From IMG/VR virus record IMGVR_UViG_3300013093_000022, positions 1 to 64,000 of that record: 64,000 nt of DNA. One strand, 5' to 3'. The DNA is from a virus. A program made the position numbers and the translations under genes. Shown here in pieces: positions 1 to 64,000 of the stretch (its first letter is position 1; each line of letters starts with the position of its first letter). The notes under the pieces were generated by a model. It saw nothing but the letters and a program-made list of their open reading frames with translations. It was not told the DNA's origin and did not search any database.

Positions 1-181
1 GGTCCGCGTCCCAGTCGGAGACGGCGTACAGTTCGTCCCACAGGTCGTTGTCCTCGCGGCGCTTTCCGGACATTCCAGGCCGGACCGGGAGGGCCTGCAG
101 GGCCGTCAGGGCGGCGGCGTGGTGCTCGACCGGCACCGTCCACTTCAGCCCGGCCACGATGGTGTCAGAAGCCTGCTTCAT
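1..181 (-). CDS. partial hypothetical protein, C-terminus beyond the left edge
   Basis: Open reading frame starting with ATG at 181 and running off the left edge without a stop; about 60 residues are visible. The N-terminus reads MKQASDTIVAGLKWTVPVEH and the visible part ends in an acidic/tryptophan stretch (LWDELYAVSDWDAD). The start overlaps the stop of the upstream gene (178-450) as ATGA, the arrangement used throughout this phage, so the start is well supported. Family not recognised. Confidence 0.7.
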   Translation of the reverse strand, partial: MKQASDTIVAGLKWTVPVEHHAAALTALQALPVRPGMSGKRREDNDLWDELYAVSDWDAD

Positions 182-450
182 GCCGACACCTCCGACACGC
201 CCAGGAGTTCCCGCTCCCACTCGGCGACGGGGGCGCGACGGGACTCCCGAACGGCCAGGGCGTACGACGAGATCACGCTCAGCGCCCCAGCCTCGTCGCC
301 GACGTGGACGGCGGACTGCACCCACGCCGCCGTGTTGAAACGACCGGCCGTGTGGCCGATCAAGGCGAGCCTCGCCGCGACCGAGTCGACGGTGTTACCG
401 CCGTCACCGGCCAGCAGCGACGCGACGACCCTTCCGAGTCCGATGGCCAT
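178..450 (-). CDS. hypothetical protein, 90 aa
   Basis: ATG start at 450 preceded by a good Shine-Dalgarno (AAGGAG) and, 39 nt further upstream, by a copy of the GGGAATAA-N16-GTT element (490-516). It overlaps the next gene by 4 bp. The protein is alanine/valine rich and mostly helical looking, without Cys motifs, signal peptide or membrane segment. Not recognised. Confidence 0.75.
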   Translation of the reverse strand: MAIGLGRVVASLLAGDGGNTVDSVAARLALIGHTAGRFNTAAWVQSAVHVGDEAGALSVISSYALAVRESRRAPVAEWERELLGVSEVSA

Positions 451-489
451 TTCTTCTCCTTGAGGTTGGCGGTGCCTTACACGGGGTGT

Positions 490-516
490 AACGCGGGCGG
501 GGTCCGGTTTATTCCC
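490..516 (-). promoter_or_regulatory. GGGAATAA-N16-GTT promoter-like element, copy A
   Basis: Minus strand reads GGGAATAA, 16 nt, then GTTA. The TAA inside it (509-511) is the stop codon of the preceding gene (509-772). The downstream ATG (450) is 39 nt away with its own Shine-Dalgarno. Confidence 0.65.
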
Positions 517-772
517 CGGCCGTGTCGTTGCAGTGGCGCTGGCACGACATCTTGGCGTGATCCAGCGTGTGCTTCATTGAGAACTCGGGCATCGCCCAGG
601 CGACCGGGGTCACGCGGCTCTCGTCGTCGTCGTCGACGTTGAACTTGACGTAGTCCATCGACCAGTAGGCCCGACCCTGCGGGTCCTTGTACCGGTCGAT
701 GAAGTAGGCACCGTCCAGGAAGTAGGCCCGGTGGCCGGAAACGGTGTTCTTCCACTGCAATGCTTGCCTCAT
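509..772 (-). CDS. hypothetical protein, 87 aa
   Basis: ATG at 772 lies exactly 9 nt after the GTT of element copy B, so its mRNA may be leaderless; there is no clear Shine-Dalgarno. The aromatic-rich core (RAYFLDGAYFIDRYKDP) suggests a small beta-rich fold and an acidic DDDDE stretch follows. The stop codon TAA sits inside element copy A. Family not recognised. Confidence 0.7.
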   Translation of the reverse strand: MRQALQWKNTVSGHRAYFLDGAYFIDRYKDPQGRAYWSMDYVKFNVDDDDESRVTPVAWAMPEFSMKHTLDHAKMSCQRHCNDTAGE

Positions 773-781
773 AACCGTTCC

Positions 782-808
782 AACATAGGGGGCGGCCGGT
801 TTATTCCC
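782..808 (-). promoter_or_regulatory. GGGAATAA-N16-GTT promoter-like element, copy B
   Basis: Minus strand GGGAATAA-N16-GTTG followed by 9 nt (GGAACGGTT) and the ATG of 509-772. The TAA at 801-803 is the stop codon of gene 801-1229. The region just before GTT reads CTATGTT. Confidence 0.7.
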
Positions 809-1229
809 GGGAACCGTCCTGAGCGCCCGCGAGGGCGATGACCTGACGGCCCAGTTCGCCGTCGGGCTTGATGAAATCCGGCTTGAACGTCGCTTCGTGG
901 ACGACGCCGATCCGCTGCTGGCCGTCGTCGTCCAGGTACACCAGGAAATTGACGCTCCTGAAGTTGACCAGCGTGCCCTCGGGTGCCTGGTCGACGGGCA
1001 CCAAGCTGAAAAGAGCAGACCTCTTCAGCGGCTGCACGCCGTGGATTTCCCTGTCACGCTGCTGGCGGCGAAGATACCGGTCATGGTTCTTGACCGAAAT
1101 CCGGTGGACGCCGACCGTGGAGTCGACTCGAACCCTGATGTACATCTCGCACACCGGGCACACGTCGCCCATGTAGCCCGGGAAGGCGTTGATGGGCTGC
1201 TCCGAACCGGGGCAAATGTTTTGAGCCAT
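801..1229 (-). CDS. zinc-ribbon hypothetical protein, 142 aa
   Basis: I chose ATG 1229 because it follows element copy C by exactly 9 nt, as in five other genes; an upstream in-frame codon would lie inside the element. The N-terminal third has CPGSEQ and CPVC, a pattern of small phage zinc-ribbon proteins; the rest is charged with a probable beta-rich C-terminus. It ends in Arg-Glu-stop, where CGG GAA TAA is part of element copy B. Function unknown; nucleic-acid binding is possible. Confidence 0.75.
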   Translation of the reverse strand: MAQNICPGSEQPINAFPGYMGDVCPVCEMYIRVRVDSTVGVHRISVKNHDRYLRRQQRDREIHGVQPLKRSALFSLVPVDQAPEGTLVNFRSVNFLVYLDDDGQQRIGVVHEATFKPDFIKPDGELGRQVIALAGAQDGSRE

Positions 1230-1238
1230 ACCCGTTCC

Positions 1239-1265
1239 AACACAGGGGGCGGACGGTTTATTCCC
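1239..1265 (-). promoter_or_regulatory. GGGAATAA-N16-GTT promoter-like element, copy C
   Basis: Minus strand GGGAATAA-N16-GTTG, then 9 nt (GGAACGGGT) and the ATG at 1229. The TAA at 1258-1260 is the stop codon of the Vsr gene. Copies B and C differ at only a few spacer positions. Confidence 0.7.
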
Positions 1266-1674
1266 GCACCGCGCCCAGAACACGCAGCGCCGCCGAAGCC
1301 GGGTCCTCGTGCTCCCACACCCGCACCACCCGCCACCCGGCGGCGGCCAGCCTCGAGTCGGTGTCGCGGTCGCGGGCCCGGTTGCCGGCCACCTTCCCGG
1401 CCCAGTAGTCGCGGTTCGTCGCGGGCGTCGAGTGGTGGTCGGGGCAGCCGTGCCAGAAGCAGCCGTCCAGGAAGACCGCCACCCTCGCCTTGGTGAACGC
1501 CAGGTCGGCGGTGCGCCGCAGCCCCTCGAGCGGGCGGTGAGACACCCGGTACCGCAGGCCCAAGGCGTGGACCGCCGAGCGTAGCGCCAGCTCCGGCCCG
1601 GTGTCGCGGCCCTTGTTGCCGCGCATGCTGGCCCGCACCCGGGGCGAGGACGCCCACGACCCGGTGGGCGTCAC
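1258..1674 (-). CDS. vsr: Vsr-type very short patch repair endonuclease
   Basis: The 138-residue protein shows the Vsr hallmarks in order: a MRGNKGRDTGPELALRS-type N-terminus, G-L-R-Y-R, the metal-site block FLDGCFWHGCPDHH with the catalytic Asp, the N-x-x-Y-W-x-x-K stretch, and a terminal GWRVVRVWEHED. Vsr enzymes nick next to T:G mismatches produced by deamination of 5-methylcytosine and normally accompany C5-cytosine methyltransferases; this phage encodes such a methyltransferase at 18587-21057. Start GTG 1674 overlaps the upstream stop as GTGA; an upstream GTG at 1683 is possible. The stop is embedded in element copy C. Length is close to the family norm. Confidence 0.88.
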   Translation of the reverse strand: MTPTGSWASSPRVRASMRGNKGRDTGPELALRSAVHALGLRYRVSHRPLEGLRRTADLAFTKARVAVFLDGCFWHGCPDHHSTPATNRDYWAGKVAGNRARDRDTDSRLAAAGWRVVRVWEHEDPASAALRVLGAVRE

Positions 1675-2207
1675 CCCCCGCACCTCTCCGCGACCGCGTC
1701 ACCCGGCTCGACCCCGGTCGTGAACTCAACCGTGTGCAGAGCGGCGTCGGTCGCCCGGTCGAGGTTCGGCTCGTCGTCGACGCACACGGTGAACGTGACC
1801 GAGTCGCCGGCCCTCGACACCGAGGCCTGATAGAAGCGGCCGATCTCGTCCTCCCACAGGTCCATCAACTGCTGGATGGTCACCGAGGTCGTCACCCGGA
1901 CCGTCGGCGTCCCACGGGAACGCTGGACGGCCGCAGTCCACTCCTCCGGCGTGACGTCGGGCAGGCCCAGGTCGCGGGCCGTCTGGGCCAGCCTGTCGAT
2001 CAACAACTCCCTCTCAGTGGGGGACGTTTCCTGCTCCATGCCCTGCCCATCCTCTCCCGATAACATTTCGTCGATCAACTGTAACTCCGTCCACGCCGAA
2101 AGCTCGACGCCGGTCAGGTAGTTCCGCTCGGCCAGGCGCTGCAATTCCTCGAAGGTGGTGCCCAAACCCGACAGGATCCGGTTTCGGCGCTCGACCGGCC
2201 CGGCCAA
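1671..2207 (-). CDS. hypothetical protein, 178 aa
   Basis: A TTG at 2207 directly follows the upstream stop (2208); an internal ATG (MEQETSPTERELL) is a second possible start. The N-terminal half is acidic and helical, the C-terminal half mixed alpha/beta with a DxxPNLDRATDAA segment. No known domain recognised. It overlaps the Vsr gene by 4 bp, so the two are probably co-translated. Confidence 0.65.
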   Translation of the reverse strand: MAGPVERRNRILSGLGTTFEELQRLAERNYLTGVELSAWTELQLIDEMLSGEDGQGMEQETSPTERELLIDRLAQTARDLGLPDVTPEEWTAAVQRSRGTPTVRVTTSVTIQQLMDLWEDEIGRFYQASVSRAGDSVTFTVCVDDEPNLDRATDAALHTVEFTTGVEPGDAVAERCGG

Positions 2208-2795
2208 CTACAGGTCACCCTCGTCGACCTGAACGTACTCCCCGGGCTCTGCGGCCCAGTCCCACGCGGCCAGAGAGCCATCCTGCTCCCTCAACACACC
2301 CGGGGTCTCGTCGTCGCCGTCGAGGACCTCGGCCACCAGATCGTCCCGCCCCTGGCCCGGCTCGGTGCTCGGCCCGACCTTGCCGATGACATCCACGGCG
2401 TGGCGGAGCCGTTCCACCAGGGCCGACCGGATCTGGGAGTTCTGTTTGTCGACCGACTCCTCGACCTTGCGGCGCAACTCGGCGATCCCCTCACCCAACT
2501 GGTCCCACACGCTCCGGTCGGGGTCGATCGTCAGCAGGACCGACAGCGGCCGGTTGTCCTCGCCGCAGCCGTGGCTGTGGTCGTGGCCTCCCAACACCTC
2601 GCCCGTCTCGTAGTCGATCCACCGGTCGGGGCGGGGATTGTCGGTCGGGATCTGCTGGCCGCACCGGCCGCACCGGTGGCGGTCCATCTTGGTGATCTCC
2701 ACGGTCCCGGAGTGGGGGTGCCAGAAACCCATGTCGGGGTAGAGACGGTTCATCTCGTCGACCGCAAGGTCGATCCGGTCGAAGACTGCGGTCAC
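2208..2795 (-). CDS. zinc-ribbon hypothetical protein, 195 aa
   Basis: GTG start at 2795 overlaps the stop of the previous gene (GTGA). Residues about 38-45 hold CGRCGQQIP and about 75-80 hold HSHGCGED, a split zinc knuckle also seen in two shorter proteins here (6858-7148 and 25210-25473). The middle has a helical segment (ELRRKVEESVDKQNSQIRSAL); the tail is very acidic. Function unknown. Confidence 0.72.
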   Translation of the reverse strand: MTAVFDRIDLAVDEMNRLYPDMGFWHPHSGTVEITKMDRHRCGRCGQQIPTDNPRPDRWIDYETGEVLGGHDHSHGCGEDNRPLSVLLTIDPDRSVWDQLGEGIAELRRKVEESVDKQNSQIRSALVERLRHAVDVIGKVGPSTEPGQGRDDLVAEVLDGDDETPGVLREQDGSLAAWDWAAEPGEYVQVDEGDL

Positions 2796-3196
2796 TTGGC
2801 AACTCCTTTTCGGTTCTTCCATTGGGTCAAAACATCGGCATTCGCGACCGCGACCAGCTTTCCCCGGCAGAAGACAGGCCCCTGGCCCACGATCGGGGCC
2901 AGTTCTAGGGCACGCCTCACCATCGGCTCGACAGCACGATCGGTAATAGACACCTTCAGCCACTGGCGTTCCTTTTCGTACTTACGTTCGGCCTCTGCCT
3001 CCCTCTCGACGACCTTGCCGAGGATGACCTCGCGGACAAGCAGTGTGATGCACGGCACGGCGGCTGGGGCGTGCCCGTCCTCATCGCGGTTCGTGTGCGT
3101 GTGGCCGCACTCGGCGACGACCCGGCCGTCATCGTCTTTCAGGACGCCGGTCCAGCGGCCCGGCACCCCGGTGTAGGAGATGTGGAGAGCGGTCAT
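2792..3196 (-). CDS. hypothetical protein, 134 aa
   Basis: ATG 3196 with Shine-Dalgarno GAGGAAG. It contains a CGHTHTN motif near residue 30 and a charged coiled-coil-like helix rich in E and K (VEREAEAERKYEKERQW). Four-base overlaps on both sides place it in one operon with its neighbours. Not recognised. Confidence 0.72.
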   Translation of the reverse strand: MTALHISYTGVPGRWTGVLKDDDGRVVAECGHTHTNRDEDGHAPAAVPCITLLVREVILGKVVEREAEAERKYEKERQWLKVSITDRAVEPMVRRALELAPIVGQGPVFCRGKLVAVANADVLTQWKNRKGVAK

Positions 3197-3528
3197 TTCT
3201 TCCTCTCATTGTCCGCGCCGTCGGCGTGGGCCTGGCAGGCGATGACGGCCAGCTTCTTGGTGAAGGTCGAATCGCTCTTGAAGAAAGTGGGGTCGTAATT
3301 GGTGAGGGAGACCAGCAGGCGAACCTCGTTGTACTTGACGGAATTGCCGTCTCGGTGAACGGTGACGAACTCGGCCTTCCAGAAGTTGTACGTCGTGCCG
3401 CCGCCGAACCGGCCCAGCACACTCTCCTGAACCTTGCTGACCGCGTAGAAATGGTCGTCGTCCACTTGGGCGTAATAGTCGCCCAAGTGCCAGCCGTCGC
3501 CCCGGTGCCAGGTGAGGGTGGTGGTCAT
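3193..3528 (-). CDS. hypothetical protein, 111 aa
   Basis: ATG 3528 with Shine-Dalgarno GAGAGGAA. Tryptophan/tyrosine-rich N-terminal half (WHRGDGWHLGDYYAQVDDDH) and a lysine-rich tail. I see no motif that gives a function. Confidence 0.72.
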   Translation of the reverse strand: MTTTLTWHRGDGWHLGDYYAQVDDDHFYAVSKVQESVLGRFGGGTTYNFWKAEFVTVHRDGNSVKYNEVRLLVSLTNYDPTFFKSDSTFTKKLAVIACQAHADGADNERKK

Positions 3529-3559
3529 TTCCTCTCCTCGTTGTTCGCGCTTTTGGGCA

Positions 3560-3778
3560 TCAGTTGTCGTAGCCGTAGCTTTTGGCGATGGCGTCCAGCG
3601 CGTCACGCAGGCCGATGACCATATCGAGGTCGAACCCGCGCAGTTCGACGTCGTGGCTGCCGCCGGAGTTGAACGAAAGGGCCACCACGGCACCACGTGC
3701 GGCGTCGTACTTGTCGGGCTGGGTCAGATGAATCCGCATCAAACCGGAATTGATGCTGGCGATGATGTTCTCAGTCAT
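3560..3778 (-). CDS. hypothetical protein, 72 aa
   Basis: ATG 3778 is exactly 9 nt after element copy D, so translation may start on a leaderless mRNA. The sequence suggests a compact fold with a C-terminal helix (DMVIGLRDALDAIAKSYG). Not recognised. Confidence 0.72.
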   Translation of the reverse strand: MTENIIASINSGLMRIHLTQPDKYDAARGAVVALSFNSGGSHDVELRGFDLDMVIGLRDALDAIAKSYGYDN

Positions 3779-3787
3779 GCCGGGTTC

Positions 3788-3814
3788 AACATAGGAGGGA
3801 TCCTATTTATTCCC
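3788..3814 (-). promoter_or_regulatory. GGGAATAA-N16-GTT promoter-like element, copy D
   Basis: Minus strand GGGAATAA-N16-GTTG; the spacer (with a GGATCC) differs from other copies but has the same length. Nine nt separate GTT from the ATG at 3778. No gene ends inside this copy. Confidence 0.7.
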
Positions 3815-3946
3815 GACGGCCCGTTCCGATAAATCGGCCCCTCCGTCGCAGACGGAGAACGCCCTTAAGCCGAACAAAACGAGCACAGCGACCCACACGG
3901 CCCCCGAACCGGCCCCAGTTGGCCGCTAAGCCACGAAAAGCAGGCT
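3815..3946. other. intergenic region with short stem-loops
   Basis: About 130 bp without an ORF I would accept. It holds a perfect 7-bp hairpin at 3841-3857 (CTCCGTC/GACGGAG, 3-nt loop) and a short CCGATAAATCGG palindrome just before it. It lies between the stop of 3947-4198 and promoter-like element D, so it may end one transcript before the next starts. No U-tract, so terminator activity is uncertain. Confidence 0.45.
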
Positions 3947-4198
3947 TTAAGGGTTCCGGTCGGCCTCAATCTTTTCGGCCTCGTTGACGACCTCCCAATA
4001 CGACCAGTCGCGGTCGGGCCGGTCGTCCAGACGGATCAACACCTCCGCCGCGTCCCGGACCTGACGGGACGTCAGAGGGGGCTTCCTGTCCAGGATGCCC
4101 GGGCCTCCCCGATCCTCGTCCGGAAACCAGAACTCGGGAGGCGGGAACAGCACGTCCAGGATCGACGACACCCGGAACTCCCTCAACCTCTTGAACAT
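3947..4198 (-). CDS. hypothetical protein, 83 aa
   Basis: ATG 4198 overlaps the stop of the secreted protein gene upstream. Basic N-terminus (MFKRLREFRVSSILDVLFPP), a proline-rich linker, then a helical acidic C-terminal half. No signal peptide or known motif. Last gene before the intergenic hairpin region. Confidence 0.68.
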   Translation of the reverse strand: MFKRLREFRVSSILDVLFPPPEFWFPDEDRGGPGILDRKPPLTSRQVRDAAEVLIRLDDRPDRDWSYWEVVNEAEKIEADRNP

Positions 4199-4554
4199 CA
4201 GCCCAGGTGTCCCGGCTCGTCGGGCAGGACCGTCTGCGGTGTCACCACGTACTGCTCCTCATCGGTCACGTTGTCGTCCACCCAGCCGCCCGGGTAGCTG
4301 GAGCAGTACGTGGAGTACGACCCTCCCGAGCACGACGTGGTCGCCGGGACGTAGTGGGCCGGGATGTACTCCAGACGGGCCCTCACCCAGCTACCGTCGG
4401 CCCCGACCGGGCCGTCGCACAGGATCCGGCGTGCGCTGCCCAGGAAGCCCCACGGCACCCCGTCGCAGTTCGGGTGGCCCGGGATCGGGTTCGCGGACGC
4501 GGTGGGGCAGGACAGCAGACCCACCGCCAAGGCGAAAACCAACAGGGCTTTCAC
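4198..4554 (-). CDS. secreted CDGP-type protein, 118 aa
   Basis: GTG 4554 overlaps the upstream stop as GTGA. Residues 1-21 form a clear Sec signal peptide (KALLVFALAVGLL...ASA). The mature part begins with a NCDGVPWGFLG block and has CDGPVGADGSW and a TVLPDEPGHLG end, the pattern of small exported proteins in actinobacteriophages that I know as CDGP-domain proteins. Several cysteines suggest disulfides. Molecular role unknown. A short start further upstream would give an unlikely leader, so I kept the signal peptide at the N-terminus. Confidence 0.8.
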   Translation of the reverse strand: MKALLVFALAVGLLSCPTASANPIPGHPNCDGVPWGFLGSARRILCDGPVGADGSWVRARLEYIPAHYVPATTSCSGGSYSTYCSSYPGGWVDDNVTDEEQYVVTPQTVLPDEPGHLG

Positions 4555-4712
4555 TCGACCGGCACCGGCTTGGCGGGCAGCACCGGCTCCCACTCCTCGA
4601 CCCGGCCGCAGAACCAGCAGCCCTCGCGCTTCATGACGAACAGGCCGTGCGAGTCAAGCACCACCGAACCGTCGGGCAGGACGTCCAAGTCCCCCGCCTT
4701 CTCCAACACCAT
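4551..4712 (-). CDS. small CxxC protein, 53 aa
   Basis: ATG 4712 is preceded by a strong Shine-Dalgarno (GAAGGAGAAG). The short protein contains GCWFCGRVEEWEP, a single CxxC with flanking Trp, and a proline/valine tail. Its stop overlaps the GTG start of the secreted CDGP-type protein by 4 bp, which supports a real coupled gene despite the small size. Function unknown. Confidence 0.68.
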   Translation of the reverse strand: MVLEKAGDLDVLPDGSVVLDSHGLFVMKREGCWFCGRVEEWEPVLPAKPVPVE

Positions 4713-4751
4713 CTGATCTTCTCCTTCCATCGGGGGCGGCCGAATCGGCCC

Positions 4752-5159
4752 CTACACCAACTCCGCCAACTGCTCCATCATGGCCACGCGGAACTTCCGG
4801 TCCTTGCGGAAATACTCGACGAGGATCCTTTCGAGCAGAGACGTGTCGACCGGCTCTCCGGCCTCGATCCTCCTCGGCTCCACGTAATCCTCGGGCTTCA
4901 CGGTGACCGGAGGGGTCACCGGGTCGTCCTTCAGGTGGAAGTCGCCCTGCTCGGCCAGCGAGTACAGCCGGTCCGACAAAGAATCGAGGCCCTCCCGGGT
5001 GCCCGTCGCCTCGTTCACCTTCATCCTCACCACGTCGGCCATAGCATCGGCCAGCGACTCCCACCTCTGCTTGTACTGGTCCGAGTACAGTTCCCAATAG
5101 TTGGCACCGCCGCCCAACCACAGCTTGTACAACTCGTAACCTGCGCCGTCGTCAGACAC
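4752..5159 (-). CDS. hypothetical protein, 135 aa
   Basis: GTG 5159 with a purine-rich AGGGGAAA upstream. N-terminal YELYKLWLGGGANYWELY is aromatic, followed by long acidic helices. No Cys pairs and no membrane segment. Not recognised. Confidence 0.72.
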   Translation of the reverse strand: MSDDGAGYELYKLWLGGGANYWELYSDQYKQRWESLADAMADVVRMKVNEATGTREGLDSLSDRLYSLAEQGDFHLKDDPVTPPVTVKPEDYVEPRRIEAGEPVDTSLLERILVEYFRKDRKFRVAMMEQLAELV

Positions 5160-5168
5160 GACTTTCCC

Positions 5169-5252
5169 CTATCGATTCTTCCACAAGTCCAACCCCGACA
5201 AGACTAGCAGGAAAAGGACCACCGCCAACGGGATCAGGGCGAAACTACTCAT
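5169..5252 (-). CDS. membrane micro-protein, 27 aa
   Basis: ATG 5252 to TAG 5169. Nearly the whole protein is one hydrophobic helix (FALIPLAVVLFLLVLSGLDL) followed by WKNR. The start overlaps the end of 5245-5391 and a GGGGGTGG stretch lies upstream. A single-pass membrane peptide; role unknown. The short length keeps confidence moderate. Confidence 0.5.
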   Translation of the reverse strand: MSSFALIPLAVVLFLLVLSGLDLWKNR

Positions 5253-5391
5253 CGCCACCCCCGGGCAGTTGGACGTCCACGATCGGTTTCTTCCTGTGTT
5301 CGCCCATCAACAAAGCCACCGAACCGTCGAAGGTTCGGGTGATCGCCTTCATGGCCTCGCTGATCGACTCGGGCCAGTTACGTTCAGACAT
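5245..5391 (-). CDS. small hypothetical protein, 48 aa
   Basis: ATG 5391, overlapping the upstream gene by 8 bp and the membrane micro-protein downstream. Begins MSERNWPESISEAMKAITRT and ends in a glycine-rich acidic tail. One amphipathic helix is likely. Not recognised. Confidence 0.6.
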   Translation of the reverse strand: MSERNWPESISEAMKAITRTFDGSVALLMGEHRKKPIVDVQLPGGGDE

Positions 5392-5605
5392 TCGGCGGCT
5401 CCTGCATCATCGAGAAAGCTCCCTCCCGAGACGACTCAACCACCTCGGACTGGTACTGGAGCCACTCCAGGGGGGTCATCCTCTTCCGGAGGTGTGACTG
5501 GAGCGCGCTTATCTCGGCCATCATGATGCGGATCGCCTGCCGCCGGATCTCCAGGTCGTGCCTGATGTCGTCGACGGCCTCCGGGAAGGGGGCGTACTCG
5601 GTCAC
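5384..5605 (-). CDS. hypothetical protein, 73 aa
   Basis: GTG 5605 overlaps the stop of the glycosyltransferase gene (GTGA). Almost entirely helical and probably coiled-coil (DDIRHDLEIRRQAIRIMMAE). Not recognised; translational coupling to the glycosyltransferase is likely. Confidence 0.7.
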   Translation of the reverse strand: MTEYAPFPEAVDDIRHDLEIRRQAIRIMMAEISALQSHLRKRMTPLEWLQYQSEVVESSREGAFSMMQEPPNV

Positions 5606-6291
5606 AGCTCCGCCGAGCCTTTCGTCCAGTCGGGGAACGAGGCCCGGATCCAGGCACGCCGGACCTCGGGCAGGTCCTCCCCGCCCGCCGAGTCTGGGGT
5701 CACCAAGGCAGTCCTCCCGTTTCGTGGCTGGCCGTCGCCGTGATCCTTGACCAGGGTCGGCCCGTCGAGGTGGTCGACGAGGCTCTGGCGGCAGAACCCG
5801 ACCTTGATCGACCTGTTGCGGCACCAGGCGCTCAGGGCCTCGTCGGGTGGCATCTTACCGCGAGCCATACGCAGATTCAAAAACTTGATCGCGTCCTTGA
5901 ACATGTAGACCGGCATCGCGTACCCTTGGGCGCTCAACAGGTCGGGCGCTACCAGGTAGCTGACGTCGGCGGCGATCCTCTGGGCGATGCGCTGCTGGTA
6001 GGCCAGGGGCCTGCCCCGGCCCAGGTACAGCGACAGGACCGGCGTCGGGGAGCCCTCCAAGGCCCTCGAGAGGTGGGTCCGGAAACCTGACATGGGGACC
6101 ACGTCGTCCTCCAGGACGACGCCCCACTCCCTGTCCCGGTGCTCGGCCATCCACTGCCAGGCACGGAGGTGGTTGCGGCCCGCCCCCAGCCCGCAGTCGT
6201 CCCACAGGATCACCTCGGCGTTGACCTGCTCGGCCAAGGACTCGGCCAGCTTGCGTCGCGCCGGGTGGGCGACTATGGCGATGGGGATCAC
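5602..6291 (-). CDS. GT25-like glycosyltransferase, 229 aa
   Basis: GTG 6291 overlaps the upstream stop. The protein starts with a Rossmann-like strand (IPIAIVAHPARRKL), has GAGRNHLRAWQWMAEH, then a hydrophobic strand ending in the acidic metal/nucleotide-sugar motif LEDDVVP (about residues 60-66), the layout of family 25 and related glycosyltransferases. It probably transfers a sugar to a phage or host acceptor in the cytoplasm. It lies apart from the main glycosylation cluster (13.5-18.3 kb). Acceptor and sugar cannot be read from sequence. Confidence 0.68.
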   Translation of the reverse strand: MIPIAIVAHPARRKLAESLAEQVNAEVILWDDCGLGAGRNHLRAWQWMAEHRDREWGVVLEDDVVPMSGFRTHLSRALEGSPTPVLSLYLGRGRPLAYQQRIAQRIAADVSYLVAPDLLSAQGYAMPVYMFKDAIKFLNLRMARGKMPPDEALSAWCRNRSIKVGFCRQSLVDHLDGPTLVKDHGDGQPRNGRTALVTPDSAGGEDLPEVRRAWIRASFPDWTKGSAEL

Positions 6292-6635
6292 GGCCGGGGT
6301 GGCCTCTTCGTCGCCGCCCACAAGGTTTCGTGGGCACCGTTCTCGAACCCTGACAGCCAGGCGTACACGATCTCGTACGGGGCCGGCCCCCCGGCGGAGT
6401 GCCTGGTCCGGACCTCGAAGCACTCCTCGCCCCCGACCTCGGTCTCGACGACCCGGATGTGGTGGCCGGCCCGGTGCTCGATCAGGGCCGCGAAGTGGCG
6501 CAGGGTCTGAAGGTGGGGCCAGTCGACGCCGAACTTCGGGTTCACCACGTAGCCGACGGTCTTGATCTCCTTACGGGTCTCGCCCGTGTTGAGGGTGACG
6601 TTCACCTCCTCGGTGATCGGGTCGTAGGTCACCAC
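6288..6635 (-). CDS. hypothetical protein, about 115 aa
   Basis: I place the start at a GTG-GTG pair (6635/6632) just after the stop of 6656-6868, since overlaps here are usually short. An ATG at 6749 with an AAGGAG upstream would add 38 proline-rich residues overlapping the preceding gene by 94 bp and cannot be excluded. The core (PHLQTLRHFAALIEHRAGHH) has several histidines. Not recognised. Confidence 0.6.
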   Translation of the reverse strand: MVTYDPITEEVNVTLNTGETRKEIKTVGYVVNPKFGVDWPHLQTLRHFAALIEHRAGHHIRVVETEVGGEECFEVRTRHSAGGPAPYEIVYAWLSGFENGAHETLWAATKRPPRP

Positions 6636-6655
6636 CGGCGGCGTGTAGTCCCAGT

Positions 6656-6868
6656 CTAGAGCCGCTGGATCGCCGTCGCGCACAGCAGGGCCAGGTAGGC
6701 CAGGTGCCGGTTCTGGGTGAACGTCGGGTCCGGCTTCGTCAGCAGCCATTCGGCGATCTCCTTGGTCGTGAGGGGCTCGGGCATCGCCCGGAGGGCGGCG
6801 AGGAAGTCGTCGAGCGAGCTCGCCATGACATCGAGTCCGATCAGGTCGACGGTCAGGCTAATCTTCAC
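6656..6868 (-). CDS. hypothetical protein, 70 aa
   Basis: GTG 6868 gives VKISLTVDLIGLDV followed by helices; the start lies 11 bp inside the upstream gene's end. The LTTKEIAEWLL segment could be a small helical DNA- or protein-binding unit, but nothing is diagnostic. Confidence 0.62.
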   Translation of the reverse strand: MKISLTVDLIGLDVMASSLDDFLAALRAMPEPLTTKEIAEWLLTKPDPTFTQNRHLAYLALLCATAIQRL

Positions 6869-7148
6869 TGTCTTCGGTTTTCTTCCGCCGACCCCGCTGC
6901 TCACGGACCGGGGGAGGGGCGACCGGCTCAACGTCGCCCGGGAAGGACTCAGGTGAGATCTCGGCCGGGGTGGACACCACCAAGGTCTCGGCCGGTGTCG
7001 GGGCCCTCGAGTCGTCGGCGCACCCCTTGTGGGCCAGATAGGGGGTTTTCGGAACCCCCAGCAGGACGTGGCCGATCGGGGTCATCTGGTCGATCTGGCG
7101 GCCGCACAGGCCGCACGAACCGAGGCTGGTCGCCTTCGTCTCCCCCAC
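6858..7148 (-). CDS. zinc-knuckle hypothetical protein, 96 aa
   Basis: GTG 7148 lies 3 nt after the upstream stop. N-terminal CGLCGRQI, a 20-residue gap, then HKGC: the same Cys/His arrangement as 25210-25473 (CGICHQQI...HKSC). The C-terminal half is disordered, rich in P and E, and ends in a basic-acidic tail. Probably a structural zinc site; partner unknown. Confidence 0.68.
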   Translation of the reverse strand: MGETKATSLGSCGLCGRQIDQMTPIGHVLLGVPKTPYLAHKGCADDSRAPTPAETLVVSTPAEISPESFPGDVEPVAPPPVREQRGRRKKTEDSED

Positions 7149-7150
7149 GG

Positions 7151-7333
7151 TCAGTCCTTCCCGTCGACGATGATCTCGAACTGGACCCTCCCCGGGTCGT
7201 AGTCGGGGTGGCGCTCCGACAGCCTCCCGCACAGGAAGCCCGTGTGGAAAGCGTACAGTTCCCTGTCGCCCACGTCGAAGGGGCCGACCAGGTCCTGGTC
7301 GTCTCCGTAGGTGATCCTGACCTGGCCGTTCAC
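7151..7333 (-). CDS. hypothetical protein, 60 aa
   Basis: GTG 7333 overlaps the previous stop by 4 bp. Short beta-rich protein starting MNGQVRITYGDDQDLVGPFD, with an FHTGFLCGRLSERHP block. Not recognised. Confidence 0.66.
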   Translation of the reverse strand: MNGQVRITYGDDQDLVGPFDVGDRELYAFHTGFLCGRLSERHPDYDPGRVQFEIIVDGKD

Positions 7334-7578
7334 GCGATCCCCTTCCTGATGTGGTCGGCGTCCTCGCCGATCCTCGACGGCACCGTCGCGGCGTACGCGA
7401 TGACCTCCTTGGCGGCCTCACCGACCCACTGGGGCATGTTGGCGGTCGTCCCGTTGGCGGCCAGCCAGTGGCTGTAAATGATCGCCGAGACGCGCTCACG
7501 GACCGGCGACAGGGGAGGGGCATCGTTCTGGGTCGAACCCCAATCGGTCACCCCCTGACCCGAGACGATTCTCTTCAT
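7330..7578 (-). CDS. hypothetical protein, 82 aa
   Basis: ATG 7578 overlaps the upstream stop (ATGA). Helical, with RERVSAIIYSHWLAANG in the middle. Not recognised. Confidence 0.68.
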   Translation of the reverse strand: MKRIVSGQGVTDWGSTQNDAPPLSPVRERVSAIIYSHWLAANGTTANMPQWVGEAAKEVIAYAATVPSRIGEDADHIRKGIA

Positions 7579-7835
7579 CCGACAAGCCTCTCTGGGGGAA
7601 GGGCGGGGTATTCGTCCGCCTCGGGGAGTGGGGCCATCTTGTTGACCGCGTCGGCGATCGTGTCGCGCAGCCGCCGGGGGTCGTAGTCCAGCCTCCACCC
7701 GAGTGACTCCAAGCACTTGAGGACGGCGCTCGAGAACTGGTTGACGTTGCCCCTCGTCAGGACGACGTCCCCCGGCTCCAAGAAGCGCTCCAAGACGTAC
7801 ACCAGGATCGCCTCCTGGTCCTTGGGCGACATCAC
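7575..7835 (-). CDS. hypothetical protein, 86 aa
   Basis: GTG 7835 or the adjacent ATG 7832 starts the gene (GTGATG at the upstream stop). Helical DQEAILVYVLERFLEPGD start and a RDTIADAVNKMAPL helix. Not recognised. Confidence 0.68.
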   Translation of the reverse strand: MMSPKDQEAILVYVLERFLEPGDVVLTRGNVNQFSSAVLKCLESLGWRLDYDPRRLRDTIADAVNKMAPLPEADEYPALPPERLVG

Positions 7836-8032
7836 GAGCCGGCCCCCAAGGTGAACTCCCTGCCGGTGAGGTTGACGTCCAGGTCGGCGGCCGCGTAACC
7901 GGCCGAGACGCTGTCCCGGAGCTGGGTGCGGAACTCTGGGCTGGCCATGTCGTCAAGCAGCTCGGCGAAAACGGCCCTGCGGCACGTCACCCTGAAACTG
8001 ATCGACTCGTCGTACAGGTTGAAGTGGATCAT
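7832..8032 (-). CDS. hypothetical protein, 66 aa, tandem paralogue of 8040-8291
   Basis: I chose ATG 8032, which has Shine-Dalgarno GAGAGG; a GTG at 8053 would overlap the upstream gene. It aligns by eye along most of its length with the next gene upstream: a strand start, a D-x-V middle and an endpiece DLDVNLTGREFTL against DMDISYTERCFTI. Function unknown. Confidence 0.68.
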   Translation of the reverse strand: MIHFNLYDESISFRVTCRRAVFAELLDDMASPEFRTQLRDSVSAGYAAADLDVNLTGREFTLGAGS

Positions 8033-8039
8033 GACCCTC

Positions 8040-8291
8040 TCAGTCGCCGTCACCGGCCTCCTCCATCTCTTTCTCGGTAATCGTGAAGCAACGCTCGGTG
8101 TAGGAGATGTCCATATCGTACCCGACCAAGGCCGCCCCGACGCCGTCGATCATGTTCTGGGCGAACGTCTTGGTGCCCATGCTGGTGATCACCTCGCGGT
8201 ACCCGTCAAGCGGGATCCTGGCCATCAACAGGATGACCGGGGGGTCCTCGTCAAGGCAGTACAGGACAGTCATGTCAACCGGCTCAGTCAC
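8040..8291 (-). CDS. hypothetical protein, 83 aa, tandem paralogue of 7832-8032
   Basis: GTG 8291 (MTEPVDMTVLYCLDEDPP); an internal ATG six residues in is possible. The ending DISYTERCFTITEKEMEEAG matches the paralogue downstream, indicating a tandem duplication. Function unknown. Confidence 0.66.
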   Translation of the reverse strand: MTEPVDMTVLYCLDEDPPVILLMARIPLDGYREVITSMGTKTFAQNMIDGVGAALVGYDMDISYTERCFTITEKEMEEAGDGD

Positions 8292-8311
8292 TCATCGACC
8301 CTTAAGTTTAC

Positions 8312-8653
8312 TCAGTCTCTCGGCTCGTACTTGGAGTACGGGCCGACGTACTCGGCCTCCGCCAAGACACGAACGCACTCGCTCAGGTCATCATATATCA
8401 GCATTGACGACGGCGAGGCACTGATCGCCAGCCCGGCCTCTATGCCCAGCAGTTCCTCGCAGTCAATCGGCAGCACGACCCACAACCGGCACTGGGGGTC
8501 GGCCCTGGACACGAACAGGATCTGATCCTCATAGGCCTCGACCACCCAGTCGGGCAGTCCCGAAAGGTCCGGCTCGTCGACCAGGTCGGGGCCGAAGGGA
8601 GTGTTCGCGACCAGTCGCCGGGTCAGCGCCTTGGCGTAGATCCCTCGGTTCAC
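8312..8653 (-). CDS. hypothetical protein, 113 aa
   Basis: GTG 8653 overlaps the stop of the small cysteine protein upstream (GTGA). Contains PDWVVEAYEDQILFVSRAD and RLWVVLPIDCEELLGIE blocks, suggesting an alpha/beta domain. Not recognised. Confidence 0.68.
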   Translation of the reverse strand: MNRGIYAKALTRRLVANTPFGPDLVDEPDLSGLPDWVVEAYEDQILFVSRADPQCRLWVVLPIDCEELLGIEAGLAISASPSSMLIYDDLSECVRVLAEAEYVGPYSKYEPRD

Positions 8654-8787
8654 TTGCGGCGCTTGGCCCGCCACAGACGCCACCGGTCGCACCTCTTGCA
8701 CTTCTGGGCGCAGTAGTCGACCTCGTTGTTGTTCGGGTCGACGACCTTACGGTTCGACTGGCACCTCTTCTGCTGGGCGATCGCCAT
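8650..8787 (-). CDS. small cysteine-rich basic protein, 45 aa
   Basis: ATG 8787 to TGA 8650. Contains KRCQSN..., then YCAQKCKRCDRWRLWRAKRRK: four cysteines that could bind one zinc, and a strongly basic tail that may contact nucleic acid. The GTGA overlap with the next gene supports it; the Shine-Dalgarno is weak. Confidence 0.52.
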   Translation of the reverse strand: MAIAQQKRCQSNRKVVDPNNNEVDYCAQKCKRCDRWRLWRAKRRK

Positions 8788-8929
8788 GTCCAAGGTAAAA
8801 CTCTTCACGGACCGTGAGTGTAGTGGTCGCCGACACGATGAACAAACACGCCACCGTCACCGGGTCGCGGGTGACGATGACACACGCCACCAAGACCTTG
8901 GTGAGACAGACCAGGAGCACGGGCCCCAC
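8747..8929 (-). CDS. small membrane protein, 60 aa
   Basis: GTG 8929 with a TAAAGGGT upstream. The first 40 residues hold one or two hydrophobic stretches (VGPVLLVCLTKVLVACVIVT and VTVACLFIVSATTTL); the tail is charged. The end overlaps the start of 8650-8787 by 41 bp, longer than usual, so one of the two starts could be wrong. Role unknown. Confidence 0.48.
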   Translation of the reverse strand: MGPVLLVCLTKVLVACVIVTRDPVTVACLFIVSATTTLTVREEFYLGHGDRPAEEVPVEP

Positions 8930-8952
8930 ACCCTTTAGGGGGGCGGGAGAGG

Positions 8953-9471
8953 TCACCCGGCCTCGGAGATGAACAGGTCGACCGGGCGACCCCGGTGGAA
9001 CACCGTGCCGCCCATGATGAAGCCCGGCGAGCAGCCGCACGAGCAGCCCGCCTTGAACGAGAACCGGACTGAACCGGCGGCGGCGGGGGAGATCATGACG
9101 CCCTCCCGGCCGAGGGTGTCGGCGTCGCCGGCCAGCTTGGCCAGCAGGGCCCGCAGCCGGATACCGGCGACCTTCTTGGTGGCGTCGCGCCAGACGAGCC
9201 ACTCCTGCTCGGCGGCGACGTCCTCGGCCGGGGAGTTCTCGTCGGTGCGGTAGAGGACCCAGCGCGGCTGGGTCGCGTTCAGGTCGGCGACCAAGTCGTC
9301 GCAGGCCCCGTAGACCCGGGTCTTGGCCCCATAGCCGCGCCGGTCGTAACCCCGGGCGCGGAGTCGTACGGAGAAGCCGTCGACGACGATGGTGTCGGTG
9401 TCGGTGTTGGTGGTCATGTGGCGCTCCTCGGTCTCAGCGGGAAGGACGCCGGAGGGGTTCGCGACGTCCAT
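8953..9471 (-). CDS. hypothetical protein, 172 aa
   Basis: ATG 9471 is exactly 9 nt downstream of element copy E. A second ATG (9418, MTTNTDTDT) has its own Shine-Dalgarno (GAGGAG) and could give a 154-residue form. The C-terminal part contains a compact GCSCGCSPGF cysteine cluster. Function not recognised. Confidence 0.7.
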   Translation of the reverse strand: MDVANPSGVLPAETEERHMTTNTDTDTIVVDGFSVRLRARGYDRRGYGAKTRVYGACDDLVADLNATQPRWVLYRTDENSPAEDVAAEQEWLVWRDATKKVAGIRLRALLAKLAGDADTLGREGVMISPAAAGSVRFSFKAGCSCGCSPGFIMGGTVFHRGRPVDLFISEAG

Positions 9472-9480
9472 GACCTTTCC

Positions 9481-9507
9481 AACCATAGGGGCGTCCGGTT
9501 TATTCCC
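9481..9507 (-). promoter_or_regulatory. GGGAATAA-N16-GTT promoter-like element, copy E
   Basis: Minus strand GGGAATAA-N16-GTTG, then 9 nt to the ATG at 9471. The spacer is nearly that of copies A-C. It lies just downstream of the methyltransferase relic. Confidence 0.7.
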
Positions 9508-9595
9508 GACCCGGGGAGAATCTTTGTGTAGACCCATATCGCCTAGGAACCGGCGTTGTTTTTACCGTCCTGGCACGTCGGCGTCGGAAGAAGGT

Positions 9596-9907
9596 CTACC
9601 CCAAGAACCCGTGTCGGGCTAATTCGTGCAACTCTGGCGAGTGCTTCGGGTTCAGTTCCTTCCGCCGGTCGGGATGCACCGATCCGCGACCCCAATCCGC
9701 CTGCGTCGGAGTCGGTAGCAACGATGAACACTCGTTCCCTGCGGTGGGGTGCGCCGACATCTCCAGCGGCAAGAGTTGTCCACTGCGCGTCATACCCGAG
9801 GTCGGCCAAGTCGCCGAGTACGGCTCCGGCTGCTCGGAGAAGAGGTCGCTCTGACTGGTCTCCCAGAGTTGTGTCTGCGGATTCCACGTTGCGATGGGCT
9901 TTGGCAC
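9596..9907 (-). CDS. overlapping-frame LPTP-family protein, short paralogue, 103 aa
   Basis: GTG 9907 has a Shine-Dalgarno-like GAGAGGA 7 nt upstream (9915-9921). The product starts MPKPIATWNP, has a TWPTSGMTRSGQLLPL block and one LLPTPTQAD unit, and ends at 9596 after HGFLG. It overlaps the methyltransferase relic in another frame. About four in five of its first 58 residues match the long paralogue at 19488-20681, including the same start signals, so this frame looks selected even though the host frame is truncated. Function unknown. Confidence 0.5.
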   Translation of the reverse strand: MPKPIATWNPQTQLWETSQSDLFSEQPEPYSATWPTSGMTRSGQLLPLEMSAHPTAGNECSSLLPTPTQADWGRGSVHPDRRKELNPKHSPELHELARHGFLG

Positions 9908-9986
9908 TGAGGAGTCCTCTCACGTTCTCGATGATCACCACACGGGGCCTGAGCTCGGCGATCGCCTCGGCGAACACGGACCACAG
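9891..9986. repeat. 96-bp direct repeat, copy 1
   Basis: Identical over 96 bases to 20665-20760. It spans the middle of the methyltransferase domain in one frame and the start signals of the overlapping LPTP-family gene in another. Flanking sequence is similar but diverged, which suggests recent recombination or gene conversion limited to this block. Confidence 0.9.
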
Positions 9987-10014
9987 GCCGGACGATACGC
10001 CCCGGCACATCCGA

Positions 10015-10149
10015 CTACCAGCCCTTCTTCCACGACTTGTCGCGCCGATCGTAGGCCCTCTTTGACTTGTGCGGCTGGGCCGCCGACGAGCGGCGCAGTT
10101 CCAGCCGGGCGCGGAGTTGTTCGGCCGAGGCCTTGGTGGAGGTGATCAT
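10015..10149 (-). CDS. small basic protein, 44 aa
   Basis: ATG 10149 follows element copy F by exactly 9 nt. Sequence MITSTKASAEQLRARLELRR continues into a Lys/Arg-rich tail ending KSWKKGW. Strongly basic; nucleic-acid binding is possible. It stands where the N-terminal half of the methyltransferase would be expected, so it may mark the junction of the rearrangement. Confidence 0.62.
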   Translation of the reverse strand: MITSTKASAEQLRARLELRRSSAAQPHKSKRAYDRRDKSWKKGW

Positions 10150-10158
10150 GCCCGCTAC

Positions 10159-10185
10159 AACGCCACGCAAGCGGTTTTTATTCCC
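10159..10185 (-). promoter_or_regulatory. GGGAATAA-N16-GTT promoter-like element, copy F
   Basis: Minus strand GGGAATAA-N16-GTTG, 9 nt before the ATG at 10149. The spacer sequence is unlike the other copies but the length is the same. The 70 bp upstream (10186-10255) contain no gene I accept, and an AT-rich CTATATAG. Confidence 0.66.
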
Positions 10186-10255
10186 CACGACGACCCCATC
10201 CACGCATATACAGTTCCAGGTAAGACTATATAGCGCAATACCTGCTGTTCAGGGC

Positions 10256-10483
10256 CTACCCGTGGTACGGGTGGGCGAACGCCGCCACGGCACTGGCCCG
10301 GACGACCATCCACTCGTCGGCGATCCGCGAGTGGAACTTCAGGGCCACCTCGATATCGTCGTCGTCGTCCTCGTCGTAGCCCGAAACCAGCACCGAGAGG
10401 GTGCCGGGGCGGATGGGGTGCCAAGTGTCGACCAGCATCACCGACGTCACCTGGTCAATGACCTCTTTGAGGGTTCTCAACAT
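10256..10483 (-). CDS. hypothetical protein, 75 aa, tandem paralogue of 10489-10734
   Basis: ATG 10483 has Shine-Dalgarno AGGAGAG 8 nt upstream; a GTG at 10492 is an alternative. The central W-x-x-I-x-P-G-T-L-S-V block matches W-Y-S-V-V-P-G-T-L-S-M in the next gene, and both are followed by acidic or polar beta-rich segments. An aspartate run (DEDDDDD) is notable. Function unknown. Confidence 0.66.
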   Translation of the reverse strand: MLRTLKEVIDQVTSVMLVDTWHPIRPGTLSVLVSGYDEDDDDDIEVALKFHSRIADEWMVVRASAVAAFAHPYHG

Positions 10484-10488
10484 GCGAA

Positions 10489-10734
10489 TCACTCTCCTTC
10501 TTCTGCCGACAGTGCGGCGTTAGGCCCCGGCCCCGGGGGTAGGGGGACCGGGTAGATCACGGCGGTGACGCTGGGCAACTGGGTCACCAGCCACTGGCTC
10601 AGGCTCTTGATCTGGAACCTCACGGTTCCGGCCCCAGTCGGGGTCATGGACAGCGTTCCCGGGACGACAGAGTACCAGACGCCGCCGACCAGTATCGAGG
10701 TGATCAGGTTGATGTTGACCCCGAACAAGGTCAC
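10489..10734 (-). CDS. hypothetical protein, 81 aa, tandem paralogue of 10256-10483
   Basis: GTG 10734 overlaps the upstream stop (GTGA). N-terminal hydrophobic strands (LFGVNINLITSILVGGVWY), the shared PGTLS core, and a proline-rich C-terminus (VPLPPGPGPN). Not recognised. Confidence 0.66.
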   Translation of the reverse strand: MTLFGVNINLITSILVGGVWYSVVPGTLSMTPTGAGTVRFQIKSLSQWLVTQLPSVTAVIYPVPLPPGPGPNAALSAEEGE

Positions 10735-11339
10735 GAGCCGCCCTCCCTCTTCCCGGAGGCGACCGGTTCGTGCGCCGGGAACCCGTACGACTCCAGCATG
10801 TCGTTCAACTCACTGTACTCGTCGGCTTCTGAGAACTGCCTACGGCTCGCCTCCAGACGCCGCTGGTAGCCGTACCAGAGGGTATCGGAATCGTGGGGCG
10901 ACAATCGGTCGCCGTTCACCCAGTACGCGGTCACCCGGGCACGCTGGGTCCTCAAACCCTTGTCGCCGATGATGGTGAACCCCTCGGCGGCGATGACCGC
11001 CACCATCCGATTCACGAAAATCGGGCCCGACTCGTACAGGGCCTTCACCGAGAAGGAGCCGTAGATCCCGCACCGGCACCTCTCGTGCGGAGAATCGTGG
11101 GGCTCGTCGTATCCGCCCAGCCAGTAGGCCCGCATGCCGTTCGGGAGGATGTCCCCCTCACGGCTCTCCCCCTTGTGACATACCGCCTCGCAGGTGCCGG
11201 TCAGCCAGGCCTCGGGGTCGTTCACCGAGATCGGTGCCAAGACCTGGTCTTGCGGCCGGGACGCGAAAGGGAATCGCGTTGAGAAGGTCCTCAAGGCGAA
11301 CCTGCCGACCTCGATGTCGTCCAGCGTCACCGGCTCCAT
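10731..11339 (-). CDS. hypothetical protein, 202 aa, paralogue of 48280-48774
   Basis: ATG 11339. A central block CRCGIYGSFSVKAL...VAVIAAEGFTIIGDKGLRTQRARVTAYW aligns closely with CCCGIYGSLSLDNL...IAVIAVEGQTIIGSRGLRTECARVVAWW in the plus-strand gene 48280-48774. The family is familiar from mycobacteriophages as conserved but uncharacterised. The C-x-CGIYG motif may be a metal or structural site. The extra N-terminal part here has further Cys and His residues. Confidence 0.72.
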   Translation of the reverse strand: MEPVTLDDIEVGRFALRTFSTRFPFASRPQDQVLAPISVNDPEAWLTGTCEAVCHKGESREGDILPNGMRAYWLGGYDEPHDSPHERCRCGIYGSFSVKALYESGPIFVNRMVAVIAAEGFTIIGDKGLRTQRARVTAYWVNGDRLSPHDSDTLWYGYQRRLEASRRQFSEADEYSELNDMLESYGFPAHEPVASGKREGGS

Positions 11340-11515
11340 ATGGGGGCACCCTTCAAACCGACGGGCATCGGCTCGTGCAGGACACGGCAGAATCCCGGGG
11401 ACATGTTTTCCTGACAGTACAAACTCCCCGAGGGGTCACTGGTCGGCACCCATTGCCCCGACGGGTGCTGGACGAGATCGGTGTAGCAGTGGCGGCAGAC
11501 ACCACGGTAGCTCAT
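11327..11515 (-). CDS. zinc-ribbon small protein, 62 aa
   Basis: ATG 11515 with a GAGGAAGAAGGA ribosome site. CRHCYTDL near residue 7 and a second Cys pair (YCQENMSPGFC) make a probable zinc ribbon, a common type of small actinophage protein. The end overlaps the next gene by 13 bp. Function unknown. Confidence 0.7.
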   Translation of the reverse strand: MSYRGVCRHCYTDLVQHPSGQWVPTSDPSGSLYCQENMSPGFCRVLHEPMPVGLKGAPIWSR

Positions 11516-11769
11516 TCCTTCTTCCTCTTCCTCCGAACCGGCCTCTCGTCGGCCGACTCCTGTCGGGCCTCGACCGCCAAGTGCCTCAACTCGGCGTGCT
11601 CTTTGGCGTCGGCGAGGTGCTTGAAGCTGCCCAGCTTCTGCCCTTGATGCCTGAGGTGCCATCGGGCACCCGGGGCCGAGTGTGCGGGAACGATCTCATA
11701 GTCTCCGCTGGTGTGCTTGGTGCCGCCGACGAACCTCTTGTGACGCCCGGGAACCCAGTCTTCCATCAC
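11512..11769 (-). CDS. hypothetical basic protein, 85 aa
   Basis: GTG 11769 or ATG 11766 at the upstream stop (GTGATG). Contains a WHLRHQGQKLGSFKHLADAKEHAEL segment and a C-terminal RPVRRKRKKE tail. Not recognised. Confidence 0.66.
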   Translation of the reverse strand: MMEDWVPGRHKRFVGGTKHTSGDYEIVPAHSAPGARWHLRHQGQKLGSFKHLADAKEHAELRHLAVEARQESADERPVRRKRKKE

Positions 11770-12155
11770 ACCAAAATATCATGGACGATGACGTTGTCGT
11801 TGAAGACGGGCAGGGGAACCCTCTTGATCGCCTTCGGGGCCCTGTTCGCCGACGACGACGAGTGGGGCTCGTACTGGGGGCACAGGTAGTGGACCGCGTC
11901 GACGACGAAGCTCTCGGCGTGGGCCATGTCGATGTCCTCGTTGGCGTACAGGACCTTCGCCGCCTGGAGCCCGTTGTGGCCCGACGACAGGTAGCCGCAC
12001 ACGTACTGGCCGTTGGTCAGGACCGAACTGGGGGTGCCCACGATCCCGTCCGACTTGACGGCCGCCAGGAACGACGACACATCCGGGTCTGCCGACGCCA
12101 CCGGGGTCGCGGCGAACAGAGACGACAGCAGCGCGGCCGCAAAGAAGCCCCTCAT
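11766..12155 (-). CDS. secreted DUF732-type protein, 129 aa
   Basis: ATG 12155 with GGGAGA upstream. Residues 1-22 are a Sec signal peptide (MRGFFAAALLSSLFAATPVASA). The mature part has the DUF732 pattern: FLAAVKSDGI, a QYVCGYLSSG cysteine block, and a SFVVDAVHYLCPQY cysteine block. DUF732 proteins are typical exported proteins of mycobacteria, so this supports a mycobacterial host and gene capture from it. Two conserved Cys probably form a disulfide. The C-terminal 40 residues are an extension. Role unknown. Confidence 0.8.
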   Translation of the reverse strand: MRGFFAAALLSSLFAATPVASADPDVSSFLAAVKSDGIVGTPSSVLTNGQYVCGYLSSGHNGLQAAKVLYANEDIDMAHAESFVVDAVHYLCPQYEPHSSSSANRAPKAIKRVPLPVFNDNVIVHDILV

Positions 12156-12523
12156 CCCGATATCTCCCTCAGGGTCTCGTCTGAGAGCAGGACGGCGTCG
12201 CGCCACGGGTGGCCGTCGTCCTGGGTGACCTGGACCATCGCCGACCAGATCCTCTGGTCGGGGTCGGGAGGCTCGACGCCGAGCGACCGCCAGTCGTCGG
12301 GCGACATCTCCACGATCGACCTCAAGACCAGCTCTCCGGTCGGCGTCTGGACCCTGCACATGCCGGTCGGCCGGGCGAGATCTGCGATCACGTGGCCCCA
12401 GATGCACATCGGGGACAGGACACCGGCCGGTGTCTCGTCGAAGTACCAGTAGTAGGCGACCCGGTCGGGGTCGTCGGCGGCCAACCGGCGGATTCGGTCG
12501 GTCAGTTCGGAAAATTGCCTCAT
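12152..12523 (-). CDS. hypothetical protein, 123 aa
   Basis: ATG 12523 with Shine-Dalgarno GGGAG; an in-frame TTG (12550) lies inside element copy M and is rejected. Sequence has YYWYFDETPAG and PTGMCRVQTPTGELVLRS blocks. Unknown function; overlaps the DUF732-type gene by 4 bp. Confidence 0.7.
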   Translation of the reverse strand: MRQFSELTDRIRRLAADDPDRVAYYWYFDETPAGVLSPMCIWGHVIADLARPTGMCRVQTPTGELVLRSIVEMSPDDWRSLGVEPPDPDQRIWSAMVQVTQDDGHPWRDAVLLSDETLREISG

Positions 12524-12548
12524 GAATCGCACTCCCTTCACCGGCTTC

Positions 12549-12575
12549 AACGCACGGCCGCCGGAACCTATTCCC
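12549..12575 (-). promoter_or_regulatory. GGGAATAG-N16-GTT promoter-like element, copy M
   Basis: Variant copy (GGGAATAG) with the invariant 16-nt spacer and GTTG. The preceding gene's TAG stop (12576-12578) abuts it. The downstream ATG is 25 nt away. Confidence 0.6.
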
Positions 12576-12845
12576 CTAGGGTCCGTCGCACGCCGACCAG
12601 ACGTCGTTGACCTTGGAGCACAGGTCGCTGTACTCGATCCCGGCGTTGTTGTCGTCGCAGCATTGGCAGAGGATGGGGCTCTTGTAGTGGTCGGCGATCG
12701 GGCCCGAGCCTATGACCTTGGCCCAGTAGGCCTGCTGGCTGAGGTCCAGCGGCCTCGCCCACCGCAGGCGGAGGGGGATCGTGAAGTCGCCGAGACCGAT
12801 CCTCCCCGTCAGGAGGAACAACGAGTGACTGAGCGCCCTTCTCAC
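12576..12845 (-). CDS. cysteine-containing hypothetical protein, 89 aa
   Basis: GTG 12845 overlaps the upstream stop (GTGA). The C-terminal half has ILCQCCDDNNAGIEYSDLCSK and a terminal SACDGP. Cysteine spacing resembles a small metal site or disulfide-bonded region. No convincing signal peptide. Not recognised. Confidence 0.66.
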   Translation of the reverse strand: MRRALSHSLFLLTGRIGLGDFTIPLRLRWARPLDLSQQAYWAKVIGSGPIADHYKSPILCQCCDDNNAGIEYSDLCSKVNDVWSACDGP

Positions 12846-13099
12846 GGCCGCCCCCCTTCCAGCTCTCCCTGCACGGCCTTGGCGAGTTGGGCGATGTCGA
12901 TGACTGCGTCGATCGCGGCGTCGAACCTGTCCTTCCGGAATATCACGGTTCCGTTGCCTTGGCGGTCAAGCCTGGCCTGCTCAACGAGGTTCATCTCGAT
13001 CGCGGCGAAAATCCTCCTGCCCCGGTCGTCAAGGAAGTGGGGAGGGTCATGGGCGGGGCTGTTGAAGTAGTCGTGGCCGGGGTCGCTGTAGCCCATCAT
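12842..13099 (-). CDS. hypothetical protein, 85 aa
   Basis: ATG 13099 overlaps the upstream stop. A polar N-terminus with several His and Asp (DPGHDYFNSPAHDPPHF) is followed by amphipathic helices. Not recognised. Confidence 0.66.
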   Translation of the reverse strand: MMGYSDPGHDYFNSPAHDPPHFLDDRGRRIFAAIEMNLVEQARLDRQGNGTVIFRKDRFDAAIDAVIDIAQLAKAVQGELEGGRP

Positions 13100-13359
13100 A
13101 TCTTCAGCCACATCAACCCAGGCCGGTCGATGCCCGAAAGGCAGACCGAGCACAGCGAGTAGTGGACCAGCTTGTGCGGGTCGCAGGAGAAGATGACCCG
13201 ATCGCAGCACAGCAGCCTGGCCCACCAAGAGGCCGAGTTCTCGCACACCTGCAGGTCGATGACCTGGCCGCCGCGCCGGACTGAGATTCGGGAGTCGCAC
13301 GGTACGGCGAAGTCGTGGCCCTCCAAGGGGGAGGTCTCGCAGTGGGTTGACCCTGACAT
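13096..13359 (-). CDS. cysteine-rich hypothetical protein, 87 aa
   Basis: ATG 13359. Seven or more cysteines, including LLCCDRVIFSCDP and LCSVCLSG, consistent with zinc binding. Ends in a hydrophobic RPGLMWLKI. No known family recognised. Confidence 0.66.
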   Translation of the reverse strand: MSGSTHCETSPLEGHDFAVPCDSRISVRRGGQVIDLQVCENSASWWARLLCCDRVIFSCDPHKLVHYSLCSVCLSGIDRPGLMWLKI

Positions 13360-13384
13360 TTCCCGACCAGCCGTTCTGTGCTAC

Positions 13385-13498
13385 TTAAATCCCGGATACT
13401 TTACATCTATTCAAAACAAATTGGGAAGCCCTTTTACTCAATGAGTAGCTGAGAAGGAATAGTGCCACGATAAGGGCACCCACCGACCTCACAGCCAT
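13385..13498 (-). CDS. possible membrane micro-protein, 37 aa
   Basis: ATG 13498 to TAA 13385 inside an otherwise gene-free AT-richer gap (13360-13537). N-terminal MAVRSVGALIVALFLLSYSL is a plausible membrane anchor or signal peptide, with a basic tail. The ribosome site is weak, so this is tentative. Confidence 0.35.
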   Translation of the reverse strand: MAVRSVGALIVALFLLSYSLSKRASQFVLNRCKVSGI

Positions 13499-13537
13499 TT
13501 TTCAGACCAAGTCTCACCAGTCATACCAGTCCTTGAC

Positions 13538-15052
13538 TCACAGGGGGTGCTCGTCGGCCAGGACACGCATGAATCCCGGCTCCGCGATCGCGGCGGCGTA
13601 CCGGTCTGCCAGGCGGCTGTTCGCCAGCCCCCACGACTGACCCACCCACTGCCGGTCGGCCAGGCCGCTCCCGATACGGGCGTGCCACAGGTGCAACACC
13701 CTGCCCGTGTACACCTCGTGCTGGCCCCACAGGCAGTCCAGCGAGCGCAGCAGGCTCACGTCCTCCGAGCCCCAGCCCCGGAACCTCGGGTCCATTCCGT
13801 TGACCTCGAAGAAAGCCCCCCGGGGCATCATTTGGGCCATCGCCCCGTACTCGTGGCCCGCGAACGGACTGTACGGGGTGTAGGGGGTGTGGCCGCCGAC
13901 CACCTCGGTCTCGCCCGGCCCCGGCACGAAATCGATGACCGGTCCGCGAGGATCGCCCTCAATGACCCTTGTCGTCACCGACTCGCTGAGCCGGTACAAC
14001 TCGTTGTACGGCATCATCCAGGTCCGACGCCCAGCCGACTCGATACGGTTCGCACACTCAATTATCGACTGAGGAGACAGATAGGTGTCGGCGTCAACAA
14101 TGGCGAACACCCGACCCCGGGCAATCCTGGCGGCGTTGTTCACGGCCACGGCCTTAGAAAATGGGGTGCCGTCATCCGAAGCCTGAATGATCTCGGCGTC
14201 CAACCCCCTAGACCGCCAATAGCTCCGCAGCCACCTCCAGACCCGGCTCCGGTGCTCGCCGTCGTCCCGAAAGGGGACAAGCAGAGAAACCTGGGGCTCA
14301 CGGCGGCGATCAGGAGATGGAAGGTCAATGCCAACCGCAGTCTGAAGCGCCGCGTACAGCTCACCCTGGACCCTCCCCACCTTCCGCCGGTCGACCAGGT
14401 GCATCCTCCCGAACATGGGCTCCTCACCGTACACCGAAGTGTAGTCCCGATACTTGAAGTCGCCCCCGTCCCGGTACGACAGGAAGGGCAGCTCGGCTTG
14501 GCGGGGGATGCCGTAGGCGTCGGCGATGACGATCCCGTGGAGGCTGGAACTGATGATCGACTTGCACTGGATGATCTGCTCGACGACCTTCTCGGCGGGC
14601 TGGCGGGGGTCGATGTAGCGCCCGTACGAGAAACGCCCCCGAAGCTCCGTGTCGCTCCAGTGGGGGACCACGCCGAGCGGGTACTTGGGCTGGGCCGGCC
14701 TGATCCACCGAGGGGCCAGCAGGCCGGGGTCTCCCAGGGGCACGTCAGGGCCGGCCCCCATGACCGCCGACCGGGTCAGCTCCCCGCGCAGGGCCAGGAC
14801 CCTGGCACTGCTCAAGTTGATCCGGGTCGACGGGTAGAGGACACCGGCGCCGCACACGGTCCCCGCCCAATCCTCGGGCAGATGCTCGAGCACGGAACCG
14901 CACACCACCAGTTCCGCCTCGGCCGGGCACCTGTAGTGGCAGTCGGAGTAGACGTGCTCAAAGTCGACGGCCATCTTCCCAAGGATGAACCGGTTGAGGT
15001 CGTCGCCGAAATTGCAGGCTTCACCTGGCATTTTCCACCAGTAGGCCTTCAC
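13538..15052 (-). CDS. pyruvyl-transferase / glycosyltransferase fusion, about 504 aa
   Basis: GTG 15052 has GAGGAC upstream; GTG 15058 is an alternative. Residues 1-240 follow the polysaccharide pyruvyl-transferase family: NFGDDLNRFILGK at the start, CGSVLEHLP, ARVLALRGELT, PLGDPGLL and SIISSSLHGIVIADAYG. Residues about 255-500 form a GT2-like domain with a LVPFRDDGEHRSR start, acidic AIVDADTYL, FRGWGSEDVSLL and a terminal LHLWHARIG. The same D-x-D, G-W-G-x-E-D and H-x-W-H set occurs in the two downstream-operon glycosyltransferases. The fusion could add a sugar and decorate it with a ketal-pyruvate. Acceptor unknown; virion glycosylation is a reasonable guess. Confidence 0.78.
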   Translation of the reverse strand: MKAYWWKMPGEACNFGDDLNRFILGKMAVDFEHVYSDCHYRCPAEAELVVCGSVLEHLPEDWAGTVCGAGVLYPSTRINLSSARVLALRGELTRSAVMGAGPDVPLGDPGLLAPRWIRPAQPKYPLGVVPHWSDTELRGRFSYGRYIDPRQPAEKVVEQIIQCKSIISSSLHGIVIADAYGIPRQAELPFLSYRDGGDFKYRDYTSVYGEEPMFGRMHLVDRRKVGRVQGELYAALQTAVGIDLPSPDRRREPQVSLLVPFRDDGEHRSRVWRWLRSYWRSRGLDAEIIQASDDGTPFSKAVAVNNAARIARGRVFAIVDADTYLSPQSIIECANRIESAGRRTWMMPYNELYRLSESVTTRVIEGDPRGPVIDFVPGPGETEVVGGHTPYTPYSPFAGHEYGAMAQMMPRGAFFEVNGMDPRFRGWGSEDVSLLRSLDCLWGQHEVYTGRVLHLWHARIGSGLADRQWVGQSWGLANSRLADRYAAAIAEPGFMRVLADEHPL

Positions 15053-15091
15053 AGGCACCGTCCTCCCCGAGGCTAGAAGAGGGGAACCCCC

Positions 15092-15256
15092 TCACCCATT
15101 CTCGGGGTCCGGGCCGGGGTTTACACCCTCGAACTCGCGGCGCTCGACGGCCTGGGCGATCTTCTCCCGGACCACCGCGTGGGCCACACGCTCGTGGTTC
15201 GGGGGAAGGCCGAGGGCGGTCGACCAGACGGCATAGGAGTGTAACCAAGTGTTCAT
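15092..15256 (-). CDS. hypothetical protein, 54 aa
   Basis: ATG 15256 overlaps the upstream stop (ATGA). Contains an amphipathic helix (NHERVAHAVVREKIAQAVER). Not recognised. Confidence 0.62.
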   Translation of the reverse strand: MNTWLHSYAVWSTALGLPPNHERVAHAVVREKIAQAVERREFEGVNPGPDPENG

Positions 15257-15432
15257 ACGTGCCGGGCCTGGCTCTCCCGGCTGTACAGCAGCCCGAGCAG
15301 GGCCTCGGCAATGGCGGCCTGGGCCAGCACACCGGCCTGCGCGGCGTCGAAGCCCACCCGGTCCTTGTTCTCGGCGATCGTCAACAGCAACTTCTCGGCA
15401 CGCTGGTAGTGGCGCATGGCATTGCTCTGCAT
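15253..15432 (-). CDS. hypothetical helical protein, 59 aa
   Basis: ATG 15432. All-helical, alanine/leucine-rich (QAGVLAQAAIAEALLGLLYS). Common-looking small actinophage protein; function unknown. Confidence 0.62.
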   Translation of the reverse strand: MQSNAMRHYQRAEKLLLTIAENKDRVGFDAAQAGVLAQAAIAEALLGLLYSRESQARHV

Positions 15433-15449
15433 GGTGACACGATACCAAA

Positions 15450-15644
15450 TCAGGTGTCGTAAACGGGGTTGTTTATGACCAGTTTGGATCTCATGCACAC
15501 CGGCGGGTAGACCTCGCTGCAGATGCGGGTCGGGACCGTCCACACGACACCCGGGCCGGCCCCCCGATTGGGTTCCCGGTGCATGGCCGAGAGGGCGATG
15601 GAGGCTGCGGCCGAACAGGCCAGCAGGAAACGGAGAAACCTCAA
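15450..15644 (-). CDS. small exported protein or lipoprotein, 64 aa
   Basis: TTG 15644 with a strong GAGGAGG ribosome site. N-terminus MRFLRFLLACSAAASIALSA is a signal peptide; LLAC fits a lipobox, although the n-region is short. Two further cysteines (RICSEVYPPVC) may form a disulfide. Located inside the glycosylation operon. Role unknown. Confidence 0.62.
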   Translation of the reverse strand: MRFLRFLLACSAAASIALSAMHREPNRGAGPGVVWTVPTRICSEVYPPVCMRSKLVINNPVYDT

Positions 15645-15655
15645 CCGGCCCTCCT

Positions 15656-16396
15656 CTACGGGAGCGGGTGACCTCCGGACCTCAAATAATCGCCCAGCGA
15701 ATCGGGGACCACCGACAAAGACAGAACCTCGGAAAGGATTCGATGGTTCTGCACATTATTGACATCTTGTGGATCATTTCTATTTGCCGGATGCCACAGG
15801 TGATACGCTCCCCCGGCCTGCCACCGGACGCCACCCCCATACACCTCAAACAGGACTCTCATGATCTCGTCCTCCGCGCCCCACCCCTGCAACTCGATAA
15901 ATCCACCCACGGCCTCGTACGCGGCCCTGGTGACCACCTGGATGCCGGAGGCGTGGTGGTGACGGACCGAGCGCCGGAAGCCGTCCTCGTGGCGCTCAGG
16001 GGCCAAAAAAGACCACTTCACATCGTCGCACGAGTTGTGGGACCAGTTTAAGATCCGACGGGTGCTGTATTCGTCGAGATACATGTAAGTCGCGAACGGA
16101 TAGACGCATCCACACTGGTCTTCGCTCAGGGCAACAGTAACCGCGTTCCTCAACAGCCACGGGTCAACAATGTTATCGGAATCGCTGATAATGGCCGCAT
16201 CCCAGTCACCAGCCGCCTCGGCGGCCCTATTGATTGCAGCGCCTCGATTGAAAGGCCCGTCGGGACCGGCCCCCAAATAGATCGGCCAAGGATGGTTTTG
16301 TTGGATCCAGGACCGAGTGAAGTCCCACAACCGGTCGCGCCACTCGGTCGCCTGACGATACGGGACCAACACCACCACCCGGGGCTTTACGGCCAT
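15656..16396 (-). CDS. GT2/GT27-like glycosyltransferase, 246 aa
   Basis: ATG 16396. Starts with RVVVLVPYRQATEWRDRLWD; about residues 60-75 contain NRAAEAAGDWDAAIISDSDN with the metal-binding D-x-D; about residues 175-185 contain LQGWGAEDEIMR and later YHLWHPANR, the signature of the galactosyltransferase/GalNAc-transferase C-terminal fold. Probably a cytoplasmic sugar transferase. Paralogous to 16387-17112 and to the C-terminal half of 13538-15052, so one ancestral gene was duplicated twice. Confidence 0.8.
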   Translation of the reverse strand: MAVKPRVVVLVPYRQATEWRDRLWDFTRSWIQQNHPWPIYLGAGPDGPFNRGAAINRAAEAAGDWDAAIISDSDNIVDPWLLRNAVTVALSEDQCGCVYPFATYMYLDEYSTRRILNWSHNSCDDVKWSFLAPERHEDGFRRSVRHHHASGIQVVTRAAYEAVGGFIELQGWGAEDEIMRVLFEVYGGGVRWQAGGAYHLWHPANRNDPQDVNNVQNHRILSEVLSLSVVPDSLGDYLRSGGHPLP

Positions 16397-17112
16397 GTAT
16401 GTCCCAATTGGTCGGCCAGGTAGTCGCGAACCAGATCCCGGGCGTTGGCGTGACAGGCCAATGCCCCGATCTCCTGCCAGACCCGGTGGTTGCGGTCGGT
16501 GTCGTCGGTCAACCGGCTCCTAGGGTGCCAGAAGTGCAGCAGTATCCCCCGGGGCATCCACATCACCCCGTCGCCGAACAGGTTCGCCTGGGCGAGGAAC
16601 ACCAGGTCCTCATACCCCCATCCGGCCAGCGACTCGACATAGCCGCCGGTCGCGTCCCACAATCGGCGAGAGATCGCCATCACCCCACTCGACGGCTCAC
16701 CGTAGATGGAGTCGCTCGCCCCGGTCCCGGTCTTGGGCAAGCAGCCGTCGGGCCTGGGGAACCAGACCCCTTGGCGCATGATCCGGTCGCTGGAATCCAC
16801 GTCCATGCACATCCGGGTGTCCCCGGCGACGACCAGGTTCAGGGAGTGCCGTGCCCGTCGGACAGCATCCTCCACAACATCCGGCGGCCCGACGGTATCA
16901 GCATCCATAATGAGGCCAACGTCCCAGTCGCCAGCCATACGGGCGGCATCGTTACGCGCCTTCGCCATTGAGAAGACCTCACCGTCGTCGTCCCTCCCCT
17001 CGTAGATGGGCCAATCGGGGTGGTGGGCCCGCATCCAGCCCTTGACCCAGGCCCATATCTCATCGCGACGTCCGTGGTCCTCGCGGCGGGGAACCAGCAC
17101 GGCGACCTTCAT
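16387..17112 (-). CDS. GT2/GT27-like glycosyltransferase, 241 aa
   Basis: ATG 17112 overlaps the methyltransferase stop (ATGA); upstream in-frame codons would run through that gene and are rejected. MKVAVLVPRREDHGRRDE start, LIMDADTVGPPD metal site, LAGWGYEDLVFLAQ and LLHFWHPRSR. Second of the three paralogous glycosyltransferase domains. Overlaps the next gene by 10 bp. Confidence 0.8.
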   Translation of the reverse strand: MKVAVLVPRREDHGRRDEIWAWVKGWMRAHHPDWPIYEGRDDDGEVFSMAKARNDAARMAGDWDVGLIMDADTVGPPDVVEDAVRRARHSLNLVVAGDTRMCMDVDSSDRIMRQGVWFPRPDGCLPKTGTGASDSIYGEPSSGVMAISRRLWDATGGYVESLAGWGYEDLVFLAQANLFGDGVMWMPRGILLHFWHPRSRLTDDTDRNHRVWQEIGALACHANARDLVRDYLADQLGHTWP

Positions 17113-17687
17113 TTGACCGCCTCCATCACCATCGTCTCCCGCTCCAAGAAGTCTTCGGGCATGCGCCCCACGTTCTCCAGGCCCCGCAGCTCCTTGAACT
17201 GGCTGACCGATATGTCTTGGACGTAGGCCCGCCGGAACCCGGCCGCCATCAGGGAGGTGTGCAGGGTCTTGCCGTCGTAGATGAACAGGTGGCCCCAGTC
17301 GCGGACGAAGTTGTTGATCACCATGCACGACGACACGTACGGGGCGTCGGGGAGGAACTGCTCGGTCGCCCACCTCAAGTAGTCGATGTTCCCGTCCGGG
17401 TCGCGCAATAGGGACATCAGGAAGTACATGTTCGGGGTGGCGACCCGAAGAGTGCCCCCCGGCCGCAGCACCCGGCGCGACTCGCGGAGCATGTGCAGGC
17501 CCTGGGACCACGTCATGTGCTCGATCAAATGCTCGGTGAAGACGAAGTCAAAGGTGTCGTCGGGGAAGCAGAACTCCTCGGTGACGTCCATGATGAGGAT
17601 GTCCTCCCGGCGGGGCAGTTCGGTGTCGCTGTCGACGTTGACCCAGCCGTCAAGAAAGTTGTGCCCGCACCCCAAGTGCAGCTTCAC
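17109..17687 (-). CDS. SAM-dependent methyltransferase, 192 aa
   Basis: GTG 17687. Begins MKLHLGCGHNFLDGWVNVDS, a short class I motif I (LGCG) with the following acidic strand end (NVDSD), then a FDFVFTEHLIEHMTW motif IV-like block and a RVLRPGGTLRVATPN motif, typical of sugar or small-molecule methyltransferases found in polysaccharide clusters. By position it could methylate the transferred glycan. It overlaps the upstream glycosyltransferase by 38 bp. Confidence 0.8.
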   Translation of the reverse strand: MKLHLGCGHNFLDGWVNVDSDTELPRREDILIMDVTEEFCFPDDTFDFVFTEHLIEHMTWSQGLHMLRESRRVLRPGGTLRVATPNMYFLMSLLRDPDGNIDYLRWATEQFLPDAPYVSSCMVINNFVRDWGHLFIYDGKTLHTSLMAAGFRRAYVQDISVSQFKELRGLENVGRMPEDFLERETMVMEAVK

Positions 17688-18309
17688 GCGACCCCTTCCA
17701 CGAGTCGGCCCAGTGGTGTACCGCGTAGATCCACGGGTTGGATTCTAGCAGCCTTCCCCGGTTGTGCTGTCCCGACTCGGTGTCTTTGTTGAAGAACTCC
17801 TTCACCGTCCAGTGGTACGGGAAGAAGCAGGCCGGGGGCAGCAGTAAGAGGTCGGAACGGTTGCGGACGCACTCATCGAAGGCCATGACACCCGACCACA
17901 GTGTCCCGTCGTTGTGGCGCTTCAGCGACAACTCGATGACCTGCTTGAGGGCGAGGTGCCCGGCCATCGCGCCGAACATGGCGTTGCAGACGCAGTCCTT
18001 GTCCTGCCAGCAGGCGAACATGGACGCCCCCAGCAGAGGGTCAAGCGGCCGCAGGACCTCCATGTCGGAGTCGACATACACGCCGCCCCGCCAGTAGACC
18101 TCCTCGGCCCGGACCAGGTCGGCCAACTGGGCCCCCGACTCGCACGACGACCAGTGGTCGCGGGTCAACGGAAACGCGGCCGGGTCGATCGGGTCGCGCA
18201 GGGTGACGTGCTCCCACGTGGGGTGCAGGCGGCACGCAGCCGACCAGAAGTCCTCGACCGTGCGGGAGGTCTCCTCGGGGACGACCCGGATCAGCCTCTT
18301 CGGGATCAC
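17650..18309 (-). CDS. DXD-type glycosyltransferase, 219 aa
   Basis: GTG 18309 overlaps the WhiB stop as GTGA. IPKRLIRVVPEETSR start, then LADLVRAEEVYWRGGVYVDSDMEV (about residues 65-88): the Y-x-x-G-G-x-Y-x-D-x-D arrangement of sugar transferases with a DXD motif (Gly_transf_sug family). Probably uses a nucleotide sugar and a divalent metal. First glycosyltransferase of the operon after the WhiB protein. Confidence 0.78.
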   Translation of the reverse strand: MIPKRLIRVVPEETSRTVEDFWSAACRLHPTWEHVTLRDPIDPAAFPLTRDHWSSCESGAQLADLVRAEEVYWRGGVYVDSDMEVLRPLDPLLGASMFACWQDKDCVCNAMFGAMAGHLALKQVIELSLKRHNDGTLWSGVMAFDECVRNRSDLLLLPPACFFPYHWTVKEFFNKDTESGQHNRGRLLESNPWIYAVHHWADSWKGSREAALGVRAQLS

Positions 18310-18590
18310 GACGAGGCTACCCTGTGGCGGTGGATCATGCGCTGGAGATTGCGCTCGGTCACCCCGCCCCACACGCCCCACCGGGTTCCAGTCCTGACCG
18401 CGAACTGGAGGCACTGCTTCTGAACCGGGCACGACTCGCAGATCCTGCACGCCCTGGCCGCATCCGACGCCGCCCCCTTCTCAGGGAAGAACAGGTCGGG
18501 GTCGACCTGCGAGCACAGGGCCTCCTCCATCCAGTTCTCGGAACGGAGGTGTGCCCTCATCATGCGCGTGACGCCGTCAACGGTTGTCAT
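18306..18590 (-). CDS. whiB-like: WhiB-family iron-sulfur regulator
   Basis: ATG 18590 with AGAGAGGTGAC upstream, overlapping the previous stop. The four-cysteine set C26, C51, C54, C60 (C-x2-C-x5-C) and the GVWGG turn (residues 72-76) are the WhiB signature; an extra Cys lies at 48. WhiB proteins bind a 4Fe-4S cluster and act with the host principal sigma factor. The gene sits between the methyltransferase locus and the glycosylation operon, so it could tune either or act on host genes. Length 94 aa is typical. Confidence 0.9.
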   Translation of the reverse strand: MTTVDGVTRMMRAHLRSENWMEEALCSQVDPDLFFPEKGAASDAARACRICESCPVQKQCLQFAVRTGTRWGVWGGVTERNLQRMIHRHRVASS

Positions 18591-19495
18591 GTCACCTCTC
18601 TGCGTGATTCCAGCATGGACTCAAGGAGCTGCTCCAAGGCGGCGACCGCCTGCAGGGACACCACGCCGTTGCCCACTATACGCAACTGCTGGCTGCGGGT
18701 GATGCCGATCTCCGGGTCGGTGACCCACCCCTTCGGCCAGCCCATCATCCACTCAGAGAACTCCGCCGAGAGCCGGGGGTTCCCGTTCTTGTTCGGCTCG
18801 GTCGGCAGCGGTGCCGGGCGGGTGATGCCCTCCCACCTCCGGATGGCCGCCTCATACCTGCCCCACTGCACGTCCACCAAGCCGGCCACGTCCCACAGCC
18901 TGCTCGCCCCGCCCTCGCCGGTGGGCTTGGTCACGTCGTCCCACTCCACGGGCCTCCTGCCGCCCTCGCCGTCGCTCACTGTCCTCATCCCTCCCCCCTC
19001 GTCGCCCGCCGTGGGGGTCGGAAGGTAATGGCTGATCGCGTCCAACGACGGCGCCATGTCGATCAGCTTCACTTGGTGCCCCTGACGCCTGGCGTCGTCA
19101 ACCTGGCCGCCGCCTCGGTTGCCCTCGGTCGCCGAGGGGGTGGGCAGCAGCTCTACGGCGACGGCGTTCAGCGGCGGCGTGTTGCGCCGGTACTGGGCGG
19201 GACCGGCGTTGTTGGCGGCGTCCTGCGCGGTCGGCGTGGGGAAGAGCTCGTTCACGACGACCTCCCGGAGGTTGCGGCACCCGCCTTGGGTCTCGGCCAG
19301 CTTCTCCGGCGAGCGCACGTGGTCGACCCGGTCGAAGGCCTGCGGGGTGGGGAGGAGTTTGTTCTCGGTGCCGAAGCACACCGCGTCCGACAGCGAGACC
19401 TGGTGGCCCTTGCGCTTGTCCGGGTGGGTGCTGCCGTGCTTCCCCATCTCGGCGTTCGGCGTGGGCAGCAGCGGGAAGTCGACGGGGTCAGCCAT
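18587..19495 (-). CDS. LLPTP-repeat protein ending in a C5-methyltransferase motif X, 302 aa
   Basis: ATG 19495, overlapping the previous LPTP gene by 8 bp. Five repeats of the form hhPTPxAxD (LLPTPNAE, LLPTPQAFD, LFPTPTAQD, LLPTPSATE, YLPTPTAGD) spaced about 30-45 residues, several followed by RR-x-GHQV. The last 60 residues (RLSAEFSEWMMGWPKGWVTD, then RIVGNGVVSLQAVAALEQLL) are the C-terminal motif IX/X region of C5-cytosine methyltransferases, which folds back on the SAM site. It therefore supplies the piece missing from 20341-21057; the repeats fill the place of a target-recognition region. Confidence 0.72.
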   Translation of the reverse strand: MADPVDFPLLPTPNAEMGKHGSTHPDKRKGHQVSLSDAVCFGTENKLLPTPQAFDRVDHVRSPEKLAETQGGCRNLREVVVNELFPTPTAQDAANNAGPAQYRRNTPPLNAVAVELLPTPSATEGNRGGGQVDDARRQGHQVKLIDMAPSLDAISHYLPTPTAGDEGGGMRTVSDGEGGRRPVEWDDVTKPTGEGGASRLWDVAGLVDVQWGRYEAAIRRWEGITRPAPLPTEPNKNGNPRLSAEFSEWMMGWPKGWVTDPEIGITRSQQLRIVGNGVVSLQAVAALEQLLESMLESRREVT

Positions 19496-20681
19496 CGTCG
19501 CGCGCCCCAGCGGAGGAGAAGTCGGGCCGCTCGTCGACCGTGCCCTCGTGGGCGCGAAGCACCGCAGCGCCCAACGAGTCGCCCCGGGGCCCGTAGCTGC
19601 CGACGCCCCTCTCCTTCTGGCTGCGGCGGCTCTCGTCCCACTCGGCGAGCGTCATCCCGCCGGAGGAGAGGCGGTCGACCACGCACGGGGTCGGCAGCAG
19701 CGCGGCGTCGCGGGGCATGTCCACCTCCACGGCTGCCGCCAGGCGGGGCACCCGCACGCTCGGGTCGTGGGCACCGCCCGTCGACGCGCCCCGGCCGTCG
19801 CTGGTCGTCGGGGTGGGGAGCAGCGACTGGGCCAGGCCGATCCGCTGCGCCTCCACCGACAGCGAACGGCCGTGGCCGTTTCCGTTGCCGTGCTTCTCCT
19901 TCAGCTCGGCGCACCACTCGTCGTAGCGGGCCGGGTTGGTGCCGACCTCCTTGGCGACGGGCGTCGGCAGCAGGTCGTGAACCGCCACCTGCGGCAGGTT
20001 CAACTGGTGGCCCTTGGCGCGGCGCTGGTCAGGGGTTGACGTCTGGCCGCCCGTGCCGTCACCGGCCTGCGGGGTGGGGAGGAGCCCCGACACGGCACCG
20101 GCCAGCTTGAGCCGGGTGCCCTCGCCCCGGTGGGTCTCCATAGAGCCGCCGTCCGCCGACTGCGGGGTGGGCAGCAGGGGATCGGCGGCCAGGCGGTAGG
20201 CGACGGTGGGCAGGTCCACGGGCCGGTGGGCGCGGGAGGGCCGCTCAGGCGATCCAGCGATGGAGTCGACGGCGGCGGGAGTGGGCAGCAGGCTCAGGTC
20301 GCCCGGCGCGGAGGGGGCATCATCGCCGCCACGGACGGCATCAGCGCCACCGCGTTCTCCAGGTTGTTGTACACCGGCTGGCCGTCCGGGCCGTAGCGGT
20401 AGGTTCCCCAGGCCGGCCGGTTTCGACCTCGTGTTTGACCCCTTGTTCGGCGCGTCCGGTGCCGTGTCCGGCGTGTGGAAGAGCGTCAACTGCGAGGATG
20501 AAGACTCGCTCCCTCCGGTGGGGGGCTCCGACGCTGGAAGCGGCAAGAGTTGTCCAGACCGCGTCATACCCGATTTGGGCCAGGTCGCCGAGTACGGCTC
20601 CGGCTGCCCGGAGAACAGGCTGATCTGCTCCTTCTCCCACAACTGGGTCGACGGGTTCCACATCGCGATGGGCTTTGGCAC
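19488..20681 (-). CDS. LLPTP-repeat protein with overlapping-frame N-terminus, 397 aa
   Basis: GTG 20681 with GAGAGGA 7 nt upstream. Its first 110 codons overlap the methyltransferase gene in another frame (20341-20681). N-terminal block MPKPIAMWNP, LFSGQPEPYSATWPKSGMTR, GQLLPLPASEPPTGG resembles sequences I know beside LPTP repeats in phage methylases. Then six repeats (LLPTPAAVD, LLPTPQSAD, LLPTPQAGD, LLPTPVAKE, LLPTPTTSD, LLPTPCVVD). Between the two methyltransferase pieces in order. Probably part of the same modification system, perhaps target recognition; role not established. Confidence 0.65.
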   Translation of the reverse strand: MPKPIAMWNPSTQLWEKEQISLFSGQPEPYSATWPKSGMTRSGQLLPLPASEPPTGGSESSSSQLTLFHTPDTAPDAPNKGSNTRSKPAGLGNLPLRPGRPAGVQQPGERGGADAVRGGDDAPSAPGDLSLLPTPAAVDSIAGSPERPSRAHRPVDLPTVAYRLAADPLLPTPQSADGGSMETHRGEGTRLKLAGAVSGLLPTPQAGDGTGGQTSTPDQRRAKGHQLNLPQVAVHDLLPTPVAKEVGTNPARYDEWCAELKEKHGNGNGHGRSLSVEAQRIGLAQSLLPTPTTSDGRGASTGGAHDPSVRVPRLAAAVEVDMPRDAALLPTPCVVDRLSSGGMTLAEWDESRRSQKERGVGSYGPRGDSLGAAVLRAHEGTVDERPDFSSAGARDDG

Positions 20682-21057
20682 TGAGGAGTCCTCTCACGTT
20701 CTCGATGATCACCACACGGGGCCTGAGCTCGGCGATCGCCTCGGCGAACACGGACCACAGTCCGGACCGGGTGCCGTCCTTGATCCCGGCGCGGCGACCG
20801 GCGGAGGAGACGTCCTGGCATGGGAACCCGCCGCACAGGATGTCCACCGGCTCCACCTCGGACCAGTCGACGGCGCTGATGTCGCCCAGGTTCGGCACCC
20901 CGGGCCAGTGGTGGCTGAGCACCGCCGAGGCGGCCTTGTCGAGCTCGGACTGCCACACCAACTCAGCGCCGAAGACCTCCTCGACGGCCATGTCCAACCC
21001 GCCGGCCCCGGAGAACAGGCTGCCCAGTCTCAACCTACGGGGTTCAGTAACCGCCAA
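20341..21057 (-). CDS. C5-cytosine DNA methyltransferase, N-terminal catalytic part, 238 aa
   Basis: TTG 21057 with GAGAGG 8 nt upstream. RLGSLFSGAGGLDMA is motif I, GDIS...DILCGGFPCQDVSSAG is motif IV with the catalytic Cys in PCQ, IIENVRGL is motif VI, and GAPHRRERVF is motif VIII. After motif VIII this frame loses similarity and stops at 20341; a WGTYRYGPDGQPVYNNLENA-like stretch continues in the third frame. Motif X lies in 18587-19495. Either a multi-part enzyme (M.AquI is a known two-subunit C5 methyltransferase) or expression needs frameshifting. Expected role: self DNA protection. Confidence 0.82.
   Translation of the reverse strand: MAVTEPRRLRLGSLFSGAGGLDMAVEEVFGAELVWQSELDKAASAVLSHHWPGVPNLGDISAVDWSEVEPVDILCGGFPCQDVSSAGRRAGIKDGTRSGLWSVFAEAIAELRPRVVIIENVRGLLSAKAHRDVEPVDPVVGEGADQPVLRAAGAVLGDLAQIGYDAVWTTLAASSVGAPHRRERVFILAVDALPHAGHGTGRAEQGVKHEVETGRPGEPTATARTASRCTTTWRTRWR
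20665..20760. repeat. 96-bp direct repeat, copy 2
   Basis: Identical over 96 bases to 9891-9986. See copy 1; here it lies within the intact methyltransferase frame and contains the start signals of 19488-20681. Confidence 0.9.
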
Positions 21058-21130
21058 TGGAGTCGCCTCTCAGGAGATGCTGGGTCCACTTTATAGAGGT
21101 GGCCCGCAAAGTTCAACTGAGAGGCCGGGG

Positions 21131-21541
21131 TTAGGCGTCGTTAGAGGCGAGCTCAACCAGTCTGGAGTCAAGTTCGGGCCGGGACTCCTCAACCCACTCG
21201 CCCTCGATCCGACTGATCAATGCGGCCCTCATCACGGTCTCCCCATCGGGCACACCGTTGACGCGGGAGAGGGCCCCCATGACCCCCTGTTCCCTTGACA
21301 GGGCCTGCTCGGCCACCGAGCGGTCGGGGTCGTCGAAGAAAATCTCGTCAAGGGCCCACCTGTCGCCGCCGTCCCTGACGAAGACGCCGACACCCCACAC
21401 CTGCCCCAGGTTCAACTCGCTGACGACGTGCGCCGCGATGCTGGGGGCCAGGGCCAGGATGGCCAGCCGGAGCTCTGACTTCATCCCGTCGTCGGCGTAG
21501 CTCTGGATCGCCTGTGTGACGGCGTCCTGCAACTCAGTCAT
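21131..21541 (-). CDS. hypothetical protein, 136 aa
   Basis: ATG 21541, overlapping the upstream gene by 8 bp. Helical N-terminal half (LQDAVTQAIQSYADDG) and a WGVGVFVRDGGDRWALDEIFF strand region. Not recognised. Confidence 0.7.
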   Translation of the reverse strand: MTELQDAVTQAIQSYADDGMKSELRLAILALAPSIAAHVVSELNLGQVWGVGVFVRDGGDRWALDEIFFDDPDRSVAEQALSREQGVMGALSRVNGVPDGETVMRAALISRIEGEWVEESRPELDSRLVELASNDA

Positions 21542-21725
21542 TCCGCGCCTTCCTGCCGAGGGACTCCAGTGTGGACCTCTGAGACTCTACACGGGCGACG
21601 AGGTTCTCCACCAGACGGATGACCCTGTCGGTCAACACCCCCGGGGAGTCGGCGTCGTCGATCAACCCTCCCCTGACCGCCCACTGGCGGAGGGCCTGGC
21701 AGTCGGCGCACGACCAGTCAGGCAC
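21534..21725 (-). CDS. hypothetical protein, 63 aa
   Basis: GTG 21725. N-terminal DWSCADCQALRQW has a CxxC; the rest is a helix (VIRLVENLVARVESQRSTLE) suited to coiled-coil pairing. Overlaps the metallohydrolase end by 8 bp. Not recognised. Confidence 0.65.
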   Translation of the reverse strand: MPDWSCADCQALRQWAVRGGLIDDADSPGVLTDRVIRLVENLVARVESQRSTLESLGRKARND

Positions 21726-22194
21726 GGCACGACTCCCTCACCGACGTCGACGCCCCCAGGATCCGCAGGGCCAGACCGGCCTCGGGCCCCATGACCCGAG
21801 AGAGGAGGTCAATGTGGGCGGCCACGAACTCGGGGCCGTGGCTCTCCCGGGACGACCGGCTCAGGTGGTGGGCCAACTCGTGCAGGATCACGGTCTCCCG
21901 CATCGCCCACCGGCTGCCGTCGTCGTGCACCGCGATCACCCCGCCGCGCTCGTAGTGGGCCTTCTGGGCCCCCTTACGGCGTCGCACGCGGACCGGCGGT
22001 GCGCCCACCATGTCGGTGACCCGGTCGCAGTAGGCCTGGACCGACTCGAGCGACCCGAACCTCGCCTCGGGGGGCAGGGTCATCGCCACCCCCTCGATCT
22101 CGACCATCGGGTTGCCCGACCTCTCGGCACGCTCGAACAGGTCGCGGAGGACGAACTCGGCCCCGTACACGCCGCCCCTCTGGGAGTCCCTCAC
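21718..22194 (-). CDS. HExxH metallohydrolase, TIGR04338-like, 158 aa
   Basis: GTG 22194 overlaps the DUF2786 gene's stop (GTGA). Residues 105-121 read HELAHHLSRSSRESHGPEF: a zinc HExxH with a third ligand His at 119, as in SprT-like and mycobacterial TIGR04338 proteins. The preceding ALAHDDGS-like VIAVHDDGSRWAMRETVIL stretch also fits. Pairing with a DUF2786 gene mirrors the arrangement I recall in mycobacteria. A cytoplasmic protease role is possible; substrate unknown. Confidence 0.8.
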   Translation of the reverse strand: MRDSQRGGVYGAEFVLRDLFERAERSGNPMVEIEGVAMTLPPEARFGSLESVQAYCDRVTDMVGAPPVRVRRRKGAQKAHYERGGVIAVHDDGSRWAMRETVILHELAHHLSRSSRESHGPEFVAAHIDLLSRVMGPEAGLALRILGASTSVRESCRA

Positions 22195-23213
22195 GCCCCG
22201 ATCTCCCTCTTGTTCGCGATCGAGCCACGGCCGCCCAGGCTGGCGCTGTCGGCGGCCCGGCCACCGGCCTCGCGGGCACCGTAGGAGGTGGCACCCGAGT
22301 GGCCGCCACGGTAGGTGCCCCGGGCGCGGGCCTTGGCCGGGGCGTAGAAATCGGCGACCGCCTGCTTCTTGGAGGCCAGCACCAACTCAGTGCCCGAGTT
22401 GCGGGACTGGTCGTCGAGCGCGGCCACGTACTCGGCCAGGATCTCCCGGGTCCAGTCGTCGCCGGTGTCGCGCAGCAACTCCATCACCTCGATGACCGTG
22501 CTGGACGTGTCGTCCAGGTCGTCGAGGTCGAGCCCGTGACGGACACGGAACCAGACACTGAACTCGGGGGTGGGGACGCCCTCCTCGTCGAGGTGGGGCC
22601 GGTCGGCCCTCTCCTTCTCGGCGTCGATGATGGCCTGCTCGCGCTCACGCTTGGCTAGGGCCAGGCGGCGCGAGATCCGGGACGAGAAACCGTCCTGGAA
22701 GTTGAGACGGGCGGTCAGCCACGGCACCGGCACGTAGCCGCCGGGAATCCACTCGCAGTCTGGGCCGCGACCGTAGTGTCCGTCGCGGTACACAGTCTCC
22801 TTTTTCCACTCGTTCGACTTCTTGAACGCCTCCACGAAGTTGTGGAGTTGGATCGTCAGCGAGGCGAACAGGGCCTCGGAGACGTCGATGTCCTCGGCGA
22901 ACCCGAAGGCGTACACGCGGGTGGCGTTTGAGGCGATGGTCACCTCGATGTCGTTGGCGGCCGCGATTCCCAGATAGAGGTCGGTGAGGGTTCTCAGGCC
23001 CCTGCTGCCCCGTTCGCCGATGTGGATTGTGCGCTGGACCGGGACGGTGCGCTGCTTCTGCACCGTGGCGTGCCGGGCCCGGGCCAGGTCGACCGAGTGC
23101 AGGGTCGCCAACGACTGGGCCTTCTCCATGAAGACCGCCGCCTCGGACTCGGTCCCAGCGTTCTCCGCTTGGTTGAGAAGTTTCGAGATCTTTTCGAGCA
23201 TTGATTGACTCAT
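22191..23213 (-). CDS. DUF2786-domain protein, 340 aa
   Basis: ATG 23213 lies exactly 9 nt after element copy G. Residues 4-45 (MLEKISKLLNQAENAGTESE, ...FMEKAQSLATLHSVDLARAR) match DUF2786: a helical repeat with EA and KAQxLA motifs. The middle holds a long alpha/beta region, then charged helices, and the last 60 residues are low-complexity Gly/Ala/Ser-rich. Function of DUF2786 is unknown; it precedes the metallohydrolase in the same transcript. Confidence 0.8.
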   Translation of the reverse strand: MSQSMLEKISKLLNQAENAGTESEAAVFMEKAQSLATLHSVDLARARHATVQKQRTVPVQRTIHIGERGSRGLRTLTDLYLGIAAANDIEVTIASNATRVYAFGFAEDIDVSEALFASLTIQLHNFVEAFKKSNEWKKETVYRDGHYGRGPDCEWIPGGYVPVPWLTARLNFQDGFSSRISRRLALAKREREQAIIDAEKERADRPHLDEEGVPTPEFSVWFRVRHGLDLDDLDDTSSTVIEVMELLRDTGDDWTREILAEYVAALDDQSRNSGTELVLASKKQAVADFYAPAKARARGTYRGGHSGATSYGAREAGGRAADSASLGGRGSIANKREIGA

Positions 23214-23222
23214 AACCGTTCC

Positions 23223-23249
23223 AACCATAGACACCCAGACTTTATTCCC
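23223..23249 (-). promoter_or_regulatory. GGGAATAA-N16-GTT promoter-like element, copy G
   Basis: Minus strand GGGAATAA-N16-GTTG, then 9 nt (GGAACGGTT, identical to copy B) before the ATG at 23213. The TAA 23242-23244 is the stop codon of 23242-23451. Confidence 0.7.
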
Positions 23250-23451
23250 GGCCCGGGAAAATCTTTTTCACCCTCTCGGGCCGGAAGCTGCGCCAGCAGT
23301 AGTGGCCGGGTGGGCCGCCGACGAAGGTCAGCGACAGCCTCCCATCCTTCGAGTAGGTGGCGTACTTGTACTTGAACCTGCCCCTCTCGTGGGTGATGGC
23401 CATGACCATCCCGGGCTCGATCACCTGGCGCTTGATCCTGATCTCTGTCAC
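23242..23451 (-). CDS. hypothetical protein, 69 aa
   Basis: GTG 23451 with AAGGAG upstream. Beta-rich basic protein with YCWRSFRPERVKKIFPG at the end; stop codon embedded in element copy G. Resembles small conserved mycobacteriophage proteins of unknown function. Confidence 0.7.
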   Translation of the reverse strand: MTEIRIKRQVIEPGMVMAITHERGRFKYKYATYSKDGRLSLTFVGGPPGHYCWRSFRPERVKKIFPGRE

Positions 23452-23487
23452 GCGGGGAACTCCTTCTCGATGCGATCAGATTCCACC

Positions 23488-23493
23488 ATTATA
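23488..23493 (-). promoter_or_regulatory. candidate -10 box TATAAT
   Basis: Perfect TATAAT on the minus strand about 37 nt before the GTG of 23242-23451, in an AT-rich stretch. No good -35 hexamer at 16-18 bp, so it is tentative. Confidence 0.35.
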
Positions 23494-23650
23494 TATTTGC
23501 AGCCATAAAGAAACCCCTGATCAGAAGCCAAAAACGAGTTAGCTGGAAGTGTTCGTGCAGCACAGAAAAAAGATCAAAAAAGTTCTTGACATTGGAACAC
23601 AACAGGATTCGCCGGACAAGGGTCAACAGCAAAACAGCCCCACCTGGGGC
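23494..23650. other. intergenic gap, AT-richer
   Basis: No accepted gene. Holds the TATAAT box at its left border, runs of A, and a hairpin terminator at its right end (23636-23651). A plus-strand TTGACA at 23583 lacks a matching -10. Confidence 0.45.
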
Positions 23651-23651
23651 T
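23636..23651 (-). terminator. probable rho-independent terminator
   Basis: Minus strand hairpin AGCCCCA/TGGGGCT (7-bp stem, 2-nt loop) followed by GTTTTGCTGTT. It ends the transcript carrying the papain-like peptidase and 23756-24217. Confidence 0.6.
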
Positions 23652-23746
23652 TAGCGAACCTCAATCACACCCAGGCGCAGCAGCACCGCGTACAGGTGGA
23701 CGACAGGGCACCTCAACAGACGGACGAGGGCCTGGTGTGCCTCCAC
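23651..23746 (-). CDS. possible micro-protein, 31 aa
   Basis: GTG 23746 with AAAGGGT upstream to TAA 23651, 9 nt after the preceding gene's stop. Hydrophobic helix (VRLLRCPVVHLYAVLLRLG). Its stop overlaps the terminator hairpin. Tentative. Confidence 0.3.
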   Translation of the reverse strand: MEAHQALVRLLRCPVVHLYAVLLRLGVIEVR

Positions 23747-23755
23747 ACCCTTTGC

Positions 23756-24217
23756 TCACTCGACTATGGCGGCGATACATCCGATGCTGCCCAAGACGTC
23801 CTGGATGACGGCGGCGGTTCCCGGCGACGAACACGACACCACGATCGGGCGGCTCCCCTTAGCCCACCCGGCCTCGACGCGCAGTCCGGTCGGCCGGGCC
23901 CTCACCGGGTCCAGGATCTCAGCCAACGGCAGCTCGGCCGCCGCCTGGGCCTCTCGCCGGGTGTCGTACCAGTGCTGCAGGGTCCAACCCCGGCTCGGGT
24001 GGTTGTACCAGTGCTGCCACACCAAGTCGTCGGTGTGGTTCACGACGGCATGGATCAGTTCGATGTGCCAAACGCTCTTCAGCGTGGCACGGCGGAACCT
24101 GTGTCCGCCACGGCCGTGCTCCCGCCGGAACCGCCTCACGTCGCGCTGCAAAGAGTCGACGACCGGGTCGTCGTCGTTGCTTCTTACCCGCTGCCACCGA
24201 TAGGCGTCAAAATCCAC
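23756..24217 (-). CDS. hypothetical protein, 153 aa
   Basis: GTG 24217, 10 nt after the stop of a membrane micro-protein. Arg/His/Trp-rich middle (WHIELIHAVVNHTDDLVWQH) and a C-terminal alpha/beta half ending VIQDVLGSIGCIAAIVE. Unrecognised. Confidence 0.68.
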   Translation of the reverse strand: MDFDAYRWQRVRSNDDDPVVDSLQRDVRRFRREHGRGGHRFRRATLKSVWHIELIHAVVNHTDDLVWQHWYNHPSRGWTLQHWYDTRREAQAAAELPLAEILDPVRARPTGLRVEAGWAKGSRPIVVSCSSPGTAAVIQDVLGSIGCIAAIVE

Positions 24218-24227
24218 ACCGGGAAGG

Positions 24228-24335
24228 CTACCAATGCCACTTGCCGGTTGTCACACGGTCGGCGATCTCAGTGCCCAGGTGCAGGGTGCCGTAGAGCGAC
24301 AGGAAGGCCACCAGAAGCACCGCCGCGACCGTCAC
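24228..24335 (-). CDS. membrane micro-protein, 35 aa
   Basis: GTG 24335 to TAG 24228 between the peptidase and 23756-24217. One transmembrane helix (VTVAAVLLVAFLSLYGTLHL) and a short charged tail. Length fits a small membrane partner or holin-like peptide, but nothing proves that. Confidence 0.48.
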   Translation of the reverse strand: MTVAAVLLVAFLSLYGTLHLGTEIADRVTTGKWHW

Positions 24336-24361
24336 CGGGGGGCCTCAGTGGTTTCCGCGAG

Positions 24362-25138
24362 TCATGACTTCGTGGCCTTGCTCGACTGGGGGGCGATGAT
24401 GTCCCCTTGGTCGGCCAGGAGTTTGGCGTACTCACTGAGCCGGATCCTCGCCTGGCCGGCCGACAGGCCGGGGCCGCCGCCCCACGAGGTGCCCCAACTG
24501 TTGAGAATCACCACGTAGTCGTCGGCCGACAGGCCGGGCAGCGCCCGACCGTACTCGACGCCCTGGATCAGGTACTCGTGTCCGCCCTGGACCGTCTGGT
24601 CGTTCAGCGGGCCGACCGTGATGATCCCGGTGCTCAGGTCGGGGGTGAACATCGACGACGTCCACGACGTGCCGGTGATGACCGGCTGGGTCTGGATCGC
24701 GGCCTGGAACTGGGGAACCGTGTAGCAGTGCAGGTAGCTCTCGATGTAGCTCAGCGACTGGGCGGCCTTCGCGACGCCCAGACCCGACGAGCCTTGGTCG
24801 TTCGGCGGGTAGTACTGGTCGGGGCCGAAGCCGTCGAGGTGTGTCGCGAGGCTGTAGAGGCCCAAGGCGTCCTTCTCGTCGAGCGAGACCTTCCCCTCCC
24901 GGCACGGGGCGAACATGTGGCAGTTCAGGAGCTGTGCCATCGCGTTGCCTGTGCACGACCCGACCTGACCCTGGTTGAGGACCGGCGTGTTGTGGGTCCA
25001 GACGACGGTCTTCCTGACGACCGACGCGGGGTCGGCCTCAAAGGTGAAGGCCCGACTCCGGCTGTCGTGCTCGACGTGCCGGGACAGCGGGTACGGGGTG
25101 TCGATCTTGGCGAACCTGTGCAGGAAAGTGTGGGTCAC
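24362..25138 (-). CDS. papain-like (C1-type) cysteine peptidase, 258 aa
   Basis: GTG 25138 with GTGAGGAGG upstream. Catalytic Cys62 in NQGQVGSCTGNA with the oxyanion Gln six residues before it, His187 in GGHEYLIQGVEY, Asn213 in ILNSWGTSWGGGPG: the full C1 family triad in order. No signal peptide, so it should act in the cytoplasm or in the virion. The N-terminal 45 residues could be a short propeptide. Papain-like enzymes are unusual in phages; roles in prohead maturation, host takeover or virion entry are all possible. Confidence 0.86.
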   Translation of the reverse strand: MTHTFLHRFAKIDTPYPLSRHVEHDSRSRAFTFEADPASVVRKTVVWTHNTPVLNQGQVGSCTGNAMAQLLNCHMFAPCREGKVSLDEKDALGLYSLATHLDGFGPDQYYPPNDQGSSGLGVAKAAQSLSYIESYLHCYTVPQFQAAIQTQPVITGTSWTSSMFTPDLSTGIITVGPLNDQTVQGGHEYLIQGVEYGRALPGLSADDYVVILNSWGTSWGGGPGLSAGQARIRLSEYAKLLADQGDIIAPQSSKATKS

Positions 25139-25209
25139 TGTGCCTCCTCACCCTTAGATGGGGCGGGGCGGGTCGCCGCACATCGCAGCCTTCGGCGACC
25201 CGGCACCGG

Positions 25210-25473
25210 CTACTGGGACTTCAGGATCTCAGCCAGCCTACTCTGGGCCACCTCAAGATCGTAACGAGCCGAGTTCAATTTCATCTCGGCGTCGGCCACG
25301 GCCAACTCGGCCCGCTCCCTCTTGTACTCAGGGGTTGACTCCCGCGCCGCTTGGGCCTCCACGCACGACTTGTGGGCCATCATGTTGTCCCTGAAGTGGC
25401 GCAGCGGAGGGGTCGGGGTCTCTATCTGCTGGTGGCATATCCCGCACGGGCCGTACCCCTCAAGAATCGCCAC
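25210..25473 (-). CDS. zinc-knuckle coiled-coil protein, 87 aa
   Basis: GTG 25473 overlaps the upstream gene by 14 bp. CGICHQQI near residue 10 and HKSC near residue 35 match the knuckle of 6858-7148; residues 45-87 form a long charged coiled coil. Perhaps an adaptor or dimeric nucleic-acid-binding protein. Confidence 0.7.
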   Translation of the reverse strand: MAILEGYGPCGICHQQIETPTPPLRHFRDNMMAHKSCVEAQAARESTPEYKRERAELAVADAEMKLNSARYDLEVAQSRLAEILKSQ

Positions 25474-25633
25474 CGGTCTCTCCCATCTCCTGCTCCTTCA
25501 AGGCTATCGCGTGGGCCATGAACGCCTCGGCGTCCTCCCTGTACACGAAGCTGCCGACGTCTTGGGCCTTCCACTCGTCGTTGACGATGTAGACGGTCTC
25601 CTCGTAGATCTTGAACCCCTCTGCGGCCTTCAC
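25460..25633 (-). CDS. hypothetical protein, 57 aa
   Basis: GTG 25633 with GAAAGGGGG upstream. Beta-alpha protein (YEETVYIVNDEWKAQDVGSF) with an acidic helix at the end. Similar small proteins are common in phages; function unknown. Confidence 0.66.
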   Translation of the reverse strand: MKAAEGFKIYEETVYIVNDEWKAQDVGSFVYREDAEAFMAHAIALKEQEMGETGGDS

Positions 25634-25644
25634 CGAGCCCCCTT

Positions 25645-26058
25645 TCAGTAGATGTTCTTCTTGCGCGGCTCGTCGCTGATCGTGCCGTCGGGCCGGATGA
25701 ACCCGGGCTCCTCCAAGACGCCTTTGGTGATCTCGAACTGCTGCCGGTCGTGGTCGAACTCGGCCAGCTTCGTCACCCGGTCGTTCACGATCACCCTCGG
25801 GATCCAGTACAGGTTGTTGTCGGCCGGGTCGTCGGCCACCTCGGGGTCCCACTGGACCGAGACGATGAGCCCGATCTCGGCGCACCGGTTGATGGCCTCC
25901 TGCTCGAAGGCGAACTTGATGTCCGACTCCTGCTTCAGTGAGCTGACCCCCCGGAACGAGTGCTTCACCCGCAACTGGTAGACGATCTCCTGGAGCCTCT
26001 TGCGCTCCGAGTCGTACAGGTCCTTGATGCCGTCGCTGCGGCCCTGACTCATCTTCAT
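25645..26058 (-). CDS. hypothetical protein, 137 aa
   Basis: ATG 26058. N-terminal helices with many charges (IKDLYDSERKRLQEIVYQLR), then a beta-rich half with YWIPRVIVNDR. First gene after the strong terminator at 26079-26107, so it should have its own promoter nearby, which I could not identify. Confidence 0.7.
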   Translation of the reverse strand: MKMSQGRSDGIKDLYDSERKRLQEIVYQLRVKHSFRGVSSLKQESDIKFAFEQEAINRCAEIGLIVSVQWDPEVADDPADNNLYWIPRVIVNDRVTKLAEFDHDRQQFEITKGVLEEPGFIRPDGTISDEPRKKNIY

Positions 26059-26078
26059 GGGGTGATCTTAAGGTAAAA

Positions 26079-26107
26079 GGCCCGGGGGGCACAAAGCCCC
26101 CCGGGCC
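26079..26107 (-). terminator. strong rho-independent terminator
   Basis: Twelve-base perfect stem (GGCCCGGGGGGC/GCCCCCCGGGCC) with a 5-nt loop; on the minus strand it is followed by TTTTACC. It closes the long replication/recombination transcript that ends with 26161-27153. Confidence 0.85.
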
Positions 26108-26109
26108 CT

Positions 26110-26150
26110 GGGCGTCCTCACAGGGGAAGGAGTACCCCGCTGGGACGCCC
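26110..26150 (-). other. second stem-loop upstream of the terminator
   Basis: Eight-base outer stem GGGCGTCC/GGACGCCC enclosing an inner GGGG/CCCC stem, immediately before the terminator on the minus strand. Could be a stabilising 3' structure or an RNA element. Confidence 0.5.
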
Positions 26151-26160
26151 GAAGCCCTAC

Positions 26161-27153
26161 CTAGGGAAGCAGCCTCTCGCACGACGTGCAACGCTTGATC
26201 ATCCGCTCGGTGTCGAGGGCCAGGTCTCCGCCCAGCGACTGCATCCTCATGCGGGTCGGCCAGTCCAGCATCCCGGCCACCTGGGTGAAGGCCTGGACCA
26301 CGTCGTAGACGGTCGCCGAGTCGGGAAGCTGGTTCACGATCGCCATCACCTCGTCGAGCACTTGGCGCTTCAGTCCGTACTCGACCGCGAGCTGGTGGGC
26401 GAAGGCCTGAAGGCTTCCCGGCACCGGGATCTCGGCGGTCGCCGCGTACAGCTCCAGCGACCTCTCCAGCCCTCCCAAGACCCGGCCGGCCGCCTCCTCC
26501 ATCTCCTCCAAGACGTCGTCGACCGTCAGGCCCTTGATGGCGATCTCGCCCAGCTTCTGGGCCGACGTCATCCCATTCGAGCACACCAAGCGCTCCAGGT
26601 AAGACACCACGACCGGGTTCTTCGCCTCATGGGGGCGGGTGAGTATGCGGACACCGCCGTGGGTCACGTCGCCCACCAAGGGCCGGAAGGGCACGCTCTG
26701 GGGGTTCGGCACGTCGACTGAGTGGACCCTCGACACGACGTCGATGTGGAGTGAGTCGAAGTCCTGGTAGACCTTGACCTGGTCGTCGGGCCGGAAGACC
26801 CTCGCCACGATCTGGCCGACCCGGTCGGTCGGCACCGTCACCACGTCCGGCGACTGGATTGACACCAACTCCCCACGGGTGTCGACGTACACGTTGACGG
26901 TGTTCTCGGCCTGCTGCTCCGCCCAATAGTTCAGGGTCTGCGCCCGGAACTCAGGCGGGCACCGCTTGATGTAGGTCGACGGGACGTGCAGGAACTTCGC
27001 CAGCACCGAGGTGCCGAGGTCGTCGAGCGAGAACTGCTCACCGCCCACAGTCACCGACTCGGCCCAGTCCTGGACCTTCAGATCGCCCAAGGAACACGAG
27101 ATCACCATCTCGGTCGCCGGGGCCAGGTGTTCCGACAACTCCGAAACCAACAC
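26161..27153 (-). CDS. DUF932-like protein, 330 aa
   Basis: GTG 27153 with GAAGGAGA upstream. The middle has VVSYLERLVCSNGMTSAQK, reminiscent of the R-x-x-C-x-N-G-M block of DUF932 phage/plasmid proteins, preceded by strands (ILTRPHEAKNP). The last residues CTSCERLLP carry a CxxC. A clearer DUF932 member lies at 45444-46502. The biochemical role of the family is unknown; assignment here is by remote resemblance. Confidence 0.55.
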   Translation of the reverse strand: MLVSELSEHLAPATEMVISCSLGDLKVQDWAESVTVGGEQFSLDDLGTSVLAKFLHVPSTYIKRCPPEFRAQTLNYWAEQQAENTVNVYVDTRGELVSIQSPDVVTVPTDRVGQIVARVFRPDDQVKVYQDFDSLHIDVVSRVHSVDVPNPQSVPFRPLVGDVTHGGVRILTRPHEAKNPVVVSYLERLVCSNGMTSAQKLGEIAIKGLTVDDVLEEMEEAAGRVLGGLERSLELYAATAEIPVPGSLQAFAHQLAVEYGLKRQVLDEVMAIVNQLPDSATVYDVVQAFTQVAGMLDWPTRMRMQSLGGDLALDTERMIKRCTSCERLLP

Positions 27154-27190
27154 GCTGATTCTCCTTCAGCTCGACAATACCGAAATCATA

Positions 27191-28342
27191 TCAGGACAGG
27201 CGGGGAACCTGCAGCAGGGACCAGTTGACGCTCAGCTTGGAGTGCCCGCCCGACGACGAGACCGTGCTGTAGACGTATGGGATCGCGGTCGCACTGTTGA
27301 CGGAGTCGACCAGGCCCGGGTTCGGGCCCACATGGCCCTGGAACTGGACGGTTCCGCCGGTGTAGGCGGACCCCGCCCCCAACGGTATGGGGGGGCCGAA
27401 CAGGCTCCAAGGCCTCCCCCCGAGGGATGAGTAGACCTGGGCCGCGTACGAGTTCCCGCTCTTGGTCACGCTCGACACGAAGCTGTAGCCCTGCAGTCCA
27501 CGCCGCATGCCCCGCTGGGCACGCTGCATCGCGTAATGGCCGAACGACAGGGGCCCGTGGCTGGTCATCGGCCCGGAGACGGTCTGCACCGGCTGGACCG
27601 CAGTCGGGTCCGGCCCCCACCCGACCCCGTTGAAGAACTCCCAGTCCCGGTCCACCGGCTGCCCCGGCGTCGACGTGTACCCGACACGGGACCAGCCCTT
27701 GCGGGCGGCGTACACGTAGTTGGTGGAGCTGCCCAGACCGTACAGGTACATGTATGGGGCGGTCGTGGACGACCACTGAAGCCCGGCCGAGAAGTTGACC
27801 GCGTCGGCACCGCTCACGGCCTGGGGAATGGCCTCCTCGGTACGCAGGTCGACCGTGTTGACGGCCTGGTTGTAGAACCAGCTCTGGACGACGGCGGACG
27901 TGTCGGATCCCCTCACGACGCTGTTCAGGGTCCACAGCATGTCCACCCCCCGGGACGCCGCCGCCGTCAGGGTCCGGGTGTCGGACGGTGTCGTCATCGG
28001 GATCTCGTACCCGCTCCTGACGACCGAGTAGGAGCCCGAGGCGGCGTTCAGGCTCACCCAGTTGGGGCTCGAGTCGACTGAGTAGGCCGAGTAGGCGGCG
28101 GGGTCCGACGCGGACGAGGTCGCCGACAGCCAACGGGCCCGACTCAGCATCAGGAAGTTCGGGCCGCCCATCGACGGAGACGTCGTGGGGTGGAAGTGGA
28201 CCGGCACCACACCGGCCAGGTTGCTCGGGTCGTAGATCTGCCCGGGCCTCTGGTCGGAGGCGCTGCGGACCGAGGTCGTGACCGACAGTCCCGCCGCATC
28301 GACCGCGTTGGAAGGGACCTGCTGCAGGGGGCCGGAGGCCAC
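27191..28342 (-). CDS. hypothetical protein, 383 aa, beta-rich
   Basis: GTG 28342 overlaps the upstream stop. Ser/Gly/Thr/Val/Trp-rich with repeated short strands (for instance GWSRVGYTSTPGQPVDRDWE, GHYAMQRAQRGMRRG), which suggests a beta-propeller or lectin-like fold. No signal peptide. It could be a virion protein placed outside the tail block, but nothing shows this directly. Confidence 0.68.
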   Translation of the reverse strand: MASGPLQQVPSNAVDAAGLSVTTSVRSASDQRPGQIYDPSNLAGVVPVHFHPTTSPSMGGPNFLMLSRARWLSATSSASDPAAYSAYSVDSSPNWVSLNAASGSYSVVRSGYEIPMTTPSDTRTLTAAASRGVDMLWTLNSVVRGSDTSAVVQSWFYNQAVNTVDLRTEEAIPQAVSGADAVNFSAGLQWSSTTAPYMYLYGLGSSTNYVYAARKGWSRVGYTSTPGQPVDRDWEFFNGVGWGPDPTAVQPVQTVSGPMTSHGPLSFGHYAMQRAQRGMRRGLQGYSFVSSVTKSGNSYAAQVYSSLGGRPWSLFGPPIPLGAGSAYTGGTVQFQGHVGPNPGLVDSVNSATAIPYVYSTVSSSGGHSKLSVNWSLLQVPRLS

Positions 28343-29034
28343 TACTCCTCCTCGACTTGGTCGCTGATTGAGACGACCTGGACGTCGTCGTCGTCGGGGG
28401 GCTCATCAAAGCTCTCCCCGCGCAGCACGGCCTGGATCTGGGGCCAGTCCTCCGGGTCGGTGAACTTCCGCAAGACCTCAATCATCCGGCCGTACTGGAC
28501 GCGCATCTGGGCGCGGTCCAGGTCGCCCTCCGACTTGCGCTTGATCTCGTCGAACTTCGCCGCCGCCGCCGCGCCCTCGGCCGGGGTCACCTGCGTGCGG
28601 GGGTCGATCAGGGTCTCGTAGCCCCGAATCATCATGGTCTGGTAGTAGCTCGCCGCGTTCAGGATCGTCCCGACCCCGGTCTGCCAGTCCTGGCCGAACT
28701 GGACGGCGCACTCCTCTTGGATGCGGCGAAGGATCGCCCCGGCCGGCGACTGGACGTCAAAGTGCCGGGTCCGGTGGTTGTAGAGGCACGACCGGGTGAT
28801 CTCAGGCAGCCGGTCGGCCTTGCGCTTCAGGTTGTGTGACTCCAGGGTGTCGAGGATGTCGGGAATCGTGAACGCCCGGGCCAGCATCTTGTTGACGAGG
28901 CTCATGATCACCGGGTCCTGGCAGACCCGGCACCGTGTCGAGGGGTAGCTCTCCAGCTTGCCCTCCTGGCGGGCCTGGTGGACCCACCGGTCGACGGTCT
29001 TGTCGACGAACGCCGACATGTCGGGGCTAGTCAC
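28342..29034 (-). CDS. CxxC/helical protein, possible terminase small-subunit-like, 230 aa
   Basis: Starts near 29034 (MTSPDMSAFVDKTVDRWVHQ) and overlaps the upstream gene by 8 bp. Residues 35-90 hold CRVCQDPVI and a FTIPDILDTLESHNLKRKAD plus SCLYNHRTRHF pattern resembling a zinc/helix-turn-helix DNA-binding unit; the C-terminal half is helical and ends in an acidic tail. The layout resembles some small terminases, but no large terminase is in the window. Tentative. Confidence 0.5.
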   Translation of the reverse strand: MTSPDMSAFVDKTVDRWVHQARQEGKLESYPSTRCRVCQDPVIMSLVNKMLARAFTIPDILDTLESHNLKRKADRLPEITRSCLYNHRTRHFDVQSPAGAILRRIQEECAVQFGQDWQTGVGTILNAASYYQTMMIRGYETLIDPRTQVTPAEGAAAAAKFDEIKRKSEGDLDRAQMRVQYGRMIEVLRKFTDPEDWPQIQAVLRGESFDEPPDDDDVQVVSISDQVEEE

Positions 29035-29395
29035 TGTCGCCGCCCCTCGCCCTCTTCGGCCGGTTGCCGAAGTCGGGGTTGTAGACCCTCTTGTAGATTC
29101 CGCTGATGAGGCTGGCGTCCGGGACTCCGCTGTTGCTGTAGACCTCCCTGTTCTTGCGGAGGATGTGCTGCTCGCGGGACAGGTACTGGGTCTTGTCGGA
29201 CCCCTCGTCCTGGCGGCGGCCCTTGGCGAGGATCTTCTCGGCCTCCTCCTCGATGCTGTTCAGCTCGCCGCTCCGGAGAGGCAGCGCCTTCGGCCCGACC
29301 TCATCCTCGGCCTCACGCTCGGCCTCACGCTCGGCGCGGACCTGCTCGGCGATCTGCTGCTCCCTCACCCATCTCGGTGTCCGGCGTCGAGCCAT
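29027..29395 (-). CDS. hypothetical charged protein, 122 aa
   Basis: ATG 29395 follows the upstream stop directly. N-terminal long charged helix rich in R and E (EQVRAEREAEREAEDE), then LLISGIYKRVYNPDFGNRPK-like end. Probably coiled coil. Not recognised. Confidence 0.66.
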   Translation of the reverse strand: MARRRTPRWVREQQIAEQVRAEREAEREAEDEVGPKALPLRSGELNSIEEEAEKILAKGRRQDEGSDKTQYLSREQHILRKNREVYSNSGVPDASLISGIYKRVYNPDFGNRPKRARGGDSD

Positions 29396-29847
29396 TATTC
29401 GCCAGCCCTCTTCTTCTTCTCCTGGTAGGGCTCAGGCCGCGCCCCGGTGGCCTGGTAGTCATCATACGCTTTGACCATCCTCTGCAGGGCGCTGTCGGCG
29501 TACTGCTGGGTCGGGGTCGACCACCTGCTCCCCGGCAGGATGACCTTGGTCGCGTCGGTCTCCGTGTACCCCTGCAGGCAGATCAACTCAAAGGCCTTTC
29601 GCTGCTGCGGGGGCAGGGACTCGATGCCGACCATCAGGTCGGCTAGGTAGATCTCCTCCTGGGTCTCAGGAACGGTCACCGTCCCCGGCAGCGGCATCTC
29701 CCCTGACTCCATCAGGGACCTGAAATGCTCCAAGTGCTGATAAACGCGCTTGAAGATCTGAGACCTCCTTTTATCGGGGTCCTCGGGGAGCTTCTTCACA
29801 GAGCGAAGAATAGCCCTACTGGTCGCTGATTCGCCAATTGCGGACAT
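29395..29847 (-). CDS. sigma-70 region 4-like protein, 150 aa
   Basis: Start about 29847 (MSAIGESATSRAILRSVKKL). Residues 75-130 (IESLPPQQRKAFELICLQGY, ...SALQRMVKAYDDY) match the layout of sigma region 4: L-P-x-x-x-R-x-x-F-x-L, helix-turn-helix, and a final helix with many charges. Such small proteins can bind -35 boxes. No region 2 is visible, so it would need a partner. A plausible candidate for reading the GGGAATAA-N16-GTT element; this link is inference. Confidence 0.55.
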   Translation of the reverse strand: MSAIGESATSRAILRSVKKLPEDPDKRRSQIFKRVYQHLEHFRSLMESGEMPLPGTVTVPETQEEIYLADLMVGIESLPPQQRKAFELICLQGYTETDATKVILPGSRWSTPTQQYADSALQRMVKAYDDYQATGARPEPYQEKKKRAGE

Positions 29848-30469
29848 CCCTTATTCGGAAAAGGAAATCGGTGATTTCCCGGAAAAGGACGTCGGCACTA
29901 GACCACAGGTAGTAGCGGAAGTAGGAATGGTAGCGGTCCTCACGCGACTCGCGGCTGACCCTGGCCTCTCGGTCGCTGATGGTGCCGCCCAGGATCTTGC
30001 CCCACGAGTCGTGCTTCGTGTCGTCGGCGATCATCTTGGCGAACACCGCCTCGTTCTTCAGCCGGTTCACCTCCACGGCAGCGGACATCTTCAGCCGCGC
30101 CAGGTTCATCACGGCCTGCTCAATGTCTTGGCCGGTAAGCTGCCCCCAGTTCTCCACCGGCCTGCCGTTCTCGACCTGCCAAACCTGGCGTCCCCGGCTG
30201 TCCACGACGCGGGCCCCGTTCCTGTACAGGGGAATCCGGATTGACTCGTAGAAACGGTCGATCTCGTCGATCGCCGGGCCGAACAGCTCGTTGACCATGT
30301 CGGCGGCCACCGCCTCAATGCGGTTGCGGATCTCACCGTCGTGCTTGCGCCACGAGAAACGGAATGTGGACAGCGACCTTCCGCTCTGCAGCTCCTCGGC
30401 CTCGGCGACCTCGATCGGGGAATCGGACGACGGATCGCAGGGGAAGAGCCCCTCAAGGTCATCTTTCAC
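29816..30469 (-). CDS. hypothetical protein, 217 aa
   Basis: GTG 30469. Mostly helical; includes WRKHDGEIRNRIEAVAADMV and RYHSYFRYYLWSSADVLFRE. Overlaps the sigma-like gene by 32 bp and the endonuclease VII gene by 11 bp. Not recognised. Confidence 0.68.
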   Translation of the reverse strand: MKDDLEGLFPCDPSSDSPIEVAEAEELQSGRSLSTFRFSWRKHDGEIRNRIEAVAADMVNELFGPAIDEIDRFYESIRIPLYRNGARVVDSRGRQVWQVENGRPVENWGQLTGQDIEQAVMNLARLKMSAAVEVNRLKNEAVFAKMIADDTKHDSWGKILGGTISDREARVSRESREDRYHSYFRYYLWSSADVLFREITDFLFRIRDVRNWRISDQ

Positions 30470-30890
30470 GGTTGAAGAACCTCTGCGCCGGGGGGTCGGT
30501 CAAAACCTCGATGGCCCGCTGTAGACACTCCACGTCCCACCAGCCTATCGTTCGGTTGCAAGGGCCGCAGGCGAGGCACCGGACGCAGTGGCGGCATCCC
30601 TGCTCTGGGGGGTGTCCCCTTTCGCACCCGTGATCATGGTCGACAGCCAGTCGACGAGCAATACCACGACTTCTCCGGCATATGAAACACTTTCCGTCTT
30701 GATGGTTATACAGACCCCAATAGTCGGCATGTGTAATTCCAAAGCCACTTTCGGTTCTTCGGTCATGGGCCTTCTCGCTCCTCCTCTTCTTCTCGGCACG
30801 CCAGTGGGTGGCGCACCGTGGCCCCGGGTGAGGGGTTGGGCGGGGCCGACCCTCGTTACCCTCGGCCGCGCAGTCCTTACAGGTCTTCAT
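30459..30890 (-). CDS. endonuclease VII-like HNH nuclease, 143 aa
   Basis: ATG 30890. Two zinc Cys pairs (KCFICRR and CLACGPCN) flank LAVDHDHGCERGH, the DHDH core of the recombination endonuclease VII family that resolves branched DNA (T4 gp49 type). A second N-terminal Cys pair (CKDC...CATH) is present. Placed after RecA and two nuclease genes, it should act in recombination or packaging. Length fits the family. Confidence 0.85.
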   Translation of the reverse strand: MKTCKDCAAEGNEGRPRPTPHPGPRCATHWRAEKKRRSEKAHDRRTESGFGITHADYWGLYNHQDGKCFICRRSRGIARRLAVDHDHGCERGHPPEQGCRHCVRCLACGPCNRTIGWWDVECLQRAIEVLTDPPAQRFFNRER

Positions 30891-31629
30891 TCTTCAACCA
30901 GCACACGAATCGGGCCCCGCACCCCTCCATCTCCTTGCTGTCCAGGGCGCAGCAGTGGCGGGGCGGCTCACTGTCCTCGATGGCACGGCGGACGCGGGCA
31001 AACTTAGTAAATATCTCGTCGAGCAGGACGTCGTTGCGGTGATGCTTAAACTCTCGCATCCCGGTGCCGCCCCGCTCCAACACCATGATGATCCCGTCGC
31101 TGACGTCCATCGCGTACTCGGCGAGGCTCAACTGGGCGTCCCACGAGGGCTGGATCTTCTCCAACTTCTTGTACAGCCAGGTGCCCATCGTCTTCAGCTC
31201 GACCAGGTACTGGCGGCCGGTTGGGTGGTCGACGATGAAGTCGATTCGGCCCCGGACGTGGTGCTCGTCGATCACATACTCAACCTCGATGTTCTTCTCC
31301 TCAACCAGCCCGGCCATGACCATCTGGGTCTGGACGATCGAGTGGATCGCGGTACCGGTCGCGAAGATCATCTGCCGGTTAAAAGTCCGCTTCTCCGAAA
31401 CGATACTGTCGCGGGTGTCGGGGTGGAACCTGTAGTAGAGCTCGCGCTCCCCCATGAGGGGGTGGGTCGAGGGGTGGAAGTAGCCGTCGCCGTGGCCGTA
31501 GTACGGACCCGAGTCGACCTTGATCATGTAGTGTTCGGGCCACTTGTCGGCCAGCATCCCCAACTCGAAATACGGGATGATGAGCTCCTGGTCCACCAAC
31601 CTATTCAGGATCGTGCGCTCGAACGGCAT
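30877..31629 (-). CDS. Cas4-like PD-(D/E)XK nuclease, 250 aa
   Basis: ATG 31629. Core motifs in order: FNRQMIFATGTAIHSIVQTQ, VRGRIDFIVDHPTGRQYLVE followed by LKT (the D...ExK metal site), and DAQLSLAEYAM (QxxxY), the RecB/Cas4 exonuclease pattern. Cysteines near the C-terminus (CCALD, GCGARFVC) could hold an iron-sulfur cluster. Likely 5' or 3' DNA end processing in recombination next to RecA. Confidence 0.8.
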   Translation of the reverse strand: MPFERTILNRLVDQELIIPYFELGMLADKWPEHYMIKVDSGPYYGHGDGYFHPSTHPLMGERELYYRFHPDTRDSIVSEKRTFNRQMIFATGTAIHSIVQTQMVMAGLVEEKNIEVEYVIDEHHVRGRIDFIVDHPTGRQYLVELKTMGTWLYKKLEKIQPSWDAQLSLAEYAMDVSDGIIMVLERGGTGMREFKHHRNDVLLDEIFTKFARVRRAIEDSEPPRHCCALDSKEMEGCGARFVCWLKNEDL

Positions 31630-31939
31630 TCCACATCTCCTCGAAGTCGTCCATTGACATCACCACGTAGTCCTCGTCTTGGAGCCGGAGGGCCAGGATG
31701 AAACGCTTGCCCAGCCCGGTCGACTTGTCCATCCACTGGCTCATGAACTTACCCGACACCGAGTAGCTCTTGGTGTCGGTGTACTTGCAGTCCACCAGCA
31801 GCCGGAACTGGTCGTGCGGGTTGTGGTGGTGGGTGGCGTCGCCCGGGTCATGGAACTTGCTGCCCGAGCACACCGTCGCCTCGAGGCCGAGGCGCTCTTG
31901 GACGTCCTCCTCCCACCGCAGCCATCGGGGCTTAGGCAT
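31601..31939 (-). CDS. PD-(D/E)XK resolvase-like nuclease, 112 aa
   Basis: ATG 31939, overlapping RecA's end by 8 bp. CSGSKFHDPGDATHHHN followed by LLVDCKYTDTKSYSVSG gives the G-S...GD...D-x-K pattern of Hjc-type Holliday-junction resolvases. Short length fits. Probable branch nuclease working with RecA; not proven from sequence. Confidence 0.6.
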   Translation of the reverse strand: MPKPRWLRWEEDVQERLGLEATVCSGSKFHDPGDATHHHNPHDQFRLLVDCKYTDTKSYSVSGKFMSQWMDKSTGLGKRFILALRLQDEDYVVMSMDDFEEMWNAVRAHDPE

Positions 31940-33011
31940 CGTCGACCGACAGCCTGGAAACAGGCTCATCGTCGTCGGCGTCGGTCATGGGGGCCACCTC
32001 GGTCGCGTGGTCGCCCAGACGGGACACGATCTCACCTGACAGGGCTGACGTGTCCGCCTCGCGCAGCGAGACGATCAGCCTCTCACGGCCCATGACCCGG
32101 CCGTCGGGCAGGCACGGGTGGTGGTACCAGCCCCCCCGGCGCTCGATGACGCCGGTCAGGATCCCGAGCCGGATGATCTCCTCAAAGGTGTCGACGCCGA
32201 ACCCGTACTCGTCGGTCGGCACGTTGTAGAACCACCAGTTCGCCACCCGGTTCGGGGCCGCCAGCCCGTTCTTCACGACCTTGCACGAGATCTCATAGCC
32301 GATCTGGAACTCCTCGCCGTTGATCTTCTGCGTGACCTTGCCCTTGCCGCGCTTCAACTGCAGGCGCAGCGCCACCGCGTGCTTCCATGCGTGGCCGCCG
32401 GGGGTCATGTGCCGCTTGTAGCCGCTCATGTCCTCGCGGATCTGGTTGACCCCCACCGTGAGGCACCGGTACTTGGCCGACAGCGCCGCCGCCGACCGGG
32501 CGAACTCGCCCACCCCTTGGGCGTTGCCGCCGTACGAGCCGACCTCGGCGTCGGAGTTGCGCCGGGCCGTCGGGGCCCCGCCGATCGAGTCGAGCAAGGC
32601 GAAGCAGACCCTCCCGCCGTCCACCGCCGCCCGGTAGATGTTGGTGGCCTGCTCGATGTGGTCGGGCTGGATGTACACGACCCGCTCGCGGTGCTCCGGC
32701 GTGATCAGCCGTGACAGCCAGGCGGGGTCCATCTTGTGCTCCAGGTCCAGGATCAGGGCGCACCGTTCGGGCTGGGACTCGAGGAAGCCCTGCATCGTCA
32801 ACAGCGACAGGGTCGTCTTGCCGGTTCCCTCCTCGCCCGCGATCTCAATGACCCGGTCGGAGGGGAAGCCCCCGACGCCGACCGCGAAGTCCAGGGCCAG
32901 AGAGCCGGACGGGATCGTCGGGTGGCGGGGGATGTCGTCGGCCGTCATGACGGCCTCCTTCCCGAACTTGTCCTGCAGCTCGGAGATCAGCCTCTCTGTG
33001 AACTTGCTCAT
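31932..33011 (-). CDS. recA: RecA-like recombinase, 359 aa
   Basis: ATG 33011, overlapping the polymerase stop by 4 bp. Walker A at 59-66 (GEEGTGKT), Walker B in VCFALLDSIGG (about 134-144), the L2 region around QIREDMSGYKRHMTPGGHAW. Bacterial RecA N-terminal and core domains are recognisable; the C-terminal tail is acidic. Promotes strand exchange in phage recombination-dependent replication. Similar genes occur in large myoviruses of actinobacteria. Confidence 0.9.
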   Translation of the reverse strand: MSKFTERLISELQDKFGKEAVMTADDIPRHPTIPSGSLALDFAVGVGGFPSDRVIEIAGEEGTGKTTLSLLTMQGFLESQPERCALILDLEHKMDPAWLSRLITPEHRERVVYIQPDHIEQATNIYRAAVDGGRVCFALLDSIGGAPTARRNSDAEVGSYGGNAQGVGEFARSAAALSAKYRCLTVGVNQIREDMSGYKRHMTPGGHAWKHAVALRLQLKRGKGKVTQKINGEEFQIGYEISCKVVKNGLAAPNRVANWWFYNVPTDEYGFGVDTFEEIIRLGILTGVIERRGGWYHHPCLPDGRVMGRERLIVSLREADTSALSGEIVSRLGDHATEVAPMTDADDDEPVSRLSVDDA

Positions 33012-36000
33012 TCTCTCTCCCGGGAACCCTTCCTCAACCAGTCCATCCTGAAAACCTGCTTGACCTGACAGCCGCGTGCCGTCTTGACCAGGTCGAGGAG
33101 CAGGGGCGCGTCGACGGCGACCATCGTCCGCACCTCCGGCCAGACGCTGGGCGGCACGGTGACCTCAAGCTCGTACCCCTTCCACGACTGGATGCCCAGG
33201 AAGGCCATCTCGCCGTTTCCCCTCACCAGGGAGTGGACCTTGATGCTTATGGCCTGGCCGGCGAGGGGGAACTCCTTGCCCGCCGGGAAGCCGTTGATGT
33301 CGTCGGCGTTGAGGTCGCAGTGGTGGCGGGCGACGCTCGCGTAGGGAAGCATCGGGTCGGAGAGGATGTAGCTGCCGCACAGTTCCTTCTCGATCCGGCC
33401 CATGACCTCCACGTCGTTGAAGTCGGGCCTGTCGATCAGGTACTTGTCAGGGCTGTTCTCAAACCGGCGTGCCACGGCGGCGACGCACTTCTCCTCATCG
33501 GCCAGGGTCGACGGCGACAGGCCCTCCTTGGCCCGCTCCCACTCCCACATGTCCATGACCGTGTCGCGGTCGGCCATACCGTCAAACGCCCCGATGACGA
33601 CCAGGTTCCAGACGGCGGTCTTGTTTGACCCCCTGCCGGAGCGGCTCAGGTAGTCGGGGAAGTCGCGGTACGGGCGAGCCTGGTCGATGTCGTCGCACGT
33701 CCTGGAGGCCAGCCCCCGCACCGCGCCCAGGCCGTAACGGATCTCATTCGAGCCTACTGGGCCGAGGGTGAAGTGCCGGGAAGACCGGTTGATGTCCGGG
33801 GGCAGGATCTTGAAGCCCATCCGGCGGGCCTCCCGCACGTAGCGGGTCACGTTGTCGGGGTCGGTGGCCAGCAGCGCCGCGATGAACTCGATCGGGTAGT
33901 AGTGCTTGACCCACACCTCCCACGTGCTGATCGTGGCGTACCCGACCGCGTGCGACTGGTTGAAGGCGTAGCGCCCCGAGGCCTCGATCGACTTCCAGAT
34001 CGTGTCGATGACCCGGCGGTCGCCGCTGTACCCCCTCAGGAACTCCTCGTTGGCCAGGCAGCCCTCAGTGAACTTCTCGCGGTAGGAGACGACCGCGTCC
34101 ATCTTCTTCTTGCCCAAGGCCCGGCGCAGGCTGTTGGCCTCCCCGGCGGTGAACCCGGCCAGCTTCTTGACCGTGGCCATCAACTGCTCCTGGTACACCA
34201 AGACCCCGTGCGTCTCTTTGGTGATCCCCTCCAGCAGCGGGTGGTCGTACTCGACCCCGGACTTGCCCGAGTGGCGGTTCAGGAACACGTCGCCCAGCCC
34301 GGCGTCCTTCACCCCGGGCCGGACGATGGAGATGAGGGCGGCCACCTCGCGCTCGCTCCTCGGCTTCATCAGGACCGAGTGCCTGGTCAGGTCGGGCGTC
34401 TCAAGCTGGAAGATGCCGACCGTGTTCCCCTCGGCGATCTGCGGCCAGATCGCCGGGTCGGCGTAGTCCTCGTACGTGAAGGCCTTCGCGCTCTGCGGAG
34501 ACGCCGGTCCGCGCCCCCCCCTCATCTGGACCGGCAGGTCGTCGGAACGGAAGTCAAGCCACACGCCGTGCCTCTCGTGCACCAGGTTCCGGGCGTGCAT
34601 CAGGGTGTCAAGGTGGCGCAGCCCCAGCAGGTCGAGCTTGCAGGCCCCCATCTGCTCAACCTCGTGCATGTCAAACTGGGTGATGGCGTCCTGCAGCCCG
34701 TCCCTCGTGCGGGTCGGCACCGTCCCCAGGACGGGCCTGTTGCTGACCAAGACACCCGACGGGTGGCGACCCGACTGCCGGACGATCCCCTGCATCTCGT
34801 TGATCTTGGTGAACAGGGTCGGGTACTTCTGGGCCCACTGAGACAGCTCGCCGCCCTTGGCACGCAGGATTTCCTCCCAGTCGGCGTCCTCCTCCTCGGC
34901 CTCCTGGGTGACCGCCTTCACCTGCTCGATGATCTTGCTCATCTGGACGACGTCGCTCAGGTTGATCTTCAACGCCCGACCGAGGTCCTTCAGGATCTGC
35001 TTGGGCTTGGATCGGTTCAGGATCTCGATCGTGCAGACGTGGTCGTGGCCGTACCTGGACTCCAGGTACCTCTTCGCGTCGGGTCGCATCGACTGCGGGA
35101 AGTCGACGTCGATGTCCGGGTTGTCCTCCCGGTCGGGGTCGAGGAAGCGCTCGAACAGCAGGCCGTAGTGGATCGGGTCGATCGCCGTGATCCCCAACAG
35201 GTAGGCGACCAGGCAGCCACCGGCCGAGCCACGTCCCGGGCCGAGCAGCATGGGCACCCGGCGGCTGTCGCCGTTGACCAGGTTGTTCCACCGGCCCGAG
35301 ACGCAGGCGTCCACAAGGTCCTTCTCGACGTTGAAGTAGCCGGAGAAGCCCTTGTCGGAGATGAGGTGCAGCTCCTCGCGGAGCCGGTTGTAGTACAGCT
35401 CCTCGGGCAGGCCGGCCCGGGTCACCTTGTCCCGGAACCCGACCTCGCACGCCTCGATCAACTGGCGCAGGTCCTCCCGCTCGGTCCGGTTCAGGCGGGG
35501 CATCTCAAGGGTCTTGGTGATCTCGGCGTCACACCTCTCGGCGATCGACTGCGAGTTCCTGATCGCCTCGTCGACCACGGACGCCGACACACCGTGCCGT
35601 TCCATCCACCCGTACAGCTCCTTAGACCCCATCAGGTGGTCGGCTTTCTGGCCGTACTCGTCCCCCTCGCCGTCCTGGTCGTCGCCCTTCGACCTCTTTG
35701 ACACCGAGAACTTCCAGATGAGCTCCTTGTTCTCCCAGTCCTCTGGGCGGACGTGGTGGGCGTCGTTGACCACCACCATCGGGACGCCCATCTCAGTCGC
35801 CATCCGGACCTTCATCCGGTTGATCCTCCCCATGAGGTCGTTGAGCCTCTTCTTGGCCGGGGTGTCGGCATCCATGAACTGCCACGTGTGCAACTCGCAG
35901 TAGAAGCGGTCGCCGAAGACGTTGAGAAGCGACGAGAAGTGCTGCCGGGCGAGGTCCTCGTCGTCGGCCTCCACGGCGCGGGAGAACTCGGTGATCATGC

Positions 36001-36415
36001 AGCCGTCCGACGCGAGAACACCCTCCCGGTAGGACTTCATCAGGTCCAAGGTGAGCAGGGGCTTGTAGTACCGGTACTTCTTGGTGTACGCCAGCGAGGA
36101 CAGCGACCAGATGTTGGAGAGGCCGACGTTGTTCTCGGCGATCATGCAGATGTGGGACCTGTTCGACGGGTACTTCAGGTTCTTCCTGGTCCACTCCACG
36201 TCGTACACCCAGTCGGCCTCGATGCCGAGCAGGGGCTTGATCCCCTCGGAACGGCACGCCCTCTGGAAGGCGAAGTGCTGGTTGCACTCGTTGTGGTCGG
36301 TCACGGCGACCGCCGACGAGCCGAGCTCCCTCGCCCGCTTGGCTATGTCGGCGACATTGGCCAAGCCGTCAAGGAAGGAGCCCTCCGAATGCTGGTGCAG
36401 ATTGACCTGATTCAC
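33008..36415 (-). CDS. dnaE: DNA polymerase III alpha (DnaE-type), 1135 aa
   Basis: GTG 36415. PHP domain at the start (VNLHQHSEGSFLDGL...VAVTDHNE), LGPGRGSAGG at 391-400, and catalytic aspartates in NPDIDVDFP (434, 436, 438), followed by the fingers and the TGVKDAGLGDVFL-, GVLVYQEQLMA-type blocks of family C polymerases. A C-terminal OB-like segment precedes the end. Probable phage replicative polymerase; no separate proofreading exonuclease is visible in the window. First core gene of a run ending at RecA. Confidence 0.95.
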   Translation of the reverse strand: MNQVNLHQHSEGSFLDGLANVADIAKRARELGSSAVAVTDHNECNQHFAFQRACRSEGIKPLLGIEADWVYDVEWTRKNLKYPSNRSHICMIAENNVGLSNIWSLSSLAYTKKYRYYKPLLTLDLMKSYREGVLASDGCMITEFSRAVEADDEDLARQHFSSLLNVFGDRFYCELHTWQFMDADTPAKKRLNDLMGRINRMKVRMATEMGVPMVVVNDAHHVRPEDWENKELIWKFSVSKRSKGDDQDGEGDEYGQKADHLMGSKELYGWMERHGVSASVVDEAIRNSQSIAERCDAEITKTLEMPRLNRTEREDLRQLIEACEVGFRDKVTRAGLPEELYYNRLREELHLISDKGFSGYFNVEKDLVDACVSGRWNNLVNGDSRRVPMLLGPGRGSAGGCLVAYLLGITAIDPIHYGLLFERFLDPDREDNPDIDVDFPQSMRPDAKRYLESRYGHDHVCTIEILNRSKPKQILKDLGRALKINLSDVVQMSKIIEQVKAVTQEAEEEDADWEEILRAKGGELSQWAQKYPTLFTKINEMQGIVRQSGRHPSGVLVSNRPVLGTVPTRTRDGLQDAITQFDMHEVEQMGACKLDLLGLRHLDTLMHARNLVHERHGVWLDFRSDDLPVQMRGGRGPASPQSAKAFTYEDYADPAIWPQIAEGNTVGIFQLETPDLTRHSVLMKPRSEREVAALISIVRPGVKDAGLGDVFLNRHSGKSGVEYDHPLLEGITKETHGVLVYQEQLMATVKKLAGFTAGEANSLRRALGKKKMDAVVSYREKFTEGCLANEEFLRGYSGDRRVIDTIWKSIEASGRYAFNQSHAVGYATISTWEVWVKHYYPIEFIAALLATDPDNVTRYVREARRMGFKILPPDINRSSRHFTLGPVGSNEIRYGLGAVRGLASRTCDDIDQARPYRDFPDYLSRSGRGSNKTAVWNLVVIGAFDGMADRDTVMDMWEWERAKEGLSPSTLADEEKCVAAVARRFENSPDKYLIDRPDFNDVEVMGRIEKELCGSYILSDPMLPYASVARHHCDLNADDINGFPAGKEFPLAGQAISIKVHSLVRGNGEMAFLGIQSWKGYELEVTVPPSVWPEVRTMVAVDAPLLLDLVKTARGCQVKQVFRMDWLRKGSRERE

Positions 36416-36532
36416 GACCCGCTCACTTAAAATCGTCCAGGAAGGGGCACGACCCGTCTGCGCTGACTAATTCGTGCCCCCACCAAGACCCGGGCTGTAA
36501 GCCCACAGCCCGGGCTGGCCACCGCCGAGGGC
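36416..36532. other. intergenic region with two inverted repeats
   Basis: No gene. Nine-base arms GGGGCACGA/TCGTGCCCC (36444-36452, 36472-36480) and a 10-base hairpin CCCGGGCTGT/ACAGCCCGGG (36489-36514). They separate the polymerase from the ssDNA-binding candidate. Little U-tract, so termination or RNA processing are both possible. Confidence 0.55.
36489..36514 (-). terminator. possible terminator or processing hairpin
   Basis: Ten-base perfect stem with a 6-nt loop directly downstream of 36533-37423; without a clear T-run, so intrinsic termination is doubtful and attenuation before dnaE is an alternative. Confidence 0.4.
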
Positions 36533-37423
36533 TTAGTCGGTGGGGTGGGTCGCGAACTCCTTCAGCAGGTCGTCGCGCATCGAGCTGAACGTGCCGCCGT
36601 CGGCCGACCCTGAGAACATGGGGAGGTCCTCAACCGTCAGGCCGGACGGGCGGTTCGTCGGGGCACCCTCCAGCCAATAGCGGGCCCGCTCCTCACCCGA
36701 GTAGTACTCGGCCCACTCCTCGAGAGTCTGCGGGCAGTACAGGAAACGCTTCGGGTCGTCGTCGGCGAACTTCTTCCCGTACCCGTAACGCTCCCTGACC
36801 TTGTCGGGGTTGTCCATCCCCGGCTCAGTCGAGTCGATCGGAACCACCTCGTAGTGGGTGGTCTTCTCGCCCCGGGCACCGCGACGGACCACCTCGTAGT
36901 CGCGGTCGCACAGGGTTCCGTACCGGCGCTGGATGCCCTGGAGGTTGTTCCAGAACGAGTAGGCCGAGAACTTGACGATGCCGTACTGGCGGGCCTCGAA
37001 CTTCTGGCCGTCCTTCTCGACCGTCGTCATCGCGTCGACGATGACCGTGCGGCCCGGGCTCTTCGGGTCGGGCACCTCCTCGCGGAGGACGGCGATGCCT
37101 ACGCCGAGCGTCCGCAGCTTCGGCTCGACGATCGCACGGGTTCCGTACTCCTCCTGCATCGCGCCGAAGTGCTCGACCCAGTTGGTGCCGTCGGGGTTGA
37201 TCATGAACTCCATCTGGCGAATCTTCTCGTTGTTCGTCAGGATGTTGTTCGCGAACTTGCCGACCAGGGGAAGGTCCTCGGCGAGGAAGCGCAGGATCTT
37301 CTTCTCCCCGTCGTCCTTCCAGTAGAAGATCGACGGTCGGCGGTAGTCGCCTCCCCCGCCCGACTTCGACTGCTGCTGGGTCATGATCTTCTCAACGGCC
37401 TCCGGCCCACGCTCAAATGCCAC
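36533..37423 (-). CDS. probable single-stranded DNA-binding protein, 296 aa
   Basis: GTG 37423 with GGAG upstream. N-terminal Ser/Gly/Gln linker, then strands (RPSIFYWKDDGEKKILRFLA), an IVKFSAYSFWNNLQGIQRRY stretch and an acidic C-terminal tail, the general layout of gp32-like phage ssDNA-binding proteins. Position between polymerase and primase fits. No zinc site as in T4 gp32, and assignment is mainly by layout and context. Confidence 0.55.
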   Translation of the reverse strand: MAFERGPEAVEKIMTQQQSKSGGGGDYRRPSIFYWKDDGEKKILRFLAEDLPLVGKFANNILTNNEKIRQMEFMINPDGTNWVEHFGAMQEEYGTRAIVEPKLRTLGVGIAVLREEVPDPKSPGRTVIVDAMTTVEKDGQKFEARQYGIVKFSAYSFWNNLQGIQRRYGTLCDRDYEVVRRGARGEKTTHYEVVPIDSTEPGMDNPDKVRERYGYGKKFADDDPKRFLYCPQTLEEWAEYYSGEERARYWLEGAPTNRPSGLTVEDLPMFSGSADGGTFSSMRDDLLKEFATHPTD

Positions 37424-37507
37424 AATAGTCTCCAGTTTCGTGTCTTTTCATCAGATGCCTTGTCCGGCAACACAGACACTAACCGACGACCCTGACAGGC
37501 GCAACTC

Positions 37508-37672
37508 TCAGGCCGGGGTCTTGTCCGGGGGGAAGCCTCTGCGGTCTCGGAGCCCCCTCTTGTAGAGGACCCTCCTCATCTTCCGCTCACGCCTCTCAGC
37601 GACCGACCTCTCGACTTGGTCCCGGAACTCCCGCGCCCTCTCAACGGCCTTATTTGGCCGGTGTGAATCCAT
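37508..37672 (-). CDS. small basic protein, 54 aa
   Basis: ATG 37672, 23 bp inside the primase end. Strongly basic helix (AVERAREFRDQVERSVAERR) and a RDRRGFPPDKTPA end. Could contact nucleic acid; not recognised. Confidence 0.6.
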   Translation of the reverse strand: MDSHRPNKAVERAREFRDQVERSVAERRERKMRRVLYKRGLRDRRGFPPDKTPA

Positions 37673-38720
37673 GAGACTTCCTCCCCACCGTGTGCCCGGC
37701 CATCCACAGGACCGCCGGTATCGCTGATTCAAGGGCGGCGGCGACCCGGTTTGCATCCCTGTAGTCGCCGAGGTCGCGCCCCTCCTCGGGCGGGACCACC
37801 GAGACCCGGCAGTGGCGGTACAGGCCCTCGACCAGCTTCACGGTTCCCGACTCACCGGCCGGGTCGGCGTCGAACCACACCACCACCGTCTCCCATGACT
37901 TGAGCAGGTCGATCTGGGGCCTGGTGACCTTGGCCCCGAACGTCGCCACCACCCCGGGGATGCCCAGCTCATGGGCCACCGCCACGCTCATCGGCGACTC
38001 GACGACCACGACCCGGCCGAGGCCGGCCGCCTGGTCGTACCGGTACAGCGTCTCCGACTTGGGGAAGCCCGACGAGTTCTTGTACTTGGGCCAGGGCGGG
38101 TCGGTCCCCGGCCAGCCGGGGCCGGGCGGGACGGCCCTCTTCTGCCAACCCACCAGGCTCCCCCGCCACCGGTGGGGGAACACGATCCGGTTCGCGGCCG
38201 GGTCGAACCCGATCCCGAGCTCGGCGCACGTCTCGTGGCTGACGCCCCTGACGTCGCGCATGTAGGGGTGGGACGCCATCCAGGGCCGCAGCACCGACTC
38301 GCTGTAGGAGGGCAGCCCCACGGAGTAGACGTCCGGGGCGGCGAACAGCCTCTCGAGCTCGGCCCGCAGGGCCTGCCCGCTGCGGGCCCCGCCCATCATG
38401 GTGCCGAGCAGGGGTCCGACCTGACCGAGCTCCGAGAGCCCCTCCATCTTCAGGATCAGGTGCAGCACGTCGCCCGACCAGTACACCGAGCAGCAGTAGA
38501 GGCCCTTCTCTACGTTGACCCAGGCCGAGGGGTGCTCGTCGCCGTGGGCGTGGTGGGGCTCCACGGCGTCCAGGAGGCACGAGTGGACGATCTCGGTGGT
38601 CCCGTCCCGGTTGACCTGCTCCGAGCAGTTACGGGCCCCGTAGTGCTCCAGCAGTTGCCGCACGTCGACCCGGCGTCGGTAACTGCGGTACAGGTCCGCT
38701 TTCGACAACGACACAGCCAT
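37650..38720 (-). CDS. dnaG: DnaG-like DNA primase, 356 aa
   Basis: ATG 38720. N-terminal Cys/His region (CSEQ...HSCLLDAVEPHHAHGDEH, then GLYCCSVYWSGD) is a zinc-ribbon-type primase start; residues 230-330 are a TOPRIM domain with VVVVESPMSVAVAHELG (Glu), and VVVWFDADPAGESG (DxD). Makes primers with the DnaB-like helicase. Shorter than cellular DnaG, as usual in phages. Confidence 0.85.
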   Translation of the reverse strand: MAVSLSKADLYRSYRRRVDVRQLLEHYGARNCSEQVNRDGTTEIVHSCLLDAVEPHHAHGDEHPSAWVNVEKGLYCCSVYWSGDVLHLILKMEGLSELGQVGPLLGTMMGGARSGQALRAELERLFAAPDVYSVGLPSYSESVLRPWMASHPYMRDVRGVSHETCAELGIGFDPAANRIVFPHRWRGSLVGWQKRAVPPGPGWPGTDPPWPKYKNSSGFPKSETLYRYDQAAGLGRVVVVESPMSVAVAHELGIPGVVATFGAKVTRPQIDLLKSWETVVVWFDADPAGESGTVKLVEGLYRHCRVSVVPPEEGRDLGDYRDANRVAAALESAIPAVLWMAGHTVGRKSHGFTPAK

Positions 38721-38829
38721 GACCGACCCGCTCCCAGTTGTGGTAGTCGGCGACCGACTCGGCCGACACCAGGTGACCGAACTGACGAGACACGTACCCG
38801 CACGGGCACGCCGACACGTACGTCGTCAT
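38629..38829 (-). CDS. small zinc-ribbon protein, 66 aa
   Basis: ATG 38829 overlaps the helicase stop (ATGA), but the end overlaps the primase by 92 bp. MTTYVSACPCGYVSRQFGHL with a later HGC could bind zinc. Either the primase start lies further in or this overlap is real. Function unknown. Confidence 0.5.
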   Translation of the reverse strand: MTTYVSACPCGYVSRQFGHLVSAESVADYHNWERVGHGCVVVESGPVPQLPTPGRRAATAGALRGP

Positions 38830-40055
38830 TTTGTGATCCTCTCCAAGACAGAGATGTGGCTGCGGTCGATCAGGTCCCAGTGCAGCATCCACTGACCCGA
38901 GTCGCACCGGCGGCCGCCGAGGATCGCGAACTTCATGACCCGGTTCACCCTCTCCTGCTGGTTGCGGCTCAGTGCCAGCAGCAGGTCGGCGGTGCGCTCC
39001 ACCTCGGCCGCGTCGGCGAAGTCAGAGATCATCGGCCCCTCCAGCCTCTCCAGGCTCTCACGGTTCAACTGGTGGGCCAGGAAGCAGCCCAGCTTGCCCC
39101 GCGACACGTTGCCGATCTCGTTCTTGAGCTGCTTGAGGATGCTGCCCAGCCGCTGCTTCTCGGACCGGACGCTCACAGACTCCTCCATGAACCCCAACTG
39201 GTCGATCAGCACGTAGTCGCACTGGGCGTAGCGGGCCCGGGCGCAGAGGCTGGCCACGGTCCGGTCTCCCTCGTCGGGGGACTCGATCCGCAGGGGGCGT
39301 CCCGACTCGGCCATCCGGTCCTGCGTCTCGTGCAGCCTCTGGCGCTCCTTGTCGGTCAGCCGGTGGCGCGACAGCCGGTCGTAGCTCACCCCCGACAGCA
39401 GCGCGTCGAGCCGGTCCTCGATCTCGTCGACCGGCATCTCCAAGGTGTAGACGATCGGTGACCTGCCCCGCTCGTAGGCCCGCGCCGCCGCGTTCAAAAG
39501 CATCATGGTCTTGCCGACCTTCGAGAAGGCACCGACGACCGCCAGCTCCCCGGGGCGCACCCCGCCGGTCCACTCGTCGATCTCGGCCACGCCCAGGGTC
39601 AGCCCGTTCTCGGCACCGCCCTCCCGCCTCAGATACCGCTGGCGGCGCGACTCGTAGTCGGTCATGTCGGAGCGCGAGTGGCGCGACGACACGGTCTCGA
39701 TCGCCTCATAGGACGACGTCTGCATGAAGCTCAGGGCCTTGGCCGGCTCCATCTCGGCGACCTGGAGGACGGTCTGCTGAACCGCGTTGCGGGCGTACCG
39801 GTCCATCAGCTTCTGGGCGAGCCACCACGACGCCTCCTCGACGTGGTCGGCGAGGGTCAGGCCCGGAACCTCGGTCTCCACCGCGAACTTGGTCGGGGCG
39901 TCCTTCATCTGGGACGTCAGCCAGTAGTCGACGATGAACTGGTAGGCGTACCTCGACGGGGCGTCCTCGAACACCTCGGCACGCAGCCCCAAATCCCACA
40001 CGACGGAAATCTGGTGCGGGTCGATCAGCTTCGACAGCAGTTGGCGCTCAATCAT
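38826..40055 (-). CDS. dnaB: DnaB-like replicative helicase, 409 aa
   Basis: ATG 40055 overlaps the loader's stop (ATGA); longer in-frame extensions run through the loader gene and are not used. Walker A AFSKVGKT (176-183) inside GELAVVGAFSKVGKTMMLLN, then RGRSPIVYTLEMPVDEIEDRL (H1a), Walker B CDYVLIDQLGFME, and an arginine-finger-type C-terminal block. A short N-terminal domain binds primase. Hexameric 5'-3' helicase of the fork. Confidence 0.92.
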   Translation of the reverse strand: MIERQLLSKLIDPHQISVVWDLGLRAEVFEDAPSRYAYQFIVDYWLTSQMKDAPTKFAVETEVPGLTLADHVEEASWWLAQKLMDRYARNAVQQTVLQVAEMEPAKALSFMQTSSYEAIETVSSRHSRSDMTDYESRRQRYLRREGGAENGLTLGVAEIDEWTGGVRPGELAVVGAFSKVGKTMMLLNAAARAYERGRSPIVYTLEMPVDEIEDRLDALLSGVSYDRLSRHRLTDKERQRLHETQDRMAESGRPLRIESPDEGDRTVASLCARARYAQCDYVLIDQLGFMEESVSVRSEKQRLGSILKQLKNEIGNVSRGKLGCFLAHQLNRESLERLEGPMISDFADAAEVERTADLLLALSRNQQERVNRVMKFAILGGRRCDSGQWMLHWDLIDRSHISVLERITK

Positions 40056-40834
40056 TTGATCGGCCGCACCTCTCCGTTCAGGACTTCCGCGTTCTTGCGG
40101 TCGCGGATCATCTGCCGGACGCTGCCGCCCGTGAACTCCTTCGACAGGTTCGCCTCTATCAGCAGCTCCAGGCTCGACTCGCCGTACGAGGTGCCCAGGT
40201 AGTCCGGGTCGAGGTTGGTGGTGACGATCGTGGTCCGGCCGGTCTGGACCCGCGACCGGAGCAGGTTGTTCAGGAACGTGTTCCGGCTCTTGAGGGTCGA
40301 CCGCTCCTTGCCCAGGTCGTCGAGGAGCAGGACGTCGCACGTCTTGATCCGCTCCTCGTACCACTGCAGGGCCTCGGGAGACTGCCAGGTCTTGGTGAAC
40401 TCGTCGATCAGGTCCTCGGCGACGACCGAGTAGCACCGCAGCCCCCGCTTGATCAAATCCTTCAGCACCAGGGTCGCCAGCATGGTCTTGCCCGTGCCCA
40501 TCTCCCCCCACAGGAAGAAGCCCATGCCGTGCTCGACGTACGGGTTGGCGAGGTAGACGTCGCGGGCCCAGTCGCGGATCTCCCCGTCCCCGAACCAGTC
40601 GTCCCAGTCGAGCCGCTGATAGGTGAGCCCGATGTTCGACGAGCAGTACCACTTGTAGAGCTGGAGCTGGGTCGCGCAGTCGCACCTGTTCTCGACGCCC
40701 AACCACAGGTAGGTGCCGACAGTTCCGCACGTCGGGCAGTAGTCCTGGGGGCCCGACATCATCCCCGGGTAGAGCCGGGACAGCCTGGTCGCCTCCCTCT
40801 CGGGGAGGAAGTCGGCGAGGACGCTGTAGGCCAT
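40052..40834 (-). CDS. dnaC: DnaC-like helicase loader (AAA+), 260 aa
   Basis: ATG 40834. N-terminal zinc site (CPTC 33-36, CDC 51-53), Walker A GEMGTGKT (110-117), Walker B CDVLLLDDLGKE, sensor GRTTIVTTNLD. This is the DnaC/IstB/DnaI layout: loads the DnaB ring on DNA. Directly followed by dnaB, which supports the role. Confidence 0.9.
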   Translation of the reverse strand: MAYSVLADFLPEREATRLSRLYPGMMSGPQDYCPTCGTVGTYLWLGVENRCDCATQLQLYKWYCSSNIGLTYQRLDWDDWFGDGEIRDWARDVYLANPYVEHGMGFFLWGEMGTGKTMLATLVLKDLIKRGLRCYSVVAEDLIDEFTKTWQSPEALQWYEERIKTCDVLLLDDLGKERSTLKSRNTFLNNLLRSRVQTGRTTIVTTNLDPDYLGTSYGESSLELLIEANLSKEFTGGSVRQMIRDRKNAEVLNGEVRPIK

Positions 40835-41064
40835 TAGGGGTCTCTTCTCCTGACTGTCGGCGGGGTCATCATGGTGGCCAGCTCCTCCTGGGTGGGGGCC
40901 TTGTCGAGCACCTCCAGGTCGGTGACCTTGTGGATGCCGGTCTGTCGGCGCGGGGTCTCCCACATGACACGCACCATACCGGTCGTCGAGGCGTCGCCTT
41001 GGACGAGGCCCCTCCAGGTCGACCGGCCCCGGTAGTTCACGGTCCGCCCGTCGATGAGGCTCAC
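40834..41064 (-). CDS. hypothetical protein, 76 aa
   Basis: GTG 41064 overlaps the upstream stop (GTGA). Starts LIDGRTVNYRGRSTWRGLVQ, beta-rich, and ends in a basic PTVRRRDP. Located between an HTH protein and the helicase loader. Not recognised. Confidence 0.7.
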   Translation of the reverse strand: MSLIDGRTVNYRGRSTWRGLVQGDASTTGMVRVMWETPRRQTGIHKVTDLEVLDKAPTQEELATMMTPPTVRRRDP

Positions 41065-41492
41065 GAGACGTCCTCGTCTTCGGCGATGACCTCGGAGAGC
41101 TCGGCCATCGCGATCCTCCTCATCACCTGCCTCAACTCCAGCATCTTCAAGGTACCGTCGCGGTGCATCGAGAAGGCTATCTCCTGTATCAGGGGTAGGT
41201 TGAACCGGCGTCTCGGCTTGGGGCCGCCGCCGACCATCCGGGGATGGATGGGCGACCCGTCGGCATAGGTGAACCGCCCCTTCTTCAGCCCCTCGTACAG
41301 CCAGGCCGGGGTTCGGCTGAAGAACCGGGCGGCCTCCGACACCGAGTACCATTGCTCGACCCCGACGACGATGTCGGAGTCGGGCAGCGATAGGATCTCC
41401 CGGCGCTTCTCGGTGACCTCCAGCAACTGCTGGAGCCGCCTCTCGATGTTGTCGTTCTTCCTTCTGGCGGTCTCCAGCAGCGTGTCGGTCAC
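41061..41492 (-). CDS. helix-turn-helix DNA-binding protein, 143 aa
   Basis: Start 41492. A coiled-coil N-terminal third (NDNIERRLQQLLEVTEKRRE), then WYSVSEAARFFSRTPAWLYE with GRFTYADGS...RRRFNLPLIQEIA, a MerR/excisionase-type winged helix. Could regulate the replication operon or bind an origin. Not a known named protein. Confidence 0.68.
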   Translation of the reverse strand: MTDTLLETARRKNDNIERRLQQLLEVTEKRREILSLPDSDIVVGVEQWYSVSEAARFFSRTPAWLYEGLKKGRFTYADGSPIHPRMVGGGPKPRRRFNLPLIQEIAFSMHRDGTLKMLELRQVMRRIAMAELSEVIAEDEDVS

Positions 41493-41500
41493 GGGGCCTC

Positions 41501-42175
41501 CTACAGGTTGCGGAGGTTGAGCCTCGCCTTCTTGGGAGACCCGGGGATCAGGGCCTCGCGGACCTTCTCCATCAACTCGGGCTTGTTGCCGACCAACTGC
41601 ATCAGCAAATCCTCGTCGAGGACCCGCACCTCCTGGGCGGGAATCACCTTTGTAACATACACGCTGTCACAAGCCTCTCCCAACAACTCGGAGAGTTTCT
41701 CTTCGTCGATCGAGGGGGAGCTGTACCCCGCGCCCTCGCGGCGGAAGGACATGCCCAACTCGGGCACGTCGAGCGCCGCGTTCACGTTCTGGGGGTCGGG
41801 GTGGCCCATCTCGGCGAGAGCCGAGTCGAAGTGTGCGAACACGACCGACTTGACCTGCTCCTGCACGACCTGGGTCATGTCGACCAGGGTGCGGACGGCC
41901 AGCGCCTGGCGCATGACCGTGTTCGAGTAGGTCTCGTTGAGGACCATCTCGTCGCCGAGCGACTCGGTGACCAGCGAGATGAAGTTGGCCAAGATGTCCT
42001 GCAGGGCACCCAGGTGGTCGACGTCGAACTCGCGCAGCCCGTCGACCAGGCTGGCCTTGCGGTCGGCCCGGGTGGTGCGCTCGGTCTTCGCGACGGCCTT
42101 GGCGGCCGGGACCGCGACGACCTTCTTGTCGGCGGCGACGGCGACCCCGGCGGCCTGGGCGATGGTCTCGAACAT
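41501..42175 (-). CDS. hypothetical protein, 224 aa
   Basis: ATG 42175 with Shine-Dalgarno AAGGAG, 41 nt after element copy K. N-terminal alanine/lysine-rich linker, then a helical domain (ALQDILANFISLVTESLGDE) and a C-terminal LMQLVGNKPELMEKVREALI. Unrecognised; position suggests a role tied to replication initiation. Confidence 0.7.
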   Translation of the reverse strand: MFETIAQAAGVAVAADKKVVAVPAAKAVAKTERTTRADRKASLVDGLREFDVDHLGALQDILANFISLVTESLGDEMVLNETYSNTVMRQALAVRTLVDMTQVVQEQVKSVVFAHFDSALAEMGHPDPQNVNAALDVPELGMSFRREGAGYSSPSIDEEKLSELLGEACDSVYVTKVIPAQEVRVLDEDLLMQLVGNKPELMEKVREALIPGSPKKARLNLRNL

Positions 42176-42216
42176 GTCTTTTCTCCTTCTTCATGCGAAC
42201 GTCTTGTAACAGGTAT

Positions 42217-42243
42217 AACAGAGGGGTCTGACAGATTATTCCC
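42217..42243 (-). promoter_or_regulatory. GGGAATAA-N16-GTT promoter-like element, copy K
   Basis: GGGAATAA-N16-GTTA on the minus strand, 41 nt before the ATG at 42175 that opens the replication operon. Confidence 0.6.
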
Positions 42244-42260
42244 AATCAAGCAAAGAAAAA

Positions 42261-42282
42261 CCCCGCCGGTTTCCCGACGGGG
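42261..42282 (-). terminator. rho-independent terminator
   Basis: Stem CCCCGTCGG/CCGGCGGGG (one wobble) with a 4-nt loop, followed on the minus strand by TTTTTC. Ends the Lsr2-like transcript just before promoter-like element K. Confidence 0.8.
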
Positions 42283-42301
42283 CCTCCCTCCCTCCACAGG
42301 C

Positions 42302-42323
42302 GCTCCGCCCTGCAATGCGGAGC
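42302..42323 (-). other. hairpin between lsr2-like gene and terminator
   Basis: Seven-base stem GCTCCGC/GCGGAGC between the Lsr2-like stop and the terminator. Confidence 0.5.
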
Positions 42324-42346
42324 ATGGTATTCGGAGGGAATCCTCT

Positions 42347-42718
42347 CTAGCTGGCCGAGAACAGCGTCCGGCTGCCCGGCTTGGCCTTGGGCGCGTGGCC
42401 GGTACCGGCGAGCCGGTCGTAGGCGGCGACCACCTCGAGCGGGATCTTGCCGTACTTGGACACGGCGTAGCCGTGGCTGTTGGCCCACTCGCGCTGCTGG
42501 CGCAACTGCTCGGCGTCGTTGCGGGCCTTCTGCTTGGCCGACACCGGACTCTGCCGGAGGCGGGCGACCGCGAGGAAGGGGGCCAGTGCCCCTTCAAGCG
42601 ACTGCAGGTTCTCCGGGCCGAGGTCGATCGTGTAGACCCGGTCGTCGACCGCGATGGTGTGGGACTCGACCCCCTCGGAACCGCCGTCAAGATCGTCAAA
42701 GATCATCGTGCGTTCCAT
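42347..42718 (-). CDS. lsr2-like: Lsr2-like nucleoid protein, 123 aa
   Basis: ATG 42718 with AGGAGGT upstream. Residues 5-50 (MIFDDLDGGSEGVESHTIAV, VYTIDLGPENLQSLEGALAP) match the Lsr2 dimerisation domain; residues 75-105 (REWANSHGYAVSKYGKIPLE, VVAAYDRL) match its DNA-binding domain. The minor-groove RGR of Lsr2 is replaced by YGK, so AT-DNA binding may be weaker or altered. Lsr2 silences AT-rich foreign DNA in mycobacteria; a phage copy may counter or replace it. Own promoter at 42768-42796. Confidence 0.82.
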   Translation of the reverse strand: MERTMIFDDLDGGSEGVESHTIAVDDRVYTIDLGPENLQSLEGALAPFLAVARLRQSPVSAKQKARNDAEQLRQQREWANSHGYAVSKYGKIPLEVVAAYDRLAGTGHAPKAKPGSRTLFSAS

Positions 42719-42767
42719 GTACAGTACCTCCTGGTTATGTCCGGATCTTTCTTTCGGAACTAAGACC

Positions 42768-42796
42768 AGTATGAGCAGATGTCAAGTCTGTGTCAA
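42768..42796 (-). promoter_or_regulatory. sigma-70-type promoter of the Lsr2-like gene
   Basis: Minus strand TTGACA (42791-42796), 17 bp, CATACT (42768-42773); start expected near 42761, about 42 nt before the ATG. A second TTGACA overlaps at 42780-42785. The surrounding 120 bp are AT-rich and gene-free. Confidence 0.72.
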
Positions 42797-42869
42797 CAAG
42801 AAAATAAATTAGAAAAGTACGGAAAACCCCCGGAAAGCTCTGTTCACGCAGTTGGAGGCATGTCGGTGT

Positions 42870-43091
42870 TCACCCGATCACAAGCCGCTGCAGGGCGATC
42901 GCCAGCGACACGGCCAGCATCTCCCCGTGCTTCAACAGGTCGCCGCACGAGCAGGAGGACGGGGACAGCATGGCCGTGATCTCGTCGAAGGTGACCGGTG
43001 AGCCCTTCGCGGCGGCCGACCTCAACACCCCCAGCAGCTCGTCGAAGGCGCTGATCCTGTCGCACAGCTCGTCCACCGCATGGTTCATCAA
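42870..43091 (-). CDS. hypothetical protein, 73 aa
   Basis: Start about 43091 (MMNHAVDELCDRISAFDELL). Helical with a CSCGDLLKHGE motif. Conserved-looking small phage protein; function unknown. Confidence 0.62.
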   Translation of the reverse strand: MMNHAVDELCDRISAFDELLGVLRSAAAKGSPVTFDEITAMLSPSSCSCGDLLKHGEMLAVSLAIALQRLVIG

Positions 43092-43164
43092 CGTCCCTCT
43101 CCCGCATGGCTTTTCAGTGAAGTGTAGTTTATATCACAAAGGCCCGACAACGCCAAGGGCATCC

Positions 43165-43368
43165 TCACCCCTTCTCGAGGCAGGCCGCTGAACTGCGCTT
43201 TCCGAACATCCTCTGCGTGTCCGGGACCGGCACCAAGACAGTGCACTTCCGGCACCGGGCCCACACCACCTCATCGCCCGGGACCTCGTTCACCAGGAAC
43301 TCCCGGGTTCCCCGGCAGTGTCGACACGGCCCCCGGAAGCTCCAGGCCAGGTTGCGCGACGCGCCCAT
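43165..43368 (-). CDS. zinc-ribbon protein, 67 aa
   Basis: ATG 43368 overlaps the upstream stop region. Two CxxC pairs (CRHC at 15-18 and CRKC at about 37-40) form a classic zinc ribbon, followed by a basic tail. Probably binds nucleic acid or protein. Confidence 0.68.
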   Translation of the reverse strand: MGASRNLAWSFRGPCRHCRGTREFLVNEVPGDEVVWARCRKCTVLVPVPDTQRMFGKRSSAACLEKG

Positions 43369-43730
43369 CAGGCCGGGGTTGCCGACTCGTGCTGGAGCCT
43401 CACGATCTCATCGGTGACGAGCCTCTTCTCCAGGTAGCTCATCGACTCGAAAAGCTCCTCGCCGTGGTGCCAGACCGACAGGACCAGGATCACCGAGTGG
43501 GCCAGCGCGCCGACCGGCAGCCTGCCCTCGCCCTCCTCCAGGCCGGCCAGGGCGAGCCGGAAGGCCTCGGGTGCGTTGACCCCGGCGCTGGACATGATCG
43601 ACTCGGCGTGGTCGCACAGCCCCTCGACCATGTTGAGCCAGTGGCGCGTGGCGTCCCGGTCCTCAGGGTCCTCAATCTGGGATACCTGAGACCTCTGGGA
43701 CTGCCAGAAGTCCTCGTTGGCGACGATCAT
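43368..43730 (-). CDS. hypothetical protein, 120 aa
   Basis: ATG 43730 with AGGGGAG upstream. Helical, contains NMVEGLCDHAESIMSSAG and VILVLSVWHHGEELFES. First gene left of the AT-rich island. Not recognised. Confidence 0.68.
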   Translation of the reverse strand: MIVANEDFWQSQRSQVSQIEDPEDRDATRHWLNMVEGLCDHAESIMSSAGVNAPEAFRLALAGLEEGEGRLPVGALAHSVILVLSVWHHGEELFESMSYLEKRLVTDEIVRLQHESATPA

Positions 43731-43937
43731 CTACTCCCCTATAAGGCTCACTTAACAATCCTATGGCTCAACCGCAGACTACTGGGGCTAACCACAGAAA
43801 CTACAGTTGACTTAAGTAAAAACGCAGACAAATCCTGAAGGAAAAAAAAACACAGAAACCGCAGACACAAACAGCGGTAAACAAACCAAACAACAGTACT
43901 CCAATACATCCTATAGTAACCAAAGTAAAGTCACTTA

Positions 43938-43953
43938 ACTAAGATATCTTAGT
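43938..43953. repeat. 16-bp perfect palindrome
   Basis: ACTAAGATATCTTAGT, symmetrical about its centre; a plausible binding site for a dimeric protein within the AT-rich island. Confidence 0.7.
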
Positions 43954-44023
43954 ACTTACATAAAAGACTTATATACATCCCTGGCTGTGTTTTCAGAAAA
44001 CACCCAAATTAAAAACACTTCTA

Positions 44024-44493
<470 letters not shown>

Positions 44494-44498
44494 GAACA

Positions 44499-44559
44499 CC
44501 CCTGGGAGGCCTCCAAGCACACCGGGCGATCCCCGACCGCTCTGGGGGCCTCTCAGGGG
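44499..44559. terminator. long imperfect hairpin between convergent genes
   Basis: Sixteen-base stem (44499-44514 with 44544-44559, two wobble pairs) around a 29-nt loop, exactly between the ends of the Rpf gene (plus) and NrdH gene (minus). Likely bidirectional terminator, although without T-runs. Confidence 0.55.
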
Positions 44560-44569
44560 CCCTTAACCG

Positions 44570-44797
44570 CTACCGCTCGGCGAGCGCCTTCAGCCGGTCG
44601 ACACGAAGGCCCGACCAGTGGTCGTCGCCGGCCACCACGACCGGCAGAGCCTGGTAGCCCATCTCGGCCACGACCCGCATCGCCTCGTCCGACTCGGTCA
44701 CGTCCACGACGTCGTAGTCGAGACCCGCCTTGTCGAGAACCCGGTACGTCATCCTGCAGGCCTGGCAGGCGGGCTTGGTGTAGACGGTGATACTCAT
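44570..44797 (-). CDS. nrdH: NrdH-like glutaredoxin, 75 aa
   Basis: ATG 44797. MSITVYTKPACQACRMTYRV with redox CQAC at 11-14, then YDVVDVTES and ALPVVVAGDDHWSGLRVDRL: the NrdH/glutaredoxin fold, with the cis-proline in LPVVV. Supplies electrons to ribonucleotide reductase or acts as a disulfide reductase. No reductase gene is in the window, so it may lie elsewhere or be the host's. Confidence 0.87.
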   Translation of the reverse strand: MSITVYTKPACQACRMTYRVLDKAGLDYDVVDVTESDEAMRVVAEMGYQALPVVVAGDDHWSGLRVDRLKALAER

Positions 44798-44869
44798 GTC
44801 GCTCCTCGGCGTCGGGGGGATCGGCGGCGGTCGCCACCTACACTAGAAAGTGATGCCAAAACCGGAAGG

Positions 44870-45046
44870 CTAGTGGGACGGATCCCGTGTGGCCCAGATC
44901 CGGTCCGTCACCCCGGGCTGCCGCAGGTACAGATGGCACCGAGCAGAGCATTTCGTCGGCCACACCCCGTGCTGGCCGGGGCCGCACACCAGGACACCGG
45001 CTTCATACTGCGGCAAAGTCTGTGTCTTGACGCAGTCAAATGTCAC
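44870..45046 (-). CDS. cysteine-rich hypothetical protein, 58 aa
   Basis: GTG 45046 overlaps the upstream stop (GTGA). VTFDCVKTQTLPQYEAGVLV start, then CGPGQ and KCSARCHLYL. Four cysteines could bind metal. Not recognised. Confidence 0.58.
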   Translation of the reverse strand: MTFDCVKTQTLPQYEAGVLVCGPGQHGVWPTKCSARCHLYLRQPGVTDRIWATRDPSH

Positions 45047-45387
45047 CGGGGCAGGTAGTCCTGGTTCTGAATCGGGTCGACGTCGATCCAGCCCGGGGCG
45101 TCGAAGATGATCGGCTGCTCGAGCCTGTTCGACCCGGCCTGCATGTCCTGGATCGGCCCGTAGCAGAACACCAGGTGGGTGTAGACACCCTTCGGGACAT
45201 AGACCCGGGCGTTGCCTACAACTTGATCGGCCTCGGTCCGCCAAAAGATCTGCCCCCGCTCGTACCCGGGCTCACCGAAGGGCTCGTTCACCGGCGAAGG
45301 TCCCGGTCCCGGGTCGCCCGTTGACAGGCCCAAATAGGTCGGCCACACCGACACCTGTAACACGCCGTAATTGCTCACGTTGCACAT
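45043..45387 (-). CDS. hypothetical protein, 114 aa
   Basis: ATG 45387, directly after the terminator hairpin at 45400-45423. Pro/Gly-rich loop (GDPGPGPSPVNEPFGEPGYE) and a VYVPKGVYTHLVFCYGP strand region. Not recognised. Confidence 0.64.
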   Translation of the reverse strand: MCNVSNYGVLQVSVWPTYLGLSTGDPGPGPSPVNEPFGEPGYERGQIFWRTEADQVVGNARVYVPKGVYTHLVFCYGPIQDMQAGSNRLEQPIIFDAPGWIDVDPIQNQDYLPR

Positions 45388-45399
45388 GATCCCAAAGGA

Positions 45400-45423
45400 C
45401 CCCCGGGAACACAATCCCGGGGG
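45400..45423 (-). terminator. rho-independent terminator
   Basis: Nine-base perfect stem CCCCCGGGA/TCCCGGGGG with a 6-nt loop between 45444-46502 and the next gene; on the minus strand TCCTTT follows. Confidence 0.65.
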
Positions 45424-45443
45424 CCCAATGGTGTCGGAGCGGG

Positions 45444-46502
45444 TTAGCTGTTGACCAGCAGCGACCACGCATCCGACTTCATGCCGCCCGACGTCGAGGC
45501 CATCGCCAGGGTCCGTGCGGCCCGCAGACCGCTCTCGACCTCGGCGTTGCCACGGCCGCCCTTGACGGTCTGGAAGTGGTCGACGTACTCGGTGACCGCG
45601 TTGAACGCCGCGTACTTGGTACCGGCGATCGCCGTGCCCTTGATGGTCGGCGACTCCACGAACAGCTTGTGGATCGCGCCAGCCTCGTTGCGGCGGCGGG
45701 TCTCGGTCGCCGAACCCGGCTCGGCCTTGCCCAACTCGACCAACTCCTGGGCGAAGGCCGACATGTCGTCCGAGGTGAACGGCTGCTCAAACAGGGCACG
45801 GGCCTCGGCCTCGAACGCCTCCTCGTACGCGAACGCCAGCCTCAGGGCCTCACGGGCCTCCTGGACCGAGTTCCGGTATCCGCTGGTGTGGCGGACCGAG
45901 AACTTGTTCTTCGCGCCCTGGATGGCGAACGAGGCGGTGTTGGCGCACACGACCCGGACGGTCGTGGTGATGCCGAACATCGTTGACGAGCCGTCGTGGG
46001 AGTTGAACAGCGCCAGGTACCAGTCCGTCCGGTCGGCCCGGCCGTCCAGGTCGGTCAGCACCATGTGCTTCGGAAGCTGCATGGTGATGAACGTCTGCGA
46101 GTAGTTCCGCAGCGAACCGGCGGTCTCGAAGTGGGCACCGCCCTCGTCGACGATCGCGTTGGCGAACTCGGTCATCGCCTCGTTCTGGATCGGGGTGTAC
46201 CGCTCGCCGACGACGCCGATCGGGGTGACCTTCCCGTCGATCGGGTTGTCGAACACGGTGGCGTACTGGCCCGGCACGACCAGGCCACGGCACTCGCCGC
46301 CGTCCTCGCGGATGTCGGCCCAGACCGGGCGCTTGCGGACGTTCCAGTTGGCCAGGTAGGCCGACTTGAGCGCCTCCTCGGCGGTCATGGCGTGGCCGAC
46401 CGGGGTTCCGAGCCGGTGCCAGGCGTCGACCCGGCCGTCGGCCCCGACACGGGAGTCGGCGAAGGTGTAGACACCGTCGGTGTTGCTGATTTCGTGGGAC
46501 AT
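45444..46502 (-). CDS. DUF932 / phage-plasmid-like protein, 352 aa
   Basis: ATG 46502 with AAGGAGAA and, 43 nt upstream, element copy J; longer N-terminal extensions are rejected. SRVGADGRVDAWHRLGTPVG, VVPGQYATVFDNPIDGKVTP, TTTVRVVCANTASFAI and AFNAVTEYVDHFQTVKGGRG match the TIGR03299/DUF932 family common in actinophages and plasmids. Function unknown; abundance in phages suggests a role in DNA metabolism. Second relative at 26161-27153. Confidence 0.82.
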   Translation of the reverse strand: MSHEISNTDGVYTFADSRVGADGRVDAWHRLGTPVGHAMTAEEALKSAYLANWNVRKRPVWADIREDGGECRGLVVPGQYATVFDNPIDGKVTPIGVVGERYTPIQNEAMTEFANAIVDEGGAHFETAGSLRNYSQTFITMQLPKHMVLTDLDGRADRTDWYLALFNSHDGSSTMFGITTTVRVVCANTASFAIQGAKNKFSVRHTSGYRNSVQEAREALRLAFAYEEAFEAEARALFEQPFTSDDMSAFAQELVELGKAEPGSATETRRRNEAGAIHKLFVESPTIKGTAIAGTKYAAFNAVTEYVDHFQTVKGGRGNAEVESGLRAARTLAMASTSGGMKSDAWSLLVNS

Positions 46503-46545
46503 TTTTCTCCTTCTAGGTGGGTTGTGCGGTCTTGCTGAACGGTAC

Positions 46546-46572
46546 AACTGGGCACCGACAGCTTTTATTCCT
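46546..46572 (-). promoter_or_regulatory. AGGAATAA-N16-GTT promoter-like element, copy J
   Basis: Variant first base (AGGAATAA), invariant N16, GTTG; 43 nt before the ATG of the DUF932 gene. Confidence 0.55.
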
Positions 46573-46590
46573 AGATCTGAGAAAAGTTTC

Positions 46591-46899
46591 TTACGGCGTC
46601 TGGGCGGGCCCCCAGGGCGGGGTCGGGCCCGAGCCGGGGTAGCCGGGTGCCAGCCAGCCACCGGCACCCCCGATGCCGGGCACCGGCTGGGGCACGTTCG
46701 GCGGCTTGGCCGCGAAAGGGATCTGCGGCACGTTGCCCGCGAACGGCACCCACGGCTCGCACCCCTTGACCCACGGGAACACCGACGACACCCCGGGCAG
46801 GTTCGACGGCCCGCACATGTCGGCGCTGGCCTCCGGGTCCTGGAAGAGGATCGACGCGCACGCCAGTGCGGCCACGAACCACGCCACACGCGGCGTCAC
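46591..46899 (-). CDS. secreted proline-rich protein, 102 aa
   Basis: GTG 46899 overlaps the upstream stop (GTGA). Signal peptide about residues 1-26 (TPRVAWFVAALACASILF), then MCGPSNLPGVSS...KGCEPW and a Pro/Gly-rich tail with repeated NVPQPVPG and PGSGP. Same general type as 47129-47374. Could be an exported or wall-associated protein. Confidence 0.7.
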   Translation of the reverse strand: MTPRVAWFVAALACASILFQDPEASADMCGPSNLPGVSSVFPWVKGCEPWVPFAGNVPQIPFAAKPPNVPQPVPGIGGAGGWLAPGYPGSGPTPPWGPAQTP

Positions 46900-47129
46900 G
46901 ACTGCGCCCTTCCCAATTCTCGGTACACCGACACCAGCCGCTTCAGGGCGGTCGCCAACAGGATGCTGATGACCAGTTCGTTCTCCTCGCTGTCCAGGCT
47001 TTCCGGTTTCCTCTGGATCGTCTTGGCCAGCGAGAAGATGTTGATCTTCTCGGTGCCCATCAGGGCACCCACCATGCGGTCGATCTGGTGGTCGGCGTAG
47101 TCGATCATCTCCCGGTCCCCCATGGCCAT
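46896..47129 (-). CDS. hypothetical protein, 77 aa
   Basis: ATG 47129 at the upstream stop (TGATG). Acidic helical protein (MIDYADHQIDRMVGALMGTE) with an EENELVISILLATALKRLVS helix resembling the ends of 6656-6868 and 42870-43091. Not recognised. Confidence 0.66.
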   Translation of the reverse strand: MAMGDREMIDYADHQIDRMVGALMGTEKINIFSLAKTIQRKPESLDSEENELVISILLATALKRLVSVYRELGRAQS

Positions 47130-47374
47130 CAGTTGCCGCCGTACGGTCCGCCGTAGGGTCCGTAGCTGTGGCCGCCCGGGCCCGAGTCGCCGGGCAGGGG
47201 GTAGGGCAGCAGGCCCGGGACCGGGCGGGGCATCCACGGCCCGCACATCGAGTGCGCGGCGTCGTAGTTGTTCCCGGCACCGCAGTACGGGTCGGCGTGG
47301 GCGTGGCCGGACGACACGGTCAGCGCGGCGAAAGCTCCGAGCGCCAACAGGAACAGGTGGATCCTCGTGGTCAT
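47129..47374 (-). CDS. secreted glycine/proline-rich protein, 81 aa
   Basis: ATG 47374. Signal peptide residues 1-28 (IHLFLLALGAFAALTVSSGH...HA). Mature part has YCGAGNNYDAAHSMCGPWMP and a GGPYGG-rich tail. Paralogue-like to 46591-46899 (both CGP plus Pro/Gly tail). Confidence 0.7.
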   Translation of the reverse strand: MTTRIHLFLLALGAFAALTVSSGHAHADPYCGAGNNYDAAHSMCGPWMPRPVPGLLPYPLPGDSGPGGHSYGPYGGPYGGN

Positions 47375-47631
47375 TTCTTGCCTCTCTTGGTTTTGTGACG
47401 AACCTTGAACTCCGTGGGCGGCCACCGCAGCCCCGACCTCCGGGCCTGCGATATGAGGTTGCGTACCGCCCGGACGTCGGACGGGGTGCCGGCCGCGATC
47501 ACGATCGGCCGGGTCGGGTCGGGCGGCACGAGCCGGATGTGCAGCTTCCCCGTCTGAGACACCGCCCAACCCTGTTCCCGGGCCGCCCTGATGACCTCCT
47601 CAAGGCCTTTCACGGCGGTCCCCCACGACAT
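47371..47631 (-). CDS. HicA-like small protein, about 86 aa
   Basis: ATG 47631 (or 47640) to stop 47371. GLEEVIRAAREQGWAVSQTG, KLHIRLVPP, then GTPSDVRAVRNLISQARRSG: the alpha-beta-beta-alpha layout of HicA-type double-stranded RNA-binding toxins, with the expected small basic tail. In phages such genes usually lack HicB partners; the catalytic His may be LHI. Assignment is moderate. Confidence 0.5.
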   Translation of the reverse strand: MSWGTAVKGLEEVIRAAREQGWAVSQTGKLHIRLVPPDPTRPIVIAAGTPSDVRAVRNLISQARRSGLRWPPTEFKVRHKTKRGKK

Positions 47632-47713
47632 AGGGCCCAAAGTCGGGAACCAGGCGTCCCTCCAGGACTTCGTCCGCGAGCCGCTCGACCTCGCGCTGGA
47701 GCTCCGGAATCAT
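47600..47713 (-). CDS. micro-protein, 37 aa
   Basis: ATG 47713 with strong GGAGGCAAG upstream and promoter-like element H 36 nt further. Acidic helix (QREVERLADEVLEGRLVPDF). Its end overlaps the next gene by 32 bp. Not recognised. Confidence 0.55.
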   Translation of the reverse strand: MIPELQREVERLADEVLEGRLVPDFGPYVVGDRRERP

Positions 47714-47749
47714 GCTTGCCTCCTGCGTAGTGGATGGTACAACCGCTCC

Positions 47750-47776
47750 AACGCAGGGGGTGCCCGGCTTATTCCC
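47750..47776 (-). promoter_or_regulatory. GGGAATAA-N16-GTT promoter-like element, copy H
   Basis: GGGAATAA-N16-GTTG with the TAA (47769-47771) being the stop of 47769-48041. The position 9 nt after GTT holds GTA rather than ATG; the real start is 36 nt away with a strong Shine-Dalgarno. Confidence 0.65.
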
Positions 47777-48041
47777 GGTCGGGCTCCCACGGGTCGGGCT
47801 CCCGGTACTCCTGGTACAGGAACCTCGGGTTGTGGAACCGTGCGTTGCCGAGGTAGAAGTACTTGGCGTCGGGGTTCTCATTGAAGAACTTCTCAACCTC
47901 GGCGTTCACCGCTGCGTCCCCTGTCATGAAGGTGATGTTGACCGACCTCCGGTCGACGAGCCCCCGCCCGAGGGTGATGCCCCGGGCGTGCCTTACGAGT
48001 GGGGGAATCCCCATTAGTGCCAGCCCTAAGACAATCAGCAT
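47769..48041 (-). CDS. membrane-anchored hypothetical protein, 90 aa
   Basis: ATG 48041 with GGAGAGGA upstream. N-terminal MLIVLGLALMGIPPLV is a membrane anchor, followed by a cytoplasmic or external acidic domain (VEKFFNENPDAKYFYLGNAR). Stop embedded in element copy H. First minus-strand gene left of the divergent region. Confidence 0.68.
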   Translation of the reverse strand: MLIVLGLALMGIPPLVRHARGITLGRGLVDRRSVNITFMTGDAAVNAEVEKFFNENPDAKYFYLGNARFHNPRFLYQEYREPDPWEPDRE

Positions 48042-48083
48042 AGTCCTCTCCGATCACTGTTGCGAGTACCGAGTGCCTGTGTC

Positions 48084-48110
48084 AACATAGGTGTGGGGTT
48101 TTTTATGCCC
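48084..48110 (-). promoter_or_regulatory. GGGCATAA-N16-GTT promoter-like element, copy I
   Basis: Variant GGGCATAA with N16 and GTTG, 42 nt before the ATG of 47769-48041. It starts the leftward transcript at the divergence from the plus-strand trio. Confidence 0.55.
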
Positions 48111-48154
48111 CGCCTGTGGTGGAAGAGTGAGAGAATATGGACAGGGAGCGAATC

Positions 48155-48283
48155 ATGGGAGACATCGGAACAAATCCCCGCCGGGTAGAGGTCATCCCGA
48201 TCACCAAGCCGGTCCGGCAACCCGCCCCGACCACCCCCGCCCGCCCGGTCCCGGAACCGGTTCGGGAACCCGCCCCCGTGTGA
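48155..48283 (+). CDS. small proline-rich protein, 42 aa
   Basis: ATG 48155 with AGGGAGCG upstream. MGDIGTNPRRVEVIPITKPV followed by a Pro/Val/Arg-rich tail. Of a type I recall as conserved in mycobacteriophages. Its stop overlaps the next start. Role unknown. Confidence 0.62.
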   Translation: MGDIGTNPRRVEVIPITKPVRQPAPTTPARPVPEPVREPAPV

Positions 48284-48774
48284 CCCTGGAGGTCGGGCGG
48301 CACGCTCTCCGGACCTTCGCGATGCGCCGGACCCCTGCCGCCCAGCGTTACCTGAGCTCGACGAACATCGTCGTTCCCGGACAGTACGCCTGGCTCAGGG
48401 ACGGGACGTGCCGGGCCCGGTGCCACACCTTCAGAGGGCCCCATGCGTCGCCGTCATTGGAGTGCTGCTGCGGCATCTACGGGTCTCTGTCTTTGGACAA
48501 CCTGGTCCGCCAGTACCCCTATGAGACGTCGAATCTGATCGCGGTCATCGCCGTCGAGGGCCAGACCATCATCGGCAGCCGGGGTCTGCGGACCGAGTGC
48601 GCCCGTGTCGTCGCCTGGTGGTCGAGGTGGGGCAAGTACCGCAGGCAGGCCAGGAGGCAGTTCGTCGGTGCCGACCAGTACCGGCACATCGACTCAATGC
48701 TGTACAGGTATGGCTTGCCGAGGGAGATCGACGAGCCCGAAGAGGAAGACGACCAGGGGAGGTATTGGGCGTGA
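48280..48774 (+). CDS. hypothetical protein, 164 aa, paralogue of 10731-11339
   Basis: GTG 48280. Starts VTLEVGRHALRTFAMRR and shares the C-x-CGIYGS, VIAVEGQTIIGSRGLRT and CARVVAWW blocks with the minus-strand gene at 10731-11339 (there VGRFALRTF at the start). Ends acidic. Function unknown; two copies in one genome suggest a useful role. Confidence 0.72.
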   Translation: MTLEVGRHALRTFAMRRTPAAQRYLSSTNIVVPGQYAWLRDGTCRARCHTFRGPHASPSLECCCGIYGSLSLDNLVRQYPYETSNLIAVIAVEGQTIIGSRGLRTECARVVAWWSRWGKYRRQARRQFVGADQYRHIDSMLYRYGLPREIDEPEEEDDQGRYWA

Positions 48775-49010
48775 CGGAAAAAGTTCGGCGCTTCTTGTGG
48801 AGCACGGGGATCGTCTTCACGTCGTGGCTCCAGAACCTGGCCTACTGCCTGGTCGCGTTCCTCTTCGGTGTCTTCACGATCACGCAGGCCGTCTTCTTCG
48901 TCGTCGTCGGCGGCGACTTCTCAGCGGCGGTCCCGATGGCGATGGGGATGTTCTTCGTGGTCTGGTACGGGTTCGGGGCGGTCGTCAGTTGGCGGCGCAG
49001 GGAGCTCTAG
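48771..49010 (+). CDS. small integral membrane protein, 79 aa
   Basis: GTG 48771 overlaps the upstream stop (GTGA). Two hydrophobic segments (LAYCLVAFLFGVFTITQAVF and VPMAMGMFFVVWYGFGAVVS) with charged ends. Size and topology allow a holin-like function, but I see no endolysin beside it. Its stop overlaps the tail gene's stop on the other strand. Confidence 0.66.
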   Translation: MTEKVRRFLWSTGIVFTSWLQNLAYCLVAFLFGVFTITQAVFFVVVGGDFSAAVPMAMGMFFVVWYGFGAVVSWRRREL

Positions 49011-52000
49011 CGCAGGTACCTCGGGGTCAGGGTCATCCCGTAGGCCCACGAGTCGGGGTTGTAGACCTGGACGTTCAGGCTGAACCTGTCAACGGGGGTC
49101 GAGCAGCTAACGCTCGCGTTGTCGGCGTACACCAAGGGTGTGACGTCGAAGTCGAAGGCGCTCGAGTCGCCCAGTTGCAGGAAGTACCGAATCCCGGCCA
49201 CGTTGCAGTACAGGTTTGACAGGTAGATCTCGTCGGCGGCGTCGCCGCTCGTCAGGAACTCCAGGGTGTAGACCTGGTCGAGTGTGCTGGGCAACTCAAA
49301 GAATTGGGTCTGGTAGGTGTACCAGTAGCCGACCAGGGGGGTGAAGGTCTCGGTGTGGACCGTGACCCCGTCCGACACACGTCGCAGCGTCAACGTGATC
49401 TGATTGTTGTTGCCGTTGGGCTTGTAGAAGACGCAGCCGAGTTGGCACAGCTCCTCGGCCATCATGTTCACCTGCTGGGTGACGAAGATACCGGCGTTTC
49501 CCGCACCGGCTGCCCTAGTGAAGTGTACGGCCCGGTTGCCCTGGAAGATCAGGTTCGGGTCGAGGGAGATGGACACCTCCCCTATCGGCTCGCCCCACTG
49601 GACGTTCGGGTCGTCCCACGCGCCGAACGTGTCGTTCCAGTTCCCCGACGGCAGGATGCTCGGGTAGGTGGTCACGTACGGGGCGAGTTGCAGGTTGTCG
49701 ATGTTGGTGTCGAGCGGGTCTAGCCGGGCCCACATGCTGTCGCTGTTCATCAGGCCGGAGTCGCTGACCTTGACGCCCATGTCCGAGAACTTGGTTGACG
49801 TGGTGTGGGTCGTCCCCAGCATCCCGACGATCCCCTCGGCCGGGGATATCTGCACGTTGTCGAAGTTGACCCTCCCGGTGCTCGCCTCGTTGGTGACGTT
49901 CAGCGACAGGGCCAGGTGGTCGACCCCCGAGTCGGGCACCGTGTAGCTGCCGACGAGCTTGACGAACGATCCGCTTGACTTCCGGTCGATGTTGACGACC
50001 GTGCCGTACCTGGTCAGGCTCCAGTTGCTGAAGCTGGACGCCGGGGTGTTGACCAGCTTGTAGGTCCCTTGGTCGTTGCCGGACAGGATCGTGCAGTTCT
50101 GGCCGACCGTCGCCCCCGACGGCATGCTGTTCCGGTCGGCGGCGGTGTAGTCCCCGGGGAACACGAACGGGAACGTGTCCGGGAGACCCCCGACGGCGAG
50201 ACCCTGCATCGAGAACTCAATCGGGACGCCCGACGCGGGGACGAACGAGAACGGGAAGGTCGCCTCGCCGAACACGTCGGTGCCGGTGAGGTTCTCGTAG
50301 GTGAGCCCGGTCATCGTGATCTCGGGCAGGATTTCCGACCCCACGACCTCGCCGATCTGGGCGGTCAGGGAGCCGCCGCCCGTGAGGGTGGTGTAGTAGC
50401 GGTCCAGGGTCCGGGTTTCCGCCCGGAGGCCGCCCTGGCCTCGGAGGGCGATGCAGTGGCGGGGGCCGGTCCTGATCTCGGCCCTCAAGGCCCCGCTGCC
50501 CCGCAGGGACGTGTAGACGTTTTCCTCGCCGAAGAAGAACGGAAAGGTCTCAGGGAAGTTGTCGCCGGGGAATGCCGCCGGGAGCGTGACCGGGAAGTCG
50601 TCGACCCGTCGGGAGCCCTGGCCGGAGCGCACACCGGCCGAGAGGAGGCCTCGGCCGCTGAAGGGCACTAGGTGTTGGCCGAGGGCCTCGGCGGCCGCTG
50701 AGAGGCGGCCCAGGCCCGGGAACGGAACCTGGTTCTGACCGAGGGCGCGGATCGCCGCCGACAACCGCCCCACGCCCGACACCCCTCCCCCGAAGCCGTT
50801 GCCCAGGACGATGTCCGACCACGACACCCAGGCCGAGACGATGACCTGGTCGCCGGGCTCGACCGGGACCGGATTCGACACCAAGCTCCCGGCGACCGCG
50901 CCGCACGTGTAGAGCGCCGAAGCCTGGCCGCTGGAGTAGCCCAGGCCGCCGGTCGGGCTCCACGACCAAGGGCCGGTCGCGGTCCATGAGTCAAGGTTGG
51001 AAAGGAACTTGGGGTTGGGAACCGGGTAGGGGCTCCCGGCGGTGGTGACCGGCCCGCTCGGGAGTTGGGTCAGGGTCGGCGAGCCGTCGCTGCGGGTTCC
51101 GTACGTGAAGGTCACCGGGTCGTACCGGTCGTACTTGAACTGCAGCGGGTCGCTCCCTGAGATGTAGTCGGTGACGTAGGCCGAGACGCCGTTCATCCCG
51201 GCGAAGTAGGCGACGGCGGCGGTCATGGTGAGCGTGTTCTGCTGGTAGCGGTGAACCACGTCGCCGGTGAACCGGACCCGGGTCGTGGTCGACGGGGGGC
51301 GGTACAGGATGGTGCCGACCGCGTTGCCGATCGCTTGGGCCTGCTGGCCGATGTAGCCGGCCGTGCCCTGGACGACGCCGAGGGTCCCTTGGACGTCGTT
51401 GGCGGCACCGGTGATGAAGTTCATGACCGAAGCGGGCATCTTGAAGTTCAGGCCCGGGAACAGCCACCAGTCCTGGCCGATCTGGGCGGTCACGTTGCTG
51501 GCGCTGGTGGTCGTCACCGGCGAGAACGCTTGGGCCACTTGGGTCGAGACCGCGCCCGTCGCGGGCTGCAGGGTCTGGCCGGGAGGCCCGGACGAGATGA
51601 CCGCCAGGTTCTGCCCGGCCAGCGACGAGGCGCTCGGCAGGGTCCGGTAGTAGATCGACGGCGACGAGGCCTCGGTCCGGTAGCTGGCCGACACGTTGGA
51701 CTGGGAGACGTTCGGCAGGGTGTTGACGACCGTGCCGGGGCCGGTCTGCACGACCACCGGCTGTTGGGTGACGCCGAAGTTGGCGTTGATCGCGTTCTGG
51801 ATCGTCTGCGGGTTGAACCAGTTCAGGCTGCCGCTGGTGACGGTGCTGACCAGGTCGGAGCCGATCGTGAGCAGCGTGCTGGCGGCCTCTTGGGCGACGC
51901 CGAGGATCCCCTCGGCGGGGGTCGTTGACTGCTGGGTGACGGTGATCGGGAACGAGTCGTAGGTGACCTGCACCCCTTGGTCGTACACCGGGTACGGCTC

Positions 52001-54901
52001 AGGGGTCAGGTTCGAGAACTCCATCTTCAGGTACGACGTCAAGATTTTCTGCGGCAGGAAGAGGTTGCCCTTCTCGGTGACGTAGTTCTCGTAGATGGGG
52101 GTCCAGACCTTGTTCTCGTACCATGACTCGCTGGTCCCGCCGATCGGCAGCGACTGGGAAGTCCAGTCGCACGCCAGGACCGCGTTGTCGAGCGTGGTCG
52201 AGGGGTAGACGCCGCTCGCGTTGGGCTGTACCGGGTTCGGGTTGCAGTAGATTTGAGGGCTGAGTTGGAACGACTGGTAGGCCGAGTCCCATGAGTCGAG
52301 CTTGACGATGAGGGCGGTCATCAGGCCCCGGAAGTTGGTGTACCCGGCCTCCCCGTCGAGGGTGACGACCGCCGGTGGCGGCGTTGTCGTGAAGGCCTGC
52401 TCGTTGAGCAGCAGTTGGTTGCTCTGGGTGGCCGACATGAACACGGCTCCCACGCCCGGGTCCCACCCGACCACGATCTGCAGCGGCCGGCCCTTGGTGA
52501 ACGCGGGGCTGGTCAGCGGCAGGTGGTAGGAGCTGGCCTCGGTGCCGTTCGTGAACTCCAAGGTCAGGCATTGGTCGCCGGTGTCGTAGTACAGGGTCGG
52601 CCAATGGGTGTCGCCGCCCGAGGTGACCGAGACCGATCCCCCGGCGACGATTGAGGAGATCAGGATTGACGGGTTGAGCCCGCCGGTCAGGTTCTTTCCC
52701 CGATCGGGGTTGGCCATGGCCGGGATGTCGGCCCCCGCTAGGTCTCCTTGGAAGGTCACGGTCCAGGGCCCCCCTTTCGGGCCCGAGACCGAGACGCTGT
52801 TCAAGCCTACCGACGACAGGGAGGACAGCGACTGTTGAACTTGGGCGGCCGTGGCGTCGTAGGGGATCGGTTGTGTTGTGCCGAAGCCCGTCTGTAGGGT
52901 GAACGTGCCCCCGGTCGGCGATCCCGATACCTCAACCGATTGGACGGCGTCTACGTTGACCGTGATCGGGGTGACCCCGAACAGGACCGGGTTGTAGGGG
53001 GGCGGGCCGCCCAGGTATTGGGCGATCGTCGGGTCGGGGTTGAAGTCGGGCGTCCACTCGATACCGACCCACACCGGCTTCTGGTTAAGTGGGCCCAACG
53101 ACACCGGGAACACCATCTCGCTGTATACGTTCTGGATCGGGACCGTTTCTGCATTCGAGGTGTCGAAAAGACCTTTGCCGAGGGTCCAGAAGGCGTTGAC
53201 CTGGCTGTCGGGGGGCAGGTTCACCGGGTTGATGATCAGCGTGCCCTGAGATTCGTCGTTGCTGTAGTACAGGTTCAGGGTGTTGCCGGTGTAGGTGGGG
53301 TCGATGTAGAGGGTGTCGATTATCTGGGGGTTGCCAACGACGTCCCGGGTGTCAAGGTATAGGGCCACCACCCCGTTCGGGTCGGGGCACGGGAAAGACT
53401 TCCAGAACGTCCCCGGGTCGCTGTCCAAGGCGTTGTTCGGCCCCCACGACTTCACGTACGAGGTGACGACGTTGCCCAGGGCGTCCTGCTGGTCGGGGAT
53501 CGCCATGACCGTGTCGTTGAGGCTGTAGACGTACCGTTGGATCAGCATCTCCTTGATGCCGACCACGAACGGCTGGCTGCCGACCTGGGGGTCGTAGTTC
53601 CGGGTGATACGAAGCTGGAGGGCGGTCGCCACCACCGGGTAGATGGCCGTGTCGTAGGTGAACCAGCTCCCGCTCGCCGAGTACGAGACCCTTATTGAGA
53701 CCGGGACGTCGCTGCCGTCGGTCAACTGGATCCAGTTGTTGTTCCGGTCCCGGTACCAAGCGGTGACCGTGCAGGGCACCCGCAGCACCCGAAAGCCCAG
53801 GTTCCCGATCGAGAGGGGCAGCTTGAAGTTGACCTGCAGCACCTCGGTGGGGTTGGTGTACTGGTAGGCCGACTGCCACGTCCCGCCGACACTGTTCAGG
53901 TAGTTCGCGGCGAGTTGGACGCTCGTCAGGTTCTGGGCCGACTCGTACGGGGGCTCGGTCTCGTACTGTGCGTGGGACTCCAGGCCGGGCAGCAGGGCCA
54001 CGTCCGATTCCAGGCCGGCCATGATCTGCAGGAAGGTCGAGAGCTCGGGAACCAGGGACGTGTTCCCGATCTGGGAGCCCAGGGCCGCTGAGATGTTGTC
54101 GAACCACGAGCCCAGGTCGCCGCCGTTGTAGCCGGAGAAGACCGAGTTGGCCATCAACTGGATCGCCGAGCCGAGCGCGTCGTCCCGGATGGAGGTCGCG
54201 GCGTCGCCCCCGTTGGCGAACTCCCACCAAAAGGACGGGGTGTCGGCGACCAGGTAGCTGCTCAGGATACCGTGTCCGCCCGGGTCCCTCTGGCCGGGTG
54301 CCACGGACCCCTGCTGCCGACATGGGTTGCCGAACATGGTCCCGGCCAGGAGTCGGGGGTTCTGGGGTTTGAGGTCGCCGGCCTGCAGCGAGTTCAGGAC
54401 CTGGGAGCAGACCGCAGCCCCCTGCGAGTAGCCGACCAGGACGAACTGGCCGCTGCCGTTGAGGATCGCCGACGTCAGCGCCTCGGCACCCTCTTGGATG
54501 GCGCTCCACACCGGGAATCCCGAGATGGGCCACACGACCTGCTGGACGTCGTAGACCGTGGGGTCCAAGAGGGAGCAGAGCTGCGCCACGACCCCGGTGT
54601 CGGGTGCCGGGTGGGGCGAGGTGCTGGCCGTGTTGAGCAGCTTCGCGGTCCCGTCGCAGACGAACACGGTGACCCGGGGAGGGTTGCCCTGCTGGAAGGC
54701 GGCGGGCTGTGAGAACCACTGGGTCGGGCCCCTCTGCTGCTGGACCTGGGGCGTGTTCAGGGCGCTTTGGTTGTCTCCGATGACCGACTTGATCAGGTTC
54801 ACGATCCCCAGCGGGATGCTGAAGTCGTACAGCAGGTTTGAGGCGGCGCTGGCCGCCGCGTTGCCGATCGTGACGAGGAGCTTGTTGAGTGCGCTGGTCA
54901 T
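49007..54901 (-). CDS. giant tail/baseplate protein with N-terminal cutinase-like esterase, 1964 aa
   Basis: ATG about 54901. Residues 75-240 form an alpha/beta-hydrolase: VTVFVCDGTAKLL, FVLVGYSQGAAVC with nucleophile Ser159, TMFGNPCRQQG, and acid/base candidates around GGHGI (His210) and VADTPSF (Asp220). This is the cutinase/LysB/PE-PPE pattern, enzymes that cut mycolate or other esters. The rest is beta-rich with several carbohydrate-binding-like modules and, at about residues 1370-1510, repeats of the L-x-G-x-G-x-L-x-A type. Probably a tail-tip protein that contacts and opens the mycolate layer. Very long for the family. Confidence 0.75.
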   Translation of the reverse strand: MTSALNKLLVTIGNAAASAASNLLYDFSIPLGIVNLIKSVIGDNQSALNTPQVQQQRGPTQWFSQPAAFQQGNPPRVTVFVCDGTAKLLNTASTSPHPAPDTGVVAQLCSLLDPTVYDVQQVVWPISGFPVWSAIQEGAEALTSAILNGSGQFVLVGYSQGAAVCSQVLNSLQAGDLKPQNPRLLAGTMFGNPCRQQGSVAPGQRDPGGHGILSSYLVADTPSFWWEFANGGDAATSIRDDALGSAIQLMANSVFSGYNGGDLGSWFDNISAALGSQIGNTSLVPELSTFLQIMAGLESDVALLPGLESHAQYETEPPYESAQNLTSVQLAANYLNSVGGTWQSAYQYTNPTEVLQVNFKLPLSIGNLGFRVLRVPCTVTAWYRDRNNNWIQLTDGSDVPVSIRVSYSASGSWFTYDTAIYPVVATALQLRITRNYDPQVGSQPFVVGIKEMLIQRYVYSLNDTVMAIPDQQDALGNVVTSYVKSWGPNNALDSDPGTFWKSFPCPDPNGVVALYLDTRDVVGNPQIIDTLYIDPTYTGNTLNLYYSNDESQGTLIINPVNLPPDSQVNAFWTLGKGLFDTSNAETVPIQNVYSEMVFPVSLGPLNQKPVWVGIEWTPDFNPDPTIAQYLGGPPPYNPVLFGVTPITVNVDAVQSVEVSGSPTGGTFTLQTGFGTTQPIPYDATAAQVQQSLSSLSSVGLNSVSVSGPKGGPWTVTFQGDLAGADIPAMANPDRGKNLTGGLNPSILISSIVAGGSVSVTSGGDTHWPTLYYDTGDQCLTLEFTNGTEASSYHLPLTSPAFTKGRPLQIVVGWDPGVGAVFMSATQSNQLLLNEQAFTTTPPPAVVTLDGEAGYTNFRGLMTALIVKLDSWDSAYQSFQLSPQIYCNPNPVQPNASGVYPSTTLDNAVLACDWTSQSLPIGGTSESWYENKVWTPIYENYVTEKGNLFLPQKILTSYLKMEFSNLTPEPYPVYDQGVQVTYDSFPITVTQQSTTPAEGILGVAQEAASTLLTIGSDLVSTVTSGSLNWFNPQTIQNAINANFGVTQQPVVVQTGPGTVVNTLPNVSQSNVSASYRTEASSPSIYYRTLPSASSLAGQNLAVISSGPPGQTLQPATGAVSTQVAQAFSPVTTTSASNVTAQIGQDWWLFPGLNFKMPASVMNFITGAANDVQGTLGVVQGTAGYIGQQAQAIGNAVGTILYRPPSTTTRVRFTGDVVHRYQQNTLTMTAAVAYFAGMNGVSAYVTDYISGSDPLQFKYDRYDPVTFTYGTRSDGSPTLTQLPSGPVTTAGSPYPVPNPKFLSNLDSWTATGPWSWSPTGGLGYSSGQASALYTCGAVAGSLVSNPVPVEPGDQVIVSAWVSWSDIVLGNGFGGGVSGVGRLSAAIRALGQNQVPFPGLGRLSAAAEALGQHLVPFSGRGLLSAGVRSGQGSRRVDDFPVTLPAAFPGDNFPETFPFFFGEENVYTSLRGSGALRAEIRTGPRHCIALRGQGGLRAETRTLDRYYTTLTGGGSLTAQIGEVVGSEILPEITMTGLTYENLTGTDVFGEATFPFSFVPASGVPIEFSMQGLAVGGLPDTFPFVFPGDYTAADRNSMPSGATVGQNCTILSGNDQGTYKLVNTPASSFSNWSLTRYGTVVNIDRKSSGSFVKLVGSYTVPDSGVDHLALSLNVTNEASTGRVNFDNVQISPAEGIVGMLGTTHTTSTKFSDMGVKVSDSGLMNSDSMWARLDPLDTNIDNLQLAPYVTTYPSILPSGNWNDTFGAWDDPNVQWGEPIGEVSISLDPNLIFQGNRAVHFTRAAGAGNAGIFVTQQVNMMAEELCQLGCVFYKPNGNNNQITLTLRRVSDGVTVHTETFTPLVGYWYTYQTQFFELPSTLDQVYTLEFLTSGDAADEIYLSNLYCNVAGIRYFLQLGDSSAFDFDVTPLVYADNASVSCSTPVDRFSLNVQVYNPDSWAYGMTLTPRYLR

Positions 54902-54908
54902 GTCCCGC

Positions 54909-56258
54909 CTAACTCCGGACGAAGCCGGAGGTCGACGTCCAGCCCTGGGTGCCCGACTCGGTGACCTGGCGGTTGAGGGTCGGCTGGGCGCTGACCGTCG
55001 AGTCCTTCCCGGGCGGGGAGTAGGCGACCGCGTACTCGGGCAGCCACACGATCTGGTTCTGGTTCGGGGCCGAGATCGGCAACTGGTACTGCCCTTGGTT
55101 GGCGTTGCCGCCCAGCGACTCGATGACGACGATCTGGGCGGCGACGTAGGCCGCCTGGCTGGGCCACGGGAAGCTGTACGGGGTGCCGTCCGAGTTGAGC
55201 GCGGGGGCGGTGGCCGGGTGCAGGCCGTACTTGCCGCCCGGGTAGTTGTCGGGGGAGTCGGCCAGCGCCCACGGGGTCCACGCGGTGAATTGGGCGCTCT
55301 CGGTGAACGAGGCGTAGTTCGGCTCCGACTTGACGGTCACCCCGTCCGTTTGGAGCCGGCCGTAGGTGACCGAGTCGATCGGGCTCCCGGCACCGCCGCC
55401 GACCAGGTAGTAGTAGCCGTACTGGGCGGTGATGTTGAGGCTGGCGTACGGGGCGAGGGTGGGGTCGCTCTGGGCGTCGAACAGCCACTGCTGGGTGGGC
55501 AGCAGGTCAATGGGAAGTTCCTGTGGCGGCGGGAGTTGGGACAGGACCGGGGTCGCGGTCACCATCTTCTCGACTTGGTAGTAGACCGAGTTCGATGCCG
55601 CGCTGTGGATGTGCACCGGCTCGAGGACGGCCAGCCCCTCGGTGCGGATCGTGACGACCGTCTCGACCGGCATGACCCGGGCCAGCATGTCCCGCAGCAG
55701 CTTGAACTCCTGCGGGGTGAGCGACGACTTGAGGGGCTGGACGACGACCTCGCTCCGCGACCCGGCCCGGCCCAGGTACTCGGTCAGCCCGTCGTCGAGG
55801 TAGGTGTAGACCTCGTACACGTTGCAGTCGCACGACACGGCCGCCTGGCAGATCATGCGGATCGACTCGCTGGTGCCGCCCAGGTTGCAGGCCTTCCAGA
55901 AGTCCTTGATCCGTGCCCGGTACCACGAGTCCTTGACCCGAACCTCGTCCCACTGGCTGCTGTTCAGCAGGTCGGTTGAGGTGTTGTACGGGTACGACTC
56001 GGAGGGGGAGCGGGGCAGGAAGCCGATGTTGCCGAAGAAGTAGTCCAGGTCGCTGCCGTAGGTGGTGGCCAGGTTCCCTTGGAGCTGGTTCAGGAAGGCC
56101 TGGTTCAGCAGGGCACCGGCACCGGTCGACCCGCACAGGGCGTCGACGATCTTGTAGATCAGCGATCCGGAAGACGTGTTGTACACCCCGGTGTCGAAGT
56201 CCTGCATCAGGTAGGCGGTGCTGTTCCCCACGATGTAGGGGAACGACGGGTTGGTCAC
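54909..56258 (-). CDS. baseplate/tail protein, 449 aa
   Basis: ATG 56258 overlaps the baseplate J stop (ATGA). Residues 30-150 are helical with a FWKACNLGGTSESIRMICQA block, resembling tail protein I-type baseplate components that follow gpJ; the C-terminal half is beta-rich with many aromatic residues. Order J, then this protein, then the tip protein fits baseplate operons. Assignment mostly by synteny. Confidence 0.62.
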   Translation of the reverse strand: MTNPSFPYIVGNSTAYLMQDFDTGVYNTSSGSLIYKIVDALCGSTGAGALLNQAFLNQLQGNLATTYGSDLDYFFGNIGFLPRSPSESYPYNTSTDLLNSSQWDEVRVKDSWYRARIKDFWKACNLGGTSESIRMICQAAVSCDCNVYEVYTYLDDGLTEYLGRAGSRSEVVVQPLKSSLTPQEFKLLRDMLARVMPVETVVTIRTEGLAVLEPVHIHSAASNSVYYQVEKMVTATPVLSQLPPPQELPIDLLPTQQWLFDAQSDPTLAPYASLNITAQYGYYYLVGGGAGSPIDSVTYGRLQTDGVTVKSEPNYASFTESAQFTAWTPWALADSPDNYPGGKYGLHPATAPALNSDGTPYSFPWPSQAAYVAAQIVVIESLGGNANQGQYQLPISAPNQNQIVWLPEYAVAYSPPGKDSTVSAQPTLNRQVTESGTQGWTSTSGFVRS

Positions 56259-58075
56259 GAGCCGCCCCCGCCGATGTTCGGTGCCTGCAGGGTCAGGGTG
56301 TTCTGGTAGACGGCGAGTTGGTTGTCGTTGAGGACGAAGTCGGTCGTCGTGGGGGGCAGGTCGGAGTTCGGGGTCGCGTCGCTGGTGTCCATGACCCAGA
56401 TCCCGTAGTCGTAGCTCCCGGCACCGGCCTCGGCGGCAGTGGTGACGTGGACCTCGTTGACGCCCAGGACCTGCTGGACGGCGGCCTCCAGTTGGCTGAT
56501 GATCACCGGTGCCCCGAAGCCGAGGGTCTGGTAGAAGATCTGCAGCCGGGACACGATCGCGTTGTTGACCAGGGATATCGTGTAGCTCCGGCCGTACTCG
56601 ATGGTCAGGCAGGTGGTGATGTATTGGTAGTCGGCGACGTGGGTGAGGACGTCGGTGCAGATCTGCTTGCTCGACCCGTAGACGGCGTCCAGGATCTGTG
56701 GGATTTGATTGTAGGTGTAGTTGAGGACCAGTTGCTGGTTCGTCGCGGGTGGCTCATAGAACCACTCGATCCCCGACCACTCCTGCTGGGATCCCCGGCG
56801 CGACGTGCCGTCCTTCACGACGTAGTAGTTGACGCCTTCGGTGTAGACCGTGCCGCCTGACACGAACGACGACGGGAAGTTCAGGATCGGCACGCTCCCG
56901 AGCCGGGTGAAGCCGTTTCCGGGGGTGGGGTTCGGCTGGGGTGCCCCGGGCGTGACCCGATTGAAGTTCCCGAAGTAGTGGTACGAATCGGCCGGGTTGC
57001 TGGTGAACACGACTGAGGGGCTGTAGGCGCACGTCTCGGTCACCACGAACGGGGTCGACCCGTCAATGAAGACGTCGACCTTGTTGGTGACCGGCTGGCC
57101 GATGACCGGCGCTGGGTCGTTGCGGCTGCACTTGGTGGTGTACTGGAACTCCAAGTCGACGACGTCGCCCTGCATTGACGCCAAGGCCCCCGTCGGCAGA
57201 ACCGTGAAACTCGGTGCCCCGTACCCGTTGGACAGGTTGTAGTCGTCGACCGGCGAGTAGAAGGTCTCGGTGTCGGTCCCGATCCCGGTGAAGCACGAGG
57301 CCCCGGACGGCCACACGTAGTTGATGTTCTGGGACAGTCCGAGCGTCAGGGGCGAGGACGGTGCCGGAACCGAGACCTGGGTGGCGTACAGGCTGACCGG
57401 GCCGTACACGGTCGCCCGGGCCACGTTGTTGTTCTGGAGGGCGGTGTTGATGTACCAGTCCTCGGTGCCCGATATGTTCCGGAGCAGGGTGTCCATGAAC
57501 CTCTGCCGGAGCTGGGAGTCGGTCTCGACGTTCGTCCCGCCGGTCATCGCGGCCGTGTTGGTCACCACCGACGAGCCGATCGCCGCCGACTGGCTGGTGA
57601 TAGAGTCCGGGGGCACGTTCCCGGCCGTGCCGACGGTCGTGCAACTAACCGGAATCGACACCTGGTACGAACCGGCCGGAATCGTCACCGCCTGCGTGGA
57701 CGTGTAGTACACGGTAGTCGACAACCCACCCAGCCCCGGGGTGGTGAAGAACTGGGTGTTCAGGGGAACGGCGGTCGCCTGGGTCGCCACGCTTGACAGG
57801 GTCATCGTGACGGTCCCGGTGGCCGGCGTCCCCTGGAGGCGGCCGAACCCGAAGATGCCGACGAACTGGTCCAACTCCAGGCCCGACTTGGTGTTGATGT
57901 CCATCATGCCGCCGGTCAGGTACTGGCCGATGTATGCGGCCGAGATCTGGGCGGCGCAGGCGTCGATGATCTGCCGCTCCGGGGTTCCGATAGCACACGA
58001 CAGTTGCGGCGCGGTCTGCGCCAAGGTGGCCAAAATGCTGGCCGATATCTGGTCTGGCGTGGTCGTGGGACTCAC
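56255..58075 (-). CDS. baseplate J-like protein, 606 aa
   Basis: GTG 58075. TPERQIIDACAAQISAAYIG and LDQFVGIFGFGRLQGTPATG at the N-terminus, then GSYQVSIPVSCTTVGTAGNV and TNAAMTGGTNVETDSQLRQR: the canonical baseplate J / gp47-like sequence. Ends with a LEAAVQQVLGVNEVHVTTAA-type domain. Forms the baseplate wedge of contractile tails; strong evidence that this is a myovirus. Longer than P2 gpJ because of an inserted middle domain. Confidence 0.88.
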   Translation of the reverse strand: MSPTTTPDQISASILATLAQTAPQLSCAIGTPERQIIDACAAQISAAYIGQYLTGGMMDINTKSGLELDQFVGIFGFGRLQGTPATGTVTMTLSSVATQATAVPLNTQFFTTPGLGGLSTTVYYTSTQAVTIPAGSYQVSIPVSCTTVGTAGNVPPDSITSQSAAIGSSVVTNTAAMTGGTNVETDSQLRQRFMDTLLRNISGTEDWYINTALQNNNVARATVYGPVSLYATQVSVPAPSSPLTLGLSQNINYVWPSGASCFTGIGTDTETFYSPVDDYNLSNGYGAPSFTVLPTGALASMQGDVVDLEFQYTTKCSRNDPAPVIGQPVTNKVDVFIDGSTPFVVTETCAYSPSVVFTSNPADSYHYFGNFNRVTPGAPQPNPTPGNGFTRLGSVPILNFPSSFVSGGTVYTEGVNYYVVKDGTSRRGSQQEWSGIEWFYEPPATNQQLVLNYTYNQIPQILDAVYGSSKQICTDVLTHVADYQYITTCLTIEYGRSYTISLVNNAIVSRLQIFYQTLGFGAPVIISQLEAAVQQVLGVNEVHVTTAAEAGAGSYDYGIWVMDTSDATPNSDLPPTTTDFVLNDNQLAVYQNTLTLQAPNIGGGGS

Positions 58076-58088
58076 CTACTCCAAGGGG

Positions 58089-58505
58089 TTACAGACTGGT
58101 CGGGGAAACGGTCAGGGTGGCGGTGGTAGCGGGGTTGCTGACCTGGATGGTGGCGTAGACCGTGTCGTAGGTGACTGCCACGTTAATGGAGTCAATCGAA
58201 TAAGGCAATTCAGCCACGGAGAATACGCTGGGGTTGGATTTGAACATCTGGTAGATCATGGCCTGGTAATTGTTTAATACGCGAACGATCTCGTTATAGG
58301 CGTTGGCCTTGGTGGCGGGGGATACGATGCCGCCGATGTAGCTCTGGAGTTGGGACCCGAACGTCGGGTGCATCCGGTTCGACCCGTACCTCTCCAGCAT
58401 CCACAGGGTCAGGTCCTGTTGGAGCTTGGCCTGGCCCGACACGACCCGGCACTGCGACCCCTGTACGGCCAGGTCACCGTTCTGAATGGCCAACGAGTAG
58501 GTCAT
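58089..58505 (-). CDS. gp25/GPW-like baseplate wedge protein, 138 aa
   Basis: ATG 58505. LAIQNGDLAVQGSQCRVVSG, LQQDLTLWMLERYGSNRMHP, FGSQLQSYIGG and NEIVRVLNNYQAMIY follow the gp25-like family of wedge initiators. Directly precedes baseplate J in the transcript, as in other contractile tails. Confidence 0.85.
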   Translation of the reverse strand: MTYSLAIQNGDLAVQGSQCRVVSGQAKLQQDLTLWMLERYGSNRMHPTFGSQLQSYIGGIVSPATKANAYNEIVRVLNNYQAMIYQMFKSNPSVFSVAELPYSIDSINVAVTYDTVYATIQVSNPATTATLTVSPTSL

Positions 58506-58562
58506 GTTTTCCTTTCCCCTTATTAACGCCCCGAGGGTCGGTATCGATATTGGTGGATTGAC

Positions 58563-59870
58563 CTAGCGGTAGGCCAAAATAAAGACAGCGCCCTGAGCCC
58601 CGTTGTACGGGACGAAACTCGATAAGTTTATGGTCGTGATGCCGCCACCCCCTCCCGGGGCATTTCCAGGTCCTGTCGATGACGCTCCTCCGGTGTAGGT
58701 GTGCCCGTCGAAGGTCTCGTTGCCCGGGCTGCCCCCAACCGCTCCCGGCACGCCGGTGTATGTCTTTCCGGTGACGGTGCCACCGGCCCCACCGGCTCCG
58801 GAAACGGTGTAGGTGCCGCCCCCCGAACCGGCCCCCGGCACTTGAACACTGCTGGGCGATCCACTGGAGGCCCCCGCCGCGCCGGTTCCTGCCGAGCCTC
58901 CGGTGCCGACCGTGACGACCAGGGGTCCGGTGATCAACGAGGTGCTGAAGGTGGCGGCGGACCACGCCCCCGGCGCTCCAGAATACTCGTAACTGTAGGG
59001 TGAATAGAACCATGCTCCGCCCCCGCCGCCCAAGGTGATCACGTCGACCTGGGTCGCCCAAGTCGGCGGGTGGTAAGAGAACGTGCCCGCTGTCGAGTAG
59101 GTTGTCAGAGCCGGGACGACGGTCAGCGAGGGTGCCCCGTGGCCGGAAATGGCCGCGCCGATGAACACCCTGGCGGAGTTGTTTGCCGAAAGCATTCCAT
59201 GCGAGATGAGGGCCGCGCTGCGGATGAAGTCGGGGTATCCGGTCGCCCCGAGCGTCCCGTGGCCGGTGAGGAGGGCCCGGTAGCCAACTCTTGCCTGGAG
59301 CCTGCCCGACCCCGACAGGCGGGAAACCTCCCTCGGGGCGTCGACCGCTTTAGCCGACCCGGAGCCGAGGAGGGAAGCGGTCACCTGAGCGATCGTGACA
59401 TTGCCACCGGAGTCGGTCCAGTTGGTGCCGTTGCTCCACACCGGCTTCCCTAGGGTGGTGTCGTAGACGTGGGTCCCGGCGGGGACCGTCGAGGCGGGGG
59501 GCAGGGCGCTGCTGCTGTACGAGGCGACCGACAGCGGCCCGGCGACGTTGATCTGGGTTCCCTGCAACTCGATCGGGCCCTGGCCCGAGCCCACGATGTG
59601 CTGGCCTTGGGTCGGGATCACCGCCGCCTGGTTGGGGTCGTTGAACGGGATCCGGTGGTCGAGCCTCCACTGGCCGTTGATCAGCTTGACGACCCACTGG
59701 TCTCCGACCGACGGGGTGACGCTCACCGCCCCCACGTAGTACGAGGTGTCGACATAGAGAAGGGTCCCGACGTTGCTGACCCCGTGGGCACCTTGGTTGA
59801 CCGCGTCGACCGACGTGATCGCCACCTGCCGGGTGACCTGGGAGGTGGGCGGGGTGTTGGTGTAGGCCAT
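58563..59870 (-). CDS. minor tail protein with glycine-rich C-terminal domain, 435 aa
   Basis: ATG 59870 overlaps the hub stop. N-terminal beta region, repeats of the L-x-G-x-G-x-L-x-A kind (about residues 180-250), and a Gly-rich domain (VITLGGGGG, later GGSAGTGAAGASSG, APGGGGGITTIN) typical of phage tail-fibre or spike tips. Ends GAVFILAYR. Receptor-facing role is probable, not demonstrated. Confidence 0.7.
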   Translation of the reverse strand: MAYTNTPPTSQVTRQVAITSVDAVNQGAHGVSNVGTLLYVDTSYYVGAVSVTPSVGDQWVVKLINGQWRLDHRIPFNDPNQAAVIPTQGQHIVGSGQGPIELQGTQINVAGPLSVASYSSSALPPASTVPAGTHVYDTTLGKPVWSNGTNWTDSGGNVTIAQVTASLLGSGSAKAVDAPREVSRLSGSGRLQARVGYRALLTGHGTLGATGYPDFIRSAALISHGMLSANNSARVFIGAAISGHGAPSLTVVPALTTYSTAGTFSYHPPTWATQVDVITLGGGGGAWFYSPYSYEYSGAPGAWSAATFSTSLITGPLVVTVGTGGSAGTGAAGASSGSPSSVQVPGAGSGGGTYTVSGAGGAGGTVTGKTYTGVPGAVGGSPGNETFDGHTYTGGASSTGPGNAPGGGGGITTINLSSFVPYNGAQGAVFILAYR

Positions 59871-62809
59871 CAGCTACCCGTTGACCCGGTGACCGGCTGG
59901 CCGTTGTTTGACGTGGAGTTGCCCGGCGTGGTTGAGACGTTGTTCATCGCCTGGTTGAACGAGCTGTAGAAGTTTGAACTGGCCTTCGGGTTGGTGGCCG
60001 CCGACACGGTGGCCGACGTCCGAAAGCCCCGCTCCCAGTCGAACTCGTGGACCACCTCGCTGACGTAGACCGAAAGGTTGTGGCCGACGAGGTTGATTCG
60101 GCTCCCGGGCAGCAGCTCCGGCAGGAACGTGACCCCGATGGTGGTGCTGTACTGGCCCGCCCACTTGCCGGTGAAAATCTGAACCGCCAGCAGGAACTCC
60201 AGCGCCGGGTTCCCGGCGACCGGGTATGAGTCCTTGTAGGGCCGGACACCGAAACGCTGCATCAACTGCTGTGCGGTCAGGTTGTTGTCGACGTCTCCGA
60301 CCGCGAACGCCTTCAGCCTCTGGAACAGGAAGGGGTTCTCCACGGTCGCGACGCCGGACGTGGTGATCCAGCCGACCGCCTGGTCGGCCTGGCCGATCAT
60401 CGTGTAGTCGCCCTCGATGTAGACGTGGGTCGTCAGGTCGTTGTCCGACAGGATGATCGAGGCGTCGGTCAGCTCGATGTCCTCGAGGTTGAAGATCGCG
60501 GGCTTGCCGTCGACCCCGAACGGGTCGGGGTAGTAGGCGCAGAAGCTGCCGTCCGGGCCCGACTGGAAGTTCCGCAGGCTGGCCATGCACAGCGACTTGA
60601 CGATCTGGATCAGGGGCTGGGAGTCGATGTAGGCCTTCTCCCCCGAGAAGTACAGGGCGCTCGCGGCGGCGTAGGCGTCGGGCTCGAAGATGTAGGAGAA
60701 CAGGTTCCGGGCGATCGGCTCTTGGCTCGACGGGGAGCCGTTTCCGGTGCCGGGGGGGACCCCGGTGCCGGGCGGCGGCGTCGGGATCCCGGCCGCTGAG
60801 ATGGCGACCGGGGTGAACGGTGCCGTGGGGTCTACCCCGCCGTTGGGGCAGACCCTTCCCGCCCAGTAGCACTGGGCCGGGTTGATCGGCTCGACCTTTC
60901 CCGGTCGACCGGTCGGGCCGCCGGTGTTGATCCACATTCCCCCGCCCAGGTAGATCCCGGTGTGGCCGCCGTTGTTTGTCTGGAGGACGTCGCCCCGCTG
61001 GGCCGACGCGGGTGGGATTGAGGGGATCGCGGACCTCTGGGTGTTGGTGCTGCGGGTGACGTCGATCCCGGTACCGGCGAGGAACGACAACTGGACCAGG
61101 TGGGAGCAGTCCATCCCCTCGGGGGTCTCCAGGTACGGGGTCAGGTACATCGAGTAGGCGGCGTTGATCGCGCACTCCGAGTCCTGGGCGGGCTTGCCGG
61201 GACGGACAGCCGACACGGCGGCACCCGACAGCGCCGAGTTGGCGGCCGCGCCCACCGCGTTCCCGGCGGTGCTCGCCACCGCGTTGGCACCGCCGGTCGC
61301 CATGTTGCCCAGGCCGCCCGCGCCCACGGCACCGAACGCCGAGTTGGCGGTGTTCTTGGCGCTCTGCTGGGCCTGCCGGTAGGCCTGGATGAGCGGTGCC
61401 GCGACCGTGGCCGCCGCCGAGTACTTCGGGATGCTCGACGACACGCTCTGCTGGACCTGCCAGATCGCCTGGCCCGGGTCCATGTTGCGCCACCCCGTCT
61501 TTGATTGGAGCGCGTCGAGGAACATCGAGGCCGACGAGTAGGGGTTCATCCGCTGGGCGGTCGTCCCCCACTGGCCGGTGGCCTGCTGCTGGAACAGGCC
61601 GACGCTGCTCCCGTCGTGGCCCACCGCGTCGTGCCAGAAGCTCATCGACGGCGGGTCGGCCGGGTTGGCGTACATCAACAGGTTCGGGGTGCCGCCGCCC
61701 GACTCGACCATCGCACACGCCAAGGCCAGGATGGCCGCGTCGCTGCTGCTGTTCTGGGCCATCTGGTTGGCCGCGTACTGGGCGACTTGCTGACCGGCCT
61801 GCTTCACATCGGTGGCCATCGCCTGGCCCCCGAAACTCGTCTGCCCGGCTGCACCGGCCGACTCCAGGACGCTCCCCACCCCCTGCAGGTTCTGCGCGTT
61901 CGCCGCATTGGCGGCGATCGGCCCCATGCCCCGGTCGTCGACGGCCTTCACGATCTGCGAGATGTAGAACTGGGTGTTGGCGTTCGCGGCGGTCGCGCCG
62001 GTCCCCAGCGGGTCGCCGGGCTGGTAGCCGACCGCCGCCATCGGCCCGGGCGAGGTGTCGTCGCCGAGGATCGTGCCCGTGAAGGCCTGGCCCAAGGCCT
62101 GGTTCTTCTCGGGGATCTGGTTCGCCACCAGGTACTGGTTGCACGAGGAGATGAATTGCTGCGGCACGTCTTGGATGTGGACCGTGTCGGGTGTCCACTT
62201 CCCGACGTCGCGCATGATGTTCCGCAGGACATTGCCGATACCGCTGTCGGTGAAGCTCCCGTCGCCTGTGTCGGTCTCCTGGCCTATCTGATCGAAGTAG
62301 GCCTGGCTGTCGGGCAGCGAGGGGTTCCACCAGGTGTGCATCAGCCGCTTCAAGGTGCATGTCGCCACGAAGTCCACGGTCCCCGGGTAGGCCTGCAGGA
62401 ACGGCACCGTGTCCAGGTAGCCGCTGAACACCTGTATCTTCGAGACCCGGGTCAGGTACAGGACCACCGTGTCCATCCGGGAGAACAGGCCGTTGTAGCG
62501 GAGGCTCTGGTTGGCCAATGTGAAGAAGAGCGACGACGCCGAGTTCTCCCTCTTCAGGACCTGGCCCCGCACGATGTCTTTTGACACGTCGTACTGGATG
62601 CCGTTGTGCCGTATCAGGATGGTGACGTCCGGGGCGTAGACCGCCGTTCCCATCGGGGGAGGGTTCAGGGTCGGGAAGGTCGCGTTCTGGCTGTGGTTCC
62701 CGATCGCCGTCTGGGTACCGGCGCTGGCGTTGGCCGGGACCCCACCGATCGCGCCGCCGGTGGTCGTGGTCCCCGGGGCCGACGCCGACGGGGTGTTGGG
62801 CGCGGTCAA
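59870..62809 (-). CDS. tail hub/tape-associated lysin with transglycosylase and NlpC/P60 domains, 979 aa
   Basis: TTG 62809 overlaps the upstream stop (TTGA); longer extensions run into the neighbouring gene. Residues 1-330 resemble a tail hub domain (DVTILIRHNGIQYDVSKDIV). About 365-450: ALACAMVESGGGTPN with catalytic Glu and SSVGLFQQQ, a soluble lytic transglycosylase. About 540-660: GMDCSHLVQLSFLAGTG with Cys, GGHTGIYLGGGMWINT with His, an NlpC/P60 peptidase. C-terminal hub part again (GSRINLVGHNLSVYVSEVVH). Two wall hydrolases in one virion protein help DNA entry through mycobacterial peptidoglycan. Confidence 0.85.
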   Translation of the reverse strand: MTAPNTPSASAPGTTTTGGAIGGVPANASAGTQTAIGNHSQNATFPTLNPPPMGTAVYAPDVTILIRHNGIQYDVSKDIVRGQVLKRENSASSLFFTLANQSLRYNGLFSRMDTVVLYLTRVSKIQVFSGYLDTVPFLQAYPGTVDFVATCTLKRLMHTWWNPSLPDSQAYFDQIGQETDTGDGSFTDSGIGNVLRNIMRDVGKWTPDTVHIQDVPQQFISSCNQYLVANQIPEKNQALGQAFTGTILGDDTSPGPMAAVGYQPGDPLGTGATAANANTQFYISQIVKAVDDRGMGPIAANAANAQNLQGVGSVLESAGAAGQTSFGGQAMATDVKQAGQQVAQYAANQMAQNSSSDAAILALACAMVESGGGTPNLLMYANPADPPSMSFWHDAVGHDGSSVGLFQQQATGQWGTTAQRMNPYSSASMFLDALQSKTGWRNMDPGQAIWQVQQSVSSSIPKYSAAATVAAPLIQAYRQAQQSAKNTANSAFGAVGAGGLGNMATGGANAVASTAGNAVGAAANSALSGAAVSAVRPGKPAQDSECAINAAYSMYLTPYLETPEGMDCSHLVQLSFLAGTGIDVTRSTNTQRSAIPSIPPASAQRGDVLQTNNGGHTGIYLGGGMWINTGGPTGRPGKVEPINPAQCYWAGRVCPNGGVDPTAPFTPVAISAAGIPTPPPGTGVPPGTGNGSPSSQEPIARNLFSYIFEPDAYAAASALYFSGEKAYIDSQPLIQIVKSLCMASLRNFQSGPDGSFCAYYPDPFGVDGKPAIFNLEDIELTDASIILSDNDLTTHVYIEGDYTMIGQADQAVGWITTSGVATVENPFLFQRLKAFAVGDVDNNLTAQQLMQRFGVRPYKDSYPVAGNPALEFLLAVQIFTGKWAGQYSTTIGVTFLPELLPGSRINLVGHNLSVYVSEVVHEFDWERGFRTSATVSAATNPKASSNFYSSFNQAMNNVSTTPGNSTSNNGQPVTGSTGS

Positions 62810-63444
62810 AACGCGATACCCCCGGTGAGGGCCTGGGTGATGCCGGGGATGACCGACGCCGTGCCGCCCGACAGGAGGTTGCTCCCCAAGGTGCTCTGCA
62901 CGGCACCGTAGAGGGCGGCGTTGCCCTGGGTGACCGCCCCGCCGATGAAGTCCTCGGCCAGCGTGAACAGGGTGTCGACGTTGCTGCCGACCGACGTGCT
63001 CTGGAACAGCCCCTGCCAGCCGCTGGCGAAGCTCTGGAACACCTGCAGGTTGCTGACCAGGGACACCACGAGCTGGAACTCGACCTGGGTTCGGGGCGCG
63101 TAGTTCCACCTCATCCCCCCGGCCTTCGTTACCGGGATGATCCCGGTCCAGTTGTTGATGTTGCGCTCCGGCCAGTTCAGGGTCACGCCGGGCAGCCCGG
63201 TTGAGTTCGAGCTCTGCGAGTTGACCATGTTGGTCCTCGCCCAGTCTTGCCACTGCTCCCACACCGCCTCGCTGGGGAACACGACGCTGCACACCAGGTC
63301 GGGCTGGAAGGCCTTGATCGGGAAGTACTGCGCCTGGGTCTTGGTCTGGACGCCACGTATCTCGCCTGAGATCGGGGAGTTGAAGCTGACGACGTTCAGG
63401 TAGAAGTCGGGCTGCCCCACCCCGCTGACCCGGAGCTGGCTCAC
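62806..63444 (-). CDS. tail protein, 212 aa
   Basis: GTG 63444 overlaps the upstream stop (GTGA). SQLRVSGVGQPDFYLNVVSF start, long beta-rich middle with VVFPSEAVWEQWQDWARTNM, and a helical Gly/Ala end. Comparable to hub-adjacent proteins of tails; unnamed. Confidence 0.62.
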   Translation of the reverse strand: MSQLRVSGVGQPDFYLNVVSFNSPISGEIRGVQTKTQAQYFPIKAFQPDLVCSVVFPSEAVWEQWQDWARTNMVNSQSSNSTGLPGVTLNWPERNINNWTGIIPVTKAGGMRWNYAPRTQVEFQLVVSLVSNLQVFQSFASGWQGLFQSTSVGSNVDTLFTLAEDFIGGAVTQGNAALYGAVQSTLGSNLLSGGTASVIPGITQALTGGIAF

Positions 63445-63650
63445 TGCTGCCTCGACTTCCCGAGCGCACCGATGCTGCCGCCCGCCGGAGGGGGCGCGGC
63501 CGGCGGCTCGCCACTGGCCGACGCCGCCGTCGCCGGGAACAGGAAGCCTACGGTCTTGCTGAACATGAAGCCGTTCAGGTCGGTGTCGGGCCGTGCGGCG
63601 ACCGTGATCGGCGACGACATCTTGACGTTCGACGTGTAGCGCATGGCCAC
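63441..63650 (-). CDS. small tail-region protein, 69 aa
   Basis: GTG 63650 or ATG 63644. MAMRYTSNVKMSSPITVAAR, then SKTVGFLFPATAASASGEPP and a Pro/Gly/Ala-rich end. Possibly structural. Not recognised. Confidence 0.55.
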   Translation of the reverse strand: MAMRYTSNVKMSSPITVAARPDTDLNGFMFSKTVGFLFPATAASASGEPPAAPPPAGGSIGALGKSRQQ

Positions 63651-63663
63651 AGGACGATACCCC

Positions 63664-64000
63664 CTACCCGCCTATGTAGCTGGCGATTGAGCCGATGATG
63701 TTTCCCGCCCCGGGAATCCCGGGGACCGGTGGGGCGGTCTGGACGGTCGGTGCCACGGGGTTCAGTGTCGACTGGAACCCCGACGACCCGCCGTACTCGT
63801 TGTTCGGGATGTTCACCCCGGCGAAGTCGAAGTTGTTGAAACCGGACGTCACGAACCCGATGCCGTCGGAGATCGCCTTGAACGCCTGGTCCAGTGAGGC
63901 CGACGTCTGGACGCCCGAGATGTCCTCTTGGATGCGGAAGCTCAACTCCAGCTCACGGACCGTCTCCCCGACCGCGTCGTGGTAGGGGAGGCTGTCGGCG
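63664..64000 (-). CDS. partial tail-region protein, N-terminus beyond the right edge
   Basis: The frame is open from the right edge (reading ADSLPYHDAVGETVRELELS) to the stop at 63664, so the apparent internal start at 63945 is not needed. About 110 C-terminal residues are visible, ending in GAGNIIGSIASYIGG. Position beside hub genes implies a tail component, possibly a tape or hub protein with a hydrophobic C-terminus. Confidence 0.65.
   Translation of the reverse strand, partial: ADSLPYHDAVGETVRELELSFRIQEDISGVQTSASLDQAFKAISDGIGFVTSGFNNFDFAGVNIPNNEYGGSSGFQSTLNPVAPTVQTAPPVPGIPGAGNIIGSIASYIGG

Follow-up and report, generated by a model that had tools for sequence, protein, structure and literature searches.

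Overlapping phage genes as a probable split C5-cytosine methyltransferase with modular specificity

A C5-cytosine methyltransferase gene and, starting inside it in another frame, a gene of LPTP modules were located on the minus strand of the window (the whole 64,000-nucleotide stretch that was analysed, part of a 126.5-kb phage record). Judged from sequence comparison, they most probably form a split C5 methyltransferase comparable to M.AquI and M.EcoHK31I, encoded on overlapping genes and endowed with modular specificity. The product of the second gene (beta) looks like the DNA-recognition half of the enzyme whose catalytic half is the first (alpha). The original prediction, that an LPTP gene begins inside the methyltransferase, was correct, with the amendment that this gene does not represent a separate family: beta carried the LPTP modules and motifs IX and X missing from alpha, and belonged to PHROG 1008. 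One stretch of DNA is under selection for two proteins simultaneously, here and in many relatives that are annotated otherwise. To our knowledge, DNA phages offer few documented cases of long same-strand overlaps that encode two conserved proteins, and one of two overlapping frames is commonly discarded by gene callers.

Layout of the locus and its two reading frames

The alpha ORF contained motifs I, IV (PCQ), VI (ENV), and VIII in order, as expected of a PF00145 enzyme. Motifs IX and X were present at the locus, but in beta 2 and not in alpha, and along 83 aa the C-terminus of beta 2 shared 66% identity with the IX–X end of a fused methyltransferase of phage Tweety. Both LPTP ORFs matched PHROG 1008, 'DNA methyltransferase', a family entry that is silent on overlap with a catalytic gene. 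Neither was matched in Pfam or NCBIfam profile searches, no PDB sequence was matched by the alignment of the beta N-terminus, and phage records gave no megablast match to the locus.

The stop codon of beta 1 overlapped the ATG of beta 2 by 8 bp (19488–19495, ATGGCTGA), and no clear Shine-Dalgarno sequence was found in front of this ATG. The division of beta into 397 and 302 aa could be a recent frameshift; a relative, L009, likewise contained three ORFs, but with the break at another place. Directly 3' of the methyltransferase genes, a WhiB-family regulator gene (PF02467) was located at 18306–18590 (-).

Features of the methyltransferase locus and of its second, incomplete copy
Feature	Position	Strand	Description
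Alpha ORF	20341..21057	(-)	C5-cytosine methyltransferase, motifs I–VIII only; 238 aa, TTG start
Alpha, PF00145 match			E 1.2e-37, profile 2–162 of 324
Alpha, TIGR00675 match			Positions 3–162 of 329
Motif VI codons	20689..20703	(-)	GAG AAC GTG AGA GGA, double as second-frame Shine-Dalgarno
Shine-Dalgarno of second frame	20689–20695	(-)	GAGAGGA, within motif VI codons (ENV-AGA-GGA)
Dual-coding overlap	20341..20681	(-)	341 bp; alpha motif VI to beyond VIII against beta 1 N-terminus
Beta ORF 1 (LPTP ORF 1)	19488..20681	(-)	397 aa, GTG start, +1 frame relative to alpha
Beta 1 make-up			Begins MPKPIAMWNP; N-terminal domain WNPxxQLWE..EPYSATWPxSGMTRSG, then LPTP modules
Beta 1, PHROG 1008 match			E 4.6e-24
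Beta ORF 2	18587..19495	(-)	302 aa, ATG start; more LPTP modules, then motifs IX and X
Beta 2, PHROG 1008 match			E 1.9e-61
Motif IX	18719..18775	(-)	RLSAEFSEWMMGWPKGWVT, in beta 2
Motif X	18659..18688	(-)	QLRIVGNGVV, in beta 2
Second alpha copy	9543..10010	(-)	Fragment that runs from motif VI to a point past VIII and lacks motifs I–IV; PF00145 profile 88–165
Second beta N-terminus copy	9596..9907	(-)	103 aa, same GTG and Shine-Dalgarno

The GTG at 20681 with its upstream GAGAGGA opened the second frame as predicted, and the overlap, put at about 340 bp in the original prediction, measured 341 bp. The same overlap, also claimed for the 9.5-kb copy, was confirmed inside the methyltransferase fragment there. 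When the differences between the two copies were recounted (9783–9890 against 20557–20664), exactly the reported 26 were obtained, with 12, 5, and 9 at codon positions 1, 2, and 3. This distribution had been read as a sign of conservation of the alternative frame; the count was right, but it did not depart significantly from equal shares (chi-square ~2.9, 2 d.f.), and pairwise evidence from two copies, one of them a fragment, is only suggestive. The alternative protein was indeed more similar than the methyltransferase, with 27/35 against 21/36 identical residues over the compared codons. GC content by codon phase showed a switch, within the overlap, from the frame of alpha to that of LPTP. 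The wobble GC of alpha decreased from 0.90 upstream to 0.61 in the overlap; for the LPTP frame it was 0.76 there, 0.92 in the part of beta 1 past the overlap, and 0.93 in beta 2.

The fragment at 9.5 kb was 69% identical to the main alpha over alpha residues 81–211. Along the roughly 100 bp that precede the beta start, this copy was nearly identical to the main one; beyond that point it had diverged, and it looks like a relic or a product of recent recombination.

Conservation of the second frame in relatives

Relatives were collected in two sets. Set 1 was found by similarity to the beta N-terminus and comprised 28 non-redundant GTG/ATG loci. Because collection through second-frame similarity biased this set, the selection tests were repeated on set 2, which consisted of 76 relatives found only by the alpha N-terminus, upstream of the overlap. 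Expected values were derived by Monte Carlo redrawing of synonymous alpha codons with the codon usage of each locus itself.

The start codon was present in 28/28 loci of set 1, and start, Shine-Dalgarno sequence, and open frame occurred together in 25 of the 28, against an expectation of 0.001 per locus. Synonymous alpha codon differences were 0.16 just past the start, compared with 0.50–0.57 upstream, and within the overlap the first-position differences, which correspond to the wobble position of the second frame, became the most frequent. In set 2, 74 of the 76 loci had a second frame that stayed open across 60 codons, where 20.6 ± 3.1 were expected, and the upstream control was open in 17, compared with 11.0 ± 2.7 expected. 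Conservation of the second-frame protein gave z values of 22.1 and 25.2, compared with 3.9 and 5.9 upstream. Several set 2 loci, which came from phages of 41–50% GC, kept the second frame; long chance open frames are rare at this GC content. A broken second frame beside an intact methyltransferase had been named as the observation that would speak against dual coding. The frame was closed over the tested stretch in only two of the 76 loci, L157, which encoded a differently built enzyme, and L171, where an insertion shifted the start. The tests on homologous loci, which the original prediction had called for, supported dual coding well past the two copies in the window, with a second frame conserved beyond chance; this evidence from the family excludes chance as its source.

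The start signal was itself written into motif VI. In GTG loci, ENV-R-G-LL-S was mostly spelled GTN-AG(A/G)-GG(A/G)-CTN-CTC-AGT-G, a spelling that contains both the Shine-Dalgarno sequence and the start codon. The rare AGA/AGG-GG(A/G) codons were usually retained where the GTG existed, and CGN was usual for Arg where the GTG was absent. Loci without the GTG usually had an ATG 18 nt upstream. In the Leucobacter relatives, alpha had acquired an insertion after motif VI, and both AAGGAG(G) and the second-frame ATG lay within it. Such an insertion with second-frame start signals was borne by homologues in bacterial genomes (L091–L115; Leucobacter, Microbacterium, and others), among which fused and split forms both occurred within one genus.

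Distribution of motifs IX and X and the LPTP modules

The relatives showed several arrangements. In fused (F-type) loci, motifs IX–X were in alpha, and beta was an LPTP array nested in alpha. In split (S-type) loci, alpha stopped after motif VIII, and the LPTP modules together with IX–X were in beta. Seven EcoHK31I-like loci (L181, L185, L193, L202, L204, L206, and L208) had motif X in alpha and motif IX in a nested beta. A further arrangement, with three ORFs, was that of the window and of L009. When motif IX was located by sequence pattern in about 130 loci, it was found in alpha in 75, in beta together with X in 34, in beta alone in one, in beta with X in alpha in the seven, and in a third ORF in six, including the window. 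None of the about 130 loci had motif IX in two frames in this pattern search. In 11 loci with X in alpha, IX was missed by the pattern, and inspection revealed IX variants in most of them. Near-identical relatives differed in arrangement (L023 fused, L027 split), and in Leucobacter the alpha C-terminus of L091 was 63% identical to the beta C-terminus of L101.

In F-type loci, 142 stops were expected in the alpha frame and none was observed; since these loci were defined by an alpha that extends to motif IX, the open alpha frame is only supportive. Past motif VIII, the beta frame of the fused loci showed the third-position pattern that is usual for coding sequence. Because alpha of the F-type already has motifs IX–X, beta is not needed there for motif IX, and what beta does in these fused loci is the least secure point of the interpretation.

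The overlap recurred in phages of Mycobacterium, Gordonia, Arthrobacter, and Streptomyces, and in low-GC metagenomic phages. Most second-frame genes lacked an annotation in phage records: among the matches listed, 8 of 60 phage records had two features under the match, and only one feature was annotated in Ramsey, Darolandstone, and Tweety gp69. In phage GigiOuiOui (L007:2642–3398), alpha was frameshifted into two ORFs while beta was intact, through either inactivation or sequencing error. L181, L206, and L208 held complete classic C5 methyltransferases with a nested LPTP gene of 273–554 codons in the other frame, and these nested genes contained a motif IX-like LNPxWVEWLMGFPxGWT.

The LPTP repeats clustered into about 30 types (29–32), and their order, position, and frame varied. 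Duplicates of one type within an array numbered 1–8 in the whole set, compared with 23–28 expected by shuffling. Tandem distinct modules lay between motifs VIII and IX, as in multispecific C5 methyltransferases, and each array behaves much as a collection of distinct specificities would, in line with tandem target-recognition modules.

In an AF2 model of a fused relative, motifs I–VIII and IX–X were modelled with high confidence, and values below 50 were obtained at residues 189–251 and 257–277, where the dual-coded tail and the LPTP region lie. The nearest folds to this model were M.HhaI and M.HaeIII. The model of a single beta chain had a pTM of 0.46, and a fold search with it returned only non-significant matches, several of them to other cytosine methyltransferases, which were not taken as evidence. 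With no significant fold match for beta, its putative recognition role rests on position and modularity.

Proposed enzyme, known systems, and alternative readings

In the proposed mechanism, alpha would bind AdoMet and catalyse methyl transfer through motifs I–VIII. Ribosomes would also initiate inside alpha at the GTG, guided by the Shine-Dalgarno sequence within the motif VI codons, and reading of the +1 frame would yield beta 1 with its N-terminal domain and LPTP modules. Beta 2 would start from the ATG that overlaps the beta 1 stop and add further modules and motifs IX and X. The alpha and beta chains probably join to form a single enzyme. Between motifs VIII and IX, its LPTP array would substitute for the usual target-recognition region, and each module type probably gives one sequence specificity. 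With one specificity per module type, we propose that the phage DNA would be methylated at several sites and so shielded from host restriction.

M.AquI (CYCGRG) is a two-polypeptide C5 methyltransferase with motifs I–VIII on the larger chain and IX–X on the smaller (PMC3404938). The same division was found in the S-type loci and in the window, where IX–X were on a second polypeptide, although beta was split into two ORFs here. Going by the description of M.AquI, the present loci differ in an overlap that spans motifs VI–VIII and in which each of the two proteins is conserved, and in a second chain extended by LPTP modules in tandem and by an additional domain at its N-terminus. In M.EcoHK31I, the small gene sits inside the large gene in another frame. 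This enzyme (YGGCCR) consists of two polypeptides with motif IX only on the smaller (PMC3404938), and the seven EcoHK31I-like relatives, compared by motif pattern, had the same motif composition. Assignment of the window itself to this type (alpha with I–VIII and X, beta with IX only) was rejected, as its alpha lacked motif X.

In Bacillus phage methyltransferases, the target-recognition domains are placed between motifs VIII and IX. Tandem domains of this kind confer several recognition sequences on the multispecific C5 enzymes of SPR, SPbeta, and phi3T (PMC8936443). The LPTP array resembled them in arrangement, but its modules are not known to be related to theirs, and those enzymes are single-chain and encoded in one frame. 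Furthermore, a C5 methyltransferase cut between motif VIII and the recognition domain yielded complementing fragments (PMC5944983). No description of the overlap seen here was found in the literature searched on split C5 methyltransferases, overlapping phage methylase genes, motif IX, and overprinting.

Dual coding could also be real with beta as an independent small phage protein, for example a regulator or an anti-restriction factor, overprinted on the methyltransferase. The retention of beta in F-type loci and the occurrence of fully nested beta ORFs, such as that of L208 (41% GC, 273 codons), fit such a protein. However, this origin is unlikely, because motifs IX and X were in beta where alpha lacked them and never in both, the C-terminus of beta showed homology to that of alpha in close relatives, and PHROG 1008 is a methyltransferase family. 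It is very unlikely that alpha and beta are made as one polypeptide through a programmed +1 frameshift or a bypass located past motif VIII, with the internal GTG unused: in S-type loci (e.g. L003 and L061) one frame change restores the order I–VIII, LPTP, IX–X, but the start codon and Shine-Dalgarno sequence were conserved, and a frameshift product would omit the beta N-terminal domain, which was conserved as a protein opposite motifs VI–VIII. Decay of an originally fused methyltransferase by frameshifts, with open frames as a high-GC artefact and shared sequence as common descent, would suit the 9.5-kb fragment, the broken alpha of GigiOuiOui, and the L023/L027 pair, but was already disfavoured and is hardly credible, given a Monte Carlo expectation built on the codon usage of each locus, the frame kept in low-GC phages, and the wobble GC and substitution pattern of a coding gene in beta past motif VIII.

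A split C5 methyltransferase on overlapping genes is the preferred reading, and a class of such enzymes that is widespread in phages and mostly unannotated is the best reading of the relatives. More specifically, we consider it fairly likely that phage C5 methyltransferases include a large and for the most part unannotated class in which the specificity array is nested in the catalytic gene, or overlaps it, in the +1 frame, with the start signal in motif VI, with motif IX moving between frames, and with a single indel in the array converting fused and split forms into each other. The split enzyme would explain the many phage methyltransferases that look cut off after motif VIII, and would assign a function to LPTP repeat proteins. 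It would also suggest that some 30 candidate recognition modules form a shuffled library, with specificities that the methylomes of cultured phages could reveal, and would provide a natural test of overlapping-gene evolution where both products belong to one enzyme.

In one further phage locus (L086:2680–3705), an LPTP gene overlapped a full-length methyltransferase almost completely, and an apparent second DNA methyltransferase adjoined it.
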